Shown piece after piece: positions 1 through 64,000 of a DNA stretch of 64,000 nucleotides (position 1 is its first letter; each line of letters starts with the position of its first letter). The DNA is taken from NCBI GenBank assembly GCA_024404115.1, contig JAKSQM010000002.1, positions 227,104 through 291,103 on the forward strand. The letters are read 5' to 3'. Made by a program: the position numbers and the translations under genes. Below the pieces are notes generated by a model, which saw only the letters and a program-made list of their open reading frames with translations, ran no database searches and was not told the DNA's origin. The stretch is from Clostridia bacterium. Lineage in GTDB: Bacteria > Bacillota > Clostridia > Oscillospirales > Acutalibacteraceae.

Positions 1-67
1 TGCGCACACGGGTGTCTGTTACATTATCCTTATCCTTAATAAAAAGTTTAACTAAAAGTGATGACAT
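1..67 (-). CDS. CDF-family cation transporter, N-terminal fragment
   Basis: Only the first 22 codons are inside the window. They begin MSSLLVKLFIKD and the reading frame is open to the edge. This opening (a short hydrophobic LLxKLFIKD stretch followed by a basic segment) resembles the start of Firmicute cation diffusion facilitator transporters, which export divalent metals such as zinc or iron. An AAGGAG ribosome site overlaps the last codons of the upstream MscS gene, so the two genes are probably cotranscribed and coupled. The family call rests on the first residues only and is tentative. Confidence 0.45.
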   Translation of the reverse strand, partial: MSSLLVKLFIKDKDNVTDTRVR

Positions 68-73
68 TTTACA

Positions 74-928
74 TTACTCCTTTTCGTTTTTAATATGTAC
101 ATCAAGCTGTTCAAATGGAATTTCAATATTGTTAGCATCAAAAGCAAGCTTGACTTCTTCCTGCATAGTGTAGAATGTTGGATAATAATTATCGCTCTTG
201 CACCATACCTGACAAACAAGGTTAATGCTTGAACCTGCGTGCTCTTTAACAGCAACATAAACAGGTGGATTATCAAGAACATTTACATTCTTTTTTGCTA
301 CATCGTAAAGGATAGCCTTTGCCTTTGCAATATCTTCGCTGTAGCTGATTGAATAAATAAGGTCAGCTCTTCTGAAATCGCCTGCGGTGTAGTTGATGAT
401 GTTGTTTGATGTGATGTGGTCATTAGGCACAGTAACCTGACGGTTGTCTTCCATAATAAGTGTGGTATACATAAGATGAATATCCTGCACCTTGCCTTTT
501 ACGCTTTCAAGCTCAACAAAATCTCCGCTTTTAAAGGGCTGATTAAGAAGAATCTGAATACCGCTGGCAAACTGAGAAATGCAGTCTTTAAGACCGATAC
601 CTGCTGTTACACCTGCTGCACCGATTGCCGCAACAAATGAATTGATGTTAAAGCCAAGCTTTGAAAGAGCGGTGATAACAAAAATGATTTTGATGATTGT
701 TGAAAGAGTTTTGCTTAAAAAGAAATGAACTGAGCGGTCAACATTTCTTTTTTCAAGAATTTTAACAAGCAATTTGCCTGCAAGATTGCCGAGCCAGAAG
801 CCGACAATAAGAGTCAGCACTGCGGAAACAACGGCAAAGAGAATTGCTGGCAGTTTCTCTGCTGCATTTTCAGCATTGATGCCCGTGATGTGTGTTAAAA
901 ATGACTGGATGAATGATAGACTTTGCAT
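74..928 (-). CDS. mscS: MscS-family small-conductance mechanosensitive channel
   Basis: This is a 284-residue inner-membrane channel of the MscS type, which opens under membrane tension to release solutes during osmotic downshock. Two or three hydrophobic segments lie in the first ~120 residues. The last is the glycine/alanine-rich pore helix (AAIGAAGVTAGIGLKD). It is followed by the beta domain with FKSGDFVELESVKGKV and VPNDHITSNNIINY, both characteristic of the family. I chose the ATG at 928 because AGAGGT lies just upstream; the frame remains open for 20 more codons to 988, but those lack a ribosome site. The length is normal for the minimal three-helix class. The gene is followed immediately by a CDF-type transporter start. 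Confidence 0.9.
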   Translation of the reverse strand: MQSLSFIQSFLTHITGINAENAAEKLPAILFAVVSAVLTLIVGFWLGNLAGKLLVKILEKRNVDRSVHFFLSKTLSTIIKIIFVITALSKLGFNINSFVAAIGAAGVTAGIGLKDCISQFASGIQILLNQPFKSGDFVELESVKGKVQDIHLMYTTLIMEDNRQVTVPNDHITSNNIINYTAGDFRRADLIYSISYSEDIAKAKAILYDVAKKNVNVLDNPPVYVAVKEHAGSSINLVCQVWCKSDNYYPTFYTMQEEVKLAFDANNIEIPFEQLDVHIKNEKE

Positions 929-959
929 AATAAGACCTCTGTAAAAAAATTCTGCCAAC

Positions 960-988
960 ATTTTAACACAAAGAATTATAAAATACAA
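960..988 (-). promoter_or_regulatory. Putative promoter for the mscS gene
   Basis: On the minus strand a TTGTAT -35 and a TAAAAT -10 are separated by 17 nt, ending about 30 nt before the mscS start. The 290-bp gap 929-1218 is very AT-rich and otherwise holds only this and the divergent promoter at 1159. Confidence 0.4.
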
Positions 989-1158
989 TAGATAGAATAA
1001 AACTACGGAAATATATCTATATATATTGCTTTTTCTCTTAGAATTAGTTAAGACTTACAAAGTGTTTATTTTTAAACAAAAAGTCATATTTTTTTATACA
1101 ATTATTATTATAAAAACTGTATAAATTCACGATATTTATTTTCAATAATAAAAAATCA

Positions 1159-1187
1159 TTGAAAAGTAATTAAATACGCTATAAAAT
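1159..1187 (+). promoter_or_regulatory. Putative promoter for the large secreted protein
   Basis: TTGAAA and TAAAAT are separated by 17 nt, about 30 nt before the ATG at 1219. The gene then has a good AAGGAG ribosome site seven bases before the start. Confidence 0.5.
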
Positions 1188-1218
1188 AGTTGTATCTGTC
1201 TAAAAAAGGAGTGTTTAA

Positions 1219-4200
1219 ATGAAAAAAATCAAAAAGCTTTTAGCTGCCTCACTGGCTTTTGTGCTTATTGCAACAATGTGTGCAATTGGTATGACAGCAT
1301 ACGCTGCATCTGACGATGTTGTTGGTAATTATAATTTTGACATCACCAGCACATACGCAAATGTAGATTGGGACAACTGGAAGCCCTACAAGGCGGAAAC
1401 TCATGTTCACACCGTTCGAAGCGATGCTGACACCGAGATTGACGACATGATCGAATACTATTATGGATTCGATTTTGACGCTATGGCACTTACTGACCAC
1501 GGTACTGTAAACTATGGTTGGACAAAAGACCAGACCCGTATCGCAATTTTCGATTATCAGTTCTTTGTTCACGGTGCAATGGATGAGCTTTCAGAGGCTC
1601 GTTACAAAGAAATCACAACAGGTACAGGCGCAATCAGTGGTGGCTCTGCACCCCGTGGATTCGGTATGAGAGAAATACCTCTTGGTATCGAGCTTAACGG
1701 TATGTCAACTAAAAAGTGCCATATCAACGGCTTTTATGTTGACTACGGTCATGGCGACTTAGGTCTTACAGTTACATGGCCCCGTGATGCTGTTGCAGGC
1801 AACTACAAAGCAGGCGGACTTACACACATCAACCACGTTGGTGAGTGGTCAGATGCAAAATCTGACAGAAGCATTTATGACGCAAAATTCATCTCTGATT
1901 TTGCATCAATCTATGAAGATTACGGTATTATGAAAAAGAACCGTGATGAGTCAAATCTTCGTGGTTGTCTTGGTATGGAGCTTGTTAACACAGCAGACAG
2001 CCGTACAAGAAATGACCGTTATCTTTATGACGAAATTATGAAAATTCTTGCTCCTCAGGGAATCAATGTTCTTGCATTCTGTGAGGATGATGCCCATGAG
2101 CTTTCAGACTGCGACAGAAACGCACAGTATTTCCTTATGCCTGAAAACGATATGGCAACAAACAACATCAAGCACAGCATGGAATACGGTGAGTTCTACA
2201 CAGTTTCAAAGAACTCAAAAAATCCCTATGAGCTTGGCGACGGCTTCAATGCACAGGGCGAATATCCCAGCGTTTCATATGTTGGCGTTGACGATGCAAA
2301 AAATCAGATTATTGTTTCCTCAAAGAATGCTAACAAAATCAGAATGGTTGCAGACGGCGAAATCATTGAAACAATCGACCTTAAAACAAGCGGTGCAACT
2401 ACTGCCTTTGACCTTAACAAGTATGAGGACAAAATCAACAGCTATGTAAGAGTTTATCTCACAGGCCCCGGCGGTATTCTTTATCTCCAGCCATTCCTTG
2501 TTGAGAAAGCAGAAGCTCCCGTTTCATCTGTTACATTTGTTAAGCCTTCAACAGACACAGATGTTAAGGTTTATGATGCAAACGGCACACTTATTGATGC
2601 TGTAAACACAAATGCAGAGTATGTTCTTGACGCTGGCAATTATACATATGTTGCATCAAGACCTGGCTATGTTACAACAGAGCCTATCCCCTTCACTGTT
2701 TCACAGAGCGATATTGACAATGCAGTTAAACGCAAGATAGATATTGAACTTGATAAGGACGAAAATATTGTTTACACAACATTCTATGTTCCCGAAACAA
2801 TTTATCTTGACGGCGCTGATTCAATGTCATTCAAGAGCTATGTTGACAGAGAAAACAGCGTAAACGGCGCACTTAACAGCAATGTTAAGTCAACAGGTAA
2901 CATTTACTTCAACCGTGAGGGCGTAACACATGTTGACCTTTCATATGAAATTGTTGAGGGCACAATGCTCAACTCAATGACAATCGGTCAGATTCGTGCT
3001 AACGGCTCAACACTTGCAACAACAATCACAGCAGGTAAAATGAGCTCTGCCGTTCCCTCAGGCGGACATTCACTTATTAAGTGGACAGCCACATACACAT
3101 CAAACGGCAAAGAAATGAAGTCCTATGCTTATTCTTATATTTACGGTCCTCTCTCTGGCGGTAACTCAACTGTAGCCGCAGGCGGTCAGGCAACAACAAA
3201 GAAGAATATCACAAGCTGGGCACACACAACAATGCACATCACTGCAACAGTATGGATGGCAGGTGTTCACTCAGTTAAGGGTGGCAGTGCAGGATATAAA
3301 TTCACACCTTACGGCGGTGCAGCTCTCACAAACGCATCCGGCACAGGTAATATCACTGTAAGCGGTGTTGGTATGGGCGTTGCATCTGATGATTCAAGCG
3401 GCGGTTCAAAGACCGTTACTGTTGGCGGCGGTACAGGTACACTTACAATTGATGTAAGCCGTTACAACAACCTTAATCAGATTCCTAACTTCAAGATTGG
3501 TCTTGATGTAAATAACTGCACAGAGGGCGAAGAAGTAACAACAAACTATGTAAACTTCGGTACACAGACTCTCTATGCTTCAGAGCAGGTTATTGAGGAT
3601 TCAACAAGCGGTAAGCGTCTTTATGAATCAGATAACTCTAACCCCTCAACAGGCGTAAACTGGCCAATCGACCAGAGCGTTAACTCAATTGCAGTTAACG
3701 GTTACGCTGCATGTAACAAATCAAGAAGAACAGACGCAATCAACGGCGTTGTAACACTTGAGCTTAAATATGTTGACAAGTCAGCATTGAGAGATCAGTA
3801 CAACAACGCAATCAGCTTTGCATATCAGCCCGACTGGTTTGAGAATGTAAACGATTACAACGATTATGTTCAGTCTGTTAAGGACGCTGCAATTCTTCTT
3901 GGCAACCCTGCCGCCGCATTGAGCGACATTGAAGAAACTGCAAGCGACCTTGCAAACGAGCTTAAAGATGTTACTCTCAGAAAAGGTAACCTTACAATCA
4001 ATTATGTAAACAAGCTCACAGACGAAGTAATTGAAACAGAAGAAAAAGAATTCACGATCTGCGACACACTTGTTGGCTCAGCAGAGGCGGTTACAGGCTT
4101 CACATACGCTGACAGCTGGGTAATCACAGCATCTGACACACAGGTTGCAACAGGCACAAACAACTTTGCAAACATCATGGCAACAGATGATGATTACACA

Positions 4201-6498
4201 ATGAATTTCTACTATAATCCTAAGGAATACACAGTAGATTACGCTATTTCAGACCTGTCATTTACAGCACCCACATACAAGGCTGTTTACGGCAAAAATT
4301 ACACTGTTGCATCTGACACACCTAAGCAGGCTGGCTACAGATTTGACGGTTGGATGCTTGAAGCAGACGGCAAGGTTTATGCTCCCGACAGCGTAATTAA
4401 ATGGGAATTTGACGAGGATTCAACATTCTCACCTGTATGGGTTGCAGAGAAATATCAGGCAACATACGTCCTTAATGGCGGCACAGGTCTTGATAAGACA
4501 GTTGAAGCTGTTTCATTTATGGATAGTTTCCAGATTTCAACAGTTATCCCCACAAAGAGCGGATATACATTCGCTGGCTGGAAAGCAGTAACATCTAAGG
4601 GCGAAAACCTTGGTATTTACACCGCAGGCAGCACACTTTCATGGGATGTTACAGACAACATCACCCTTACAGCACAGTGGAGCGTTGTTACAGTTGAGGT
4701 TACACTTGACGCAAATGGCGGCACACTTTCAAATGATAAGGTAAGCGTTAACTACGGCGCAAAATACGGCAAGCTCCCAACACCCGAAAAGGCTGGCTAC
4801 AACTTTGACGGCTGGTTCTTTGACGAAGAGCTTACACAGCCTGTTTCATCAACTGCAAAGGTTGAAAATCCCGAAAACCACACACTTTTCGCAAAGTGGT
4901 CAAAGGGTCAGTACAAGATTTCTTATTATCTTGACGGCAAGCTTTACACTGAAACAACTCTCAGCTATGGCGATACAATTATCCCAGAGCCTGCACCCTC
5001 AGCAGAGGGCAGCACATTCTCAGGCTGGTCAGATATTCCTGCAACAATGCCCGCAGAGGATGTTGTAATCAACGGCTCACTTAAAGTAAACACATACAAG
5101 CTTACATTCTACATTGACGGCAAGGTTTACAAACAGGAAGATGTTGAATTCGGCAAGGCAATCACTGCTCCTGTTCCCGAAAGCAAGGAAGGTTCAATCT
5201 TCTCTGGTTGGTCAGAATTCCCTGCAACAATGCCTGCAAACGATGTAAATGTTTATGGCTCATATGACGCACAGTCATACAATATTTATTATTATATTGA
5301 CGGCTCACTTTTCAAAACAGAAAACTATGAATTTGGTGCAGCTGTTAAGGCCGCTGAAGCACCTGCAAAGTCTGGCTACAAATTCTCAGGCTGGTCAGAA
5401 ATTCCTGCAACTATGCCTGCAAAGGATGTATTTGTTTACGGCTCATACGCTGTTGCAAAATATAAGCTCACATATTATGTTGACGGCGAGTTCTATTATG
5501 AATGTGAATACGCTTATAAAGACAGCATCACACCTTATACTGAGCCTACAAAGGACGGCAGCACATTCTCTGGCTGGAGCTACATTCCTGCAACAATGCC
5601 TGCAAGAGATTACACTGTAAACGGCAGCTTCACAGAAAACACATACTCATACTTCTTTATGCTTAACGGCGAGGTTCGCAACGACCTTACAATCACTGCA
5701 AAGTGTGGTGAAAAAATCACTGCTCCTGTTATCACACCCGAAAAGAATTATGTATTCTCTGGCTGGACACCTGCTGTTCCCGACACAATGGGCAAGGAGT
5801 CAATGTATTTCTACGGCACAACAGACAAGGCATATTCAGAGATTAAATTCTCACTTAATGGCGGCGAGGGCACAGCTCCCGAAGCTGTTACAGAGGCTGT
5901 TGGCAAGGAAATGACACTTCCCACAGAGGGCTTCACAAAGGACGGCGGAGTTTACTTCGCAGGCTGGAGCACAGACGAAAACGCTAAGAGCGGCTCAAAG
6001 ACATACACAGTAACAGCAGATGATGTTACACTTTACGCTGTATGGAAGAACCTTTCAGAGGTTGACCTTGTTGCTGCTGACGGCTCAACAACAGTTATTG
6101 ATGATATTCACCATGTTATCTACGGTCTTAAAGACAGAATCACAGAAAGTGAATTCTTCAAATCTTTCGTTGATGTAATCGGCGAGGACGCAAATGTTAC
6201 TGTTGAAAACGGTCTCGGCTTCGGCACAGGAACAAAGGTTACTCTTTATGCCGGCACAACATTTGTTAAGGAATACACCATCATTATTTATGGCGACCTT
6301 GACGGCGACGGAGTATCAGACGGTATGGATGTTCAGCTTGCAAGAATGCTTGAAATGGGCTTCCTTTCAAAGGCACAGGTTGGCTACGCTGTTGCAGAAG
6401 CAGCTGACTGCGACCATGACGGAAGAATCACAGAAAACGACATTCAGCTTATTGCAAACGCTGGTATCAAACCCTCAGTAATTGAGCAGACAAAGTAA
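1219..6498 (+). CDS. Giant secreted PHP-domain / InlB-type repeat / dockerin protein
   Basis: This 1759-residue exported protein has a Sec signal peptide (KKIKK, hydrophobic core, TAYA near residue 29). A PHP-type metallophosphoesterase domain follows at about residues 55-330, with H62-V-H64, T-D93-H94-G, H203-I-N-H206 and a CEDDAHE motif near 290. Next are beta-rich regions (about 340-940). InlB/Flg_new-like beta-grasp repeats (FDGW, FAGW) run from about 970 to 1230, then four near-identical ~61-residue FSGWSxIPATMPAxD units and two more divergent ones. The C-terminus (about 1690-1750) is a dockerin-like pair of DxDxDG calcium loops (GDLDGDGVSDGMD and DCDHDGRITENDI). Known biology: PHP domains cleave phosphoesters and dockerins bind cohesins. 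The combination, and attachment outside the cell, is inference; the substrate is unknown. Confidence 0.8.
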   Translation: MKKIKKLLAASLAFVLIATMCAIGMTAYAASDDVVGNYNFDITSTYANVDWDNWKPYKAETHVHTVRSDADTEIDDMIEYYYGFDFDAMALTDHGTVNYGWTKDQTRIAIFDYQFFVHGAMDELSEARYKEITTGTGAISGGSAPRGFGMREIPLGIELNGMSTKKCHINGFYVDYGHGDLGLTVTWPRDAVAGNYKAGGLTHINHVGEWSDAKSDRSIYDAKFISDFASIYEDYGIMKKNRDESNLRGCLGMELVNTADSRTRNDRYLYDEIMKILAPQGINVLAFCEDDAHELSDCDRNAQYFLMPENDMATNNIKHSMEYGEFYTVSKNSKNPYELGDGFNAQGEYPSVSYVGVDDAKNQIIVSSKNANKIRMVADGEIIETIDLKTSGATTAFDLNKYEDKINSYVRVYLTGPGGILYLQPFLVEKAEAPVSSVTFVKPSTDTDVKVYDANGTLIDAVNTNAEYVLDAGNYTYVASRPGYVTTEPIPFTVSQSDIDNAVKRKIDIELDKDENIVYTTFYVPETIYLDGADSMSFKSYVDRENSVNGALNSNVKSTGNIYFNREGVTHVDLSYEIVEGTMLNSMTIGQIRANGSTLATTITAGKMSSAVPSGGHSLIKWTATYTSNGKEMKSYAYSYIYGPLSGGNSTVAAGGQATTKKNITSWAHTTMHITATVWMAGVHSVKGGSAGYKFTPYGGAALTNASGTGNITVSGVGMGVASDDSSGGSKTVTVGGGTGTLTIDVSRYNNLNQIPNFKIGLDVNNCTEGEEVTTNYVNFGTQTLYASEQVIEDSTSGKRLYESDNSNPSTGVNWPIDQSVNSIAVNGYAACNKSRRTDAINGVVTLELKYVDKSALRDQYNNAISFAYQPDWFENVNDYNDYVQSVKDAAILLGNPAAALSDIEETASDLANELKDVTLRKGNLTINYVNKLTDEVIETEEKEFTICDTLVGSAEAVTGFTYADSWVITASDTQVATGTNNFANIMATDDDYTMNFYYNPKEYTVDYAISDLSFTAPTYKAVYGKNYTVASDTPKQAGYRFDGWMLEADGKVYAPDSVIKWEFDEDSTFSPVWVAEKYQATYVLNGGTGLDKTVEAVSFMDSFQISTVIPTKSGYTFAGWKAVTSKGENLGIYTAGSTLSWDVTDNITLTAQWSVVTVEVTLDANGGTLSNDKVSVNYGAKYGKLPTPEKAGYNFDGWFFDEELTQPVSSTAKVENPENHTLFAKWSKGQYKISYYLDGKLYTETTLSYGDTIIPEPAPSAEGSTFSGWSDIPATMPAEDVVINGSLKVNTYKLTFYIDGKVYKQEDVEFGKAITAPVPESKEGSIFSGWSEFPATMPANDVNVYGSYDAQSYNIYYYIDGSLFKTENYEFGAAVKAAEAPAKSGYKFSGWSEIPATMPAKDVFVYGSYAVAKYKLTYYVDGEFYYECEYAYKDSITPYTEPTKDGSTFSGWSYIPATMPARDYTVNGSFTENTYSYFFMLNGEVRNDLTITAKCGEKITAPVITPEKNYVFSGWTPAVPDTMGKESMYFYGTTDKAYSEIKFSLNGGEGTAPEAVTEAVGKEMTLPTEGFTKDGGVYFAGWSTDENAKSGSKTYTVTADDVTLYAVWKNLSEVDLVAADGSTTVIDDIHHVIYGLKDRITESEFFKSFVDVIGEDANVTVENGLGFGTGTKVTLYAGTTFVKEYTIIIYGDLDGDGVSDGMDVQLARMLEMGFLSKAQVGYAVAEAADCDHDGRITENDIQLIANAGIKPSVIEQTK
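4912..5640 (+). repeat. Four tandem ~183-bp coding repeats
   Basis: Four consecutive units of 60-61 codons inside the secreted PHP protein begin near 4912, 5092, 5275 and 5458. Each encodes a (Y)YxDGxLY start, a middle FSGWS and an ATMPAxD ending. Nucleotide similarity is high, consistent with tandem duplication. A fifth, degenerate unit follows at about 5641. Confidence 0.8.
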
Positions 6499-6518
6499 GT
6501 TCTTTTACAATTAAATCG

Positions 6519-6561
6519 GATGGCTATGAAAGTTTAAACGGCTTTTATAGCCATCTTTTTT
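6519..6561 (+). terminator. Rho-independent terminator after the secreted PHP protein
   Basis: A 14-bp stem (GATGGCTATGAAAG pairing with CTTTTATAGCCATC, one G-T wobble) is followed by a run of T. It sits 20 bp after the stop codon. Confidence 0.85.
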
Positions 6562-6624
6562 GCAAAAAAATTTGTAAAATTTTTTATTTTTTTTAGAAAA
6601 ACTATAGATTTATTTGTTTTGATG

Positions 6625-6633
6625 TGATATAAT
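6625..6633 (+). promoter_or_regulatory. Extended -10 element for the 6667 gene
   Basis: TGATATAAT (TGn plus a perfect TATAAT) lies 34 nt before the ATG. No good -35 is seen at the right distance, which fits an extended -10 promoter. Confidence 0.5.
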
Positions 6634-6666
6634 ATTTCAGAATTAAAGCAATTTGGAGGAATCCGC

Positions 6667-7206
6667 ATGGGAAAGACTGTTAAAAGCCGTACTTTAATGT
6701 CCATTGCATCTTTCTTGTTTGTTGTTGCATTTTGCGTTGTTGCCAACGGCAGCATCCCCAAGATTTATGAAAGCTACAAGCAGAAAGCTGTTGCTCAGCA
6801 AGCGGCGGCTACCAAAACCACTCAGGTAATCAAAAAAGAAACACCAGCAACTGACACACAGGTGGAAGAACCCGTAGATGACGAAGAGCCCGTTGCAGAC
6901 GATGACTTCGGTTCAGATGACGCTAATGTTTATGACATTGACGATTCAACCACATCAGATGTTCCCGCTGAGGAGCCTGCTGAAGAACCCGCTGAAGAAG
7001 AAGAGGAAGAAGATGTTGACTTCGACTTTGACTTTGACGATGACAGTAATAAAGGCACTGACGACAACAAAAAGAGCGGCGGAATTCTTGATGCAATCAT
7101 CTCTTTCATCACAGGACTTATTGAGAAAATCAGCAAGCTTGATATTCTCGCAAAGTTCAAAGAGTTCCTTTCAAAGATTCTTGCAATCTTCGGTATTACT
7201 CTCTGA
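6667..7206 (+). CDS. Small membrane-anchored acidic protein, function unknown
   Basis: This 179-residue protein has three visible parts. Residues about 10-30 form one hydrophobic helix after a basic start (MGKTVKSR), probably a membrane anchor or uncleaved signal. Residues about 55-130 are a very acidic, low-complexity stretch rich in Asp/Glu/Pro, including an EEPAEEPAEEEEEED run and DFDFDFDDD. The last 40 residues are amphipathic and hydrophobic (GGILDAIISFITGLIEKISK). A TTGGAGGA ribosome site precedes the ATG. It has its own promoter and terminator, so it is transcribed alone. I do not recognise the family; the acidic stretch could bind cations or act as a disordered spacer. Confidence 0.6.
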   Translation: MGKTVKSRTLMSIASFLFVVAFCVVANGSIPKIYESYKQKAVAQQAAATKTTQVIKKETPATDTQVEEPVDDEEPVADDDFGSDDANVYDIDDSTTSDVPAEEPAEEPAEEEEEEDVDFDFDFDDDSNKGTDDNKKSGGILDAIISFITGLIEKISKLDILAKFKEFLSKILAIFGITL

Positions 7207-7216
7207 TAAAAAATTA

Positions 7217-7247
7217 AACCTGCCAGCAACGGCAGGTTATTTTTTTG
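7217..7247 (+). terminator. Rho-independent terminator after the acidic protein
   Basis: AACCTGCC pairs with GGCAGGTT around a 6-nt loop and is followed by ATTTTTTT. Confidence 0.85.
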
Positions 7248-7267
7248 CTCTTTTATATAATAAAATG

Positions 7268-7300
7268 ACCCTGCCAAAAGGTAAATCCTCGTGGCAGGGT
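7268..7300 (-). terminator. Terminator at the end of the citZ-to-hydrolase operon
   Basis: ACCCTGCC and GGCAGGGT form a stem. On the minus strand it is followed by CATTTTATT, a moderate U tract. It is the only hairpin found downstream of the eight-gene minus-strand operon. Confidence 0.6.
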
Positions 7301-7306
7301 TTAATT

Positions 7307-7792
7307 TTATGCTAAATCTGCGGAAGTTTTTAAAATGCAACCTTTGCTTTCATAATATGAAAACATTTCGGGAAGCTTCTTTTTATCATAGCTTGTAACG
7401 CAATCTGTGAGAACGGTTACGCTATAATCCTTTTTGCGCATATTATAGCAAGTGGATTTGACACAGGCAATGGCATCTGCACCGCAAACAATAAACTCTG
7501 AAATGTTATTCTCTGCAATGAAATCAGAAAACTCGATGCTTGTGAGGGCGTTTGTTTTTGACTTCACAAAGATGTTGTCAGATACTACATTCATTTCCGG
7601 CACAAGCTCAAAACCTCTTGTACCACGCTTAAATGTGCGTGTGGCGGCGGTGAGGTTTTCATTCTGTATGTAAACAATATGAATCCCCTCTTTTTCCGCC
7701 CACTGAATTGCAACATTCACAGAGTTTATAATATCCCTGTAATTCTTTGTGATGTCGTTTTGAAGGTCGATAACAACAAGTGCTTTGATCAT
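7307..7792 (-). CDS. Isochorismatase-like cysteine hydrolase
   Basis: This is a 161-residue cytoplasmic alpha/beta hydrolase of the isochorismatase/nicotinamidase superfamily. The catalytic triad expected for the family is visible: D9 in VVIDLQND, K77 in FVKSKTNAL and C110 in GADAIACVKSTC. Known members hydrolyse isochorismate, nicotinamide, ureido compounds or related amides; the sequence does not tell which substrate is used here. It is the last gene of the operon, starting 15 nt after lacZ ends, with GGGAGA as ribosome site. It is short for nicotinamidases (typically ~200), so a general cysteine-hydrolase label is safer. Confidence 0.85.
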   Translation of the reverse strand: MIKALVVIDLQNDITKNYRDIINSVNVAIQWAEKEGIHIVYIQNENLTAATRTFKRGTRGFELVPEMNVVSDNIFVKSKTNALTSIEFSDFIAENNISEFIVCGADAIACVKSTCYNMRKKDYSVTVLTDCVTSYDKKKLPEMFSYYESKGCILKTSADLA

Positions 7793-7807
7793 TTGATCTC
7801 TCCCTTA

Positions 7808-10876
<3,069 letters not shown>

Positions 10877-11740
10877 TTATTCAATGCCTTTCAAAGCGTC
10901 AAGTTCATCTTTTTCTACCATTATTTTTTTATCTTTAATCAGCTTAACTTCGTCCCTGTTGTAGGTAACAGGTGCGGCATCAAGTCGCCTGTCAAGCTGA
11001 ATTTTAAGAACACCTTTAAGCAGGTTAACATCAACAACCTTGCCTCTGCCCTCGGGAGTATCAACAATCGCACCGCATTTTGGAGTGATTCTTAAAAGAT
11101 GCTCATAAGAATTTTGCTCATATTTAAGGCAGCACATAAGTCTGCCGCAGGTGCCGCTGATTTTTGCAGGGTTAAGTGAAAGTCCCTGCTCCTTTGCCAT
11201 TTTAACGGTAACGGGCTGGAAATCCCCAAGGAAAGTGCCGCAGCAGAAAGGTCTGCCGCAAACGCCAAGACCGCCGAGCATTTTGGATTCATCTCTCACA
11301 CCAATCTGACGAAGCTCAATTCTTGTGTGGAAAACGCTTGCAAGGTCTTTTACAAGCTCTCTGAAATCCACTCTGCCGTCTGCGGTGAAATAAAAGAGAA
11401 TCTTACTGTTGTCAAAGGTATATTCAATATCAACAAGCTTCATATCAAGACCGTGCTTGATGATTTTTTTCTCGCATATTTCAAAAGCTTTTTTCTCTTT
11501 TTCTTTGTTTTCGGCAACCTTTTCAAGGTCTTCTTCCGTAGCAATTCTGAGAAGCTTTTTAAGAGGTTTGATGATTTCTTCCTCAGGTACATCGTGGTTA
11601 GCTGTTGCAACCATACCACATTCAACACCACGGGCGGTTTCAACAATAACCTTATCGTTAATATTAAGCTGATGTCCGTCGGGGTCAAAGTAATAAACCT
11701 TGCCCACTTCTTTAAAACGGACTCCGATAACTTCTGCCAT
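10877..11740 (-). CDS. ricT: PSP1-domain protein RicT (YaaT)
   Basis: A 287-residue PSP1 C-terminal domain protein. In Bacillus subtilis RicT (YaaT) forms the RicA-RicF-RicT complex that binds Fe-S clusters, controls RNase Y mRNA processing and affects sporulation and competence. Two diagnostic cysteine motifs are present: C161-x4-C166-C167 (GVCGRPFCCG) and C198-x4-C203-C204 (TCGRLMCCLKYE). The C-terminus is lysine/acid rich. It sits directly after darA and holB, the conserved Firmicute order. It starts at ATG 11740 with AAGGAG overlapping the holB end. RicA and RicF are not in this window. Confidence 0.93.
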   Translation of the reverse strand: MAEVIGVRFKEVGKVYYFDPDGHQLNINDKVIVETARGVECGMVATANHDVPEEEIIKPLKKLLRIATEEDLEKVAENKEKEKKAFEICEKKIIKHGLDMKLVDIEYTFDNSKILFYFTADGRVDFRELVKDLASVFHTRIELRQIGVRDESKMLGGLGVCGRPFCCGTFLGDFQPVTVKMAKEQGLSLNPAKISGTCGRLMCCLKYEQNSYEHLLRITPKCGAIVDTPEGRGKVVDVNLLKGVLKIQLDRRLDAAPVTYNRDEVKLIKDKKIMVEKDELDALKGIE

Positions 11741-11752
11741 ATTGTTTACTCC

Positions 11753-12631
11753 TTATCCCCTCGCCGCCTGCCTTAAACAGCTGCAAAGCCTTGTTAAAAG
11801 CAGGTTGAGGTTAGCGTTTTTATTTGCAAAATCGTTTAATTCGTTTATTTTATCAATAAGCTTCATAAGATTATCAAGGGCAAAAAATGATGCGCATTTC
11901 TGCGATACTTCATCAAATTCTGCCGAGGAAACACCGCTTTTAATAAGCACAGCGTTTCTGAAAATCTTTTGAAGAAATGAAAGGGTGTTTGTTATAAGCT
12001 GTCTGTCTTTTTCAAATACACCCGTTTTAGCCATAAATTCATACTCTGTTGGGAGCATAAGGCTCTCTGCCAGTTCACCTGCAAGGCGGGTTGCCTTTAA
12101 AATGTCTTCATCAGATGTGTTGCCGCTCTCGCCCATTGAATAGACCGTTGCCCTTGAACGGATTGTTTCGAGCATTGAGCCAGCGTTATCACAGCAAAGG
12201 ATAAACTTAACATTTGCAGGCGGTTCCTCAAGAACCTTTAAAAAAGCGTTCTGTGCGCTGTCATTCATTGTTTCTGCGTCTTTAATAATGCAGACCTTGC
12301 CCATTGCCTCGCCCGGCTTTATATAAACAGAGGGCTTGATTTTTTCTCTTACGATGCTGACAGAGAACTCTTTTTTATTTTTTTCTCTTTTGTATTCTGA
12401 AATATCGGGGTGGTATCTGCCAAGAGCCTTTTTGCAATCACGGCAGATTCCGCAGGGAATTTCGCTATCACTGCTACAAAGAGCGGCGGCAGAAAGAAAA
12501 TACGCAAAATCCACCCTTGAATTGTAATCGCCCTTATCAAGAATAATTGCATGGGGCAGCTTTTTGGAGCTGATAACCTTGCTCAGCTCGTTTTTTAATT
12601 TATCGGTTAAATTAAAATCGTTGATGTTCAT
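11753..12631 (-). CDS. holB: DNA polymerase III subunit delta'
   Basis: A 292-residue clamp-loader subunit. It has the four-cysteine zinc module of delta'/gamma proteins (C near SAAALCSSDSEIPCGICRDC), a DAETMNDSAQNAFLKVLEEPP segment (Walker B-like region and sensor) and the arginine-finger motif SRA (ETIRSRATVY). The P-loop position is degenerate (LDKGDYNSR), as is usual for delta', which does not hydrolyse ATP. I use the ATG at 12631, one base after the darA stop. The frame stays open for 18 more codons inside darA, but the MNINDF start fits the family better. Its length is slightly below the usual ~320. Confidence 0.9.
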   Translation of the reverse strand: MNINDFNLTDKLKNELSKVISSKKLPHAIILDKGDYNSRVDFAYFLSAAALCSSDSEIPCGICRDCKKALGRYHPDISEYKREKNKKEFSVSIVREKIKPSVYIKPGEAMGKVCIIKDAETMNDSAQNAFLKVLEEPPANVKFILCCDNAGSMLETIRSRATVYSMGESGNTSDEDILKATRLAGELAESLMLPTEYEFMAKTGVFEKDRQLITNTLSFLQKIFRNAVLIKSGVSSAEFDEVSQKCASFFALDNLMKLIDKINELNDFANKNANLNLLLTRLCSCLRQAARG

Positions 12632-12632
12632 A

Positions 12633-12956
12633 TTACATTTTGTAGAACTGCTCAACATCAAGAACAAAAACTGTTGCACCGCCAACAGTAAGCTTCATTT
12701 TGGGTGCAGACATAAAATCAGCGGCAAATGAGGGCATTGAAGCGATTTCCTCTTCACGCTTTCTGCAATTTGTTCTTAAAATGTCAAGTGCATCTTCAAG
12801 TCTTTCATCTTCAACACCCATAATGAGTGTGAAGTTGCCTGTTTTAAGGAATCCGCCAGTGGTGGAGAGCTTTGTGGCATAAAGACCTGCACGGCTGATT
12901 TCGCTGAGAACTTTGTGAGAATCATCATTATTGATAATTGCTATAAGAAGTTTCAT
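12633..12956 (-). CDS. darA: Cyclic-di-AMP receptor DarA (PstA/YaaQ)
   Basis: A 107-residue PII-like protein. Known DarA/PstA proteins form trimers that bind c-di-AMP and signal osmolyte or metabolic state. The sequence matches the family along its whole length: MKLLIAIINNDD start, TKLSTTGGFLKTGNFTLIMGVEDE (the T-loop/nucleotide-binding area) and a C-terminal GGATVFVLDVEQF strand. It starts at ATG 12956 with AAGGATG upstream. The synteny darA-holB-ricT is conserved in Bacillus and Clostridia, supporting orthology. The partner protein bound by DarA is not known in general. Confidence 0.95.
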   Translation of the reverse strand: MKLLIAIINNDDSHKVLSEISRAGLYATKLSTTGGFLKTGNFTLIMGVEDERLEDALDILRTNCRKREEEIASMPSFAADFMSAPKMKLTVGGATVFVLDVEQFYKM

Positions 12957-12976
12957 TTAATTCATCCTTTCTATAT

Positions 12977-13927
12977 TTATACACTGATAGTTTCTACTAA
13001 AGCGATAATAAGGGGCATTGTGATGATAGACATAAAGCTTGCCACTGAAACAAGCTGGCTTGCAAGCCCCGTATCTTTATTATATTTTGCGCTGAAAAGC
13101 ACTGTGTTGCTGGCTGAGGGTGCGCTTGAAGAAATCATCATTGCGATTAAAAGCGTTCCAGTTAAGCCGAACAATCTGTAAAACAGATACATCACAACAG
13201 GCAGTAAAATCAGCTTGATTGAAGCAGTGAGAAAAATCTTTTTGTTTTTGAAAACAGAAAGCAGGTCGGTATTGGCAAGGTATGTGCCGAAAATAATCAT
13301 TGCCAAGGGTGTCTGCATTCCGTCAACAAAGCTGACGGGAGCAGTGATAATCTCTGGCAAATTGATATTTAAAAGATAAAACGGCAAACCAACCATAACA
13401 CCCAGCATACCTGGGTTTATAATAAGCTTTTTGAAATCAAACTTTTTGCTTTCGGTATCCATTATAAGGATGCCGTGGGTGAATGCCATAACATTAAATG
13501 CCATAACAACACCTGAGCAATAGAAAACGCCCTCACTGCCGAGAATTGCATTTGTTAAAGGAAGCACCATATAACCCACATTGCCGTAAACAGCACCGAA
13601 GCGATAAATTGCGTTTTTGTCTTTATCTCCTTTTAAGAAAAAGGGAGTGCTGATAATAATGCCGACAATATGTATTAAAAATCCGCAGCCAACTGCAATT
13701 AAAAGATTTCTTGCAGATTCCTTTGTAAATTCCTGTTCAAAGAAAGAGTTTACAATAACAGACGGGGTTACGATATAAAACAGCAAATCAGTGCAAGCCT
13801 TTGCCGTTTTTTCTGTATAGAGCTTTGTTTTATCGGTTATAAAGCCGATTAAAACAAGAATGTAAAGAATGCCAACCTGCTTTGCGGCAATCTGAACATT
13901 TGATAAAAAGAGTTGACCGTCAAACAT
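12977..13927 (-). CDS. Auxin-efflux-carrier (AEC) family permease
   Basis: A 316-residue membrane protein with about ten predicted helices in two five-helix halves. It has the AEC-type motifs NPGMLGVMVGLPFYLLN and MISSSAPSASNTVLFSAKY near the C-terminal half. AEC members in bacteria move organic acids such as malate, malonate or lactate. Its place between citrate synthase and darA in one operon makes an organic acid plausible, but this is inference. The start ATG 13927 has AAGGTG upstream. Confidence 0.85.
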   Translation of the reverse strand: MFDGQLFLSNVQIAAKQVGILYILVLIGFITDKTKLYTEKTAKACTDLLFYIVTPSVIVNSFFEQEFTKESARNLLIAVGCGFLIHIVGIIISTPFFLKGDKDKNAIYRFGAVYGNVGYMVLPLTNAILGSEGVFYCSGVVMAFNVMAFTHGILIMDTESKKFDFKKLIINPGMLGVMVGLPFYLLNINLPEIITAPVSFVDGMQTPLAMIIFGTYLANTDLLSVFKNKKIFLTASIKLILLPVVMYLFYRLFGLTGTLLIAMMISSSAPSASNTVLFSAKYNKDTGLASQLVSVASFMSIITMPLIIALVETISV

Positions 13928-13941
13928 TCTAACACCTTAAA

Positions 13942-14826
13942 TTATGCCTTATTTTCTTTTGAACGGTCATATGACCTGCCAACAAGAGTTGCGATAATCA
14001 TAACAGGAATAAGAACATCACAAAGCTCAACACCGTAGCCTGTGCAGAGGAGGTCGCTTCTGCCAACAACAAGAAGAACTACCCTTGGAATGAAGCATGC
14101 AAGAGAGAAAACAACGGCAGGAATACCGTATGCAAACATCTTGAAGTAGCTTTCACCGTCGTCAACCTCAGATGCTGTCTGAGCGAAATAGAGAAGATAA
14201 AGCATTGTGAAGCCGATAGCAAAAAGGCTTATGAAAAGGTCTGAAACATTGATGAAGCTGATTGTTGTTTTAAACTTCATAAGGATTCTTGCAACTGTCC
14301 ACAAAGGAAGTGCGAGGGCAAATGTTCTTAATTTGTAGCCAACATTTTTCTTTGAGAAATAGCCGATTGCCATAACAACAAAATAGATTGTTGCAAGAAG
14401 AGCGAACAAACCCTCAAAAAGAACGATTAAACCGCCCTGCTGTGAAATGTACTGAAGCTTTGTCTGGTCGAATTTATAAGTATAATCCTGACCAAGTGAA
14501 AGGAAAGATGTGAAACACTTAACAGCATCTGTTACAAAGCCGAATGCGGCAAGAAGAAATGCAAATCCGCCAGCAACAGGTGAAAGTGAAATCTTTCTGA
14601 TTTCAAGATTCTTTTTGTTTGCGAATGCAACAGCAACGCTGAAAACTGCAACAAAAAGCATAATTGCATACATTGCATAAACTGAGAAATCTATCTTTGA
14701 ATAGAAGCCAGTCTGTGGCTCAAGGATTTTGAAATACTGGTAAATTCTCAATGGGCAAAGAAGCAAAATGCCAACAGCCATTGCAATGAAAGATGCGGTG
14801 AATGGATAACTTTTTGAATTTTTCAT
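13942..14826 (-). CDS. Polytopic membrane protein, function unknown
   Basis: A 294-residue protein with about eight hydrophobic segments spaced along the whole chain and short loops; the C-terminus is hydrophilic (GRSYDRSKENKA). No catalytic or transporter motif was recognised. It lies 16 nt after citrate synthase and 14 nt before the AEC permease, so it is surely cotranscribed. The start ATG 14826 has GGGTGTA upstream. It may be a conserved Ruminococcaceae membrane protein, but I cannot assign a family. Confidence 0.75.
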   Translation of the reverse strand: MKNSKSYPFTASFIAMAVGILLLCPLRIYQYFKILEPQTGFYSKIDFSVYAMYAIMLFVAVFSVAVAFANKKNLEIRKISLSPVAGGFAFLLAAFGFVTDAVKCFTSFLSLGQDYTYKFDQTKLQYISQQGGLIVLFEGLFALLATIYFVVMAIGYFSKKNVGYKLRTFALALPLWTVARILMKFKTTISFINVSDLFISLFAIGFTMLYLLYFAQTASEVDDGESYFKMFAYGIPAVVFSLACFIPRVVLLVVGRSDLLCTGYGVELCDVLIPVMIIATLVGRSYDRSKENKA

Positions 14827-14842
14827 AAATTACACCCGATTC

Positions 14843-16264
14843 TTATTTTTCAATACGTTCCGACGCAGGAATGTATTCTGAGTTGATTTTATAATCGTTA
14901 GCTCTGTCGTCAAGCTTAATATAATCACGCTTTGATACAACACTTTTGTATGCAGGTCTGATAATCTTTTTGCCTGTGGTAATCTCTTCGATTCTGTGGG
15001 CAAGCCAGCCTGAAAGCCTTGCTGTTGCAAAAAGCGGAGTAAACAAATCCTGTGGAATGCCAAGCATTTTGTAAATGAAGCCAGAATAAAGGTCAACATT
15101 AGCGCAGATATTTTTGTTGATACCCTTGCTTTTACGATAAATTTCGGGGGTCAGCCTTTCAACTGCCTCAATAACATTGTATTCCTCCATCATACCCGTT
15201 TTTTCTGCAAAGTTTCTTGCTTCTTTTTTGAGTATTTTTGCTCGTGGGTCAGAGAGAGTATAAACAGCGTGTCCCATACCGTAAATAAGACCAGAATGGT
15301 CAAAAGCCTCTTTATTGATGATTTTATAAAGATAATCTTCAATTCTGCTATCATCTGTATAGTCGCCGGCATTTTCCATAATATCTTCAACCATACCTGC
15401 AACCTTGAGGTTTGCACCGCCGTGGCGTGGACCTTTAAGTGCACCGATACCTGCGGCAATTGCTGAGTATGTATCTGTTCCGCTGGAGGTTACAACTCTT
15501 GTTGCGAAGCTGGAGTTATTACCGCCGCCGTGCTCTGCATGAAGCATAAGGCAGGTATCAAGTAAAAGAGCCTCATCCTCGGTGAACTGTTTATTCGATC
15601 TGATTGAGTTTAAGATACATTCAGCTGTGGTCTGCGTTGGCTTAATAGGATGAATATACATACTCTTGCCATAGAAGTTTCTGCGCTTAACCTGATATGA
15701 ATAAGCCATAAGAGCAGGCATTCTTGCAATAAGCTGAATTGACTGCCTGATAACATTCTCAACAGAAGTGTCATCTGGGTTATCGTCATAAGAATAAAGA
15801 GCAAGCACAAGGCGGGCAAGCATATTCATAATATCCTTGGAGGGATTTTTCATAATCATATCTTCGCTGAAGCCCTTAGGAAGATCACGGCATTTGCCGA
15901 GAATTTCTCTGAAAGTTTCAAGCTGAGTTCTGTCTGGTAAAAATCCAAAAATCAGAAGCCATGCAACCTCTTCAAAGCCAAAACGCTTATCCTCCTGTGC
16001 GGAGCGTACAATTCTTGAAACATTAAATCCACGGTAATAAAGGCGACCCTCATGAGGAACCTTTTCACCGTCGTTAAGATAGTAGCCGTTAACAGAGCAT
16101 ACACGGGTAAGTCCAGCCATAACGCCAGTGCCGTCCGCATTACGAAGTCCTCTTTTAACGCCGTACTTTTCAAAGTTTTTTTCGTCGATCGCATTCACTT
16201 TTTTAATGTTACTAACCAAAAATTCGATATTTTCCTGTGAAAGCGGTTCGTTGTTACTACTCAT
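14843..16264 (-). CDS. citZ: Citrate/2-methylcitrate synthase
   Basis: A 473-residue citrate synthase that condenses acetyl-CoA with oxaloacetate at the entry of the oxidative TCA branch toward 2-oxoglutarate and glutamate. The catalytic residues of the family are present: H281 in GPRHGGANL, H332 in GMGHAVY and D391 in VDLYSG, with SDPRAK and ATARLSGWLAHR also conserved. The chain is about 40-90 residues longer than Bacillus CitZ, mainly at the N-terminus (about residues 1-60). Closely related family members use propionyl-CoA, so methylcitrate activity cannot be excluded. It is the first gene of an eight-gene operon; AGGTGGTGA precedes the ATG. Confidence 0.93.
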   Translation of the reverse strand: MSSNNEPLSQENIEFLVSNIKKVNAIDEKNFEKYGVKRGLRNADGTGVMAGLTRVCSVNGYYLNDGEKVPHEGRLYYRGFNVSRIVRSAQEDKRFGFEEVAWLLIFGFLPDRTQLETFREILGKCRDLPKGFSEDMIMKNPSKDIMNMLARLVLALYSYDDNPDDTSVENVIRQSIQLIARMPALMAYSYQVKRRNFYGKSMYIHPIKPTQTTAECILNSIRSNKQFTEDEALLLDTCLMLHAEHGGGNNSSFATRVVTSSGTDTYSAIAAGIGALKGPRHGGANLKVAGMVEDIMENAGDYTDDSRIEDYLYKIINKEAFDHSGLIYGMGHAVYTLSDPRAKILKKEARNFAEKTGMMEEYNVIEAVERLTPEIYRKSKGINKNICANVDLYSGFIYKMLGIPQDLFTPLFATARLSGWLAHRIEEITTGKKIIRPAYKSVVSKRDYIKLDDRANDYKINSEYIPASERIEK

Positions 16265-16290
16265 AATTTCACCACCTAATAATTCTCTTT

Positions 16291-16320
16291 ATTATACATC
16301 AAAATGTTAGGTCAAGTCAA
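16291..16320 (-). promoter_or_regulatory. Promoter of the citZ-to-hydrolase operon
   Basis: TTGACT and a perfect TATAAT are separated by 18 nt on the minus strand, 27 nt before the citZ start. It is the only good promoter seen upstream of the eight contiguous minus-strand genes. Confidence 0.7.
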
Positions 16321-16364
16321 GGAATAAATACAAACTGCATATCAGAATTTTTGTTAAAATTATG

Positions 16365-16393
16365 TTGCCCTATTTTAAAAGATATGTTAATAT
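16365..16393 (+). promoter_or_regulatory. Possible promoter for the FGGY kinase gene
   Basis: TTGCCC and TAATAT are separated by 17 nt, ending 31 nt before the kinase ATG. Both hexamers are imperfect. Confidence 0.35.
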
Positions 16394-16424
16394 ATGGACA
16401 GTATCTTTTGATATGGAGGAAAGT

Positions 16425-17720
16425 ATGAAAAGTATCGGAATTGACATTGGAACAACAGGAATCTGCGGTGTTTCTGTTGACACAAATAGCGGTGAAATAT
16501 TAAAAACTGTCAGCCGTGCCAATGATTGTTTTATAAAATCTGACCTTGATTTTGAAAAAATTCAGGACGGCGAAAAAATCCTTGGCAAGGTTAAAGAGAT
16601 TATCGGTGAGCTTTTTGATGAGGAAACTGCATCAATCGGTTTTTCAAATCAGATGCACGGAATTATCTATGTGGATAAATCGGGCAAAGCACTCTCCCCT
16701 CTTTACATCTGGCAGGACGGACGAGGAAATCAGCCTTACAAAGACGGCAAAACTTACGCTGAGTATATGAATTCATTTGCAGGCTACGGACTTGTTACCG
16801 ACCTTTACAACCGTGAAAACGGACTTGTGCCTGAGGACACAGCCTTTGCTATCACAATTGGCGATTACTGCATTATGAACATCTGTGAGGCAGAGAAGCC
16901 GCTTATGCACATCACAAATGCCGCAAGCTTTGGCGGATTTGATTGTGAAAACTACTGCTTCACACTTGATTTGCCCTATCTCCCAGAGGTTACAAAAGAG
17001 CTCAGCGTGGCAGGATATTACAAAAATGTGCCTGTTTGCGTTTCTGTTGGTGATAATCAGGCAAGCTTTATTGGCTCTGTGAGAGATAATGATTTCGCTC
17101 TTATAAATGTTGGCACAGGCTCACAGATTTCTGTAATTCAAAAGAGCAGCACGCTACCTGTGGGCATTGAGGCAAGACCCTTTGACGGCAACGGATATCT
17201 TGCGGCAGGCTGTGCGCTTTGTGGCGGTCGAGCATTTAAGATGGTTGAGAGATTTATTGCTCAGTGTGCTGAATTGGCAACTGGCGAGCTTCCCGAAAAT
17301 CTTTATAAAAAAATCGACAAGCTTCTTGAAGAGAAAACTGAAACAACCATGAAAGCAGACAGCAGATTCTGCGGAACGAGAGTTGACCCCTCTGTTAAGG
17401 GCTGCTACACAAATGTTGACGAGCTGAATTTTACCCCTGCGGATATGATTCTTGCAACGCTCAAGGGTATGAGTCAGGAGCTTTATGATATGTATGCTCT
17501 TATGAATGCGGAAAGCAAGGGTCTTGTATGCTCTGGCAACGGCATCAGAAAGAACCCTGCGTTACAGAAAATTATAAAAGAAAACTTCAATATGGATTTG
17601 TATTTTCCACTTTATGAGGAAGAAGCGGCATACGGTGCGGCACTTTCTTCAATGGCATGCAGTGGAATTTGCAAAGACCTTAACGAAGCGAGAAAACTTA
17701 TAAAATACAAAGGAGAATAA
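16425..17720 (+). CDS. FGGY-family carbohydrate kinase
   Basis: A 431-residue sugar kinase. The N-terminal phosphate-1 motif (GIDIGTTGICGVSVD), the NQMHGIIYVD strand, WQDGRG, and the C-terminal SGNGIRKNP and EEEAAYGAALSSMAC segments are those of the FGGY/actin-like fold. FGGY kinases phosphorylate xylulose, ribulose, sedoheptulose, glycerol or similar. The MHG...WQDGR pattern resembles sedoheptulo- and xylulokinases, but I do not fix a substrate. The ATG at 16425 follows TGGAGGA; the frame is open 21 codons upstream without a ribosome site. It ends 2 nt before the manA start. Confidence 0.88.
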   Translation: MKSIGIDIGTTGICGVSVDTNSGEILKTVSRANDCFIKSDLDFEKIQDGEKILGKVKEIIGELFDEETASIGFSNQMHGIIYVDKSGKALSPLYIWQDGRGNQPYKDGKTYAEYMNSFAGYGLVTDLYNRENGLVPEDTAFAITIGDYCIMNICEAEKPLMHITNAASFGGFDCENYCFTLDLPYLPEVTKELSVAGYYKNVPVCVSVGDNQASFIGSVRDNDFALINVGTGSQISVIQKSSTLPVGIEARPFDGNGYLAAGCALCGGRAFKMVERFIAQCAELATGELPENLYKKIDKLLEEKTETTMKADSRFCGTRVDPSVKGCYTNVDELNFTPADMILATLKGMSQELYDMYALMNAESKGLVCSGNGIRKNPALQKIIKENFNMDLYFPLYEEEAAYGAALSSMACSGICKDLNEARKLIKYKGE

Positions 17721-17722
17721 AA

Positions 17723-18739
17723 ATGTTTTACGATTATCCGATTTTCTTTGAAAAGAACAGAGTATTCAGAGTTTACAAGGGCGGCAAGCTTTTTGCTGAC
17801 TTCTTCTCTGACGATTCACAGGACGGCAACTACCCCGAAGAGTGGGTTGTTTCATCTGTTCACGCTCTTAATGACGGCAGCACAGATGAATATGAGGGAA
17901 TTTCAAAGATTAAAGATTCAGACCTTTACCTCAGCGACGCTATGAAAGAATACAAAAAAGAAATGCTTGGCGACAATGAGGATATTGGTGTTCTTACAAA
18001 GATTCTTGACAGTGCAATTCGTCTGCCCGTTCAGGCTCACCCCGACAAGCCTTTTTCAAGAAAGTATTTTAATTCAAGCTACGGCAAAGAAGAAAGCTGG
18101 GTTATCCTTGCAACACGCCCAGGTGGAAAGGTATTCTACGGCTTCAAGGATGGCGTAACACTTGAACAGTTTGAAAAGGCAATTGAAGAAAGTGAAACCA
18201 GCAAAACAGCAATGGAAGACCTCCTTGAATCATTCGAGGTTAAGCCCGGTGATGTAATTTACATCCCTGCAAAAATGGTTCACGCAATCGGTGCAGGCTG
18301 TCTGCTTCTTGAGGTTCAGGAGCCGTCAGATTTCACCGTTCAGCCTGAGCGTTGGTGCGGTGATTACAAGCTCTCTGACCACGAAATGTATTTAGGTCTT
18401 GACAAGAAAACAGCACTTGAATGCTTTGATGTAAACAAAAAGTTCCCCGCTCCCCTCACCCCAAATGTAATTGAAGAGAAAGACGGCGTGAAGTACGAAT
18501 CACTCATTGACGAGCGTATGACAAAGACTTTCAATGTAAGAAGAGTTACACTTGACGGCGGCGAATTCAAAATGAACGGCGGAGTTAAGATTTATGTTGT
18601 TACAGACGGCAACGGCAAAATCACAGGCGACGGCTACGAAAAAGAAATAACCAAAGGCGATTATTTCTTCATCTCAGAATCTGCAAAAGATAAATTTGCT
18701 CTCAGCGGAAATATGACACTTATTGAGTGCTATAGATAA
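17723..18739 (+). CDS. manA: Mannose-6-phosphate isomerase, class I
   Basis: A 338-residue zinc-dependent isomerase interconverting mannose-6-phosphate and fructose-6-phosphate. The double-cupin motifs are visible: Q104-A-H106-P-D-K, the KEES segment at 122-125 and PAKMVHAIGAGCLLLEVQEPSDFT near 175-198, which carry the zinc ligands. The length fits the Firmicute short form. It is translationally linked to the FGGY kinase: GGAGAATAAAA spans the kinase stop. The pair suggests a small sugar-phosphate entry unit that ends at the 18767 terminator. Confidence 0.93.
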   Translation: MFYDYPIFFEKNRVFRVYKGGKLFADFFSDDSQDGNYPEEWVVSSVHALNDGSTDEYEGISKIKDSDLYLSDAMKEYKKEMLGDNEDIGVLTKILDSAIRLPVQAHPDKPFSRKYFNSSYGKEESWVILATRPGGKVFYGFKDGVTLEQFEKAIEESETSKTAMEDLLESFEVKPGDVIYIPAKMVHAIGAGCLLLEVQEPSDFTVQPERWCGDYKLSDHEMYLGLDKKTALECFDVNKKFPAPLTPNVIEEKDGVKYESLIDERMTKTFNVRRVTLDGGEFKMNGGVKIYVVTDGNGKITGDGYEKEITKGDYFFISESAKDKFALSGNMTLIECYR

Positions 18740-18766
18740 TCAAAATTTCAATTTAATAACAAAAGC

Positions 18767-18804
18767 AAAGCACGGATTAGCTCAGTTGAACTAATCCGTG
18801 CTTT
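18767..18804. terminator. Bidirectional terminator between manA and the ABC importer operon
   Basis: A perfect 14-bp stem (AAAGCACGGATTAG with CTAATCCGTGCTTT, 10-nt loop) sits between convergent genes. T-rich tails follow on both strands, short on the plus strand. Confidence 0.85.
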
Positions 18805-18833
18805 TATGAAAGGAAGATAAAAAAGAGAATTGG

Positions 18834-19811
18834 TTATCTTTCTTCTCGGAAATATGAAAGTCCGAGACTTGCAGGTGGCTGGAATTCACGCTTCTGAAGC
18901 ATGCTGATAATAACAAGAACGATGATTGTTACAGCATAAGGTGCCATTTTGAAAAGCTCCTGTGTGCCCATGCCAAGACCTGGGATGTAGTTATGGATGA
19001 TGAAAAGTCCACCGAAAAGGATTGAGCCGAAGATGCTGATGTTCGGTCTCCAGATTGCGAAAATTACAAGTGCAATTGCGAGCCATCCTCTGTCGCCAAA
19101 TCCGTCGTTTGACCATACACCGCAAGCGTAGTCCATAACATAGTAAAGACCGCCAAATCCTGCAATTATGCTGCCGAGGATAATTGAAACATATTTGTAA
19201 CGCTCAACATTAACGCCTGCAGCATCTGCTGTTGCAGGGTTTTCACCAACTGCACGAAGCTTTAAGCCAGAGCGGGTTTTGTTGAAATAAAGTGAAACAA
19301 CAACTGCGATAATAATTGCAACATATGCAAGGAAGCTGTAAGAGAAAAGAATGTCGCCTACAACACCTAACTTATCAGCAAAAGGAAGTGATGTTTTGAA
19401 GCAAAGGCTTGTTTTTGAAAGTGTGATTGAGGGAACATCAAGACCTGAAAGCTTGATAAGTGAGCCACCAAAGAAGTTACCGAAGCCAACACCGAATGTT
19501 GTAAGTGCAAGACCTGTAACATTCTGATTTGCTTTAAGTGTAACTGTAAGAAGTGCGTAGATATAGCCCATAATTGCTGAGCCGATAATTGAGCAAAGAA
19601 GAGGAATAAGAACTGCAAGGAATGAATTCATATGTGCCGCATTCTGCTCATAGAAGAATCCGCCGATAACACCGCAGATACCGCCAACATACATAACGCC
19701 TGCTGTGCCGAGGTTAAGGTTACCGCTTTTTTCGGTGAGGATTTCACCAGTTGAACCGAACAGAAGCGGAATACCCTGAACAACTGCTCGCTGAATAAAT
19801 GCTACTACCAT
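18834..19811 (-). CDS. BMP-type nucleoside ABC importer, permease 2
   Basis: A 325-residue inner-membrane permease of the BPD_transp_2 type with about eight to nine helices. It carries family motifs LTEKSGNLNLGTAGVMYVGG near the start, FNKTRSGLKLRAVGENPATADAAGVNV in the cytoplasmic coupling loop and GFGGLYYV later. With the partner permease it forms the pore of a nucleoside importer. Its ATG overlaps the stop of permease 1 (TGATG), so translation is coupled. It is the last gene of the operon. Confidence 0.92.
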   Translation of the reverse strand: MVVAFIQRAVVQGIPLLFGSTGEILTEKSGNLNLGTAGVMYVGGICGVIGGFFYEQNAAHMNSFLAVLIPLLCSIIGSAIMGYIYALLTVTLKANQNVTGLALTTFGVGFGNFFGGSLIKLSGLDVPSITLSKTSLCFKTSLPFADKLGVVGDILFSYSFLAYVAIIIAVVVSLYFNKTRSGLKLRAVGENPATADAAGVNVERYKYVSIILGSIIAGFGGLYYVMDYACGVWSNDGFGDRGWLAIALVIFAIWRPNISIFGSILFGGLFIIHNYIPGLGMGTQELFKMAPYAVTIIVLVIISMLQKREFQPPASLGLSYFREER

Positions 19812-20920
19812 CAGTCTTTAACCTCCTTTGTCTTTTCACGGAACTTAAGCTTGTAATTGATGAAGAATTCACTGCCGATAATGAAGAAAATAATGATACC
19901 AGTGAGAATATCTGCGAAAGATTCGTTAAGACCGAAAATCATTGAGATTTCGCCTGCACCCTTCTGAAGGAATACAATAAGAAGAGCTGTGAGAATCATG
20001 TAAATGGGGTTAAACTTTGCAAGCCATGAAACCATGATAGCTGTGAAGCCTCGACCGCCTGCTGTATCTCTTGTTACAGTGTGGTCTGTGCCTGCTACCA
20101 TAAGAAGTCCTGCAATACCGCATAAAGCACCTGAAAGAATCATTGTTCTGATAACAACTTTCTTAACATTGATGCCGATATATTTTGCTGTGTTTTCGCT
20201 GCCGCCAACAACAGAAAGCTCATAGCCGTGCTTACTGTATTTAAGGTAGATATACATAATAACTGTGAGAACAATTACGATTGCAACGTTGCAGAAATAT
20301 TTCTGACCGAAAATTGTGGGGAACCAACCAGCGTTTGATGTGGGGTTGATGATACCGATATGACCCGAACCAGCAGGAACTGACCACTCGAAAACGAAAT
20401 ATGAAACAATCTGAATTGCGATGTAGTTCATCATAAGGGTAAAGAGTGTTTCGTTTGTGTTCCAGTTAGCTTTGAAGAAAGCAGGGATAAAGCCCCAGAT
20501 TGCGCCTGCAATAATACTTGCAACAACCATTACAAGGATAAGTGCCCAGTTGGGAATTTTATCGCCAAGGAAAATCATACATGTTGCAGAAGCAAGTGCG
20601 CCCATAAGTACCTGACCCTCTGCACCGATGTTCCAGAATTTCATTTTGAATGCGGGAGTAACTGCAAGGGAGATGCAAAGAAGAATTGCTGTGTTCTGAG
20701 CGGTTGACCAGATTTTTCTCTCTGTTCCAACTGCGCCAGAAATCATTGTGCCGTAAACCTCAAAAGGATTCTCGCCTGTAACAAGAACGGTAACAATTCC
20801 GCAGACAATAAGTGCCGCAACAATTGAAACGATTCTGATTAACCACGATTTTGTGGTGGGTAAGTTGCCCCTCTTTACAATATGAAAAAGAGGTTCGCTG
20901 ACTTTTTCTTTATTTTTCAT
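19811..20920 (-). CDS. BMP-type nucleoside ABC importer, permease 1
   Basis: A 369-residue permease of the same superfamily with an N-terminal hydrophilic segment before the first helix. GTERKIWSTAQNTAILLCISLA, NIGAEGQVLMGALAS and the coupling-loop motif YSKHGYELSVVGGSENTAKYIGINV mark it as the partner of the downstream permease. I use the ATG at 20920, 11 nt after GGAG; an in-frame GTG at 20932 lies directly on the ribosome site and is unlikely. It overlaps the ATPase gene by 11 nt. Confidence 0.92.
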   Translation of the reverse strand: MKNKEKVSEPLFHIVKRGNLPTTKSWLIRIVSIVAALIVCGIVTVLVTGENPFEVYGTMISGAVGTERKIWSTAQNTAILLCISLAVTPAFKMKFWNIGAEGQVLMGALASATCMIFLGDKIPNWALILVMVVASIIAGAIWGFIPAFFKANWNTNETLFTLMMNYIAIQIVSYFVFEWSVPAGSGHIGIINPTSNAGWFPTIFGQKYFCNVAIVIVLTVIMYIYLKYSKHGYELSVVGGSENTAKYIGINVKKVVIRTMILSGALCGIAGLLMVAGTDHTVTRDTAGGRGFTAIMVSWLAKFNPIYMILTALLIVFLQKGAGEISMIFGLNESFADILTGIIIFFIIGSEFFINYKLKFREKTKEVKD

Positions 20921-22451
20921 TTGAATCAGCACTCCTTCCTTTTGTCATAAGTACACCGATTTCTTCTTTTGTTGTGTTTCGTGCGTCAACAATACCAGAA
21001 ATCTCGCCAGAGCTGATAACAACAATTCTGTCGCAAAGCTCAATAAGAACATCAAGGTCCTCACCAACGAAGATAACGGATGTTCCCTTTTCTTTCTGCT
21101 CGTTAAGCAGGCTATAAATCATATAAGATGAGTTGATGTCAAGACCACGAACAGGATATGCAACCATCAAAACCTTGGGATTGGCTTTAATCTCACGACC
21201 AACAAGAACTTTCTGAACGTTACCGCCTGAAAGACGGCGAACAGGAGTTTTGGCTGAGGGAGTAACAACCTCAAGCTCTTCAATGATTTCATTTGCAAGG
21301 TCTGTGGGAGCCTTTTTCTCAACAAAAACAGATTTGCCTTTTTTGTAGCTACGGAGAGTCATATTATCAATAATATCCATGTTAGCAACAAGACCCATGC
21401 CAAGTCTGTCTTCGGGAACGAAAGAAAGTCGGATACCCATTTCACGAATCTGAAGTGGAGTTTTATCACGAAGATTTTCTTTCTCGCCTGTTTCAGCGTT
21501 ATTATAAAGAATTGAACCGCTGCTCAGATGACGGAGGCCTGCGATTGATTCAAGAAGCTCACGCTGACCGCTGCCTGCGATACCAGCAATACCGAGAATT
21601 TCGCCTGACTTTGCAGTGAAATTAACATGGTTAAGGATGTTGACACCCTCACGGTTATTGTAGCTGATGTTTTCGATAATAAGGCGATCCTCTTTATTTT
21701 CAATATCTGCTCTTTCAATGTTAAGGTCAACCTTTTTGCCAACCATCATTTCAGTAAGGATTGATTCGTCAGCGTCGGCGGTGTTGATTGTGCCGATATA
21801 AACGCCTTTTCTGAGAACAGAAACTTTATCTGAAATTTCAAGAACTTCGTTAAGCTTATGAGTAATGATGATGATTGACTTGCCGTCTTTTTTCATATTA
21901 CGCATAACGTTGAAGAGCTTGCTTGTTTCGTGAGGTGTAAGAACGGCTGTTGGCTCGTCCAGAATAAGGATGTCTGCACCTCTGTAAAGAACTTTGATTA
22001 TTTCAACAGTCTGCTTTTCTGAAACAGACATTTCGTAAATCTTTTTATTAAGGTCAATCTCAAAGCCGTAAGCATCGCAGATTTTTTTAATCGCTTTTGC
22101 TGATTCCTTGAGGTTGTATCTGCCCTTTTCTTCAATGCCAAGAACGATATTCTCAACCGCTGAGAAAACATCAACAAGCTTGAAATGCTGATGAATCATA
22201 CCGATTCCGTGAGCAAAAGAATCTTTTGGGGATTTGATTACAACTTCTTCGCCATTGATAAAGATTTCACCGTGATCCGGGAAATAAATACCCGCAAGCA
22301 TATTCATGAGGGTAGTTTTTCCGCTTCCGTTTTCGCCGAGGATTGAGAGAATCTCGCCACGGTCAACAGTAAGTGAAACATCTTTGTTGGCAACAATACT
22401 ACCGAATGTTTTGGTAATATTTCTTAATTCGATTGCCGGTTTTAAAGCCAC
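20910..22451 (-). CDS. BMP-type nucleoside ABC importer, ATPase with two ABC domains
   Basis: A 513-residue tandem ATPase. Domain 1 (about 1-240) has GENGSGKTTLM, an EMSVSEKQTVEI signature and LILDEPTAVLTP. Domain 2 (about 255-510) has a degenerate P-loop GIAGSGQRELL, the signature LSGGNVQKV and VAYPVRGLD replacing the Walker B Asp-Glu. This asymmetric degeneration is typical of sugar/nucleoside importers of the RbsA/YufO type. The start codon is GTG (AAAGGAGGAAATAAA upstream). It drives uptake through the two permeases encoded downstream. Confidence 0.93.
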   Translation of the reverse strand: MALKPAIELRNITKTFGSIVANKDVSLTVDRGEILSILGENGSGKTTLMNMLAGIYFPDHGEIFINGEEVVIKSPKDSFAHGIGMIHQHFKLVDVFSAVENIVLGIEEKGRYNLKESAKAIKKICDAYGFEIDLNKKIYEMSVSEKQTVEIIKVLYRGADILILDEPTAVLTPHETSKLFNVMRNMKKDGKSIIIITHKLNEVLEISDKVSVLRKGVYIGTINTADADESILTEMMVGKKVDLNIERADIENKEDRLIIENISYNNREGVNILNHVNFTAKSGEILGIAGIAGSGQRELLESIAGLRHLSSGSILYNNAETGEKENLRDKTPLQIREMGIRLSFVPEDRLGMGLVANMDIIDNMTLRSYKKGKSVFVEKKAPTDLANEIIEELEVVTPSAKTPVRRLSGGNVQKVLVGREIKANPKVLMVAYPVRGLDINSSYMIYSLLNEQKEKGTSVIFVGEDLDVLIELCDRIVVISSGEISGIVDARNTTKEEIGVLMTKGRSADSNEK

Positions 22452-22534
22452 TTTATTTCCTCCTTTAAACGCATCGCTTTATTTTTCAAGGAAAGATTGA
22501 AAAATTCAAGCCTTCTTTCAAAAATAAAAACCAT

Positions 22535-22561
22535 ATAGGCGGAGTTTTTAGCTCCGCCTAT
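22535..22561 (-). terminator. Intra-operon hairpin between the binding protein and the ATPase
   Basis: A perfect 10-bp stem (ATAGGCGGAG/CTCCGCCTAT, 7-nt loop) on the minus strand is followed after four bases by TTTTTATTTT. No promoter is obvious between it and the ATPase start at 22451. It probably acts as a leaky terminator that raises the amount of binding protein over the membrane components. Confidence 0.65.
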
Positions 22562-22576
22562 GTTTTTAAAATGTGA

Positions 22577-23782
22577 TCAGAACTTTGTATTCAGAAGTGA
22601 GATACCATCAATCTTGAGGTCAAAGTAAGGTGCTGAACGGAATGAAGATTCCATAAACTGACCGTCTTTGATAACTTCTGTATCGGGTGTGTAGTCTGCA
22701 TCTGAATCAACGTCTGCCTTGTAGGACTCAACTTTCTTGCCATCAACTGTGATGTAGTTATCCTTAGCTGTGTCAAATACTTTAACTGTGCCAGCTTCGA
22801 TTTCTTTCTTAACTTCATCAATCTTAGCCTGTGTGTCTTTAGCAGCAGCCTGCTCGTTTACTTCTGTAAGAAGAACAGACTCTGTTGCAAGTGTGCCTGT
22901 CCAGTCAGCATCAATAGCCTTACCATCACGTGTGCACTCGATCATATATTTCATGTAAGGTGCCCAGTTGATTCTTGAAGATACGATGAATGTGTTGGGG
23001 CAAGCAACTGCTGTGCTGCCGTTGTAAGAAACATTGGGGATACCTGCTGTTTCGCAAGCTGTGGGAGCACCCATTGAGTCAGCGTGCTGGCTGATAAGGT
23101 CAACATTTCTGTTGATGAGTGTCTGAGCAGCTTCTTTTTCAGCTGTTTCATCATACCATGAACCTGTGAACTGAACGTCCATTACAACATCGGGGCAAAC
23201 AGATTTTGCGCCAAGATAGAATGATGTATAGCCTGAAATAACCTCTGCGTATGTGAAAGCGCCAACATAGCCCATCTTAGGAACATCGCCTTTAAGCTTG
23301 CCAGCCTCTTTAAGCTCATTGAGCTTCATACCTGCTGCAACGCCTGCAAGGTAACGACCTTCATAGATTGAAGCGAAGGCATTGTGGTAGTTTGCAAGAC
23401 CCTCTGTATGAGCCTTTGTACCAGTAGCATGGCAGAACTGAACATCAGGGAACTCCTTAGCTGCCTGAATCATGAAGTCCTCATGACCGAAGCTGTCAGC
23501 AAATACTGCTACGCAACCCTGGTCAACAAGGTCTGCAGCTGCATCATAGCAAGCTGAGCTTTCATCAATGTTTGTTTTGAAAACAGGTTCAGCACCGAGC
23601 TCTTCACAAGCTGCCTTTGCAGCTTCAAGGAAGTTCTTGTCGTAAGTTGAGTTTTCGTCGTGTAAGAAGATGAAACCAACTTTGAGAGCTTCTTTCTTTT
23701 CTCCGCCTGTCTTACCGCTGCAAGCTGCAAAAAGACCTGCAACAAGAACAACAGCGAGGAGAATGGCTAAAAATCTTTTCAT
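22577..23782 (-). CDS. BMP-family substrate-binding lipoprotein
   Basis: A 401-residue extracytoplasmic lipoprotein. The signal peptide ends in a lipobox with C21 (LFAACSGK), followed by the BMP-fold body: KVGFIFLHDENSTYDKNFLEAAK, ADLVDQGCVAVFADSFGHEDFM, YVGAFTYAEVISGYTSFYLGAKS and ISQHADSMGAPTACETAG. BmpA/PnrA-type proteins bind purine and pyrimidine nucleosides. The downstream ATPase and permeases, and the upstream xpt, make nucleosides or related purines the likely ligand. CGGAGG lies upstream of the ATG. Confidence 0.93.
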   Translation of the reverse strand: MKRFLAILLAVVLVAGLFAACSGKTGGEKKEALKVGFIFLHDENSTYDKNFLEAAKAACEELGAEPVFKTNIDESSACYDAAADLVDQGCVAVFADSFGHEDFMIQAAKEFPDVQFCHATGTKAHTEGLANYHNAFASIYEGRYLAGVAAGMKLNELKEAGKLKGDVPKMGYVGAFTYAEVISGYTSFYLGAKSVCPDVVMDVQFTGSWYDETAEKEAAQTLINRNVDLISQHADSMGAPTACETAGIPNVSYNGSTAVACPNTFIVSSRINWAPYMKYMIECTRDGKAIDADWTGTLATESVLLTEVNEQAAAKDTQAKIDEVKKEIEAGTVKVFDTAKDNYITVDGKKVESYKADVDSDADYTPDTEVIKDGQFMESSFRSAPYFDLKIDGISLLNTKF

Positions 23783-23835
23783 TTTTGTTTTCCTCCGATT
23801 TTTGTTTTTTTATTTGCAATAATTATTGCCTGAAA

Positions 23836-24411
23836 TTAGTTGCGGAAGGTGATACTTCCGTCATCAGACATTGAATCAATAATTGCAAGAGATTCAACTC
23901 TGATGCCTTTTGCTCTCAGTGCGTCGCCGCCGCCCTGATAGCCTTTTTCAATAACAGTGCCTGTGCCAACAACTGTTGCACCTGCCTGATTGACAATATC
24001 AATAAGTCCGTTAAGTGCCTCACCACGGGCAAGAAAATCATCAATAATAAGCACCTTATCCTCTGGGCTAAGATATTCTTTAGAAACAACAACAGTGTTT
24101 ACAGAACCATGTGTGAATGATGCAACCTGTGAAGAATAAACATTATCTGAAATATTCTTTGATTTTGATTTTTTAGCAAAAAGAAGCGGCACCTGGAAGT
24201 ATTTTGCAACAAAACAGGCTATTCCTATACCAGAAGCCTCAATTGTCAGCACCTTTGTTACTTCGCAGTTGCCGTATAATCTATGAAATTCTTTGCCTAT
24301 CTCGTCAATAAGCTGCACATCCATCTGATGATTTATAAAACCGTCCACCTTCAGAATATCACCCGGGAGCACCTTGCCGTCCTTTATAATCCTGTCGATT
24401 AGAAGTTTCAT
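23836..24411 (-). CDS. xpt: Xanthine phosphoribosyltransferase
   Basis: A 191-residue type I phosphoribosyltransferase that converts xanthine and PRPP to XMP in purine salvage. The PRPP-binding motif VLIIDDFLARGEALNG is at about residues 120-135, and KVLTIEASGIGIACFVAKYFQVPLLFAKK around 53-81 is characteristic of Xpt. It is the first gene of the operon, 53 nt before the BMP lipoprotein. Many Firmicute xpt genes sit behind a purine riboswitch; the 69 nt leader here is too short for one and shows no such structure. Confidence 0.95.
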   Translation of the reverse strand: MKLLIDRIIKDGKVLPGDILKVDGFINHQMDVQLIDEIGKEFHRLYGNCEVTKVLTIEASGIGIACFVAKYFQVPLLFAKKSKSKNISDNVYSSQVASFTHGSVNTVVVSKEYLSPEDKVLIIDDFLARGEALNGLIDIVNQAGATVVGTGTVIEKGYQGGGDALRAKGIRVESLAIIDSMSDDGSITFRN

Positions 24412-24448
24412 TTAATAAATCCCCCTCAGATGTTACTGAACGAGTATT

Positions 24449-24477
24449 ATTATACTATATATTGTAGATTATTGCAA
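24449..24477 (-). promoter_or_regulatory. Promoter of the xpt-nucleoside importer operon
   Basis: TTGCAA and a perfect TATAAT are separated by 17 nt on the minus strand, 37 nt before the xpt ATG. GAGGGGGA serves as ribosome site. The -35 lies directly after the stop of the upstream dockerin gene. Confidence 0.75.
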
Positions 24478-24481
24478 TAGA

Positions 24482-26212
24482 TTAAATAAAATAAATCTTC
24501 CAAAATGAATTAACAGAAAAAAACAATTTTAGAGCATTTTTAATAAAATCTATCAAAAGTTTCAAAATATTGGTGGTATTTTCAGTTTTAATTGCTTCTG
24601 AAATATCCTCCACAACAGGCTTTTCTGATGATTTATTAAGCGGTGTCTGGTCAATGAGAGAAATATATTCGTCATTTTCACCATCTGAAGTTATTGTCAT
24701 ATCAGCATTTTGACGAACCGACGCACGAAGCAAACCAGCGTTCTCAAGCAGGTACATATCGCTGTCTGTAATAGCTCCGTCCCTGTCTGCATCTGCCGCT
24801 TCAACGATAATTTTGTCTGTATTAGCGGGTGTGAGCATATCCCACAAAAATGCAAGAACCATAAAAGAATCCGCCCCGTCATAGAAGCCGTCATTGTTCA
24901 GATCGCCATAAAGAAGCGTTCTGTAAGACACAACAGGTGTGTCGCCATACATTACAGTTGCGTGAGTGCCAGTGCCCATAAATTCGTTATCGTAAGCGAG
25001 TGTGTAACCGCTCTGCAGGGTGAGATAATCTGACAAATCACGAAGTCCGCAGCGGATGCCTCTGATTATATAATCGTCGCCGATTTCTGCGCCGTTTTTG
25101 GCGGTTACAGGGTTGATTTTAGTTGTTGTTGCGCCCTTTTCAGTAATATTTGCCTTATACACTGCTGGAGCTGATTCGCTTTCAACTGACACAAATCCTG
25201 TGCCAGCAGGCAGATATATGTAATAATTCTTATCTGACGGATGCTCACCGCAGATTGAAACATCTTTGCCGTTGCCGTAAATTGTTTTTATATTGCTGAG
25301 TGCGGATGTATCAACTGTAACCGCATAGACCTTTTCGCCGTCAGAATTTACAGGAGCATCCGTTGTTTTAAGTCCACTGCCTGCGCCGATATTGGGAGCC
25401 CCGTTGCCAACTGCCTTAACTGAGCCACCGTTGATAACAATATTGCCCATTTCGCCATACCAGCCGCCGCCGATACCTGCAGCATCTTCGCCGCCGATTG
25501 CTGTAACTGTGCCGCCGTTGATTGTGATATTGCCGCCGTCTGAGCCATCACCGCCACCAATGCCAGCAGCATAGCTTCCGCCAAGAGCATAAACATTGCC
25601 GCCGTTGATTGTGATATTGCCGCCAGTGCCGCTGCTTCCGCCGCCGATACCTGCGCTTTCGTCAAGGCATTGCGCTTTGATTGTGCCAGAGTTGATAATT
25701 AAAGTTCCGTTTGACATTCCGTTGCCGCCGCCGATGCCTGCCTCCCCTGCACTTCTTGCCATGAGAGTTCCGTCGCCAGAAAGAATAACAGTGCTGTCCT
25801 CAGAAATTTCAAGACCTGCCCTTGCGCTGCCGCTTTTAAGCGAATTTTCACCAGTGAAGAAAATATCTGTTGTTGCGCCATTGCAAACTTCAAATGCACA
25901 GTCAAAATATCCCTCAACATTGATTTTAACATTTTTGAGGGTGATGAAGTTGCTGCCGCCCTCAACAACAACTGTGTTTGATGTGGCATTAGTGCCAGTC
26001 ATTGCAATACAATAGCCAGTTTTGTTGACAGCCGTAATTTTCTGACCGAAAAAGCCGTAGCCAGAAACATAGTTGTCGCCGATAGTTATATTGCCTTTAT
26101 CAATATAAAGGAATGTGAGGTCTGTGATTTCAACGGCAAATGCAGGAGAAACCAATGATAAAACAAGAATTAACGCTAAAAAAATAACTGAAAGCTTCTT
26201 TAAAATTTTCAT
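24482..26212 (-). CDS. Secreted beta-helix protein with dockerin-like domain
   Basis: A 576-residue exported protein. A signal peptide ends near AFA-VEITD. Residues about 30-290 form a repetitive domain in which ITINGGxVxAxGGxxAAGIGGG units recur five to six times, giving a predicted right-handed parallel beta-helix as in Clostridial carbohydrate-binding Cthe_2159-type proteins (family resemblance, not proven). A linker follows, then a dockerin-like pair of calcium loops (GDLNNDGFYDGAD and DADRDGAITDSDM, about 440-500). A 70-residue tail ends in an amphipathic/hydrophobic segment, unusual after a dockerin. The start at 26212 is set by AAAGGAG. Confidence 0.75.
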   Translation of the reverse strand: MKILKKLSVIFLALILVLSLVSPAFAVEITDLTFLYIDKGNITIGDNYVSGYGFFGQKITAVNKTGYCIAMTGTNATSNTVVVEGGSNFITLKNVKINVEGYFDCAFEVCNGATTDIFFTGENSLKSGSARAGLEISEDSTVILSGDGTLMARSAGEAGIGGGNGMSNGTLIINSGTIKAQCLDESAGIGGGSSGTGGNITINGGNVYALGGSYAAGIGGGDGSDGGNITINGGTVTAIGGEDAAGIGGGWYGEMGNIVINGGSVKAVGNGAPNIGAGSGLKTTDAPVNSDGEKVYAVTVDTSALSNIKTIYGNGKDVSICGEHPSDKNYYIYLPAGTGFVSVESESAPAVYKANITEKGATTTKINPVTAKNGAEIGDDYIIRGIRCGLRDLSDYLTLQSGYTLAYDNEFMGTGTHATVMYGDTPVVSYRTLLYGDLNNDGFYDGADSFMVLAFLWDMLTPANTDKIIVEAADADRDGAITDSDMYLLENAGLLRASVRQNADMTITSDGENDEYISLIDQTPLNKSSEKPVVEDISEAIKTENTTNILKLLIDFIKNALKLFFSVNSFWKIYFI

Positions 26213-26282
26213 AAAAGCACTCCTTTCAATAAAATTATAACAGTATAAACTCATTTTGTAAACGATAAATATATAGAAAAAT

Positions 26283-26307
26283 GCGGACTAACGCATGGCT
26301 AATCCGC
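26283..26307 (-). terminator. Terminator after the lipase-like gene
   Basis: GCGGATTA pairs with TAGTCCGC (one G-T wobble) on the minus strand, followed by ATTTTTCTATAT. It closes the long hprK-to-lipase gene string. Confidence 0.7.
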
Positions 26308-26314
26308 AAAAAAA

Positions 26315-27892
26315 TCAAAGTGAAACAACAATTTCATAAACTGCGTTCATCATTTTTTCGAAAAGAGAAAATACAGTTTCAAGAATGTTTGTTATAAGTG
26401 AGAAATAGTCAAAAGGCTCTTTGTAATCACTGTTTATGGGTTTGAGTGTGTTATCGTCATAATTAAAAATCATAAACTGCGAATAGTTTGCGTTATCAAA
26501 AACTGTAAGCTGAGTTTCAGAATCTGCAAGCCAGAAAAGGAAATCGGTGGTTTCACCAACATTGTAGTCAACATGAGCCTGATCTTTAATAAACCATGTG
26601 CTGTCGGGGTACATACAGGTTGAAGCATCCACAACATTATCTGCTGAAAGGTGGTTATGACCGTCCTCAACAGCCTGTTTGTAGTCTGCGGGCAAAGTGC
26701 AATCCATATCTGCACACACTGCGCCTGCGGAAGCGTACTTAACATCAATAAGCAGGTCATTGTTTAAATCAGAGCTTGGAGAAACAGGAAGAGCCTGCAT
26801 ATTATACTGACATACAACATAAACGCCAGTGCCGTCTGCCATGGCTTTATCAAGAATATCCTTGGTTTTTAGCTGAACATTGTAGATATATTCGTCGCAT
26901 CTTTTGATAAGGTTAGCATTTTTATCGCTGTCAAGCATATATGCCTTTGATGCTTCGTATTCGTCAGCTGTTACGAGGTCAAGGATACCAGGCATTTTGC
27001 CGAAAACATCCTTTAAAAGAATGTCATAAATATCGTCGGTGTATGTATCAATTATGCCGTTTGCCCAGTTAACAAGTGTGTCTGCAAGACCTACCTTATC
27101 AACTGCATACATAAGAGCTTTAAAGAGGAACTCTTTTAAATCGCCCTTGCCGAGATTGACAACACGGCGGATAAGTGCGCCTTTTTCAAGGTAAAGCTCA
27201 CCCTGATACATTTCACCAACAGCGGTTACACCCTGAAAAGCTGTTGAAAGGAGCATAAAATTCTTGATAGAATTATGACCGTATTTATAAAGATAAGACA
27301 TTGAAACAACACCGCCCATGCTGCAGCAGGCAAGGTTGACTTTATCACAGCCTTTATCTTTTTTGATGGATTCAATCAGCTCATTAAGCTGGTCTGCGTG
27401 GCAGAGAGGGTCAAGTCGCCAGTCATAATTGAAGAAATAGACATTCTCTGCGCCATATTTCTGAACAGCGGCATTGAGAATACCCTGCTCGTCCTTTGTT
27501 TCGCCCTCATAAACCCACTGATTATCTGCCATAGATGACATAAATGTGGGTGTTGCGATGTTGTAAATTGAATCGCCATTATCGTCGCATTTCAGTTCTT
27601 CAAACATCTTGTCAACAGCGGTGAGAAGTCCTTTTGTGAAATCTGCCTTGTTGCCGTTAAGTGCAAGCATTGCAAGTGGCTTTACAAGTTCTTTGCCGAG
27701 GGTTAAAAATGAATCGCCTGAAAGTCCCCATACTTTCTTTTCGTTTTCGGTGCCGTAATCCTTATAAAGGGGCAAAACATCCATACCAGAAACAAGCACG
27801 AAAGGTGTTGTTTCTTTTTTGGAAGCGTATGCAGGAACGCACACTGAAACGAGCAGAACTAAAACGAGAATCGCTGAAAGAATCTTTTTCAA
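26315..27892 (-). CDS. Secreted lipase-like alpha/beta hydrolase
   Basis: A 525-residue exported protein with a Sec signal (KKILSAILVLVLLVSVCVPAYA). It resembles LCAT/PGAP1-type alpha/beta hydrolases: a YFFNYDWRLDP segment comes before the nucleophile elbow. The elbow reads A-C-C-S191-M-G-G, so the first Gly of G-x-S-x-G is Cys. A late AHVDY may supply the histidine. The C-terminus is hydrophobic (residues about 495-525), a possible membrane contact. The start codon is TTG, two bases after the pcrA stop, with the ribosome site AAGGAGG inside pcrA. The substrate is unknown. Confidence 0.75.
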   Translation of the reverse strand: MKKILSAILVLVLLVSVCVPAYASKKETTPFVLVSGMDVLPLYKDYGTENEKKVWGLSGDSFLTLGKELVKPLAMLALNGNKADFTKGLLTAVDKMFEELKCDDNGDSIYNIATPTFMSSMADNQWVYEGETKDEQGILNAAVQKYGAENVYFFNYDWRLDPLCHADQLNELIESIKKDKGCDKVNLACCSMGGVVSMSYLYKYGHNSIKNFMLLSTAFQGVTAVGEMYQGELYLEKGALIRRVVNLGKGDLKEFLFKALMYAVDKVGLADTLVNWANGIIDTYTDDIYDILLKDVFGKMPGILDLVTADEYEASKAYMLDSDKNANLIKRCDEYIYNVQLKTKDILDKAMADGTGVYVVCQYNMQALPVSPSSDLNNDLLIDVKYASAGAVCADMDCTLPADYKQAVEDGHNHLSADNVVDASTCMYPDSTWFIKDQAHVDYNVGETTDFLFWLADSETQLTVFDNANYSQFMIFNYDDNTLKPINSDYKEPFDYFSLITNILETVFSLFEKMMNAVYEIVVSL

Positions 27893-27894
27893 AA

Positions 27895-30294
27895 TTATTC
27901 CTCCTTAGTGAGCTTGGCGAAGTTTGCCATAAGCTTTTTGGTGCCTGCTTTATCAAAAGCAATTTCAAGAAGTGTATCGTTAGCAACAGGCTGAACCTTT
28001 AAAATAACACCTGTGCCAAAGATTTTGTGCTTAACAGTATCGCCAACAGAATATGAAACAGAGGGAGCTGATTTTGGCTTCTGCGCTGTGGCAGGCTTTG
28101 AAAATCCTCTGTTGATTTTGTTGCGTGAATAGTAGCTGTCCATGGGGCTGTCCACTGCAAAATCAGAAGTGCGTGATTTACTTTCAACTCTGCCAGATGC
28201 AAGTGATGTTACACCTGTATGCTCCACAAGCTCGTCAGGGATTTCTTTTAAAAATCTCGATGGAGCGTTATGTGATGTTGAGCCGAAAAGAAGCCTTGTG
28301 CGTGCATATGTCATAAACAGCTGCTTTTTAGCTCTTGTGATGCCAACATAAGCAAGTCTGCGCTCTTCCTCAACATCAGCAGGGTTATAAACTGACTGAA
28401 TACCGGGGAAAATGCCCTCTTCCATACCAGGGATGAAAACAATCGGGAATTCAAGTCCCTTTGCAGAGTGAAGCGTCATCATTGTAACAGTTTCGTTGCT
28501 TGCGTTGTAGTTATCAATATCTGTCATAAGGGCGATGTCTTCAAGGAAGCCGTTAAGGTCGCCATCCTCATTTTCCTGCTGATACCTTAAAAGGTTGTTT
28601 TTAAGCTCGGCAAGGTTGCCCATTCTGTCTTCATATGTTTCTTTATCGAGTGAGAGTGCAGTGTAATATCCGCTCTTTTTAAGTATTGTTTCAAGGAGCT
28701 GGTCAAGTGCAAGGCTCTCTGCATCATCCTGTATTTCTTTAATGAACGCTGCAAACTCAAGCATCTTTTTAGAGGCTCTTGAAAGTGCTGGGTATTCGTC
28801 TGCATGAGCGATAACATCAAAAAGAGTTGTGCCCATACCTGCCGCAATCTCTGCCGCATTGTTAAGGGAGGTTTCGCCTATTCCCCTCTTTGGCTCGTTG
28901 ATGATTCTGCGCAAACGCACCTCGTCATTCACATTGTTAATAACAGTGAGATATGCCAGTGCATCTTTAACTTCTTTTCGTTCATAGAATCGAAGTCCGC
29001 CAATGATTCTGTAAGGAACACCTGATCTGATGAACGCATTTTCAATGTTATTTGACTGAGCGTTCATTCTGTAAAGAACTGCAACATCATTCCAGCTTTT
29101 ACCCTTTGCAACCTCGGCTGAAACGGCATCTGCAATATACTTTGCCTCGTCATTTTCATCGTATGATACATTTACTGTGATTTTATCGCCTGTGCCGTTG
29201 GAAGTCCAGAGGTTTTTGCCTTTTCTCTGAACATTGTGTGCAATAACTGCGTTGGCGGCATCAAGGATATTCTGTGTTGAGCGGTAATTCTGCTCAAGGC
29301 GGATAACCTTTGCGTTAGTGTACTGATCCTCAAAAGAGAGAATATTCTCAATTGTAGCACCTCTGAAGCGGTAAATACTCTGGTCATCATCACCAACAAC
29401 GCAGATATTCTGATATTTGCCTGCAAGGAGAGTTGTGAGCCTGTACTGGGCGTGGTTAGTGTCCTGATACTCGTCCACCATTACATATCTGAATTTGTTC
29501 TGATAATATTTTCTGACTTCCTCGTTATTTTCAAGGAGCTTAACGGTGTTATAGATAATATCATCGAAGTCCATTGCATCAGCAGTTTTGAGAAGCTTCT
29601 GATAGCGTTCATAGGCTTCACCGATTTTTTTCATTCTGAAATCGTTGCCTGCCTGCTGGAGGTATTCTTCGGGGGAAATCATCTGATCCTTTGCGTTGCT
29701 GACCTCTTTAAGAATAACCTTGTGAGAGAGCATTTTATCGTCAATTGAAAGGAGCTTTTGCACCTGCTTCATAACACGCTTTGAATCGTCTGTGTCATAA
29801 ATAGTGAAGTGGCTTGAATAGCCAAGGCTGTCGCCATACCGTCTTAAAATTCGAGCGCATGATGAATGGAAAGTGCTTGCCCAGATGTCCATTGCGGCAT
29901 CACCGAGCATTTTTGAAAGACGCTCTTTAAGCTCTGTTGCCGCTTTGTTTGTGAATGTGATTGCAAGAATTTCCCACGGTCTTGCAGGTCTGACGCAAAG
30001 CAAATCGTAAACATCAAAAAGGTCAACTGTGTCATCCTGCAAATATTCACGCATAAGCGCAACATCTGTTTCGGTTGGCTCAAAATCACACTCATCTGAA
30101 TAATAAGCCGAGCCATATTTTATTAAGTTTGCAATTCGGTTAACAAGAACCGTAGTTTTTCCGCTGCCTGCACCTGCAAGAAGCAGCAAGGGGCCTTCTG
30201 TTGTGAAAATAGCCTCTTGCTGCTTGTCGTTCATCTTTTGAAAATCTTTTGCAATTATGCGGCGGCGAAGTTCAAGGAATTCGTCTTTTAACAT
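27895..30294 (-). CDS. pcrA: UvrD/PcrA-type DNA helicase
   Basis: A 799-residue superfamily 1 3'-5' helicase for repair and for removing RecA or replication blocks. Motifs are in order: Walker A AGAGSGKT (40-47), ILAITFTNKAA, VDEYQDTNHAQY, GDDDQSIYRFRGA, LEQNYRS, TMMTLHSAKGLEFP and VGITRAKKQL. The C-terminal Tudor-like domain has VGDTVKHKIFGTG. About 42 residues (acidic, YYSDECDFEPTETD...) are inserted between motif I and motif Ia relative to Bacillus PcrA. The length is slightly above usual. The gene starts 18 nt after pfkA. Confidence 0.95.
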   Translation of the reverse strand: MLKDEFLELRRRIIAKDFQKMNDKQQEAIFTTEGPLLLLAGAGSGKTTVLVNRIANLIKYGSAYYSDECDFEPTETDVALMREYLQDDTVDLFDVYDLLCVRPARPWEILAITFTNKAATELKERLSKMLGDAAMDIWASTFHSSCARILRRYGDSLGYSSHFTIYDTDDSKRVMKQVQKLLSIDDKMLSHKVILKEVSNAKDQMISPEEYLQQAGNDFRMKKIGEAYERYQKLLKTADAMDFDDIIYNTVKLLENNEEVRKYYQNKFRYVMVDEYQDTNHAQYRLTTLLAGKYQNICVVGDDDQSIYRFRGATIENILSFEDQYTNAKVIRLEQNYRSTQNILDAANAVIAHNVQRKGKNLWTSNGTGDKITVNVSYDENDEAKYIADAVSAEVAKGKSWNDVAVLYRMNAQSNNIENAFIRSGVPYRIIGGLRFYERKEVKDALAYLTVINNVNDEVRLRRIINEPKRGIGETSLNNAAEIAAGMGTTLFDVIAHADEYPALSRASKKMLEFAAFIKEIQDDAESLALDQLLETILKKSGYYTALSLDKETYEDRMGNLAELKNNLLRYQQENEDGDLNGFLEDIALMTDIDNYNASNETVTMMTLHSAKGLEFPIVFIPGMEEGIFPGIQSVYNPADVEEERRLAYVGITRAKKQLFMTYARTRLLFGSTSHNAPSRFLKEIPDELVEHTGVTSLASGRVESKSRTSDFAVDSPMDSYYSRNKINRGFSKPATAQKPKSAPSVSYSVGDTVKHKIFGTGVILKVQPVANDTLLEIAFDKAGTKKLMANFAKLTKEE

Positions 30295-30312
30295 AATTTT
30301 ACCTTCAAAGAA

Positions 30313-31275
30313 TTATATTGAAATTTCGTGTGCGATCTTGTAAAGCTCAAGGTCAATAGACTTTTTCATATTGAGAGCTTCAAAAATATCGTAGTCAACA
30401 ATATCATCCTTCTGAGCTGCAACAACTCTGTTGCCAACACCCTTGAGAAGAAGCTGAACAGCATAGTAACCCATACGGCTGCCCATAACTCTATCTTTAA
30501 CAGAGGGTGAACCGCCACGCTGAACATGACCGAGAACAGTTGCACGGGATTCAACGCCTGTTTCTGCCTGAATACGCTTTGCAAGCTCATCAACACCGCC
30601 AATGCCCTCTGCAACCATAATTACAAAGTGTGATTTGCCAGTTTTCTGAGTTCTGCGGATTCTGTCGATAACATCACGCTCAAAATCATACTCAACTTCG
30701 GGAATAAGGATTGATGTAGCACCGCAAGCGATACCAGCGTTAAGTGCAAGATAGCCTGCTCTTCTGCCCATTACCTCGATAACTGAGCAACGGTCATGAG
30801 ATGCTGTTGTATCTCTGATACGGTCAACCATTTCCTGAATTGTGTTAAGGCAAGTGTCATAACCGATTGTGTAATCACAGCAAGCAATATCGTTATCAAT
30901 TGTGCCAGGGATACCGATGCAGGGAATTCCTCTTAATGAAAGGTCTCTTGCGCCTCTGAATGAGCCGTCGCCACCGATAACAACAACGCCTTCAATGCCT
31001 TTTTCTTTGCAAACCTTAATAGCCTGCTGCATACCCTCTTCTGTTGCGAATTTGGGGCTTCTTGCAGAGAAAAGCTTTGTGCCGCCACGATTGATAATAT
31101 CGGAAACTGAACGAAGATCCATAAGGGTCATATTGTCATTCATAAGTCCCTCATATCCTCTTTCGATTCCGTAAACTTCAAGTCCGCTTTCGCAGCCTGC
31201 ACGCACTACAGCACGAACAGCCGCATTCATTCCGGGAGCGTCTCCTCCGCTTGTAAGAACAGCGATTTTTTTCAT
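30313..31275 (-). CDS. pfkA: ATP-dependent 6-phosphofructokinase
   Basis: A 320-residue glycolytic enzyme that phosphorylates fructose-6-phosphate. The ATP-site motif GGDAPGMNAAVR lies at 10-21, GGDGS at 101-105 (Gly residues favouring ATP rather than pyrophosphate) and TIDND at 125-129 with catalytic D127. GHVQRGGSPS is also conserved. The length equals the typical bacterial enzyme. AAGGAGGATAAAATA precedes the ATG and a separate promoter lies upstream, so it can be expressed independently of dnaE. Confidence 0.97.
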   Translation of the reverse strand: MKKIAVLTSGGDAPGMNAAVRAVVRAGCESGLEVYGIERGYEGLMNDNMTLMDLRSVSDIINRGGTKLFSARSPKFATEEGMQQAIKVCKEKGIEGVVVIGGDGSFRGARDLSLRGIPCIGIPGTIDNDIACCDYTIGYDTCLNTIQEMVDRIRDTTASHDRCSVIEVMGRRAGYLALNAGIACGATSILIPEVEYDFERDVIDRIRRTQKTGKSHFVIMVAEGIGGVDELAKRIQAETGVESRATVLGHVQRGGSPSVKDRVMGSRMGYYAVQLLLKGVGNRVVAAQKDDIVDYDIFEALNMKKSIDLELYKIAHEISI

Positions 31276-31321
31276 TATTTTATCCTCCTTGGGTTATCAA
31301 AAAATGTCAAGATTAAACGAT

Positions 31322-31350
31322 ATTTTACTACATAATTACATCTATGTCAA
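31322..31350 (-). promoter_or_regulatory. Promoter of pfkA
   Basis: A perfect TTGACA and TAAAAT are separated by 17 nt on the minus strand, 46 nt before the pfkA ATG, in the 122-bp gap after dnaE. Confidence 0.75.
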
Positions 31351-31397
31351 TTTGTTTAGAAAAGTTTTATGTTAAATTTTTTATTTTATAGAGATTT

Positions 31398-34300
31398 TTA
31401 TTTTGAAACAACATTTTCGTCGCCTAAAAGTGCTTTAAGCTCCCTCATAAGCGGTTCGTTTTCATAAATAAATTTCTCTTTTGGCAACAGGGTATATTTC
31501 TTTGTATCATTAAAGTAAAAATACACTGGCACATTGCCGTCAAAAATAGCCATATACTGCTCTGCTTTTTTGATTCTCACATCATTCTGACTGTCAAATC
31601 GCAGGAAAATTCCTTTTCGTTTTTTCTGCGGTGGAGTGTCTTTTTTCTGATATGATGATGTTTTATTCACTTTAAGCGGAGTGGCTGTGTCTGGCGACTC
31701 CATAAAATCGCAGAGGATTTTCGGCTCTTCGTCCTCACGGATATTGACCCTGCCAGTGAAAACATAGACTGTACCCTCTTTTAACAGATGAGCAACAGCC
31801 TGATACACTTTCGGGAAAATCAGAAGCTCAACAGTGCCAGTTGTGTCCTCAACAGTAACATAAGCCATGGTGGTGTCGTTCTTTGTTATTTTTTTCTTAA
31901 CAGAAGTGATTATTCCCATAACTCTCACCCTGTCATTGTCTGAAAATCCGCTGTCTTCGGCAGTGAGTGCGCCAATATCTGTGCATTTCAGCTCTCTCAC
32001 CTTTTCATTATATGCAAACATAGGATGTCCTGACAAAAATAATCCTGTTGTTTCTTTTTCCATTGCCAAAAGCTCGTTTGAGGGGTATTCATCAATGAAT
32101 TTCAGCGTTGGCTCTGCAACAGGCACAGATGAAACACCTGCATCAAACAGACCAATCTGACCATCAATATTTCTTCGCCTTGAATCGTCAAGAGATGAAA
32201 GAATGTCGTTCATACCAAGAAGCATTGATCGGCGGTTTGCATCAAGTGAATCTAAAGCACCGCATTTAACAAGGCTTTCAAGTGCCCGCCTGTTAAGGTC
32301 AGTGCCCTGCATACGCTTGCAGAAATTATAGAATGTGGTAAATTTGCCATTCTGACGCTCGTAGATGATACGGGAAATCAACCCTCTGCCAAGATTTTTA
32401 ACAGCAAGCAGACCGAAACGGATATTGCCGTCAGAAACTGTGAAAGAATCAAAGCTTTCGTTTACATCGGGCGGCAAGACTTTTATGCCCATTCTGTTGC
32501 AATCGTTGGTGTAGCCTGCAACCTTTGAAGCATTATCAAGCACACTGCTGAGAAGTGCCGCCATAAACTGGCAGGGATAGTGGCATTTTAAATATGCCGT
32601 TCTGTAGCACACATAGGCATAGGCAGTTGCGTGAGATTTATTGAAAGCATATGAAGCAAATGATGACATATCATCAAAAATATCGTTGGCATTTATTTCG
32701 CTTATGCCGTTTTTGATACATCCGTCAACAAATGATTCACGCTCTTTTTCCATAACTGCGTGCTTTTTCTTTGACATTGCACGGCGAACAATATCCGCAT
32801 GACCGAATGAATAGCCTGCAAGGGAGCGGAAAATCTGCATAATCTGCTCCTGATAAACCATACAGCCGTTGGTAACATCAAGTATGGGGCGAAGCATTTC
32901 GGTTTTGTAATGAACATCCTCTGGATGGTGGCGGTTGTGAATATATGTGTCTATGGAATCCATAGGGCCTGGGCGGTAAAGGGAAAGAACAGCGATAATA
33001 TCCTCGATATTCTCTGGTTGAAGCCCTTGAAGCACACTTTTCATTCCTGCGGATTCCAGCTGGAAAACACCGTCTGTCTGCCCTTTTGAAATCATAGCGA
33101 ATGTGGCTTTGTCTTCCATATCAATTTTTTCAATGTCAAAATCGGGTTCAGTCTTTTGTATCATCTTAACAGCGTCATTGATAACTGTTAAGGTACGCAG
33201 ACCTAAGAAGTCGATTTTTAAAAGTCCCAGCTCCTCAAGGGTAGTCATGGTGTATTGAGTAACTGGAGAATTATCGTTAAGAGAAAGCGGAACATATGTT
33301 GACACAGGGTCTCTTGTGATAACAACACCTGCCGCATGGGTTGAGGTGTGCCTTGGCATACCCTCCACCTTTCGTGCGGTGTCAATAAGCTCCTTGAGTT
33401 CTTCTGACGATTCATATAATTCTTTGAACTCTGCGCTCTTTTTAAGTGCGGAGTCAAGGGTGATGTTAAGCTCTTTCGGCACAGCCTTTGAAACTAAATC
33501 GGTTGTGGCATATGAAATGCCCAAAGCTCTGCCAACATCCTTAATGGCGGCTTTGGCGGCAAGTGTTCCGAATGTTACAATCTGAGCCACACGGTCTTCA
33601 CCGTATTTTTCGATAACATAGTCGATAACCTCGCCCCTGCGCTCATAGCAGAAGTCAACATCAATATCGGGCATACTAACCCTTTCGGGGTTAAGGAAAC
33701 GCTCAAACATCAAAGCGTATTTCATGGGGTCAATTCCCGTTATGCCAAGGCAATATGCAACAATACTGCCTGCGCCCGAGCCTCTGCCGGGGCCAACGGG
33801 GATACCAACGCTTTTTGCGTGATTTATAAAGTCGCTGACTATAAGGAAATAGTCAACATAACCCATATTTTTTATAACAGAAAGCTCATACTGGAGCCTT
33901 TCGTAATATTCTTTGTTATAATCTTCGCCGTATCGCTTAAAAAAGCCGTCAACACTCAGCTCTTTAAGATATTCATAATGGTCTTTGCCATCGGGAACAT
34001 CAAAATTAGGAAGCTTTGTGTTGCCAAATTCAAACTCAACATTGCACATTTCGGCAATTTTTTGAGTGTTGTCTATAGCCTCGGGGATATGAGAAAACAG
34101 GCTTCTCATTTCATCCTCGCTTTTAAGGTAAAATTCCTGCGTTTCAAAGTCAAAGCCAGTGTCTTCATCAATGGTTTTGTTGGTCTGAATACAGATTAGC
34201 ACCTTTTGAATACGGCTATCCTCTTTGCTGATATAATGGGCATCATTTGTGGCAACAAGAGGAATACCTGTTTCTTTTGATAATTTAATTAACTGCGGCT

Positions 34301-34859
34301 CAATGGCAAGCTGTTCTTTAAGTCCGTGATTCTGAACCTCTATAAAATAATTGCCATCGCCAAATGTATTTTTATACCAAAGTGCTGTTTCTTTTGCACT
34401 TTCGTAGTCCCCTCTCATAAGTGCCTGCGGAATTTCACCTGCAAGGCAGCCTGAAAGGGCGATTAAACCTTCACTGTATTGTTGAAGTAATTCTTTATCA
34501 ACACGGGGTTTTGTGTAAAAACCGCTTGTCCATGCCTCTGAAACCATGGCGGCAAGGTTTTGATAACCTGTGTTGTTTTTACAAAGGAGAACAAGATGAT
34601 GCCTTTCGCTGTCAAGTGCGTAGACTTTATCGTGCCTTGACCTTGTGGCAACATAAACCTCACAGCCGATAATCGGCTTCAATCCCTTTGCCTTTGCTTT
34701 TTTATAAAAATCAACCACGCCGTACATTACACCGTGGTCTGTGATTGCAAGTGAATCCTGCCCCAGCTCCAAGGCTTTGTCTATAGCTTTATCAAGCCGA
34801 CAGGCACCGTCAAGGAGACTGTATTCTGTATGAACATGTAAGTGAGTAAAGCCTCCCAT
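31398..34859 (-). CDS. dnaE: DNA polymerase III alpha subunit, DnaE type
   Basis: A 1153-residue replicative polymerase. The N-terminal PHP domain begins THLHVHTEYSLLDGA. The catalytic aspartates are D398 and D400 in MPDIDVDF. Fingers and tandem helix-hairpin-helix follow (about 800-880), then an OB fold near 990-1060 (VRVMGIITSVKKKITKND). The architecture and length match DnaE rather than PolC (no 3'-5' exonuclease insert). A second clade polymerase (PolC) would be expected elsewhere. It starts 9 nt after whiA ends, with AAGGTGGA upstream. Confidence 0.96.
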   Translation of the reverse strand: MGGFTHLHVHTEYSLLDGACRLDKAIDKALELGQDSLAITDHGVMYGVVDFYKKAKAKGLKPIIGCEVYVATRSRHDKVYALDSERHHLVLLCKNNTGYQNLAAMVSEAWTSGFYTKPRVDKELLQQYSEGLIALSGCLAGEIPQALMRGDYESAKETALWYKNTFGDGNYFIEVQNHGLKEQLAIEPQLIKLSKETGIPLVATNDAHYISKEDSRIQKVLICIQTNKTIDEDTGFDFETQEFYLKSEDEMRSLFSHIPEAIDNTQKIAEMCNVEFEFGNTKLPNFDVPDGKDHYEYLKELSVDGFFKRYGEDYNKEYYERLQYELSVIKNMGYVDYFLIVSDFINHAKSVGIPVGPGRGSGAGSIVAYCLGITGIDPMKYALMFERFLNPERVSMPDIDVDFCYERRGEVIDYVIEKYGEDRVAQIVTFGTLAAKAAIKDVGRALGISYATTDLVSKAVPKELNITLDSALKKSAEFKELYESSEELKELIDTARKVEGMPRHTSTHAAGVVITRDPVSTYVPLSLNDNSPVTQYTMTTLEELGLLKIDFLGLRTLTVINDAVKMIQKTEPDFDIEKIDMEDKATFAMISKGQTDGVFQLESAGMKSVLQGLQPENIEDIIAVLSLYRPGPMDSIDTYIHNRHHPEDVHYKTEMLRPILDVTNGCMVYQEQIMQIFRSLAGYSFGHADIVRRAMSKKKHAVMEKERESFVDGCIKNGISEINANDIFDDMSSFASYAFNKSHATAYAYVCYRTAYLKCHYPCQFMAALLSSVLDNASKVAGYTNDCNRMGIKVLPPDVNESFDSFTVSDGNIRFGLLAVKNLGRGLISRIIYERQNGKFTTFYNFCKRMQGTDLNRRALESLVKCGALDSLDANRRSMLLGMNDILSSLDDSRRRNIDGQIGLFDAGVSSVPVAEPTLKFIDEYPSNELLAMEKETTGLFLSGHPMFAYNEKVRELKCTDIGALTAEDSGFSDNDRVRVMGIITSVKKKITKNDTTMAYVTVEDTTGTVELLIFPKVYQAVAHLLKEGTVYVFTGRVNIREDEEPKILCDFMESPDTATPLKVNKTSSYQKKDTPPQKKRKGIFLRFDSQNDVRIKKAEQYMAIFDGNVPVYFYFNDTKKYTLLPKEKFIYENEPLMRELKALLGDENVVSK

Positions 34860-34868
34860 AAATCCACC

Positions 34869-35768
34869 TTATTTCTTTAAACTTTCTGCCATTTCTATCA
34901 TTTTATCAAGTCGGTGTTTTATACCTGACCTTGAAAGGGGCGTTGACAGCTCCTCCCCTAACTGCTTCAAAGACATATCGGGGTTTTCTAATCGAAGCTG
35001 TGCCAGTTCTTTATATTCTTCTGGCAAGGTGTCAAATCCCTGCTTTTTAATAATAAGCTCAATTGCTTCTGCCTGCTTCATGCCTGCTTTGATTGAACGC
35101 TCAATATTGGCACATTCAAAGTTGATTTTACGGTTAACTCTGTTGCGAACATCCTTTTCAACCTTGACGGACATAATTTCGAGAGAAGAAATCTGTGCGC
35201 CGATATAGGTGAGCATATCCTCGATATTTTCGCTGTCTTTAATATAAATAACATAACTGCTTTTGCGGATAACAGATTTTGCCTGTATATTGCTTTCAGT
35301 AATCAGATTATGCAAATCCTGACTTAATTTCATATAAGGCACAATAAATTCAAGGTGATAATTTCGCTCGGGGTCAGTTACAGTTCCGCAAGCTAAAAAA
35401 ACACCTCTCATAAACGCAGGGTAACAACAATCGTCCATCATATTTTCACGGTTGATTCTGAGATTCAGCTGATTTGGCTCATGACCGAAGAAATAGAGAA
35501 CATTCTCAACATCCTTGCGTTTTGTAATTTCAAACTGATATTTGCTTTTATTCTTTTTAACTTCGCAAAGCTTTTCACCGATACATTCTTCAAGCAAATC
35601 ACACACATGGCGTGCTACAAGCTCGTATTCGGTTGAAAATTTAATGCTTCTTGAAGAAAATGATTTGCCCATAATAAGCGCACCGTAGCATTCCGCAATT
35701 TTACAACAATCCTCTGTTGTTTCGGTTACACGGCATATTTCGCTTTTAACATCCCCCGAAAAAGACAC
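34869..35768 (-). CDS. whiA: DNA-binding protein WhiA
   Basis: A 299-residue protein with the WhiA layout. A degenerate LAGLIDADG-type N-terminal domain covers about 1-200 (ECYGALIMGKSF, PAFMRGVFLACGTVTDPERNYHLEF). The C-terminal WhiA helix-turn-helix covers about 215-295 (LRLENPDMSLKQLGEEL, PLSRSGIKHRLDKM). In Streptomyces it regulates sporulation; in Firmicutes it affects division and nucleoid organisation. The start codon is GTG with AGAGGGGTG upstream. It follows rapZ by 15 nt. Confidence 0.95.
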   Translation of the reverse strand: MSFSGDVKSEICRVTETTEDCCKIAECYGALIMGKSFSSRSIKFSTEYELVARHVCDLLEECIGEKLCEVKKNKSKYQFEITKRKDVENVLYFFGHEPNQLNLRINRENMMDDCCYPAFMRGVFLACGTVTDPERNYHLEFIVPYMKLSQDLHNLITESNIQAKSVIRKSSYVIYIKDSENIEDMLTYIGAQISSLEIMSVKVEKDVRNRVNRKINFECANIERSIKAGMKQAEAIELIIKKQGFDTLPEEYKELAQLRLENPDMSLKQLGEELSTPLSRSGIKHRLDKMIEMAESLKK

Positions 35769-35783
35769 TCTAACACCCCTCTG

Positions 35784-36641
35784 TTATTTTGATAACTCTC
35801 TGTGGCTTTCGCTTACATTATATTTCTGCGCCTTGATATGCTCATACATATTGTGAGCAAAGCACACTGAGCGGTGCTGACCGCCTGTGCAGCCAAAAGC
35901 AATGGTAAGCTGACTTTTGCCCTCGTTGACATAAAGGGGCAAAAGGTAATCTACAACATCATAAAGCTTCTGAAGAAGTGTTGTTGCCTCTTCAAAGCTG
36001 AGAACATAATCGCTGACAGACTTTTCAAGACCTGTGTGATTGCGAAGCTCTGGAACATAAAACGGATTTGGCAGACATCTGACATCAAACATCAAGTCGC
36101 AGTCGGTAGGTACACCGTACTTAAAGCCGAATGATACGCAGTTGATGTGAAGTGCTAAATCCTGATTTTCAAGAAGCATTTCCGCAACTTTCTTTTTGCA
36201 GTCCATTGCCGCAAGGTTGGTTGTGTCAAGGTAATAATCTGCAATGCTCAGGAGCTTACTTAAAACAATACGCTCCTGCGCAATGCTTTTTGAAAGAGAG
36301 CCTTTGTTTTCGGCAATCAGCGGATGAATTCTTCTTGTTTCTTTATATCTTTTAATAAGTGTTTCATCGTTGGCATCAATAAAGAGCAGTTTATATTCAT
36401 AACCCTGCTCGCTGATGCGTGAAATCTGATCAAAAGTTTCGTCAAACTTTCGGCTTGAGCGGATGTCAATAACAATTGCAACCTTTGAATAACATTCAGA
36501 CGCATTGCCCAAAAGCTGAGAAAATGTAGGCAGAAGCTTTGGGGGAAGATTGTCAACACAAAAATATCCCAAGTCCTCAAGAGCGTCAACAACTTTGGAC
36601 TTACCCGCCCCCGACATACCTGTTACAATTAAAATATTCAT
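35784..36641 (-). CDS. rapZ: RapZ/YvcJ-type nucleotide-binding protein
   Basis: A 285-residue P-loop protein. Walker A is GMSGAGKS at 8-15, with LFIDANDETLIKRYKETRR and the C-terminal IAFGCTGGQHRSVCFAH that defines the family. In E. coli RapZ binds GlmZ RNA and guides its RNase E cleavage to control glucosamine-6-phosphate synthesis. The Bacillus homologue YvcJ binds nucleotides and affects competence. I use ATG 36641; TTG 36653 is part of the ribosome site (TTGGAGGA). The usual neighbour yvcK (glmR) is missing between rapZ and whiA. Confidence 0.93.
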   Translation of the reverse strand: MNILIVTGMSGAGKSKVVDALEDLGYFCVDNLPPKLLPTFSQLLGNASECYSKVAIVIDIRSSRKFDETFDQISRISEQGYEYKLLFIDANDETLIKRYKETRRIHPLIAENKGSLSKSIAQERIVLSKLLSIADYYLDTTNLAAMDCKKKVAEMLLENQDLALHINCVSFGFKYGVPTDCDLMFDVRCLPNPFYVPELRNHTGLEKSVSDYVLSFEEATTLLQKLYDVVDYLLPLYVNEGKSQLTIAFGCTGGQHRSVCFAHNMYEHIKAQKYNVSESHRELSK

Positions 36642-36661
36642 ATCTTCCTCCAACTGACTCC

Positions 36662-37570
36662 TTATTTTACAATTCTGATTTCCGGTTCAAGCTCCACACC
36701 TTTTTCTTCTTTAACGGTGTTTCTTACAAAATCAACAAGTGAAACAACATCGTTTGCTGTTGCACCGCCGATATTGATAATGAAGCCTGAATGTTTTTCG
36801 CTCACCTGTGCGCCGCCGATTGTTTTGCCTTTAAGTCCGCACTCCTCAATAAGTGGGCCTGCAAAATAGCCAACGGGGCGTTTGAATACACTGCCTGCGC
36901 TGGGGTATTCAAGTGGCTGTTTTGTTTTTCTTCTGTTTAAAAAGTCATCCATTGCCGCTTTAATTGTCTGACTTTCTTCTTTTTTAAGTTCAAATGTGGC
37001 ATTGAGAACAATGTAGCCTTTTTTTGCAAATACACTTGTGCGATAGCCTAACTCCATTTCATCTTTTGAAAGGGTGATAATATCGCCATTCTCTGAAATG
37101 CACTGAACCTCACACACAACATCTTTCATTTCTCCGCCGTATGCGCCTGCATTCATAAACATTGCACCGCCAACACTTCCAGGGATGCCAAATGCAAACT
37201 CAAGACCAGAAAGGCTTTCGTTAAGTGCAAAACGGCAAACTTTCATCAGTGAAACGCCTGCATCAGCTTTGATTTTAGTATCTGAAAGCTTTGTGATTTC
37301 AGCGTTTTCACGGCACATAAGTATAACAACAGCGTCAATACCATCATCAGAAACAAGCATATTGCTGCCGTTGCCGAGGATGAATGTGCGCACACTCTCG
37401 CTCTTACACTTATTAAGAAGTGAGATAAGTGCATCATCACTCTGCGGAATTATAAAAAGCGGAGCGTTGCCGCCGATTTTGAATGATGTATGATTGCACA
37501 AAGGCTCTTGGAATCGAGCCACACAGCCGTTTTCAACAGCAAAATCATAAATTGACTGGAATTTATTCAT
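36662..37570 (-). CDS. murB: UDP-N-acetylenolpyruvoylglucosamine reductase
   Basis: A 302-residue FAD enzyme completing UDP-MurNAc formation for peptidoglycan. NHTSFKIGG, GNGSNMLVSDDG, FGIPGSVGGAMFMNAGAYGGEM and the catalytic serine in YPSAGSVFKRP are present, followed by GFIIN and the C-terminal glutamate region (LEPEIRIV). This arrangement is the short type II MurB. The start ATG 37570 lies one base after the stop of the ROK kinase; a 13-codon upstream extension overlaps that gene. Confidence 0.95.
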   Translation of the reverse strand: MNKFQSIYDFAVENGCVARFQEPLCNHTSFKIGGNAPLFIIPQSDDALISLLNKCKSESVRTFILGNGSNMLVSDDGIDAVVILMCRENAEITKLSDTKIKADAGVSLMKVCRFALNESLSGLEFAFGIPGSVGGAMFMNAGAYGGEMKDVVCEVQCISENGDIITLSKDEMELGYRTSVFAKKGYIVLNATFELKKEESQTIKAAMDDFLNRRKTKQPLEYPSAGSVFKRPVGYFAGPLIEECGLKGKTIGGAQVSEKHSGFIINIGGATANDVVSLVDFVRNTVKEEKGVELEPEIRIVK

Positions 37571-37571
37571 A

Positions 37572-38519
37572 TTATTCACCAAGCATAGCGGCACCGATAA
37601 TACCAGCATCGTTGCCTAATTTTGCTCTGCAAATCTCTGTCTGCTTCTTAGCATATTTTGAGTATCTTTCCTGTTCGCAATACTTACGGATAGGAGCAAG
37701 GAGAGTTTCGCCCTCGTTGCAGATACCGCCGCCAATGCAAAGAACATCAGGCTGGAAAACGTTAACAATATTGATAACGCCAACTGCTACATAATAGATG
37801 TATTTATCAACAACAGCCTTTGCATCTTCGTCGCCCATACGCATAGCGTCAAATGCTGTTCTGCCGTTTACTCTTTCGATGTCGTTACCTGCACAGCTCC
37901 ACATTTTGCTGTCGGGATTTTTGAGCATAGCTTCTTTAGTCTGAGCAATAAGAGCTGTTGCAGAAGCATAACGCTCCCAGCAGCCGTTTCTGCCGCAGTT
38001 GCATGGCTCACCGTTTACAAAAATAACTGTATGACCGATTTCACCGCCAGCTGAGTTTGCACCTCTGAAAACTTTGCCGTCAATAACAATACCGCTGCCA
38101 ACGCCTGTGCCAAGTGTTACTGCAACAAGGTTTTTGTGTCCCTCGCCAGCACCAGCATAAAGCTCGCCAAGTGCTGCACAGCTTGCATCATTTGCAAAGA
38201 AGCAGGGCTTGCCAGTTCTCTCTTCAAGGAGCTTTTTGGCAGGAACCTTGTGGAATTTAAGGTTGTTTGAGAAATCAATGTTGCCTGTTTCATCATCAAC
38301 AGAGCCAGGTGTGCCAACACCTACAACAGAAATATCTTCCATAGAAATGCCTGCATCAATAAGAGCAAGGTCAATTGCTTTTTTGATGTCGTCAAAAATT
38401 TCTTCAGCAGGACGGGGTGCGTTAGTTTTAACTGAACCCTTACCAACTATATTGAATTTACTGTCAACAACACCTACTGAAATGTTTGTGCCGCCTAAAT
38501 CTACGCCTATACGATACAT
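37572..38519 (-). CDS. ROK-family glucokinase
   Basis: A 315-residue ROK kinase. The ATP motif is GVDLGGTNISVGVV (4-17). The ROK signature includes GEIGHTVIFVNG and the zinc motif CNCGRNGCWERYAS near 180. Catalytic Asp lies in FANDASCAALGE. Such enzymes phosphorylate glucose, sometimes mannose or N-acetyl sugars, feeding glycolysis through PfkA encoded nearby. It sits between hprK and murB, 18 nt from hprK, with GGAGGT as ribosome site. Its embedding between a catabolite-control kinase and cell-wall genes is notable. Confidence 0.93.
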   Translation of the reverse strand: MYRIGVDLGGTNISVGVVDSKFNIVGKGSVKTNAPRPAEEIFDDIKKAIDLALIDAGISMEDISVVGVGTPGSVDDETGNIDFSNNLKFHKVPAKKLLEERTGKPCFFANDASCAALGELYAGAGEGHKNLVAVTLGTGVGSGIVIDGKVFRGANSAGGEIGHTVIFVNGEPCNCGRNGCWERYASATALIAQTKEAMLKNPDSKMWSCAGNDIERVNGRTAFDAMRMGDEDAKAVVDKYIYYVAVGVINIVNVFQPDVLCIGGGICNEGETLLAPIRKYCEQERYSKYAKKQTEICRAKLGNDAGIIGAAMLGE

Positions 38520-38537
38520 AAAAATACCTCCAACGAA

Positions 38538-39503
38538 TTAAAAATCATGCCATATATCAAGCTCTTTCTCATCCGGTGAAATTTCATCCATACCAAGATT
38601 ATGAAGGAGCTGTCTTGCCGCATTGTAACCCATCTTGCGCTGACGGTTATTCATAGCCGCCGCCTCAATGATGATTGAAAGATTTCGACCGGGCTGAACA
38701 GGAACAACAGAAATTGGCACTTTAATACCGAGAATATCTGTATATTCACAATCAAGACCAAGTCTTTCGTATGTTTTACCCTCTTCCCACGGTTCAAGCT
38801 GAATAACCATATCTATTCGCTCGGTGAGCTTAACTGCACCAACACCGAAGATTCGCCTTGCGTTGATAACACCAACACCACGAAGCTCAATGAAATGCCT
38901 GATATTATCGGGTGCGGAGCCAACAAGTGTTCTTGATGATGTTCTGCGAATATCAACGGCATCGTCTGCAATAAGTCTGTGTCCTCGTTTAATAAGCTCA
39001 AGTGCAGTTTCACTTTTACCTACACCGCTTTCGCCAAGGATAAGCACGCCTTCGCCATGAACCTCAACGAATACGCCGTGCCTTGTGATTCTCGGGGCAA
39101 GCTCTACATTAAGGTAAGAAATAATACTACTCATTACGCTTGATGTTGAATCATGCGTCCTGAGAAGCGGAACAGAGTATTCCTCTGCATATTTTAAAAA
39201 GCACTCGGGAAATTCCAAGCCTCTTGTAAGAATAACGGCAACAGGCTTCAGTGAAAGGAAAAGCTTAACCTTACTGTCAATTTCCTCCTCGGTGAAATGA
39301 GTGATGAAATCAAGCTCCTGTGCGCCGATAAACTGTAATCTGTGGGCATCGAAATATTTTTCAAATCCCAAAAAAACTAATGATGGTCTGTTTACATCGG
39401 GTGAAATAACTGTGCGGTTTTTAAGGTCCTCTGGTGCATATACAACCTCAAAGCCGTGTGCGTCAATGATTTTGCTCAAAGAAACAGAATATTTGGTATC
39501 CAA
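38538..39503 (-). CDS. hprK: HPr kinase/phosphorylase
   Basis: A 321-residue bifunctional enzyme that phosphorylates HPr on Ser46 and removes the phosphate, controlling CcpA-based catabolite repression in Firmicutes. The N-terminal domain ends near 130. The catalytic domain has EVHGEGVLILGESGVGKSE (Walker A 157-164), IADDAVDIRR and the signature SIIIEAAAMNNRQRKMGYN. I prefer the TTG at 39503 (AGAGGAG, 11 nt) because the longer frame to 39548 lacks a ribosome site; this start is uncertain. A TATAAT-like -10 lies at 39554-39559. Confidence 0.92.
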   Translation of the reverse strand: MDTKYSVSLSKIIDAHGFEVVYAPEDLKNRTVISPDVNRPSLVFLGFEKYFDAHRLQFIGAQELDFITHFTEEEIDSKVKLFLSLKPVAVILTRGLEFPECFLKYAEEYSVPLLRTHDSTSSVMSSIISYLNVELAPRITRHGVFVEVHGEGVLILGESGVGKSETALELIKRGHRLIADDAVDIRRTSSRTLVGSAPDNIRHFIELRGVGVINARRIFGVGAVKLTERIDMVIQLEPWEEGKTYERLGLDCEYTDILGIKVPISVVPVQPGRNLSIIIEAAAMNNRQRKMGYNAARQLLHNLGMDEISPDEKELDIWHDF

Positions 39504-39619
39504 AGTAATATATTCTCCTCTCTTATAGTCTTTGGCAAAAAACCTCAAATGTTATTATATAACAAAAAATGCAATTTGGCTATACTTTTTTTAAATCTTT
39601 AAAAATTTTTTACAATCTT

Positions 39620-39677
39620 AAAATTAAAAAGAGTACAGATTTTAAATCTTTGTCAACGATTTATAACCTGCACTCTC
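39620..39677 (-). terminator. Terminator after mazF
   Basis: A 19-bp imperfect stem (two wobbles, one mismatch) spans 39630-39677 on the minus strand and is followed by TTTTTAATTTT. It separates the nnrD-mazF unit from hprK. Confidence 0.8.
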
Positions 39678-39706
39678 TTAAAAATATATTTGATTTTTCG
39701 GCGAAT

Positions 39707-40054
39707 TTAAGTAGTTATTCCAAGGCTTACAGACAACGCCTGATTGACCCTGTTCATATCACTTTCGTCAAGATTACCCATTTTCTCTTTAAGTCTTCTT
39801 TTATCAAGGGTCCTCACCTGCTCAAGAAGCACAATAGAATCCTTGGCAAGTCCGCACCCGTGAGCATTCACCTGAATATGGGTGGGAAGCTCTGTTTTAA
39901 AGCGTCTGCTTGTAATTGCCGCCGCAATAACTGTGGGGCTGAATTTATTACCTACATCATTCTGAACTATCAGCACAGGTCTGATACCGCCCTGCTCTGA
40001 GCCCACCACGGGGCTAAGGTCGGCATAATAAATATCTCCCCGTTTAACTGTCAT
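39707..40054 (-). CDS. mazF: MazF/PemK-type endoribonuclease toxin
   Basis: A 115-residue protein matching EndoA/MazF of Gram-positives: [43 protein letters not shown], and a C-terminal [17 protein letters not shown]. These enzymes cleave mRNA at short motifs. Catalytic R in GGIRP and T in AAITSR are present, so the toxin looks intact. No mazE/ndoAI antitoxin lies directly upstream; the neighbour is a 155-residue lipoprotein. I use ATG 40054 (GGAG ten bases before) rather than the upstream ATG at 40063. Confidence 0.9.
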
Positions 40055-40176
40055 TTTAATCACTCTCCGTTATTTAATCAGCAATAGTATTTTTGCCGAC
40101 TAAAGGTACATTTAAACATTTATTTGGGGAAAATAACTGTACCCTTACATAATATTCCGAAAAGTGAATGTTTGTG

Positions 40177-40644
40177 TCAAAGTCCGAATATGAAAAATCC
40201 GTTTTTTAATGAAGCGGAGGTGATGTTGCCTTTTTCGTCTGCAACAACGGTTATGCCCTCGCTGGTGTATTCAATTGCACCGTCTGAATTTTTAGAAAAG
40301 CCTCCGTTAACTGCGCACTGCCTTAAAGCATTATAAATTTCACGAAAAGCAAAATCGTTAGGGAAATCAAGGGCAGAATATGTGTCATTCACATTATCAA
40401 AGGTGGTTGTAACTGTATCGCCAGTGAAAGCAAAGGTAAACTCCTTGATAATATCGGGATAAGTCATATTCATCACCATATTAAAATTGGGGTCAAAGGT
40501 CATATAACCCTCATACTCTGTGCCGTCAATTTTTGCATGGAATTTAGTGCTGAGAGATTCAAAATTAAGATTATAGGTTTTGCCGCCCCTTGTGCAGGAG
40601 CAAAGCATACACATCAAAAGAATTGCGCACAACAAACGCTTCAT
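40177..40644 (-). CDS. Small lipoprotein, function unknown
   Basis: A 155-residue protein with a lipoprotein signal (MKRLLCAILLMCMLCSC, lipobox LCSC with C17). The mature part is predicted beta-rich: NLNFESLSTKFHAKIDGTEYEGYMTF, FTFAFTGDTVTTTF and EYTSEGITVVADEKGNITSAS. This resembles outer-face beta-sheet lipoproteins seen next to nnrD in Clostridia, though I do not recognise a named family. It begins 12 nt after nnrD and is followed 122 nt later by mazF. The ribosome site (GGGTTGA) is weak. Confidence 0.7.
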   Translation of the reverse strand: MKRLLCAILLMCMLCSCTRGGKTYNLNFESLSTKFHAKIDGTEYEGYMTFDPNFNMVMNMTYPDIIKEFTFAFTGDTVTTTFDNVNDTYSALDFPNDFAFREIYNALRQCAVNGGFSKNSDGAIEYTSEGITVVADEKGNITSASLKNGFFIFGL

Positions 40645-40656
40645 TAAATCAACCCG

Positions 40657-42189
40657 TTATTCAAATTTTGAAAACAGCTTTGGCAGGTGGTCAATCATCA
40701 TTGTGGGTGTCATACCGATTTTTGAATATTCTTTTGCAACCTCATCACCGCACATTCCGTGAATAAACGCACCGCAGACAGCACTTGTGTTAGCATCCAT
40801 ACCCTGTGCAAGAAAAGCACCGATAATGCCTGCAAGAACATCACCACTGCCGCCCTTTGCCATTCCACCGTTGCCAGTGATATTCACAAAAGCTGTGCCG
40901 TCTGGGAGAGCAATAACAGAATTGTTGCCCTTTAAAACAAGTGTAACACCGTAATCACGGGCGAATTTTTTTGCAATTCCAAGGCGGTCAGATTGAATTT
41001 CATCAATAGATTTGCCAGTGAGCCTTGACATTTCGCCTGGGTGAGGAGTGAGAACAAGTTGCACCGAAGCTGATTTCAATATATTTATATTACTTGCCAC
41101 GGCATTTATTCCGTCAGCGTCAATAACAACGGGACATTTTGCATTTCTCACGACAGTTGTAACGATTCTTTTGGTGGCTTCGATGTTTGAAAGTCCGCAC
41201 CCAACAACGCAGGCGGTGCAGTTTTTCAACACATTCATCACGGCACTTTCAGCGTCAAAAGAGATTCTGCCTGCCTTATCGTCTTTCAAAGGCATCATCA
41301 ACGCTTCTGTAACCTTTGGGGCAATTGCACTGTATGCCTTTTCGGGGAAAGCAGAGATTACAATGCCTGCTCCGCTTTTGACAGCCGCATTTGTGCAAAG
41401 CACTGCCGCACCCTGCATATTTTTGCTGCCCACAACGCACAGCAATTTGCCATATGTGCCTTTGTTGGATTCTGCCGTACGCTTCACAAGGTTATCTTTA
41501 ACAAATTTTCTGCTTGCAATTTCAAATTCGGGCGCAACATCTTTTTCGTAGCAATCAGCAGAAAAGCCGATATCAACCACACTTGTTTTCCCACAGAAAA
41601 ATCTTGCAGGCTTCATTGCATGGGCAGGTTTTAAGCAACTGATTGCAAAGGTGTAGTTTGCTTTCAATACCGTTTCACCTGCGAGGGGTGAATCACCCTC
41701 CAGACCGCTGGGGATGTCAATTGCCACAACCTGCTTTTTGAGGTGGTTTATATTCTCAATCAGCTCGGCAGTCAGACCCTGCACCTGACCTTTGAAGCCG
41801 ATACCGAAAATACAATCTATCAAAATATCGCTTTCTGCGATTTTATCAATAGCCACATCTGCCTGCTTCTGAATATCAAAAATTTCTACGCCGTCAGCCT
41901 TTTGCATCATTTCAATTGCTTCCTCTGCCTTTGGCTGACCCTCTGTCAGCACAACGCACACAGGCACATCCGCTTTTTTTAAATAGCGGGCAATGACAAA
42001 GCCGTCTCCGCCATTCTTGCCCTTGCCGCAAAGGATGCAGACTTTCTTTTTTTCGCCCGAAAGAACGGTTTTCATCAGCCTTTCGTAGCAGGCTTTACCT
42101 GCATTTTCCATCATTTCTATATATGACATTCCGCCTTTGTTGGCATTTTCTTCAATTTTTTTCATTGACTGGCAGGAATAAACTTTCAT
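40657..42189 (-). CDS. nnrD: Bifunctional NAD(P)H-hydrate epimerase / dehydratase
   Basis: A 510-residue repair enzyme. The N-terminal epimerase (YjeF_N, about 1-215) has ILCGKGKNGGDGFVIARYL. The C-terminal dehydratase with a ribokinase-like fold (about 225-505) has VVGSKNMQGAAVLCTNAAVKSGAG, LTPHPGEMSRL and the catalytic GNGGMAKGGSGDVLAGIIGA. Together they restore NAD(P)H damaged to its hydrate. The start ATG 42189 follows AAGG; the longer frame begins nine codons upstream without a ribosome site. It heads the nnrD-lipoprotein-mazF operon. Confidence 0.94.
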   Translation of the reverse strand: MKVYSCQSMKKIEENANKGGMSYIEMMENAGKACYERLMKTVLSGEKKKVCILCGKGKNGGDGFVIARYLKKADVPVCVVLTEGQPKAEEAIEMMQKADGVEIFDIQKQADVAIDKIAESDILIDCIFGIGFKGQVQGLTAELIENINHLKKQVVAIDIPSGLEGDSPLAGETVLKANYTFAISCLKPAHAMKPARFFCGKTSVVDIGFSADCYEKDVAPEFEIASRKFVKDNLVKRTAESNKGTYGKLLCVVGSKNMQGAAVLCTNAAVKSGAGIVISAFPEKAYSAIAPKVTEALMMPLKDDKAGRISFDAESAVMNVLKNCTACVVGCGLSNIEATKRIVTTVVRNAKCPVVIDADGINAVASNINILKSASVQLVLTPHPGEMSRLTGKSIDEIQSDRLGIAKKFARDYGVTLVLKGNNSVIALPDGTAFVNITGNGGMAKGGSGDVLAGIIGAFLAQGMDANTSAVCGAFIHGMCGDEVAKEYSKIGMTPTMMIDHLPKLFSKFE

Positions 42190-42220
42190 ATTTAACCTTC
42201 TTTTTAGGGATTTCACGATT

Positions 42221-42249
42221 ATTATATCACAATAAAGGGCAAATTCAAA
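42221..42249 (-). promoter_or_regulatory. Promoter of nnrD
   Basis: TTTGAA and TATAAT are separated by 17 nt on the minus strand, with an extended -10 TGA just before TATAAT; about 31 nt to the ATG. Confidence 0.6.
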
Positions 42250-42280
42250 CGAGCTTTACGAAAAATTTATAATTAACCCC

Positions 42281-42309
42281 TTGTTAAATTGTGAAAAGTA
42301 GTTTATAAT
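42281..42309 (+). promoter_or_regulatory. Promoter of ireB
   Basis: TTGTTA and a perfect TATAAT are separated by 17 nt, ending 28 nt before the ireB ATG. It is divergent from the nnrD promoter. Confidence 0.7.
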
Positions 42310-42337
42310 AATCAATTGATAGACGGAGGTGTTTGCA

Positions 42338-42583
42338 ATGACTGACAAAACTATAAAATTCTCAATTAAAGAGGAACATGAGAACGAGATGCGCCGTTCT
42401 TTACAGTCTGTTTATAATGCGCTTAACGAAAAAGGTTATAACCCCATTAGCCAGATAGTGGGTTATCTTCTTTCAGAGGACCCAACATACATCACAACCT
42501 ATAACAATGCACGCAGTATAATCAGAAGAATCGACCGTGATGAGTTACTGCAATCTCTTGTCAAGAATTATCTTGATATATAA
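42338..42583 (+). CDS. ireB: IreB-family regulatory phosphoprotein (DUF965)
   Basis: An 81-residue protein almost wholly made of the IreB/DUF965 family: [57 protein letters not shown]. In Enterococcus IreB is phosphorylated by the PASTA kinase IreK and influences cephalosporin resistance. The threonines near the N-terminus (MTDKTIKF) correspond to the phosphorylated region. The ATG at 42338 follows GGAGGTG. The usual partner yqgF/ruvX is not adjacent; a 100-residue unknown protein follows instead. Confidence 0.93.
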
Positions 42584-42598
42584 TAGGAGGAATTTGCT

Positions 42599-42901
42599 TT
42601 GGCAAAAAAGAACGAAATCAAATTTTTAACATATAAGGGTAAGCCTCTTGTAAGAAGCGGTGATCAGATTTACTACGGCAATATGAGCGACCCTTTTGTT
42701 ATTTTACTTCAGATTAAGAGCAAAAAAACTTTTCAGGATATGGAAGTTGCTGACAGAGTAATGGTTCAGATGATTAACACTGACCCCGACCTCAGACCGA
42801 GAGATCGTATTGTTAAAAAGGCTGAAAAGAAAGGTCTTTACAACGCAATGGACATTGGCGCAATCTGGCTCCAGAGAGCTCTTGACAAAAAAGAAAGCTG
42901 A
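42599..42901 (+). CDS. Small conserved protein, function unknown
   Basis: A 100-residue, basic, soluble protein starting with TTG, eight bases after a strong AGGAGG. The ORF lies 15 nt after ireB, ends in a terminator and has coherent codon use, so it is real. Visible features are a likely beta-hairpin start (IKFLTYKGKPLVRSGDQIYYGNMSDPFVILLQI), a central VADRVMVQMINTDPDLRPRDRIVKKAEKKGLY and a short helix at the end. I do not recognise the family. Its place beside ireB suggests a role in the same envelope-signalling unit, which is inference only. Confidence 0.8.
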   Translation: MAKKNEIKFLTYKGKPLVRSGDQIYYGNMSDPFVILLQIKSKKTFQDMEVADRVMVQMINTDPDLRPRDRIVKKAEKKGLYNAMDIGAIWLQRALDKKES

Positions 42902-42920
42902 AAACAAAATAGTTTTGATG

Positions 42921-42956
42921 AGCAATAAGGCTTCGGCTTTATTGCTTATTTTTTTC
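42921..42956 (+). terminator. Terminator with UUCG tetraloop
   Basis: AGCAATAAGGC and GCTTTATTGCT pair around TTCG (one wobble) and are followed by TATTTTTTT. Confidence 0.9.
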
Positions 42957-42999
42957 ACATTCTCCCCTTTTCAAAATATAATGAAACAGGAGGTGTGAA

Positions 43000-43803
43000 A
43001 TGAGCAGACTAATTTTAATATCACTATTGGCGACCCTCGGCACATGGTTTGTAACGGCTGTCGGTGCGGCAACGGTGATATTTTTTAAATCGCCAAATCA
43101 AAAAGTAATGAATATAATGCTGGGCTTCGCTTCGGGGGTAATGATAGCCGCCAGCTTCTGGTCGCTTCTTGAGCCAGCAATTCAGCGTGCGGAGGAAGTG
43201 TCGGCACTGCCCTCTTATGTTGTTGTAACCAGCGGATTTTTGTTTGGCGCAGTGTTTATGTGGATTTCAGATAAAATCGTAACACTTGCAGGCAAAAAAG
43301 TGAACCTCACAACGGGCAGACCGTCAGAGAGGCTCAACAGAATTATAATGCTTGTGCTTTCGATTACAATACACAACATACCCGAGGGACTTGCGGTGGG
43401 CGTTGCCTTTGGTGCGCTTCAAGGAATAGAATTAAACGCAGACAGCCTTTTAGGAGCGGTAACAATTGCAGTTGGTATCGGTTTACAGAATTTTCCAGAG
43501 GGTGCGGCGGTCAGCGTACCGCTTCGCCGTGAGGGATGCTCACGCAAACGGAGCTTTTTAATCGGGCAGGCATCGGGAATGGTGGAGCCAGTGGCAGGTG
43601 TACTGGGTGCGCTCCTTGTGGTGTATGTGGAGCATATTCTGCCATATGCCCTGTCTTTTGCGGCAGGGGCAATGATTTTGGTTGCGGTGCATGAGCTGAT
43701 ACCCGAATGTCAGCGGAATCAGGAGGCAAACCCGTACTTCGCCACAATGGGAATTGTCGCAGGATTTGCCACAATGATGTTACTTGATGTGATGTTGGGA
43801 TAA
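43000..43803 (+). CDS. ZIP-family metal transporter
   Basis: A 267-residue permease with eight helices. The helix-IV motif HNIPEGLAVGVAFG and the helix-V motif GIGLQNFPEGAAVSVPL contain the metal-binding His/Asn/Glu pairs. Its family moves Zn, Fe, Mn or Co inward. The cytoplasmic His-rich loop of eukaryotic ZIPs is absent, as in bacterial GufA/ZupT-type members. GGAGGTGTGAA precedes the ATG at 43000. No metal-responsive regulator is adjacent. Confidence 0.9.
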   Translation: MSRLILISLLATLGTWFVTAVGAATVIFFKSPNQKVMNIMLGFASGVMIAASFWSLLEPAIQRAEEVSALPSYVVVTSGFLFGAVFMWISDKIVTLAGKKVNLTTGRPSERLNRIIMLVLSITIHNIPEGLAVGVAFGALQGIELNADSLLGAVTIAVGIGLQNFPEGAAVSVPLRREGCSRKRSFLIGQASGMVEPVAGVLGALLVVYVEHILPYALSFAAGAMILVAVHELIPECQRNQEANPYFATMGIVAGFATMMLLDVMLG

Positions 43804-43843
43804 AGATTTAGGGCATTATCGTGCCGTTTGTGTTACGAATTGA

Positions 43844-43922
43844 GTAGGGGCGAACTGCGTTCGCCCGAAAACACACATCAAATTTATGTTACAAAAAGCG
43901 GGCGAACGCAGTTCGCCCCTAC
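43844..43922. repeat. 79-bp inverted-repeat element, copy 1
   Basis: Two perfect 24-nt complementary arms (43844-43867 and 43899-43922) flank a 31-nt AT-rich centre. The arms begin GTAGGGGCGAACTGC and end with its complement. Each arm is itself nearly palindromic. A second copy lies at 46028-46106. It looks like a REP/MITE-type dispersed repeat with strong hairpin potential. Confidence 0.85.
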
Positions 43923-43928
43923 GGTGTG

Positions 43929-44012
43929 ATGCCGATAAATTCCTCGTTTAAATTTGACTTTATGCTGATATTCAGAACGGGATGTCGAGGACGCCATCCC
44001 CAACAGTATGAC
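43929..44012 (+). repeat. Dispersed repeat module A, copy 1
   Basis: About 84 bp homologous to 46277-46358. It includes GATGCCGATAAATT at the start and the shared CAGAACGGGATGTCGAGGAC core, which contains an imperfect palindrome (GGGATG...CATCCC). The gap 43804-44256 consists mostly of such repeats and holds no convincing gene. Confidence 0.75.
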
Positions 44013-44076
44013 ACTTTTTCACTACATCTCATTACTTCAAGCTCTACCCCTCTGTCATCTTGCGATGACATCTCCC

Positions 44077-44107
44077 CTGTCAAGGGGCGACGGGAAAACT
44101 CGGTGCT
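44077..44107 (+). repeat. Dispersed repeat module B, copy 1
   Basis: CTGTCAAGGGGCGACGGGAA followed by ACTCGGTGC. The same string (one A fewer) recurs at 46421-46449. Confidence 0.7.
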
Positions 44108-44256
44108 GATTTACGAAAATATGAGTTTTTTTCGGGGACAGCAAGTTCGTCCCTACAGGGTGCATCTATTATTTCTGAGAAAATCGGTCAATAAGTTTTA
44201 ACAGCTATCATTATTTTCTGCACAAAATGACGGGAGTTGTCGGTTGGTGGCGAATA

Positions 44257-44265
44257 TTTGTCGAA
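44257..44265 (+). promoter_or_regulatory. 0A box upstream of spo0A
   Basis: TTTGTCGAA is an exact match to the consensus Spo0A binding site. It lies 46 nt upstream of the spo0A -35, consistent with autoregulation. Confidence 0.7.
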
Positions 44266-44310
44266 ATATGAATTTTATAAAAAATGTTTAAAAATTTTGC
44301 AAAAAAGATG

Positions 44311-44339
44311 TTGACATTTACAAAAGATGGTGATATTAT
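44311..44339 (+). promoter_or_regulatory. Promoter of spo0A
   Basis: A perfect TTGACA and TATTAT are separated by 17 nt. The transcript would start near 44346, at a short GGTGAA/TTCACC hairpin (44343-44359), and then meet the AAGGAG ribosome site. Confidence 0.8.
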
Positions 44340-44384
44340 ACTGGTGAATTTGGTTCACCAAACAATAAAAAAGGAGATTTTGCA

Positions 44385-45143
44385 ATGAATAACTCAATTA
44401 AAGTAATGCTCGCCGAAAACAACACTGAATTTTCTCAGAAGTGCTACCGTGTGCTTTCTTCCTACGGCTACGATGTTACGCTGGCGGAAAAAGACGGCAG
44501 TCAGGTCCTTGCGAAAATCAAAACTGTATGCCCCGACATTCTTATTATGGATGCCTTTATGCTCCATGTTGATGCGTTGGGCGTGATGAAACATATCGGC
44601 GAAATGAAGTTGAAAAATAAACCTATTATTGTTGTACTTTCGGGCGTGGACAACCCGAGATTTGAAAAAGAAATTCTCAACGCTGGCGCAGATTATTACT
44701 TCCTCAAGCCTTTTGAAATTGAGGTTATGGCTCAGCGACTTACTCAGATGCGTGAATGGAGCGGCAACGATTCAAACCAGCGCAGCGGTGCAAACCTTGA
44801 AATTGTTATCTCTGACATTATGCATCAGATTGGCGTGCCTGCACACATCAAAGGATATCAGTATCTGCGATATGCGATTATTCTTTCGGTGGAAAGTCCC
44901 GAGGCAATGGCTTCTGTTACAAAGGTGCTCTACCCCACTGTTGCAAAGAAATTCCAGACTACCCCGTCAAGAGTTGAGAGAGCTATCCGCCACGCTATAG
45001 AGGTTGCGTGGGACAGAGGCGATGTTGATGTGCTGTCGTCTTACTTCGGCTACACCATTCAATCATCAAGAGGAAAGCCCACAAATTCAGAATTTATTGC
45101 AATGATTGCCGATAAGCTTCGTTTAAACCTTAAAGCTTCTTAA
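44385..45143 (+). CDS. spo0A: Sporulation response regulator Spo0A
   Basis: A 252-residue master regulator of sporulation entry. The receiver domain is 1-125, with phosphoacceptor D56 (ILIMDAFM), the switch serine (VVLSGV) and the lysine in FLKPF. The Spo0A C-terminal DNA-binding domain runs from about 140 to 250, with [24 protein letters not shown] and the recognition area [20 protein letters not shown]. The Mg-binding acidic pair, normally DD, is E11-N12 here (LAENN), a clear departure that may change phosphorylation. The upstream 0A box suggests autoregulation. It has its own promoter and is followed directly by the yebC promoter. Confidence 0.95.
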
Positions 45144-45151
45144 TGTTTTTC

Positions 45152-45180
45152 TTGACACACAAATAATACTGGTGTATAAT
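45152..45180 (+). promoter_or_regulatory. Promoter of yebC
   Basis: A perfect TTGACA and a perfect TATAAT are separated by 17 nt, beginning eight bases after the spo0A stop. Confidence 0.85.
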
Positions 45181-45213
45181 ACCTTTGTAAATTTTTTGGA
45201 AATGGTGATTTAT

Positions 45214-45948
45214 ATGTCAGGACATTCAAAATGGAGCACAATTAAACGCAAAAAAGAAAAGACAGACAATGCCCGTGCCAAGGTTTTCACAAAAATCGGC
45301 AGAGAGATTGCTGTTGCAGTTAAAGAGGGCGGCCCCGACCCCTCAGTTAACACAAAGCTCAAGGATGTTATTGCCAAGGCTAAGGCAAATAACGTTCCCA
45401 ATGACAACATTGATAGAATTATCAAAAAGGCTGCCGGCGAAGGCAACACAGACAACTATGAGGACATCGTTTACGAAGGCTACGGCCCATCAGGCATAGC
45501 TGTTATTATTGAGGCTCTCACTGATAACAGAAACAGAACTGCTGGTGATGTTCGTCATTATTTTGATAAATACGGCGGAAACATGGGTCAGAGCGGTTGC
45601 GTATCATTTATGTTCAGCCGTCAGGGCGTTATCACAATTGAAGCAGAGGGCATTGACGAAGAGAAGCTTATGGAGGATGCTCTTGAAGCTGGTGCATCTG
45701 ACTTCCTTACAGATGATGGCGTGTTTGACATCCGCACAGAGCCAAACGACCTCAGCGGTGTAAGAGATGACCTTCAGGCAAAGGGGTATTCATTCCTTTC
45801 AGCAGAGGTTGAGTACATCCCCTCAACATACACAAAGCTCACAGACGAAGAGCAGATTAAGAATATGTATAAGATGCTCGATATGTTTGAGGATAATGAC
45901 GATATTCAGGGTGTATGGCACAACTGGGAGATGCCCGAAGAGGACTAA
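45214..45948 (+). CDS. yebC: YebC/PmpR-family regulator
   Basis: A 244-residue protein of the YebC/TACO1 family: MSGHSKWSTIKRKKEKTDNARAKVFTKIGREI, GYGPSGIAVIIEALTDNRNRTAGDVRHYFDKYGGNMGQSGCVSFMF, and a C-terminal LTDEEQIKNMYKMLDMFEDNDDIQGVWHN. Members have been described as transcription regulators and, more recently, as factors helping ribosomes through proline stretches. I use ATG 45214; the frame extends 14 codons upstream into the promoter. It ends with a strong terminator. Confidence 0.95.
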   Translation: MSGHSKWSTIKRKKEKTDNARAKVFTKIGREIAVAVKEGGPDPSVNTKLKDVIAKAKANNVPNDNIDRIIKKAAGEGNTDNYEDIVYEGYGPSGIAVIIEALTDNRNRTAGDVRHYFDKYGGNMGQSGCVSFMFSRQGVITIEAEGIDEEKLMEDALEAGASDFLTDDGVFDIRTEPNDLSGVRDDLQAKGYSFLSAEVEYIPSTYTKLTDEEQIKNMYKMLDMFEDNDDIQGVWHNWEMPEED

Positions 45949-45964
45949 TTTTATAATGAAATGG

Positions 45965-45996
45965 AAAAGGTATGGTTTGCGCCATACCTTTTTGTT
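45965..45996 (+). terminator. Terminator after yebC
   Basis: AAAAGGTATGG pairs with CCATACCTTTTT around a 6-nt loop, followed by GTTTTGC. Confidence 0.85.
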
Positions 45997-46027
45997 TTGC
46001 ATTTATATAGATTTTGTTTCAATTTGA

Positions 46028-46106
46028 GTAGGGGCGAACTGCGTTCGCCAGAAAATAACCGTTAAATTATTGTTATAAAAAGCTGGCGAACGCAGTTCGC
46101 CCCTAC
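46028..46106. repeat. 79-bp inverted-repeat element, copy 2
   Basis: Second copy of the 43844 element, with perfect 24-nt arms at 46028-46051 and 46083-46106. Compared with copy 1, one C-G pair near the inner end of the stem is A-T here: both arms changed together. The central 31 nt are diverged. The surrounding gap 45997-46610 carries further repeat modules and no credible gene. Confidence 0.85.
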
Positions 46107-46127
46107 GATGTTATTGTGCGTTTTATG

Positions 46128-46199
46128 CAGATTTGTACGATATTTAAGAGCATTTTGCTTTATCTTTTCGGGAGGAGCAAGCTACTCCCATACGGTGTG
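46128..46199 (+). repeat. Repeat modules C and D, copy 1
   Basis: CAGATTTGTACGATATTT at 46128-46145 recurs at 46524-46541. The hairpin-like GGGAGGAGCAAGCTACTCCC followed by ATACGGTGTG at 46169-46199 recurs in variant form at 46478-46508 and partly at 46551-46576. Confidence 0.7.
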
Positions 46200-46276
46200 A
46201 TATGCCGTTTACGCTACAAATTAAACGGATTTGTGCGGGATTTAAGAATGGATTGCCACGCTTCGCTCGCAATGAC

Positions 46277-46358
46277 GATGCCGATAAATTTTCGTTAAGA
46301 TTTACATTTGTGCTGACATTCAGAACGGGATGTCGAGGACGCCATCCCCTACGGTGTG
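46277..46358 (+). repeat. Dispersed repeat module A, copy 2
   Basis: Homologous to 43929-44012, with the same GATGCCGATAAATT start and CAGAACGGGATGTCGAGGAC core, here ending CCCCTACGGTGTG. Confidence 0.75.
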
Positions 46359-46420
46359 CAATTATTATCTATTATCAATTATGTATTATCTTTTATCTAC
46401 TTTTTTATTGTTCTATCCCT

Positions 46421-46449
46421 CTGTCAAGGGGCGACGGGAAACTCGGTGC
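46421..46449 (+). repeat. Dispersed repeat module B, copy 2
   Basis: CTGTCAAGGGGCGACGGGAA plus ACTCGGTGC, matching 44077-44107. Confidence 0.7.
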
Positions 46450-46477
46450 GAATTTACAAAATATGAAAGATTCTTTT

Positions 46478-46576
46478 CGGGAGGAGCAAGCCCCTCCCCT
46501 ACGGTGTTATCGTGCAATTTATACAGATTTGTACGATATTTTTTCCAAAAGTGGCAAGCTACTCCCATACGGCGTG
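46478..46576 (+). repeat. Repeat modules C and D, copies 2 and 3
   Basis: A GGGAGGAGCAAGCCCCTCCC hairpin with a TACGGTGTT tail (46478-46508), then CAGATTTGTACGATATTT (46524-46541), then a third partial module GGCAAGCTACTCCCATACGG (46553-46572). Confidence 0.7.
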
Positions 46577-46616
46577 CTGGTTTCCACCATCAATTATTCA
46601 ATATTAGTTATTCATT

Positions 46617-46645
46617 AAAAAATCAGCTCCCGAAATGGGAGCTGA
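46617..46645 (-). terminator. Terminator of the flavoreductase operon
   Basis: TCAGCTCCC and GGGAGCTGA form a 9-bp stem with a 5-nt loop on the minus strand, followed by TTTTTT. Confidence 0.9.
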
Positions 46646-46658
46646 CGATTATATTTGA

Positions 46659-47849
46659 TTAGTCAATCTTGATTTCGATGTCGCTAGTGGGGTATGTGCA
46701 GCAGGGGTGGATATATCCGAACTGGGCGTCTGCCATACGGCGGCGGTCGATTGATTCGGGGATATAAACTGTACCGCTGACAAGCTTTGAACGGCAGAAT
46801 CCGCACTCACCGCTACGGCAGCGAACTGCAACCTTAACTGCGGCTCTTTCAAGTGCTGTGAGGATTGTTTCCTTACCGTTGCAGACATACTCTGTCTTAT
46901 CGCCACGGTAAACAACTGTCATTTTGAACTCGCCCTCTTTGATAGCATCGCTGAGAACTGCTGACTTTGAAACGCCGAACATTTCCATACGAACGAACTT
47001 ACGCTCAAGACCAAGCTTCGGAATTTCCTGACCGAGGAACTTATACATTCCCTCGGGGCCGCAAGCGAAAATGCTGTATTTGCCGTCTTCGGGTGCATAC
47101 TTCTTGATTAAGTCTGCGCCGATAAAGCCACGCTCAAATCCTCTTGATTTGCCCTCGCTGAGAACATAAACAACCTTAACCTTTTCGTTTCTCTCTGCAA
47201 TTGCGTCAAGCTCATCTTTGAAAACAAGCTCATCCTTTGTCTTTGCACCATAGAGAAGTGTGAGGTTGAAGTCTTCACTGCCATCATCAATAGCTCTTGC
47301 CATTGAAAGGAAAGGTGTGATACCACTGCCGCCTGCTACACCGATAACTGTGGGAGCATCACGGAGAGGCTCATATGTGAAGCATCCCTCGGGAGCGTAT
47401 GCTGTGATTTTGTCGCCAACCTTCCAGTTATCAAGAATATAACCAGATGCGAAACCGTCGGGAACACGCTTAATCATAATGTGGTATTCGCCAACAAGTG
47501 CCTTTGCAGGTGATGATGCAAGTGAATATGCTCTTGTTACAACTGAATCACCGATTTTAATGGGGAATGAAAGGTACTGACCTGCTCTGAAATATGCGAG
47601 AGCCTGTCCGCCTGTCCATGTAAGATAATAGCTCTTAACATCTGCTGAATGCTCAACAATCTTTCTGATAACGAGCTTCTGCTCCTTTGGATGAAGTGCA
47701 GCAGCAACTCTGTTTACATTGAAAAGTTCAGGGTTCATTGCCTGCTCTTTTGATGATTTTTTAACATCAACAAGGCGGTCGGGAATCATTTTAACTGTGT
47801 TTACAAAATCCTTACCCTTTGAAGTAATAGGAATTATTTTATTTTTCAT
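46659..47849 (-). CDS. FAD/NAD(P)H reductase with C-terminal 2Fe-2S ferredoxin domain
   Basis: A 396-residue flavoreductase. After ~45 residues, a ferredoxin-NADP reductase module follows: the FAD motif RAYSLASSPA (about 110-119), the NAD(P) motif GVAGGSGITPFLSMAR (about 170-185) and the C-terminal ACGPEGMYKF. Its final ~85 residues are a plant-type 2Fe-2S domain, C-x4-C-x2-C (CRSGECGFC) and a later C in CCTYP. Such proteins pass electrons from NAD(P)H to a partner enzyme. The partner is probably the CrtI-like dehydrogenase whose gene overlaps by 4 nt upstream. Confidence 0.88.
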   Translation of the reverse strand: MKNKIIPITSKGKDFVNTVKMIPDRLVDVKKSSKEQAMNPELFNVNRVAAALHPKEQKLVIRKIVEHSADVKSYYLTWTGGQALAYFRAGQYLSFPIKIGDSVVTRAYSLASSPAKALVGEYHIMIKRVPDGFASGYILDNWKVGDKITAYAPEGCFTYEPLRDAPTVIGVAGGSGITPFLSMARAIDDGSEDFNLTLLYGAKTKDELVFKDELDAIAERNEKVKVVYVLSEGKSRGFERGFIGADLIKKYAPEDGKYSIFACGPEGMYKFLGQEIPKLGLERKFVRMEMFGVSKSAVLSDAIKEGEFKMTVVYRGDKTEYVCNGKETILTALERAAVKVAVRCRSGECGFCRSKLVSGTVYIPESIDRRRMADAQFGYIHPCCTYPTSDIEIKID

Positions 47850-49399
47850 TTCTCAGCAGCCTCCTTATCCATTTTTTTAAGTGTCTGCTCTGCTGCCATT
47901 ACACCTGTCTGATAAGAGGGTGAGAAGCCGATGCACTGCTGTGTGTATCCGCCGCAGAATGCGAGGTTCTGAACCTTTTCGCCCATACCCATTGTCATAA
48001 GACGGTGAACGATAGTATTTGTGCCTGATGCGTCAAAGCCGTAGATTGTGCCGTTGGGAGCATCAGTGTATCTTGCGTAAGTCATAGGAGCGGCAATTTC
48101 GATTTCTTCGATATGATCACGAAGATTTACGCCTGTTGCCTTTTCAAAATCATCAATCATGATTTCGGCATATCTTCTCTTTTCCTTAACATAGTTTGAG
48201 GGAGTTACATCGCCCCAAGCTTCTTCGCCTGTGAATACGCTTGTCATGTAAAGGATTGATGTGCCTTCGGGTGAGCAATCGGGAATACCTGCGTTAAGGC
48301 AAACGCTTGCCTGAAGTGCGCACTTATCACGCTTCTTTGAACCCTCTGCAACCTTAACTGTGTCTGCTGAATCATAGATGAAATATGTATGGTTCTTAAG
48401 ACCAAGCTCTTCCATTGAACGGTTAAGACCAAGGAAAACAGCGTAGCCCTTAACAGCAAGCTTCTTTGCGTTAAGATCCTGAATCTGGAAATCGGGAATA
48501 TCTTTCTTATCAATGAGCTTTGTGAGAACATTGTAAGGTGAAACGTCAGAGATGATGTAATCAGCTTCAACAGTTGTGCCGTCATCAAGAACAACACCGC
48601 AAGCCTTACCATCTTTAACAATAATCTTTTTAACCATTGAGTTGAACCATGCTTCACCGCCAAGCTCCTCAAATCTTTCAAGAAGAGCACAGCTGATGCC
48701 GTGGCTTCTGTTTTTGGGGATAACAGCACCGTCAACAAGATATGACTGGAGCATTGTGAAGTAATGAACGAAATTAAGTTCATCAAGGTTTACGCCAAGG
48801 TAGCACCAGTAAGCACCGAAAATATCACGAACAGGCTTGGGAATATCAAGTGCTTCAAATACCTGATTAACTGTGTAGCCAGCTACATTGATGAAGTTCA
48901 TATGCTCATTGTAAACATCTTTGATTGTGTCAAAGCCAAATGATTTAAGTGCGCTGATGAAGTCAACTCCATCGCTTATCTGCTGAGCGAAGCTGAAAAG
49001 AAGCTCACAGCTCTCTCTTGCGCCGGGGCAATATTCCTCTGCCTTAGCGATGAATTTCTCTTTGCCGATTGGCATTGCATAGTCAATGTTTTCTTCGTCA
49101 TTAAGGGTAATAACTCTGAATGCTTCGTCAAGACTTACCCATTCGATTTTATCGCTCACTCCCAGTAAATCAAAAGAATCTTTAAGAGCGCCTCTGCCAG
49201 TGATAGGTCCGATACCGCAAAGCTCGTGAAGTGATGCTTCAAACTCGAAGCGTCCCCTTACAAAGCTTGTTGCAAAACCGCCAGGGAGGTTGTGCTTTTC
49301 AACAAGGAGTGTTTTTTTGCCTGCCAGAGCCATTCTTGTGGCAGCGGTAAGACCGCCGTTACCAGCACCGATAACTATGGCATCAAATTTTTTGTCCAT
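47846..49399 (-). CDS. CrtI-like FAD-dependent oxidoreductase
   Basis: A 517-residue flavoprotein of the phytoene dehydrogenase / retinol saturase superfamily. The Rossmann FAD motif is at the very start (DAIVIGAGNGGLTAATRMALAGKKTLLVE), followed by HNLPGGFATSF. The C-terminal FAD-binding segment is NLAFCGGYTQQCIGFSPSYQTGVMAAEQ. CrtI relatives (de)saturate long lipophilic substrates. No carotenoid gene lies nearby, so the substrate is unknown; it may be a lipid or steroid-like compound. The pair with the 2Fe-2S reductase suggests it works as a reductase. The ATGA overlap couples translation of the two. Confidence 0.85.
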   Translation of the reverse strand: MDKKFDAIVIGAGNGGLTAATRMALAGKKTLLVEKHNLPGGFATSFVRGRFEFEASLHELCGIGPITGRGALKDSFDLLGVSDKIEWVSLDEAFRVITLNDEENIDYAMPIGKEKFIAKAEEYCPGARESCELLFSFAQQISDGVDFISALKSFGFDTIKDVYNEHMNFINVAGYTVNQVFEALDIPKPVRDIFGAYWCYLGVNLDELNFVHYFTMLQSYLVDGAVIPKNRSHGISCALLERFEELGGEAWFNSMVKKIIVKDGKACGVVLDDGTTVEADYIISDVSPYNVLTKLIDKKDIPDFQIQDLNAKKLAVKGYAVFLGLNRSMEELGLKNHTYFIYDSADTVKVAEGSKKRDKCALQASVCLNAGIPDCSPEGTSILYMTSVFTGEEAWGDVTPSNYVKEKRRYAEIMIDDFEKATGVNLRDHIEEIEIAAPMTYARYTDAPNGTIYGFDASGTNTIVHRLMTMGMGEKVQNLAFCGGYTQQCIGFSPSYQTGVMAAEQTLKKMDKEAAEK

Positions 49400-49432
49400 A
49401 AAATCCCTTCTTTCAAAAATTTCACAATTAAC

Positions 49433-49461
49433 ATTTTAACAGAATTATTTTTTTATGTCAA
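49433..49461 (-). promoter_or_regulatory. Promoter of the CrtI-like/reductase operon
   Basis: A perfect TTGACA and TAAAAT are separated by 17 nt on the minus strand, 33 nt before the start. Confidence 0.8.
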
Positions 49462-49483
49462 TCATTATATATACAAAAAACAA

Positions 49484-49512
49484 TTGCATTATATGGTTGA
49501 ATATGCTAAAAT
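49484..49512 (+). promoter_or_regulatory. Promoter of the GH78-like operon
   Basis: TTGCAT and TAAAAT are separated by 17 nt, ending 51 nt before the ATG at 49564. It is divergent from the 49433 promoter. Confidence 0.6.
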
Positions 49513-49563
49513 TTATCTGTGAAAGTTTGTTATTATATTTTTCTGGCAAAAGAAGGCGAATAA

Positions 49564-51684
49564 ATGAAGAATATTGAGCAATGGATATGGCTGGACAGTG
49601 AGGTTTATCCCGATTTTCAGAGATGCAGATGCACCTCCTTTGACAAAGACGGAGATAAAACATATTGTGTAGCTGAATTTAAGAAAACAGTAAAAAGTGA
49701 TAAAAACATAAATAAAGCAAAAATCCGCATCAGCGGTGATACACTTTATGAGCTTTATATTAACGGAAAGTTCATTGGCAACGGACCTGCGGCGGCTGGC
49801 GGAGATTATGGCGACACTAACGGCACAGTATGGCACTATGCCGATTTAAGAGAAGCTGTGATTGACAAAAACGAGGCAGAGCTTTTTATAAGAGTTCAGC
49901 TCTCCCCTGTTTCTATGACAGAAATTTCAACGGGTCTTGGTGGAGTTTTTGCAGAAATAGAGCTTCAATATGATGACGGCGAAAGTGAAACGATTTTAAC
50001 AGACGAAACATGGCTTGCAAGGCTTAACCGTTCATATAATAAGCCGTATTCATTTGACGGAAATATCAAAGCTGATATGTGGCTCAATGCAAAAATGCAA
50101 AATGGTACACGAAAAATCAAAGATGCACCTATCCCCTGCCTTGACTATACAATTATTTACCCTGACAATATGCAGAAAATACTTGTTCACGCAGGTGAAA
50201 CAAAAGAGATTACACTTGAATTTGACAAGATATATTCTGCTTCACTTGCTTTGATTATTGAAACTGACGGGTGCATAATTAACGCTGATGTTATTGAATT
50301 TGGCGATGTTCACAGCGGTGAGGAGCAGATAATCGCCTGCGAAGATATGGAGTATTACGGCATTGAATATCACAGCATGGGCGCATACACACTGAAAATC
50401 ACAAATTACGGTGTTAAGACAACAACAATTCTCCCAGCGGCAAGATTTCAGAGATACCCTGTAACGCAGAGCGGAAAATTTAATTGCAGTGATGAAAAGC
50501 TCAACGATATTTATAATGTGTGCAAATGGACACTTGAAATATGCCGACAGACACTTCATCTTGACAGCCCGAAGCATCAGGAGCCACTTGCCTGCACAGG
50601 TGATTATTATATTGAAAGCCTTATGACGGCGTTCACTTTTGGCGATATGCGATTAAGCGAGCTTGACATAATGCGAACAGCAGACGAAATCATTCACCAT
50701 AATGGCAAAATGTTCCACACAACATACAGCCTTATTTGGCTCCAGATGATTCTTGATGTTTATAAGTTCACAGGCAACAGAGAGCTGATTATTTATTGCA
50801 AGGATGCTATGGTAACGCTCCTTAACCTATTCAGCACATACATTGGTGAAAACAGACTTGTGGATAACCCGCCCGATTATATGTTTGTTGACTGGGTTGT
50901 GGCTGACGGACACTCAATGCACCATCCGCCAAAAGCACTGGGACAAACTGTTCTTAACGCTTTTTATTATAACGGACTTATTGTAGCGGCTCAGCTTGCC
51001 GAAATTATCGGTGAAAATGAGCTGCAAGAAAAATATACTCTTGACGCTGAAATGCACAAAAAGGCATTTAATGAGATTCTTTTTGACAGCGAAAAGGGAC
51101 TTTATTTTGACGGACTTAACACTCCTGTTGAGCCAAGCTTCTGGCTTCCGCAAAATATTGAGGGCAGATATTTTTCAAAGCACGCTAATATTTTAAGTGT
51201 TCTGTGCGGTCTTTGCGAGGGTGAAAAAGCAAAGACAATAATTGAAAAAGTTATGAGCGAAAAATTCATAACTGAGCTTCAGCCGTATTTTATGCATTAC
51301 CTTTTTGAAGCACTAAAGAAAACGGGACTTTATGAAAAGTATGCTATGAATGAGCTTCGCCGCTGGAGCGTTATGACAGATGCCTGCAAAAAAGGATTGC
51401 AGGAGGGCTGGATAAAACCGCAGGAGGATTACTCCTTTGACCACAGCCATGCGTGGGGCGGTACACCTGCATATCAGCTGCCCGAAGCGATTACAGGATT
51501 CAAAATGCTGGAAGCAGGATTTAAAAAGATTTCACTTACACCGAATCTTTTTGATTTGGATTTTGCGGATGTTTCAATTCCAACTCCCTGCGGTTATATT
51601 GTTTGTAAGCTTAAAAAAGGCGAAAAGCCGATTATTATAATTCCTGACGGAATAGATTGCGAGGTAAATTATGAAAAACTTTAA
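49564..51684 (+). CDS. Alpha-L-rhamnosidase-like protein (GH78 type)
   Basis: A 706-residue cytoplasmic protein without a signal peptide. The layout is an N-terminal beta-sandwich (about 1-300: YELYINGKFIGNGPAAAG, YTLKITNYG), an (alpha/alpha)6 barrel (about 320-620: DSPKHQEPLACTGDYYIESL, GWIKPQEDYSFDHSHAWGGTPAYQLPEAITGF) and a C-terminal beta domain. This is the GH78 arrangement and the SHAWGGTP string is typical. GH78 enzymes remove terminal rhamnose; I did not verify the catalytic acids. It is shorter than most GH78 proteins (~900). AGAAGG lies upstream. It overlaps the next gene by 14 nt. Confidence 0.75.
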   Translation: MKNIEQWIWLDSEVYPDFQRCRCTSFDKDGDKTYCVAEFKKTVKSDKNINKAKIRISGDTLYELYINGKFIGNGPAAAGGDYGDTNGTVWHYADLREAVIDKNEAELFIRVQLSPVSMTEISTGLGGVFAEIELQYDDGESETILTDETWLARLNRSYNKPYSFDGNIKADMWLNAKMQNGTRKIKDAPIPCLDYTIIYPDNMQKILVHAGETKEITLEFDKIYSASLALIIETDGCIINADVIEFGDVHSGEEQIIACEDMEYYGIEYHSMGAYTLKITNYGVKTTTILPAARFQRYPVTQSGKFNCSDEKLNDIYNVCKWTLEICRQTLHLDSPKHQEPLACTGDYYIESLMTAFTFGDMRLSELDIMRTADEIIHHNGKMFHTTYSLIWLQMILDVYKFTGNRELIIYCKDAMVTLLNLFSTYIGENRLVDNPPDYMFVDWVVADGHSMHHPPKALGQTVLNAFYYNGLIVAAQLAEIIGENELQEKYTLDAEMHKKAFNEILFDSEKGLYFDGLNTPVEPSFWLPQNIEGRYFSKHANILSVLCGLCEGEKAKTIIEKVMSEKFITELQPYFMHYLFEALKKTGLYEKYAMNELRRWSVMTDACKKGLQEGWIKPQEDYSFDHSHAWGGTPAYQLPEAITGFKMLEAGFKKISLTPNLFDLDFADVSIPTPCGYIVCKLKKGEKPIIIIPDGIDCEVNYEKL

Positions 51685-52675
51685 AAGATTTTTGTGTTTA
51701 TTGATGATTGTGGCTCTTATGATGCCCCTTTCGGCCTGCGGTAAAAAGAAAAAGGTTGAGGTTCAGCCTAAAGAAGAGGAAAAGCATGCCGCAGTAAGCG
51801 ATATGTATAAAGAAAAGTGGCTTCTTGCTCCGTCAATCAAGGCAGACGCAATTTATTCCCTGCCACACGCAGTTTTTAACAAAGTAACCAATCATTATGA
51901 CATTACATACGGCGATTCATATGTAATCAAAAAGGGTGATGAATACGGTCTGATCGACTCAAACGGTGCGCTTGTTTTTGAGCCACAGTTTGCTTCAATT
52001 GAAACATGCACCTGCTTTGACGGCTACATTGCAACAACTAAAGACGGCGATTATTATTTCACAACATATCACATCAATCCGCAGAATCAGAAGATGTGGA
52101 GCTATCAGCACACTTGCAGTGGTTTCACAGGCTATGCCTACCGCTGGAACAAGGGAACTTCAAGCGTTATGACAACATACAAGGGCAACGATAACCAGTC
52201 AACAACTGGCATTGAGCCGCTTATTCCCGAGGCAATGGAGATTACAGACGGCTCTGAGCTTCTTGAAAAGTACACACTTGTTAACGGCGGCAAGCCAGTT
52301 GGCTCACAGGATTACACTGGCGCAGGCATTTTCACAGGCGGTCTTGCAGCATTCTGCCTTAACGACAAGTGGGGTTATGTTGACTCAACAGGCAAAACAG
52401 TTATTCCGTTTGAGTTTGAGGCTGTTGACGGCTACAACGCACTTAACAGCAAAACAGACACACCCTATGAAGTTTCAGAGGGTTACATTACTGTTTTAAG
52501 AAACGGCAAATTCGGCATTTACAGCGCAGAGGGCGATATGGTTATCCCCTGCATTTACTCTTGCCTTACAACAGTTCACAACGGCAGAGCATTTGCTTCA
52601 CAGGACGGCAAAACTTGGGGCGTTCTGCTTGTTGACGAAAAAATTTCAAACGGAATTGCTTCAAATGACAAATAA
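51671..52675 (+). CDS. WG-repeat lipoprotein
   Basis: A 334-residue lipoprotein (MPLSACGKKKK, lipobox Cys near residue 23). The mature part carries three to four WG/KWG repeats: YGLIDSNGALVFEPQF, KWGYVDSTGKTVIPFEFEAVDGYN and KFGIYSAEGDMVIPCIYS. These are expected to form a small beta-propeller-like surface. Its job is unknown; WG-repeat proteins are common surface proteins in Ruminococcaceae. It starts 14 nt before the GH78-like stop (GAGGTAAATT ribosome site), so the two are translated together. Confidence 0.8.
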   Translation: MKNFKRFLCLLMIVALMMPLSACGKKKKVEVQPKEEEKHAAVSDMYKEKWLLAPSIKADAIYSLPHAVFNKVTNHYDITYGDSYVIKKGDEYGLIDSNGALVFEPQFASIETCTCFDGYIATTKDGDYYFTTYHINPQNQKMWSYQHTCSGFTGYAYRWNKGTSSVMTTYKGNDNQSTTGIEPLIPEAMEITDGSELLEKYTLVNGGKPVGSQDYTGAGIFTGGLAAFCLNDKWGYVDSTGKTVIPFEFEAVDGYNALNSKTDTPYEVSEGYITVLRNGKFGIYSAEGDMVIPCIYSCLTTVHNGRAFASQDGKTWGVLLVDEKISNGIASNDK

Positions 52676-52691
52676 TTTTGGCGGTGCATCA

Positions 52692-53969
52692 ATGAAAATA
52701 GCGTTTTATACCCTTGGCTGCAAGGTTAATCAATATGAAAGCAACTGGATGAGCGAAATAATGAAAAACAGCGGATACACTGTTGTTGACAACGGCGAGG
52801 ATGCAGATGTTTATGTTATCAACTCGTGCACAGTTACTGCGGAAAGCGACAGAAAAACGAGGCAGGCTGTCCGCAGATTTAAAAGGAATCACCCCGACAG
52901 CATTGTTGTGCTGACAGGGTGTATGCCTCAGGCATCTATAGAAAGTGCAGAGAAGCTTATGGAAGCTGACATTGTTATGGGCAACAAAAACAATCAGCTT
53001 TTACCCCAGTTTATCAATGAATTTTTAGAGAAAAAACAGCGACTTTTGAAAACACAGGAGCATATGACAGGTGATGAGTTTATCCCCTGCGCTATCAGTG
53101 ATTTTGAGGGCAGAACAAGAGCCAATGTTAAGATTGAGGACGGCTGCGACCGCTTCTGCTCTTATTGTGCTATCCCCTATGCAAGGGGCAGAGTTCGCTC
53201 AAAGGATCTTTCACTTTTAAGCAGCGAGCTTGACGCATTGAAGAAAAAAGGCTTTGCAGAAATTGTGCTTGTTGGCATAAATCTTTCTGCTTTTGGCAAG
53301 GACACAGGCAAAAATATCTGCGACGCTGTGCGCCTTGCAAGTGAAAAAGGCTTTGAAAGAATCAGACTTGGCTCACTTGAGCCTGACCATATCACAGATG
53401 AAATTATTGAGGAGCTGGCAAAGATTCCAAACTTCTGCCCTCAGTTTCATATTTCACTTCAGAGCGGATGCGACAAGACGCTTAAAAATATGAACAGGCA
53501 CTACACGGCTGACGAATACCGCCACCTGTGCCACAAGCTCCGTGAAAGCTTTGAGGATGCCACAATCACAACCGACATTATGGTTGGATTTTCTTATGAA
53601 ACAGACGAAGATTTTGAGGAATCCGTTTCATTTGCGGAGGAAATCGGCTTTGAAAAGGTGCATGTATTCCCCTACTCTGTGAGAAAAGGTACAAGAGCGG
53701 AGAAATTTCCGCAGGTTGACCCTGCCACAAAAGAAAAGCGAACAAAAGAAATGATAGAAAGAACAGAAAAAATCCGCCACGATTTTCTCAACACGCAGAT
53801 TGGCAGAACATTGAGCGTTCTTTTTGAAACACGAAACAAAGACGGCTTCACCGAGGGTTACACAATGAACTACACCCCTGTTAAGGTGAAAGGTGAAATT
53901 CCCTGCAACGAGATTTTCGAGGTTAAAATCATCGGCACAGACGGTGATTTCTGCGTTGGTACAATTTGA
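52692..53969 (+). CDS. mtaB: tRNA t6A methylthiotransferase MtaB
   Basis: A 426-residue radical-SAM enzyme that adds a methylthio group to t6A at position 37 of ANN-decoding tRNAs. The N-terminal UPF0004 domain carries cluster cysteines C10, C46 and C77. The radical-SAM motif C152-x3-C156-x2-C159 lies in DGCDRFCSYC. A TRAM-like end is present. MKIAFYTLGCKVNQYES identifies the MtaB/YqeV branch rather than MiaB or RimO. I use ATG 52692; the frame extends 33 codons upstream into the lipoprotein gene. A bidirectional terminator follows. Confidence 0.94.
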   Translation: MKIAFYTLGCKVNQYESNWMSEIMKNSGYTVVDNGEDADVYVINSCTVTAESDRKTRQAVRRFKRNHPDSIVVLTGCMPQASIESAEKLMEADIVMGNKNNQLLPQFINEFLEKKQRLLKTQEHMTGDEFIPCAISDFEGRTRANVKIEDGCDRFCSYCAIPYARGRVRSKDLSLLSSELDALKKKGFAEIVLVGINLSAFGKDTGKNICDAVRLASEKGFERIRLGSLEPDHITDEIIEELAKIPNFCPQFHISLQSGCDKTLKNMNRHYTADEYRHLCHKLRESFEDATITTDIMVGFSYETDEDFEESVSFAEEIGFEKVHVFPYSVRKGTRAEKFPQVDPATKEKRTKEMIERTEKIRHDFLNTQIGRTLSVLFETRNKDGFTEGYTMNYTPVKVKGEIPCNEIFEVKIIGTDGDFCVGTI

Positions 53970-54041
53970 TGTTTTGAAAGCAAAATTTGTATCTTTTTTT
54001 GGTGCATTGTGAACGCTATTTTAATATATTTATCATAAAAA

Positions 54042-54083
54042 ATACCCACCGAAAGAAAGTTCTTTTTGGTGGGTATCATTTTT
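54042..54083. terminator. Bidirectional terminator between mtaB and the LRR protein
   Basis: ATACCCACC and GGTGGGTAT form the base of a long stem. Six or more T follow on either strand. It separates convergent genes. Confidence 0.85.
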
Positions 54084-54098
54084 TACTGTTAAATTTTC

Positions 54099-55571
54099 TT
54101 AGCGTGCAATGCCTTTGGCTAATGCAAAAGTTGAATCGTTTTCGTCAATTGAATTATCCTGATTTGCATCGGCGGCGATTTTAACGCATTTTTCAAGTGA
54201 ATCTGCACTTAAAAGTCCCTCGTTAATGCACATAATAATCACAGCATCACGGGCATCGCAAAGTCCGTCGCCGTCAGTGTCGCCAACAACTGAAATATCG
54301 TAGTCAAACACAACACCGCTGCCGTAATCAGCTGTTACTTTTGAGCCTGTGCCGATAAATTCGCCATATGCACCGGTAACAACAGGGAAGTCGCAGGTCA
54401 GATACTCATTTCTGAAAGATTCCTCGCTCAGCTGATATTTTGGGATAATTGCTGTTGTATCGTCAACTGTGCAATTCTTAAAAATGAACGGCAATTCTGT
54501 ATCAACAGAGCGGTTGCACATAGAGCAAACTGCCTTGATTGAGCCAGCCTTTTCAGCAGTAGGAGCAGTGATTACAGGCTCGTTAAACTGGTGCTCCAGT
54601 GTTACAACTTCGCCGTCAAAATCAATTGGCACTGCAACATCGTATGTGCCAACCATTACGGCACAGGAATTGATTTTTATATTTATCTGTGAATTTTCGC
54701 AGTCGGTGTAGCCGTATGTAATTGCAACAACATCTGAGCCAGCTCTAAAATATTCATCACCAACAACGGCAAATCTGCCCTGCTTGCTGTTTGAGCTGGA
54801 TGTGAGCTGCCTTGCAAATTTAAGCTTTGTTACAGAAATATTGCCAACAGGCTCAAACTGACCGTCAAGGCTGCCGAATCTGCCAGATTTATATGTAACT
54901 GTCAGCACAACTGTGCCCTCTGAAATATCTTTTTTAAACACAAGCTCTGGTGAAAGATACTCGATATTTGCCGAGCTGAAAATGCCGTCCGGCTTCTGAA
55001 CATTATCAAAGCCTGTCTGATAGCCAGCGTAATAAACATTTGCAAGTGAATCGCATCCGTCAAAGGCACCGCTTGCGATTGTTTCAACATTCTGAGTGAT
55101 AATCAAAGAATTCAAAGATGAGCAATCCTTAAAAGCGTTGGCTTCGATTGTTACAAGATTTTCGGGAAGCTTGATTTCTGTAAGAGAAGAGCATCCCTCA
55201 AAAGTGCCTTCGCAGATAGTTTCAAGTGATCTTGAAATTTTAAGCTGTGAAAGAGAGGTGCAGCCTTTAAAAGCATCCTTGCCCAAAGAAACAACGCTGT
55301 TATACATAACAACCTTTTGAAGATTTGCGCAGCCCGAAAAGGCTTCGGCAGGCACTGAGGCGATGCCATTCATAAAATAAACCTCTGTAAGCGAAAGGTC
55401 ATCTTTATAAGTTTTGAGCATATCGCCACTGCCCATAACAATAAGGCTTCCGTCCTCAAGGTCATATGTAACTCCATTTGATTCAAGGGCATACGCCGAC
55501 TCTGCAAACAATGTTGCCGCTGAAATGATTATGCAGAGAAAAACACTGATTGATTTTTTCAAAAATTTCAC
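54099..55571 (-). CDS. Secreted BspA-type leucine-rich-repeat protein with dockerin-like domain
   Basis: A 490-residue exported protein. A signal peptide ends near SAYA. Six LRR_5 units (about 50-190) show AFSGCANLQKVVM, AFKGCTSLSQLKI, TFEGCSSLTEIKL, AFKDCSSLNSLII and AFDGCDSLANVYY. A middle beta-rich region includes HQFNEPVITAPTAEKAGSIKAVCSMC, a motif common in Clostridial surface proteins. A dockerin-like calcium-loop pair closes the chain: GDTDGDGLCDARDAV and AADANQDNSIDENDS. Such LRR domains bind host or bacterial surfaces; this role is inference. It has its own promoter. Confidence 0.85.
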   Translation of the reverse strand: MKFLKKSISVFLCIIISAATLFAESAYALESNGVTYDLEDGSLIVMGSGDMLKTYKDDLSLTEVYFMNGIASVPAEAFSGCANLQKVVMYNSVVSLGKDAFKGCTSLSQLKISRSLETICEGTFEGCSSLTEIKLPENLVTIEANAFKDCSSLNSLIITQNVETIASGAFDGCDSLANVYYAGYQTGFDNVQKPDGIFSSANIEYLSPELVFKKDISEGTVVLTVTYKSGRFGSLDGQFEPVGNISVTKLKFARQLTSSSNSKQGRFAVVGDEYFRAGSDVVAITYGYTDCENSQINIKINSCAVMVGTYDVAVPIDFDGEVVTLEHQFNEPVITAPTAEKAGSIKAVCSMCNRSVDTELPFIFKNCTVDDTTAIIPKYQLSEESFRNEYLTCDFPVVTGAYGEFIGTGSKVTADYGSGVVFDYDISVVGDTDGDGLCDARDAVIIMCINEGLLSADSLEKCVKIAADANQDNSIDENDSTFALAKGIAR

Positions 55572-55602
55572 TTTTATCTTTCCCCTTTCAGTTTATGTTT
55601 TT

Positions 55603-55630
55603 ATTTTACCACATAAATCAAAAAACGCAA
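55603..55630 (-). promoter_or_regulatory. Promoter of the LRR-dockerin gene
   Basis: TTGCGT and TAAAAT are separated by 16 nt on the minus strand, 31 nt before the start. Confidence 0.5.
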
Positions 55631-55711
55631 CACAAAAATATGCACGGTTTTCTATAACTTTCATATAAAATAAACTGAAACTTTGCTAACAATAAAAAGG
55701 GGTGATAACTT

Positions 55712-56101
55712 TTGAGAATTAAGGAATCAATTATTGTTTTTGGAATCGGTGGTTTTCTTTATGCTTTGATTGAGGTACTTTTCAGAGGGTTCACCCACTG
55801 GACAATGTTTCTGACGGGCGGTATTGTTTTTTGCTGTCTTTACTATGTATTTGAGTTTTCATGTGAGAAGAACATAATCAAAGGTGCTTTTTTGGGTGCA
55901 GTGATGATAACCACCGTGGAGTTTGCGCTGGGTTGTGTGTTGAACATTGCGCTTCACATGAGGGTGTGGGATTACTCCGCTTCGCCAGTGAATCTTTTTG
56001 GTCAGATTTGCCTTAGATTTTCTCTTGGCTGGTTTGCACTTTCATTTTTTGCGTTTGCTATTGCGGATTTGCTTCGTCAGCAATTGCGGTCTGATTTTTA
56101 A
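55712..56101 (+). CDS. Four-helix membrane protein, possibly ABC-permease-like (CmpB type)
   Basis: A 129-residue integral membrane protein with four helices: GIGGFLYALIEVLF, MFLTGGIVFCCLYYVF, AVMITTVEFALGCVLNIAL and GWFALSFFAFAIADLL. The VWDYSASPVNLFGQICLRFSLGW segment resembles small proteins annotated as putative ABC transporter permease (PF06541), which is a name without proven function. TTG start, eight bases after AAAGGGGTGAT. It overlaps the end of the convergent GHL10 gene by 44 bp. Confidence 0.7.
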   Translation: MRIKESIIVFGIGGFLYALIEVLFRGFTHWTMFLTGGIVFCCLYYVFEFSCEKNIIKGAFLGAVMITTVEFALGCVLNIALHMRVWDYSASPVNLFGQICLRFSLGWFALSFFAFAIADLLRQQLRSDF

Positions 56102-57239
56102 GAAAATCTGCATTGTTGCCAAAATCATCAGAGACAATGCTGGAATATGAAAACAGCACATAGCCATTATAGCCTGCTTTTTCGGCACATTGCCACTGAC
56201 GGCAGATGATGTCATCGCTCCCCCATTCGTCGGTGTCCTTGCTCACAGCCTTATATGCCCCCAAGCCTGCAATTAGCTTCACCGACTTGCAGGTGGTGCA
56301 TTTTTCCCATTGCTTCATTGCCTTTTCATATGGCAGGGTCGAATGCTCAAAGCCAAAATAAATCTGCGGAATCAGCCAATCGCAATAGCCGTTGACGCTC
56401 CCCCACCGCTCAACATCCGCATAAAGCTGAGTGAGGTTGTTGTTGATATTCCCCGCAGGGCTGATTGAAACAATTACATTTCGATTTACGGCTTTCACCG
56501 ACGAATAAAGGCTGCTGACAAAGGAATTTATGCACTGAATTCGCCACGCCTGCAGGCTCAGCTCACCGCCCGATTTCACATAAGCGTTATATTGATTTTT
56601 GTCGATAGATTTTGCGGTGTCGGGATAAAAATAATCGTCAATATGCACGCCGTCAACATTATAGTTCTTGACGATTTCACGAACACCGTCTATAATAAGC
56701 TTGTGGTTCTCGGTGTCGGCTGGGTTGAAATAAATTCCGTTGCTGAGGGTGCATACTCTGTCTGACTTAGCATTGAGGAGCTTTTTTGCAGGGTTGTTAT
56801 CTGAAAGCTTGTTTGCATCTTTAAAAAAAGAAATGCGAAAAGGATTTATCCACGCATGGAGTGAAATTCCCCTTTTGTGGGCAAGATTTATGGCAATTTC
56901 AAGTGGGTCATAGGCAACGCTCACGCCCTGCTGACCTGTGATGTATTCGCTCCACGGGAAAAGTGCGGAATTATAAAAGGAATCGGCAAAGGGTCGCACA
57001 TGGAAAAAGACGGTGTTAATGCCGTATTCAGTGCATTTATCAAAAATTGCACCGATTTTTTTAGTGTAGCTTTCGGCAGTACCGCCATTTTCATCTGCCA
57101 TAGAAATTTCACGGTAAAAAAGCCACACACCACGAATTGTTTCGGGTTGAACTGGCTCGTAAATTTCTGCATTTTGTGGCTGTTGCGTGCAGGCAGTGAG
57201 GAAGCAGAGGGAGAGAATCACAAGTAAAAATCTTTTCAC
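56058..57239 (-). CDS. GHL10-type glycosyl-hydrolase-like lipoprotein
   Basis: A 393-residue lipoprotein (lipobox LTAC, Cys 17). The mature protein is a TIM barrel of the GHL10/DUF187 family: IRGVWLFYREISM, NTVFFHVRPFADSFYNSALFPWSEY, LEIAINLAHKRGISLHAWINPFRIS, NVDGVHIDDYFYP, IVSISPAGNIN and WLIPQIYFGFEH. Relatives act on peptidoglycan-like or other glycans; the GVHIDDYF acidic pair is the expected active-site area. The start is taken as GTG 57239 after GGTGAT; GTG 57248 is an alternative. The 3' end overlaps the convergent membrane-protein gene. Confidence 0.88.
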   Translation of the reverse strand: MKRFLLVILSLCFLTACTQQPQNAEIYEPVQPETIRGVWLFYREISMADENGGTAESYTKKIGAIFDKCTEYGINTVFFHVRPFADSFYNSALFPWSEYITGQQGVSVAYDPLEIAINLAHKRGISLHAWINPFRISFFKDANKLSDNNPAKKLLNAKSDRVCTLSNGIYFNPADTENHKLIIDGVREIVKNYNVDGVHIDDYFYPDTAKSIDKNQYNAYVKSGGELSLQAWRIQCINSFVSSLYSSVKAVNRNVIVSISPAGNINNNLTQLYADVERWGSVNGYCDWLIPQIYFGFEHSTLPYEKAMKQWEKCTTCKSVKLIAGLGAYKAVSKDTDEWGSDDIICRQWQCAEKAGYNGYVLFSYSSIVSDDFGNNADFLKNQTAIADEANPQ

Positions 57240-57272
57240 ATAAATCACCAGTACATTTTATTAGGAGGGCAT

Positions 57273-57554
57273 ATGAAAAATTACATTTACATAATAATTT
57301 ATTGGGTTGTTATCAGTCTAGTGGCGATTTTTTTCACAATTAAAGACAAAAATGCCGCCAAGAAACACCGCTGGAGAGTGCCTGAGGCGACGCTTATGCT
57401 TATTGGACTTTTTGGCGGAGCGGAAGCAATGTATCTGACAATGAAAAAGATAAGACACAAGACCCAGCATAAGAAATTTATGGTGGGTCTGCCCCTTGAA
57501 ATGGTGCTTCACGCACTGCTGATTGTGGCAATGTTTTGGGTATTGACAAATTAA
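57273..57554 (+). CDS. DUF1294 membrane protein
   Basis: A 93-residue protein with three helices and the DUF1294 signature: RVPEATLMLIGLFGGAEAMYLTMKKIRHKTQHKKFMVGLP. Function unknown across the family. GGAGGGC lies upstream of the ATG. The tRNA promoter at 57543 overlaps its last codons. Confidence 0.9.
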   Translation: MKNYIYIIIYWVVISLVAIFFTIKDKNAAKKHRWRVPEATLMLIGLFGGAEAMYLTMKKIRHKTQHKKFMVGLPLEMVLHALLIVAMFWVLTN

Positions 57555-57571
57555 AAATGCAGTAATATAAT
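57543..57571 (+). promoter_or_regulatory. Consensus tRNA promoter
   Basis: A perfect TTGACA and a perfect TATAAT are separated by 17 nt. The expected transcription start (~57578) falls right before the truncated tRNA-like sequence at 57583. Confidence 0.85.
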
Positions 57572-57582
57572 GTAAGTGCTTT

Positions 57583-57604
57583 GGGGGCGTAGCTCACCTG
57601 GGAG
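57583..57604 (+). pseudogene. Truncated tRNA-Ala 5' half
   Basis: GGGGGCGTAGCTCA followed by CCTGGGAG reads as the acceptor strand and D-arm of an alanine tRNA, sitting where a tRNA should begin after the promoter. No matching anticodon arm, T-arm or 3' acceptor strand follows. The next ~65 bp (57605-57671) are unrelated. I interpret it as a remnant left by recombination at this tRNA locus. Confidence 0.5.
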
Positions 57605-57671
57605 CCTGACAGGCACGGTTACACAACCCCATAAAACACAACCTAATAAAAAAATCTGACAGACTTGACAC

Positions 57672-57748
57672 GGGCTCGTAGCTCAGTTTGGGAGAGCGTA
57701 CGGTTCGCATCCGTAAGGTCGAGGGTTCGATCCCCTTCGGGTCCACCA
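57672..57748 (+). tRNA. tRNA-Ala (anticodon CGC)
   Basis: A full cloverleaf: acceptor GGGCTCG with CGGGTCC, including the alanine identity pair G3-U70. The D-arm is GCTC/GAGC, the anticodon stem TACGG/CCGTA with loop TTCGCAT (anticodon CGC, reading GCG), and the T-arm GAGGG-TTCGATC-CCCTT. The discriminator is A and CCA is encoded. A 10-bp TCTGACAGAC repeat flanks the gene (57655-57664 and 57752-57761). Confidence 0.95.
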
Positions 57749-57762
57749 CCGTCTGACAGACG

Positions 57763-57798
57763 AAAAGCAACCTGCTTCATTTGAGGCAGGTTGCTTTT
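57763..57798. terminator. Palindromic terminator, repeat copy 1
   Basis: A perfect 13-bp stem (AAAAGCAACCTGC/GCAGGTTGCTTTT) forms a terminator active in either direction, serving the tRNA on one side and the PIN-like gene on the other. Its inner 30 bp (57767-57796) are identical to 59957-59986. Confidence 0.85.
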
Positions 57799-57848
57799 CT
57801 GTTTATCAAAAAGAAATATCATAACATGCACAGATGTTTCATCTTTTC

Positions 57849-59459
57849 TCAATCTAAATCTACTTCATAATATCTTGCATTTTCTTTTGCTTTTTCTAAT
57901 TTCTTGTAATAATGCTTCAATTTGATATTACCCAAAATTTTACTTAAAAATCCTATATTACCAAAAAACAAATCAATATTTGAAACTATTGATAAAATCA
58001 AAGAGGCTATCGATAAAAATTTAGAATGTATATCATAATTATTAACAAAGCCTATTACTGTATAATAAATTGAAAAAACAAATACACAAATAAATAATAT
58101 TCGAACAATCCATTTAATTGCATCAAACAATCTATTATTTTTATTTGTAATATCTTCTTGAATTTTTATCATTATACGTTCTTTTCTTTTACGTTTATCT
58201 TCGTCATCTAATTCCATTTTTTTCGTTAGATTAGATATAATTTCATTTTGAACTATAGTTTGAGATTTTTTTTGCTCATCTAAAATTTCAAAAATAGTAT
58301 TTTCTTCTAAGAAATCAGCATCACCATAAGTTCTGTTCATCAGTTCTTTTTTTGCAAATCTATCTAATCTAAGTATTGCGGCCTCTTCAACCGTTATTCC
58401 ACCTTCTTTTTCAAGTTTTTGCACTTTTTCATAAAACTGTTGAATAAGGCTTTCCGTAGGCTCTAAAGCAGAGATTGCATTTTCAATCAGTTGGTGTTTA
58501 GGGAAATCAATATTCGTCTTAAAATGTTTTATCCACATTATTGAAGCAATATCTTTTTCCGAAAAGAATAATTCAATTTCATTTTTGTTATCTGTACAAT
58601 AATAATTTACTGCTCTTACAAGGAAATCATTTGTAGTGATAAAAAAAGCGATACAATTTTCGATTTTCTTTGCTTTTTTACCATGCCTAAGATATTTTAC
58701 AGAAAAAGCTGTACTAATATCAGTTTCCAAATTAGGCTCTAAATAATTGGGCCTTAAATTCTTTATATACTCTTTTAATCCTAAATAATCAATTAACGCA
58801 TCGCCATTCTTTTTAATTTCTTCTTCATTTGATGGATAACTTGGTCTTTCTTCAATTGATATTCCTAACTTGTTGATTTTTTCCTCCAATGTGTTTATTA
58901 CATCATCAACATCGTCAACAGAATATTTGTTTATATCAAAAAACTCTAATGTTTTACAGCTTTTAAATTTACGTGGATTTTTAATATTATTCCTATATGC
59001 AATCAGAATACTTTTAACTTCTTCGTAATTATGAAAAAAACAACACAACTCAGCATTTGAATCTGTAAGCATTTTCAGAATCTCTAAAGAGCAGTTTTTG
59101 GACTCTTCTAATTTAAAGCCGAGAGCATAGATCAAAAATGTTGTATCTAAAAATACTTTTACATTTTTAAAATTAGATTTGTATAAATCATTATTATCTA
59201 TTTGTAAAGAGATTGCGTTTGAAACAAAGAAACCTTTGACCATATTTATTAAATAATCAAATTCTAAAGTTTCATCTTGACTGTTTTCAATAATAAACTG
59301 AGCAATAAAATAATCAATTTCATCATTGTTTCTTTTTAAACTATACAAATCAACTTTTTCAAACAGAACGGTCAGGCCATGGCTTTTAAAGAAAGAAATC
59401 AGTCTTTCATATACAAAAGAATCATTAAAATCGTATTTCTTTTTACAACGCTCTTTCAA
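57849..59459 (-). CDS. PIN-like nuclease-domain protein with C-terminal membrane anchor
   Basis: This 536-codon frame is AT-rich and lysine/asparagine-heavy, unlike the neighbours. A PIN-like core is suggested by NVKVFLDTTFLIYALGF (about 98-115, first Asp), NYEEVKSIL (about 148-156, Glu) and a later AFFITTNDFLVRA strand (about 275-287), the T-x-D position of PIN folds. A charged coiled-coil-like stretch (about 400-455) is followed by two hydrophobic helices (VRILFICVFVFSIYYTVIGFV and FLSIASLILSIV) and a basic tail. The TTG at 59459 has no ribosome site, and the frame is open back to 59520, so it is likely fused by frameshift to the upstream ORF. The nuclease call is by motif pattern only. Confidence 0.6.
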   Translation of the reverse strand: MKERCKKKYDFNDSFVYERLISFFKSHGLTVLFEKVDLYSLKRNNDEIDYFIAQFIIENSQDETLEFDYLINMVKGFFVSNAISLQIDNNDLYKSNFKNVKVFLDTTFLIYALGFKLEESKNCSLEILKMLTDSNAELCCFFHNYEEVKSILIAYRNNIKNPRKFKSCKTLEFFDINKYSVDDVDDVINTLEEKINKLGISIEERPSYPSNEEEIKKNGDALIDYLGLKEYIKNLRPNYLEPNLETDISTAFSVKYLRHGKKAKKIENCIAFFITTNDFLVRAVNYYCTDNKNEIELFFSEKDIASIMWIKHFKTNIDFPKHQLIENAISALEPTESLIQQFYEKVQKLEKEGGITVEEAAILRLDRFAKKELMNRTYGDADFLEENTIFEILDEQKKSQTIVQNEIISNLTKKMELDDEDKRKRKERIMIKIQEDITNKNNRLFDAIKWIVRILFICVFVFSIYYTVIGFVNNYDIHSKFLSIASLILSIVSNIDLFFGNIGFLSKILGNIKLKHYYKKLEKAKENARYYEVDLD

Positions 59460-59506
59460 AAAAACAGAAAGACTCTTTATTACCGTGTTTGATTCTTCTT
59501 TACATT

Positions 59507-59848
59507 TTAATTTTTTCTTTCAAAATCATGCACAAATGAATCCAAATTTTTTTGTAATATATATTTGTTTTTTTCTTTTTTTAAACATGATTTACATAAT
59601 CTATCACAAACTTTTAACGCAACCGCTAATGGAAATTCAGAATATCCGAATTCAGTTTTGAAAAAAGATATTGTTTTTTCTATATCAATTATATCACCAA
59701 GCGTGTTCACTTTATATATAGAATATTTAAAAAACGGCAATAACAATTCTATATTATCTTTCTGTTCTTTTTCCCAGAAAGTGGTAAGCATAGCAACACT
59801 TACTAAAAGATTTTTACTCATATAATTCATCACCAACCTTTTCGACAT
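59507..59848 (-). CDS. 113-codon ORF, probable 5' part of the PIN-like gene
   Basis: It has a near-ideal ribosome site (AAGGAGGTGAT) and ATG. The product is helical and charged: TFWEKEQKDNIELLLPFFKYSIYK, GYSEFPLAVALKVCDRLCKSCLKKE, ending SFVHDFERKN. No family was recognised. Just before the stop the RNA reads AGA AAA AAT; one -1 slip would continue as K-LKCKEESNTVIKSLSVFLKERC into the 536-codon frame, giving a protein of about 665 residues. Either a programmed frameshift, a broken gene, or two separate proteins. Confidence 0.6.
   Translation of the reverse strand: MSKRLVMNYMSKNLLVSVAMLTTFWEKEQKDNIELLLPFFKYSIYKVNTLGDIIDIEKTISFFKTEFGYSEFPLAVALKVCDRLCKSCLKKEKNKYILQKNLDSFVHDFERKN
59510..59516 (-). 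other. Candidate -1 slippery heptamer
   Basis: A AAA AAT in the reading frame of the 113-codon ORF, immediately before its TAA. It has the X-XXY-YYZ pattern and would shift ribosomes into the downstream frame, whose previous stop is at 59520-59522. No stimulatory stem is obvious in the AT-rich bases after it. Confidence 0.4.
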
Positions 59849-59956
59849 TATATCACCTCCTTAATCAAAATACAACAATTTATGTATAATATGTAATCTA
59901 ATATCGATATTATTATTTTTACTTATTCAAAAAATAAATATTCTTTATTTATTTAT

Positions 59957-59986
59957 GCAACCTGCTTCATTTGAGGCAGGTTGCTT
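59957..59986 (-). terminator. Palindromic terminator, repeat copy 2
   Basis: Identical over 30 bp to 57767-57796. It lies 8 bp after the recombinase stop and is a plausible terminator for it, although only TT follows on the minus side within the repeat copy. The two copies bracket the AT-rich PIN-like segment. Confidence 0.7.
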
Positions 59987-59994
59987 AATTTATA

Positions 59995-61602
59995 TCAGCT
60001 TGCTTTTAACGGTTCGCAATCTATGCCGTTCATAAACTGCTGTAAATCAAAGCTGAATTCAATATTTAATTTATAATCACGGAACACTTCAATCCTTTTA
60101 ATCATACTGTTTACAATCATTTTCTTCGCTTCGTGGCTTGCCGTTTCATACAGCTCCGCCCACGAAATCAACTTGTCATATTTGTCAAACAACTCGTCGA
60201 GAAGCTGTTCCTCATTTTTTAATTCAGCTTCAGCGGCATTGCAGACTTCTTTAAGTTTACTGCCTTTTTCTTCGGACTGCGTAATAAGTTCTGATAAAAC
60301 GGAGCTCGAAAAATCGCTTTCACCCTGCAGGCATTTAATAATTTCCGCTTTTAACATATTCAGCTTTTTAAGTTCTTTATTATATTCTGCTTGTGCATCA
60401 GTAAGGTTTTGTTTAATTTCAGAAAGCTCTTTTTCATAGCGAACCGAAACAATGCTGCTTTTGGGAACACCCTGCATTTTCGTAAAGACATCCTTAATTA
60501 TCTGATCAATAACTCCATCCAGTTTTGCCATACTATAAGTTGTTTGCCCCTCGCAGACTGACAGTTTTCTTGATTTTCTGTAACAGGTATAATGGATTGT
60601 TACTTTCCTTGTTACTGTTCCGTCGGCTCTACGATACTTTTTTGTATGAGATGTCAGATGAAGCCTTGAACCACAGTGACCGCAGAACACATTACCCGAA
60701 AGCAGAGACATTCCTTTCATATTTATCGGCGGACGAGATTGTTCTGCTTTTGCTTTGCTTCTCTGCTGACGAATCTGATTTGCTTCTTTAAAAATTTTAT
60801 CAGACACTATCTGAAGTTCAGGCAGATAAGGCGAAACGGTTTCACCGCTTTTTAGATAACCAATATATATTCTGTTCTGAATGATATTCCGGATAGAATT
60901 GTGAGACCATTTTTCAAGCTTTCTCGGTTTTAATCCCTTTTCGGTCAGGTAATTTGCAATAGCTTGAAATCCGAGACCTTCAGAAACATATTTATCGAAA
61001 ATCAATCTCACAACAGCGGCTTCATTCTCATTTATTTTCAAATCATAAAGCTCATGCCTTTTTTTATTGAAGCGTCCGCTTTTAACAAGGTCATATCCAA
61101 AGGCGGGGTTACCGCCTTTGAAATGACCTTCCTCAACCATCTGACCGAGGCTTGTTTTTGTACGGATTGAGGTTTTCTCGCTTTCACCGTCTGCCTGCCA
61201 AAAGCGGATATAGTTTAGGAGCTTATCAATATGGTTATCAAAACGCTGTTCGCCCTCCTGTGTACTCCAAACCTCAATACCGTTTTTTACAAACCATTCA
61301 ACAACAAATGGTGTTTCGTCTGCAATTCTGCCGATACGGTCAAACATAAATACGAGCAGAATATCAAACTGCTTTTTCCTTGCAAGCTCTTTTATGATTT
61401 GAACTTTGTCACGGTTTTCAGCTCTGACCTTGTGTCCTGAAACGCCATCCTCCTGTTCTTCGTGAACAATCTCCCAACCCATCTGCTCGGCAAATTTGTG
61501 GCAGGCTTTACGCTGCATAGGTATATCAGCTTCGTGATTACTGTCGTAATCAACCTGCTTATCTGTAGAAACTCTGTAAAGACAGCATACTCGTTTTGCC
61601 AT
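59995..61602 (-). CDS. Large serine recombinase
   Basis: A 535-residue site-specific recombinase. The resolvase-type catalytic domain (about 1-150) has the nucleophile S12 in CLYRVSTDKQ, plus HEEQEDGVSG and FDILLVFMFDRIGR. The recombinase domain (about 170-270) has GLGFQAIANYLTEKG and WSHNSIRNIIQNRIYIG. A zinc ribbon (FCGHCGSRLHL ... CYRKSRKLSVCEG) and a coiled-coil C-terminus follow. Such enzymes integrate and excise phages, ICEs and mobilizable elements. The ATG overlaps the stop of the 78-residue gene (TGATG), with AAGGAGG upstream. Confidence 0.95.
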   Translation of the reverse strand: MAKRVCCLYRVSTDKQVDYDSNHEADIPMQRKACHKFAEQMGWEIVHEEQEDGVSGHKVRAENRDKVQIIKELARKKQFDILLVFMFDRIGRIADETPFVVEWFVKNGIEVWSTQEGEQRFDNHIDKLLNYIRFWQADGESEKTSIRTKTSLGQMVEEGHFKGGNPAFGYDLVKSGRFNKKRHELYDLKINENEAAVVRLIFDKYVSEGLGFQAIANYLTEKGLKPRKLEKWSHNSIRNIIQNRIYIGYLKSGETVSPYLPELQIVSDKIFKEANQIRQQRSKAKAEQSRPPINMKGMSLLSGNVFCGHCGSRLHLTSHTKKYRRADGTVTRKVTIHYTCYRKSRKLSVCEGQTTYSMAKLDGVIDQIIKDVFTKMQGVPKSSIVSVRYEKELSEIKQNLTDAQAEYNKELKKLNMLKAEIIKCLQGESDFSSSVLSELITQSEEKGSKLKEVCNAAEAELKNEEQLLDELFDKYDKLISWAELYETASHEAKKMIVNSMIKRIEVFRDYKLNIEFSFDLQQFMNGIDCEPLKAS

Positions 61603-61838
61603 CAGACCGCCTCCTTGATGTTTTCCTTTATTTTACTGTCAGCAGGGCGTTCATGTCGAATGTGCGGATTATCAACCAAAATTTCTTTCAGACGAGGAAG
61701 AAGATCGTAATTGTGTTCTTTGCTGAACGTCGCATTTATTTCACACCCGTTTACGACGAATTTAAACTCCCCGCTTGTATCATTAAGGATAAAACGGGAT
61801 TTTTCCCTTAAAATATAAATAACTGAGCGTAAATTCAT
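61602..61838 (-). CDS. Small element-borne protein, function unknown
   Basis: A 78-residue protein (MNLRSVIYILREKSRFILNDTSGEFKFVVNGCEINATF...) with a predicted beta-rich first half and a charged C-terminal helix. It is tightly packed between parB-like and recombinase genes: GAGGTGA at its start overlaps the ParB stop, and its TGA overlaps the recombinase ATG. This placement suggests a directionality or accessory factor for the recombinase, or an unrelated small element protein; the sequence alone does not decide. Confidence 0.75.
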   Translation of the reverse strand: MNLRSVIYILREKSRFILNDTSGEFKFVVNGCEINATFSKEHNYDLLPRLKEILVDNPHIRHERPADSKIKENIKEAV

Positions 61839-61842
61839 TCAA

Positions 61843-62679
61843 TCACCTCGCATCTCTGTTACGCTGACGCTTGAGAAACTTAGCGTAGTGGTCGCAAGCC
61901 TTAATGATAAATTCCTCTGCCTGCTTCGGCGAGGTATCGGGCTTGATAAATTGCGACAGCCTTTCAGCCGAAACCTTATACACAGGTCTTTGATTCGGCT
62001 TGTCAGTAGACATCATTTCCGCAATGCTGTCATCTGATAACATGCCGGAAAGAAAATTCTTATGCATACGATTTGCCTGTGCGTATGACGGAGTGCAGTC
62101 AAGTTCTTCAATCAAGCCGAGAAGAACATACTGTTTTTCTTCGTCAAGGTAGGATAATTCCACACCTACCGAAAAGGCAATTTTGCCCTCATCAATTAAA
62201 TTCAGCAGTTCGAGAATAAGGTTTGTCAGACGGATATATCTGTGAATTTGACGTTCACTGTCATTGGATGCTTCACTGATTTGCGATACGCTCCACTTCT
62301 CGCCAACTTGGCGAGAAGTACCCTGATGCGATAAAGCTTCCATTTTCAGCTTGTACCCAAACGCCTTTTCGCTCGGCAGGATATCTCTTGAACAGATATT
62401 GTTGTCAACGATTGCGATAATCATTTTGTCTTTGTCCATATCATGAACAACGGCAGGCACTGTTTTCAGCCCTGCCGTTTTCGCTGCTTCAAATCTTCTC
62501 TGACCTGAAACAATGATATATCCGCCTTCGTCTTTGTCGGGACATACGATTAAAGGCTCATATATCCCGTCAATTGAAATGCTTTCAATAAGACTATCGA
62601 AGGCATCATCTTTTCGCACCTTAAATGGATTTTCACGGAACAGGTGCAGCTCCGTGATGTTGATTTCTGTAATTTTCAT
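61843..62679 (-). CDS. ParB/RepB/Spo0J-type protein
   Basis: A 278-residue protein. The ParB N-terminal nuclease-like/CTP domain is about 1-100, with LHLFRENPFKVR, PLIVCPDKDEGGYIIVSGQRRFEAAKTAGL and AIVDNNICSRDILPSEKAFGYKLKMEAL. A central helix-turn-helix is about 128-150 (WSVSQISEASNDSERQIHRYIRL). No ParA ATPase is next to it, as is common in Clostridial integrative elements where the protein may act in element maintenance or relaxosome function rather than partition. AGGAGA precedes the ATG. Confidence 0.9.
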   Translation of the reverse strand: MKITEINITELHLFRENPFKVRKDDAFDSLIESISIDGIYEPLIVCPDKDEGGYIIVSGQRRFEAAKTAGLKTVPAVVHDMDKDKMIIAIVDNNICSRDILPSEKAFGYKLKMEALSHQGTSRQVGEKWSVSQISEASNDSERQIHRYIRLTNLILELLNLIDEGKIAFSVGVELSYLDEEKQYVLLGLIEELDCTPSYAQANRMHKNFLSGMLSDDSIAEMMSTDKPNQRPVYKVSAERLSQFIKPDTSPKQAEEFIIKACDHYAKFLKRQRNRDAR

Positions 62680-62708
62680 AATATTAAAATCTCCTAAAAT
62701 AATTATTT

Positions 62709-64000
62709 TTATCTTGCCCCTCTGTCTTTGCGGGGCGCTTTTGGTGGTGTTGGGATATTAACGCGTGTCGGGAAATACCATTCACGCATGTGCTGTTTTT
62801 CTTCATTGGTTTTTGCTTCAAGGTCAGGTCTGTCGGAAATAATCCGCTTTGCAATATTCAGATCGTTTCTTTTTTCTGTGATTATTCCCGTCAGCCTGCT
62901 CCTCTGAGCAATGAGCTTTTCTTTCAGTTCGGGATCGGTACATCGGCGTATTCTGTTGTAAATTTTACCTCGTTCATATTTCAGTTCTTCAAGCTCTGCA
63001 CCGGTTTTTATGATGAATTTTTCAACATCGTCAAAGGTATATAGTTTTTTATTAAGTGCCAAATCCATCTGCTTTGACATAAACTCCATCCTCGGCTGAG
63101 ATAACCTCATCGCCGGTGATTTCGGGTGCAGAGTTTTGTTGTGTTCGTTAAGCAGAACGCCTGCAAATAACATACCGAGAAACAATAAAGCGATAACAGG
63201 ACATCCTGAAAGGACGCATCCCGTTATCGCTTTTACTGTGTATTCCAATGTTCGGTCAAACTCATATTTGCTTTCATAGGTGTACTTTGATTCGTAAAAT
63301 TCAGCATCCTTAAAACGGAATGTCATGAATTCATCACGGAGAAAATTGTTGTGTGAATTGTTTGAATAGAAGCTGTTCCATATCCTGCTTTTATCATTGC
63401 ATTTTATTCGGTATCGGATAGCGGCAGGGGTATATTTTTCTCCTAAATTCACAAGCCGTATGCCGTGTTCATCACTCCGATGGCGTATAGTTGCATATCT
63501 GTTTTGGTCATAAAAGTTATCAAAAATATAACCCTTGTGTATTAACTCTGCGAGAAAGTATTTTTCATCAGGGCAATGTGTAATTGCAGAATCAATGTCT
63601 TCACGAATATAGTCATACTTTGTTTTTATGCCCTTTTGCTGAGCCTTGTAAACATTGTACGGCACCCGTTTGCCTCTCGGATTTTCGATAACAGATAAAC
63701 CGTATTCAAGACATTTTTTATCAGAAATTTCACGGAACTTTTGGTACATTGCTTTGTTTTCATTCATCTTTCTTCCGTCTGTCATTGATACCGAATTGAT
63801 AACAATATGACAGTGAACACAGCGGGCGTTCATGTGGGTTGCGACTACGATTTCGTAATCATCGCCCCACATTTTATCTGCAATTTCCATTGCAATTTTC
63901 TGTGCCTGCTTCGGTTCAACCTCGTCGGGTTTAAAAGAAATATATCCGTGATAAGCAACTATTCCGTCTGTCTTTCCGTACAGTTCTTTGGTGTTCATCA
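62709..64000 (-). CDS. MobA/VirD2-type relaxase, 5' end outside the window
   Basis: At least 429 residues are visible and the reading frame is open to the window edge, so the N-terminal part (with the expected catalytic Tyr) is missing. The metal-binding histidines H55, H62 and H64 of the visible part (ATHMNARCVHCHIVIN) define the relaxase. It nicks the element's oriT and pilots single-stranded DNA. A hydrophobic stretch at about 245-275 (VLSGCPVIALLFLGMLFAGVLL) could be a membrane helix, uncommon in relaxases. A charged helical C-terminus ends in a Pro-rich basic tail. Confidence 0.9.
   Translation of the reverse strand, partial: MNTKELYGKTDGIVAYHGYISFKPDEVEPKQAQKIAMEIADKMWGDDYEIVVATHMNARCVHCHIVINSVSMTDGRKMNENKAMYQKFREISDKKCLEYGLSVIENPRGKRVPYNVYKAQQKGIKTKYDYIREDIDSAITHCPDEKYFLAELIHKGYIFDNFYDQNRYATIRHRSDEHGIRLVNLGEKYTPAAIRYRIKCNDKSRIWNSFYSNNSHNNFLRDEFMTFRFKDAEFYESKYTYESKYEFDRTLEYTVKAITGCVLSGCPVIALLFLGMLFAGVLLNEHNKTLHPKSPAMRLSQPRMEFMSKQMDLALNKKLYTFDDVEKFIIKTGAELEELKYERGKIYNRIRRCTDPELKEKLIAQRSRLTGIITEKRNDLNIAKRIISDRPDLEAKTNEEKQHMREWYFPTRVNIPTPPKAPRKDRGAR

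What the first reader, a model, noticed from the sequence alone, without database searches (positions are those of the whole stretch)
57849..59848. AT-rich cargo encoding a PIN-like, membrane-anchored protein on a mobile element
Seen: a 2-kb segment much richer in A+T and Lys/Asn codons than both flanks. It holds a helical 113-codon ORF and a 536-codon ORF with a PIN-like pattern (VFLDTTFLIYAL, an acidic EEV helix, an FITTND strand), a charged coiled-coil-like region and two C-terminal helices. It lies between a serine recombinase and a tRNA gene. Established: PIN folds are RNases found in toxins and defence genes, and element ends often carry defence cargo. Inference: a membrane-tethered RNase effector with a fused helical sensor, possibly anti-phage.
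Basis: partly seen in the sequence, partly recalled or inferred. Interest (0 to 1): 0.75.

Follow-up and report, generated by a model that had tools for sequence, protein, structure and literature searches.

The report
Membrane-anchored PIN RNase on mobile DNA
A stretch of foreign-looking DNA at the end of a mobile element carries a gene, cut in two by a frame change, for a membrane-anchored enzyme of the PIN type that probably cuts RNA when a virus attacks the cell; several relatives sit beside known anti-virus genes.

Summary
The segment (25.2% G+C, window 41.1%) holds two minus-strand ORFs that are pieces of ONE gene: a family profile built without the window matches ORF-a at positions 5-98 and ORF-b at 104-653. 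Relatives are single ORFs of 607-720 aa. The window copy is out of frame (decay, phase variation or assembly slip).

Of 18 distinct relatives, 6 lie beside or inside recognised defence loci (two in type I restriction operons); the 2 E. coli copies found at DNA level (of 5,426 genomes) are cargo of P2-like prophages. In the window the gene fills a slot between tRNA-Ala and serine recombinase that is empty or differently filled in three same-genus genomes.

Best reading: single-gene, auto-inhibited, membrane-tethered RNase effector of anti-phage defence. Function is inferred, untested. New variant of a known kind.

The parts
59507..59848 (-). ORF-a: N-terminal piece of the gene (113 codons), with a strong ribosome-binding site
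   Evidence: family profile positions 5-98
59537..59824 (-). winged-helix-like N-terminal domain (ORF-a residues 9-104; by homology to about residues 25-104 of L077)
   Evidence: profile match; model of the intact relative L077
57849..59459 (-). ORF-b: PIN, long helix and TM part of the gene (536 codons from a TTG); the open frame reaches back to about 59519
58554..59165 (-). PIN (VapC-like) domain, ORF-b residues 99-302; conserved D105, E147, D247, T275, N277
58041..58304 (-). long helix, coiled-coil-like at first, running into the first TM segment (ORF-b residues 386-473 in the model)
   Evidence: low-confidence model
58044..58100 (-). first TM-like segment (ORF-b 454-472)
   Evidence: hydropathy 2.52
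57963..58019 (-). second TM-like segment (ORF-b 481-499)
   Evidence: hydropathy 1.97
59507..59520 (-). A-rich stretch where the reading frame changes between the two pieces
57767..57796 (+). 30-bp repeat, left copy: hairpin/terminator behind the tRNA
59957..59986 (+). 30-bp repeat, right copy: identical hairpin before the recombinase end
57672..57748 (+). intact tRNA-Ala (CGC) at the element end
57583..57604 (+). 5' fragment of a second tRNA-Ala, behind a TTGACA-17-TATAAT promoter (57543-57571)
59995..61602 (-). large serine recombinase of the mobile element
61843..62679 (-). ParB-like protein of the element

Best explanation
The segment is accessory cargo of an integrative mobile element and encodes one protein, here interrupted: winged helix, helical linker, VapC-like PIN nuclease, long coiled-coil-like helix, two C-terminal membrane helices. 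Intact members most likely act as single-gene anti-phage effectors. Anchored to the inner membrane and held inactive by their own N-terminal or helical parts (no antitoxin gene was recognised beside them), they are released by some consequence of infection and cut RNA, probably tRNA as VapC toxins do, stopping translation in the infected cell. Shown here: one gene in two pieces, predicted PIN fold, conserved active-site pattern, TM segments, mobile or defence context. Inferred: RNase activity, tRNA target, auto-inhibition, trigger, abortive outcome.
For: PIN fold for the relative and for ORF-b. hhalign of the PIN core (A8, 16 proteins; L008 and L013 left out) with nine PIN_3 proteins (one of ten matches dropped for a stop): 36.8, E 6.2e-5, against at most 18.9 in 80 column shuffles and 11.7 reversed. 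D, E, D, T, N kept in 16 of 18. Pfam: PIN_3 in 2 of 7 whole proteins, best E 5.9e-4; PIN_12 in 3 and PIN_3 in 2 of the 16 cores. TM pair in 17 of 18. Defence neighbours in 6 of 18 distinct relatives: L076 between hsdS and hsdR, L031 71 bp after hsdR; L007 CBASS, L016 type III RM, L028 NsnA/PD-T4-2_A-like GmrSD plus HEPN, L030 Eco57I methylase plus ResIII. Both E. coli copies found are prophage cargo, L015 between tail sheath and tail-fibre assembly of a P2-like prophage; Vassallo et al. report a second P2 defence locus that holds fun (PMC9519451, passages; that fun lies between these genes is recalled). PIN proteins DS-3 and DS-5 defend E. coli and need their catalytic residues (PMC13092281, passages).
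Against: No activity has been measured. No PADLOC-DB model matches. The window copy is split by a frame change and may be inactive. The models rest on four sequences (mean pLDDT 68.7 and 53.8). Two of 18 aligned proteins (L008, L013) lose part of the catalytic set. In 12 of 18 relatives no defence system was recognised in the stretch viewed; near L075 nothing defence- or mobility-like was seen, near L029 only an HNH nuclease (by eye). No matched control for the neighbourhood counts was run, and 7 of the 18 come from a plasmid-only collection.
Confidence: 0.66

Rival explanations
1. Element-stabilising toxin: a PIN toxin that kills or slows cells which lose the plasmid or element, or that excludes competing elements, rather than phage defence.
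For: 7 of 18 distinct relatives are on plasmids (a plasmid-only collection); the fold is that of VapC addiction toxins.
Against: No second ORF of 60 aa or more, other than ones overlapping the gene on the opposite strand, lies in the window cassette (shorter antitoxins are not excluded), and in L015 the gene is the only annotated one in its prophage slot. Placement inside and beside restriction, CBASS and GmrSD loci is not expected of a plasmid addiction gene. Membrane anchoring and a winged helix are unusual for VapC (recalled).
Confidence: 0.15
2. Guard of restriction systems: the nuclease fires when a phage disables the neighbouring restriction-modification system, as PrrC does beside EcoprrI (recalled).
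For: Two copies in type I RM operons: L076 between hsdS and hsdR (longest ORF overlaps hsdS by 13 nt, its ATG by 1 nt) and L031 directly after hsdR; RM genes near L016 and L030.
Against: In 14 of 18 relatives, and for the window copy, no RM system was recognised in the stretch viewed (by annotation, eye or the scans), so RM cannot be the general trigger unless it lies elsewhere in the genome.
Confidence: 0.2
3. Dead or dying cargo: the window copy is a pseudogene that the element carries only in passing.
For: ORF-a and ORF-b are in different frames; the copy in G722 is in two pieces with stops, that in G762 covers only profile positions 360-631.
Against: Except for the frame change both pieces are open, and ORF-b keeps all five signature residues; an assembly slip at an A-run would look the same.
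Confidence: 0.45

Closest known systems
VapC (type II toxin-antitoxin PIN toxins)
   Same: best structural matches of both models (3zvk, 5ecd, 3tnd); conserved D and E pair in the profile alignment with PIN_3 proteins
   Different: about 650 aa instead of about 130; PIN embedded between a winged helix and a long-helix/TM tail; no adjacent antitoxin recognised
DS-3 of DefensePredictor (PMC13092281)
   Same: single-protein PIN defence system without antitoxin, suggested by its authors to be auto-inhibited (passages)
   Different: described as a PIN split between N and C terminus; here the PIN lies at about residues 220-415 of 655.
DS-5 of DefensePredictor (PMC13092281)
   Same: PIN-based anti-phage system
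   Different: two genes, the second with DUF5830 and an AcrIF4-like domain (passages)
PrrC anticodon nuclease (recalled)
   Same: RNase gene embedded in a type I RM operon, as for two relatives here
   Different: PrrC carries an ABC-type ATPase and is not a PIN protein (recalled); no ATPase domain matched here
P2 fun and other genes of P2-like prophage slots
   Same: similar prophage slot for L015
   Different: no sequence comparison with fun was made

Membership tests
PIN domain superfamily | PIN (VapC-like alpha/beta/alpha) fold | tested here: met
PIN domain superfamily | conserved acidic active-site set | tested here: met
   D-E-D and TxN in 16 of 18 aligned proteins including the window; L008 and L013 lack part
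PIN domain superfamily | curated sequence model above its cut-off | tested here: inconclusive
   only weak Pfam matches in relatives (PIN_3 best E 5.9e-4 in 2 of 7; PIN_12 best 0.0072 in 3 of 16), none for the window ORF
PIN domain superfamily | metal-dependent RNase activity | not testable with these tools
   needs biochemistry
VapBC toxin-antitoxin | small toxin encoded next to a VapB antitoxin | tested here: not met
   relatives are 607-720 aa; no second non-overlapping ORF of 60 aa or more in the window cassette
DefensePredictor DS-3 | PIN split between N and C terminus of a single protein | tested here: inconclusive
   PIN lies in the middle here; DS-3 sequence not held
PrrC/RloC anticodon nucleases | ABC-type ATPase domain | tested here: not met
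   no such family among Pfam matches of 7 members at E up to 1
known PADLOC defence protein | match to a PADLOC-DB 2.0.0 model | tested here: not met
   none for either window ORF at E up to 10; in 7 members only two matches, E 0.0092 and 0.012, one member each
membrane-anchored effector | conserved TM segments | tested here: met
   two C-terminal ones in 17 of 18, one in L013, by hydropathy only

The most novel reading that the evidence does not exclude
A widespread, unnamed class of membrane-tethered PIN tRNA nucleases that work as one-gene guards: the winged helix and long helix keep the PIN domain off at the membrane until infection (a disabled restriction system, or an altered membrane or nucleoid) releases it. 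In type I RM operons the gene has been captured as the back-up effector, a role that PrrC fills with an unrelated nuclease.
Probability: 0.3. Interest if true: 0.72.

Novelty: new variant of a known kind. Interest (0 to 1): 0.56.

Why it matters
It would add a membrane-anchored, single-gene PIN effector with its own DNA-binding-like domain to bacterial immunity. Members were seen in Bacillota (Enterococcus, Sporosarcina), Enterobacterales, Bacteroidota (Hymenobacter) and Actinomycetota (Arthrobacter). It would also give a second nuclease type, beside PrrC, built into type I restriction operons. The intact E. coli prophage copies make it directly testable in laboratory strains. The finding also shows that the end of this tRNA-Ala-associated element is a slot for swappable cargo.

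Tried and rejected
Two separate genes (a helical protein plus a PIN protein): rejected, because the family profile runs across both ORFs without overlap.

Programmed frameshifting: the stretch near 59507-59519 is A-rich, but relatives are single ORFs and the downstream RNA fold is ordinary (z -1.02). Kept only as a remote option.

Sequence search of the PDB with the profiles found nothing significant (best E 0.33, 0.22). No match in the phage collection with ORF-b or the Klebsiella relative. Pattern scans with ORF-b gave no relative in genome contigs or viral contigs; alignments gave 2 genome loci, 1 viral locus and none. PIN_12 was not found in 60 related genomes.

A tRNA pattern search meant to find the element's other end was written with one position too many and is uninformative. 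My first idea that the L015 slot is the hotspot of Rousset et al. was wrong: theirs lies by the cos site (PMC9122126, passages); the likelier match is the second P2 locus in PMC9519451 (passages). Plain Foldseek could not be run.

Rows left out of counts: fragmentary copies G628 (at a contig end), G722, G762 and the 90-residue match in G140 are not among the 18 relatives; Arthrobacter L006 is among the 18 relatives but not in the 18-protein alignment (17 relatives plus ORF-b); L008 and L013 were left out of A8; one of ten PIN_3 matches was dropped.

Full report
WHAT IS THERE. The window holds two minus-strand ORFs at the stated coordinates in a segment of 25.2% G+C; the window average is 41.1%, and the lowest 2,160-bp stretch left of 55.6 kb is 37.9%. 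On the left lies a tRNA-Ala(CGC), on the right a large serine recombinase and a ParB-like protein. By eye, a relaxase-like ORF follows at 62709-63998. The contig ends with the window, so the rest of the element is not seen.

ONE GENE IN TWO PIECES. A profile built from 17 relatives, without the window, matches ORF-a at positions 5-98 and the open frame of ORF-b at 104-653. The relatives are single ORFs of 607-720 aa; L003, the nearest one (32-36% identity), lacks about the first 75 residues. ORF-a has a strong ribosome-binding site; ORF-b has only a TTG without an evident one. So the window copy is out of frame near 59507-59519. Whether this is decay, phase variation or an assembly slip cannot be told from one assembly; the genome is 83.8% complete in 44 contigs.

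WHERE RELATIVES LIVE. The family is rare: matches in 3 of 198 relatives (one a 90-residue partial match), 3 of 391 genomes of the class and 8 of 398 of the phylum, own genome included each time; none of the 17 other genomes of the genus has it. It occurs on 12 plasmid records in two searches together, in 2 of 5,426 E. coli genomes by a DNA search with the Klebsiella gene, which could miss distant copies, and in no record of the phage collection. Counting the six E. faecium plasmids as one (four of six viewed) and L077 with L014, there are 18 distinct relatives. Known defence genes lie next door in 6 of 18: CBASS (L007), type III RM (L016), a GmrSD-like NsnA/PD-T4-2_A relative plus HEPN (L028), Eco57I methylase plus ResIII (L030), and type I RM in L031 (71 bp after hsdR) and L076 (between hsdS and hsdR). 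L014 (a remnant) and L015 are in P2-like prophages. By eye only: tyrosine integrases near L035 and L037, ParA/ParB genes beside L036. L075 shows no such neighbour, L029 only an HNH nuclease. Neighbours of the other plasmid copies were read from annotation, not scanned. No matched control was run, so the enrichment is not quantified.

THE SLOT. Same-genus genomes G008, G012 and G014 carry the same kind of recombinase (65, 64 and 63% identical) with its 3' end facing a tRNA-Ala. Between tRNA and recombinase G008 has about 55 bp and no gene, G012 a 167-aa ORF, G014 a 187-aa ORF (neither has a Pfam match above cut-off), and the window the PIN gene. The window cargo is bounded by two identical 30-bp hairpins (57767-57796, 59957-59986); their 24-bp core occurs nowhere else in the genome with up to two mismatches. 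This is a variable cargo slot at an element end.

HOW IT MAY WORK. Inferred: the PIN domain is the effector, the membrane tail places it, and the winged helix and long helix sense or restrain. No antitoxin gene was recognised with it, which argues for auto-inhibition, as the authors of DefensePredictor suggest for DS-3 (PMC13092281, passages). tRNA is the likeliest target because VapC enzymes cut tRNA (same passage).

NOVELTY. PIN-based defence is already in print (DS-3, DS-5), so this is not a new kind. The combination winged helix, PIN, long helix and two TM segments, and its place inside type I RM operons, was not found in my searches (none of six accessions found); these cover an open-access library only. 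Payne et al. 2024 and Brenes and Laub 2025 were not held and may contain members. What I saw of papers: PMC13092281 passages, its section 15 and part 1 of 3 of section 14; PMC9519451 and PMC9122126 passages; PMC10270631 one passage, in its reference list; the rest only as search listings.

Noticed in passing
window 57543-57748; L065, L066, L067, L069: A consensus promoter drives a 5' fragment of tRNA-Ala followed 67 bp later by an intact tRNA-Ala. A similar fragment-plus-intact pair stands before the related recombinase in G008, G012 and G014, while in G005 a tRNA-Ala(CGC) follows a DUF1294-like gene directly, with too little room for a fragment. The element seems to break a tRNA-Ala and to bring an intact copy at its own end (CGC here, GGC in the other three). 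The other element end was not found.
   Followed up: partly
window 57767-57796 and 59957-59986: Identical 30-bp hairpins flank the cargo; G008, without cargo, has a single (different) hairpin at this place, as if cargo had entered a terminator and doubled it.
   Followed up: partly
L065:2176-2679, L066:3764-4327: Other small genes of unknown function (167 and 187 aa) occupy the same slot in G012 and G014; they may be defence or counter-defence cargo too.
   Followed up: partly
L008:6671-8680, L013:1348-3291: A divergent branch of the family keeps the glutamate but lacks other signature residues (L013 has G for the first D), possibly non-catalytic members.
   Followed up: no
L034 (G722), L033 (G762): The copy in G722 is in two pieces with several stops and that in G762 covers only the C-terminal half of the profile, which suggests decay in some lineages.
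   Followed up: no
L016:1-17488: Around the Hymenobacter relative lie annotated TIR, AAA ATPase, type III RM, CHAT-domain and TerB-family genes, a dense possible defence island.
   Followed up: partly
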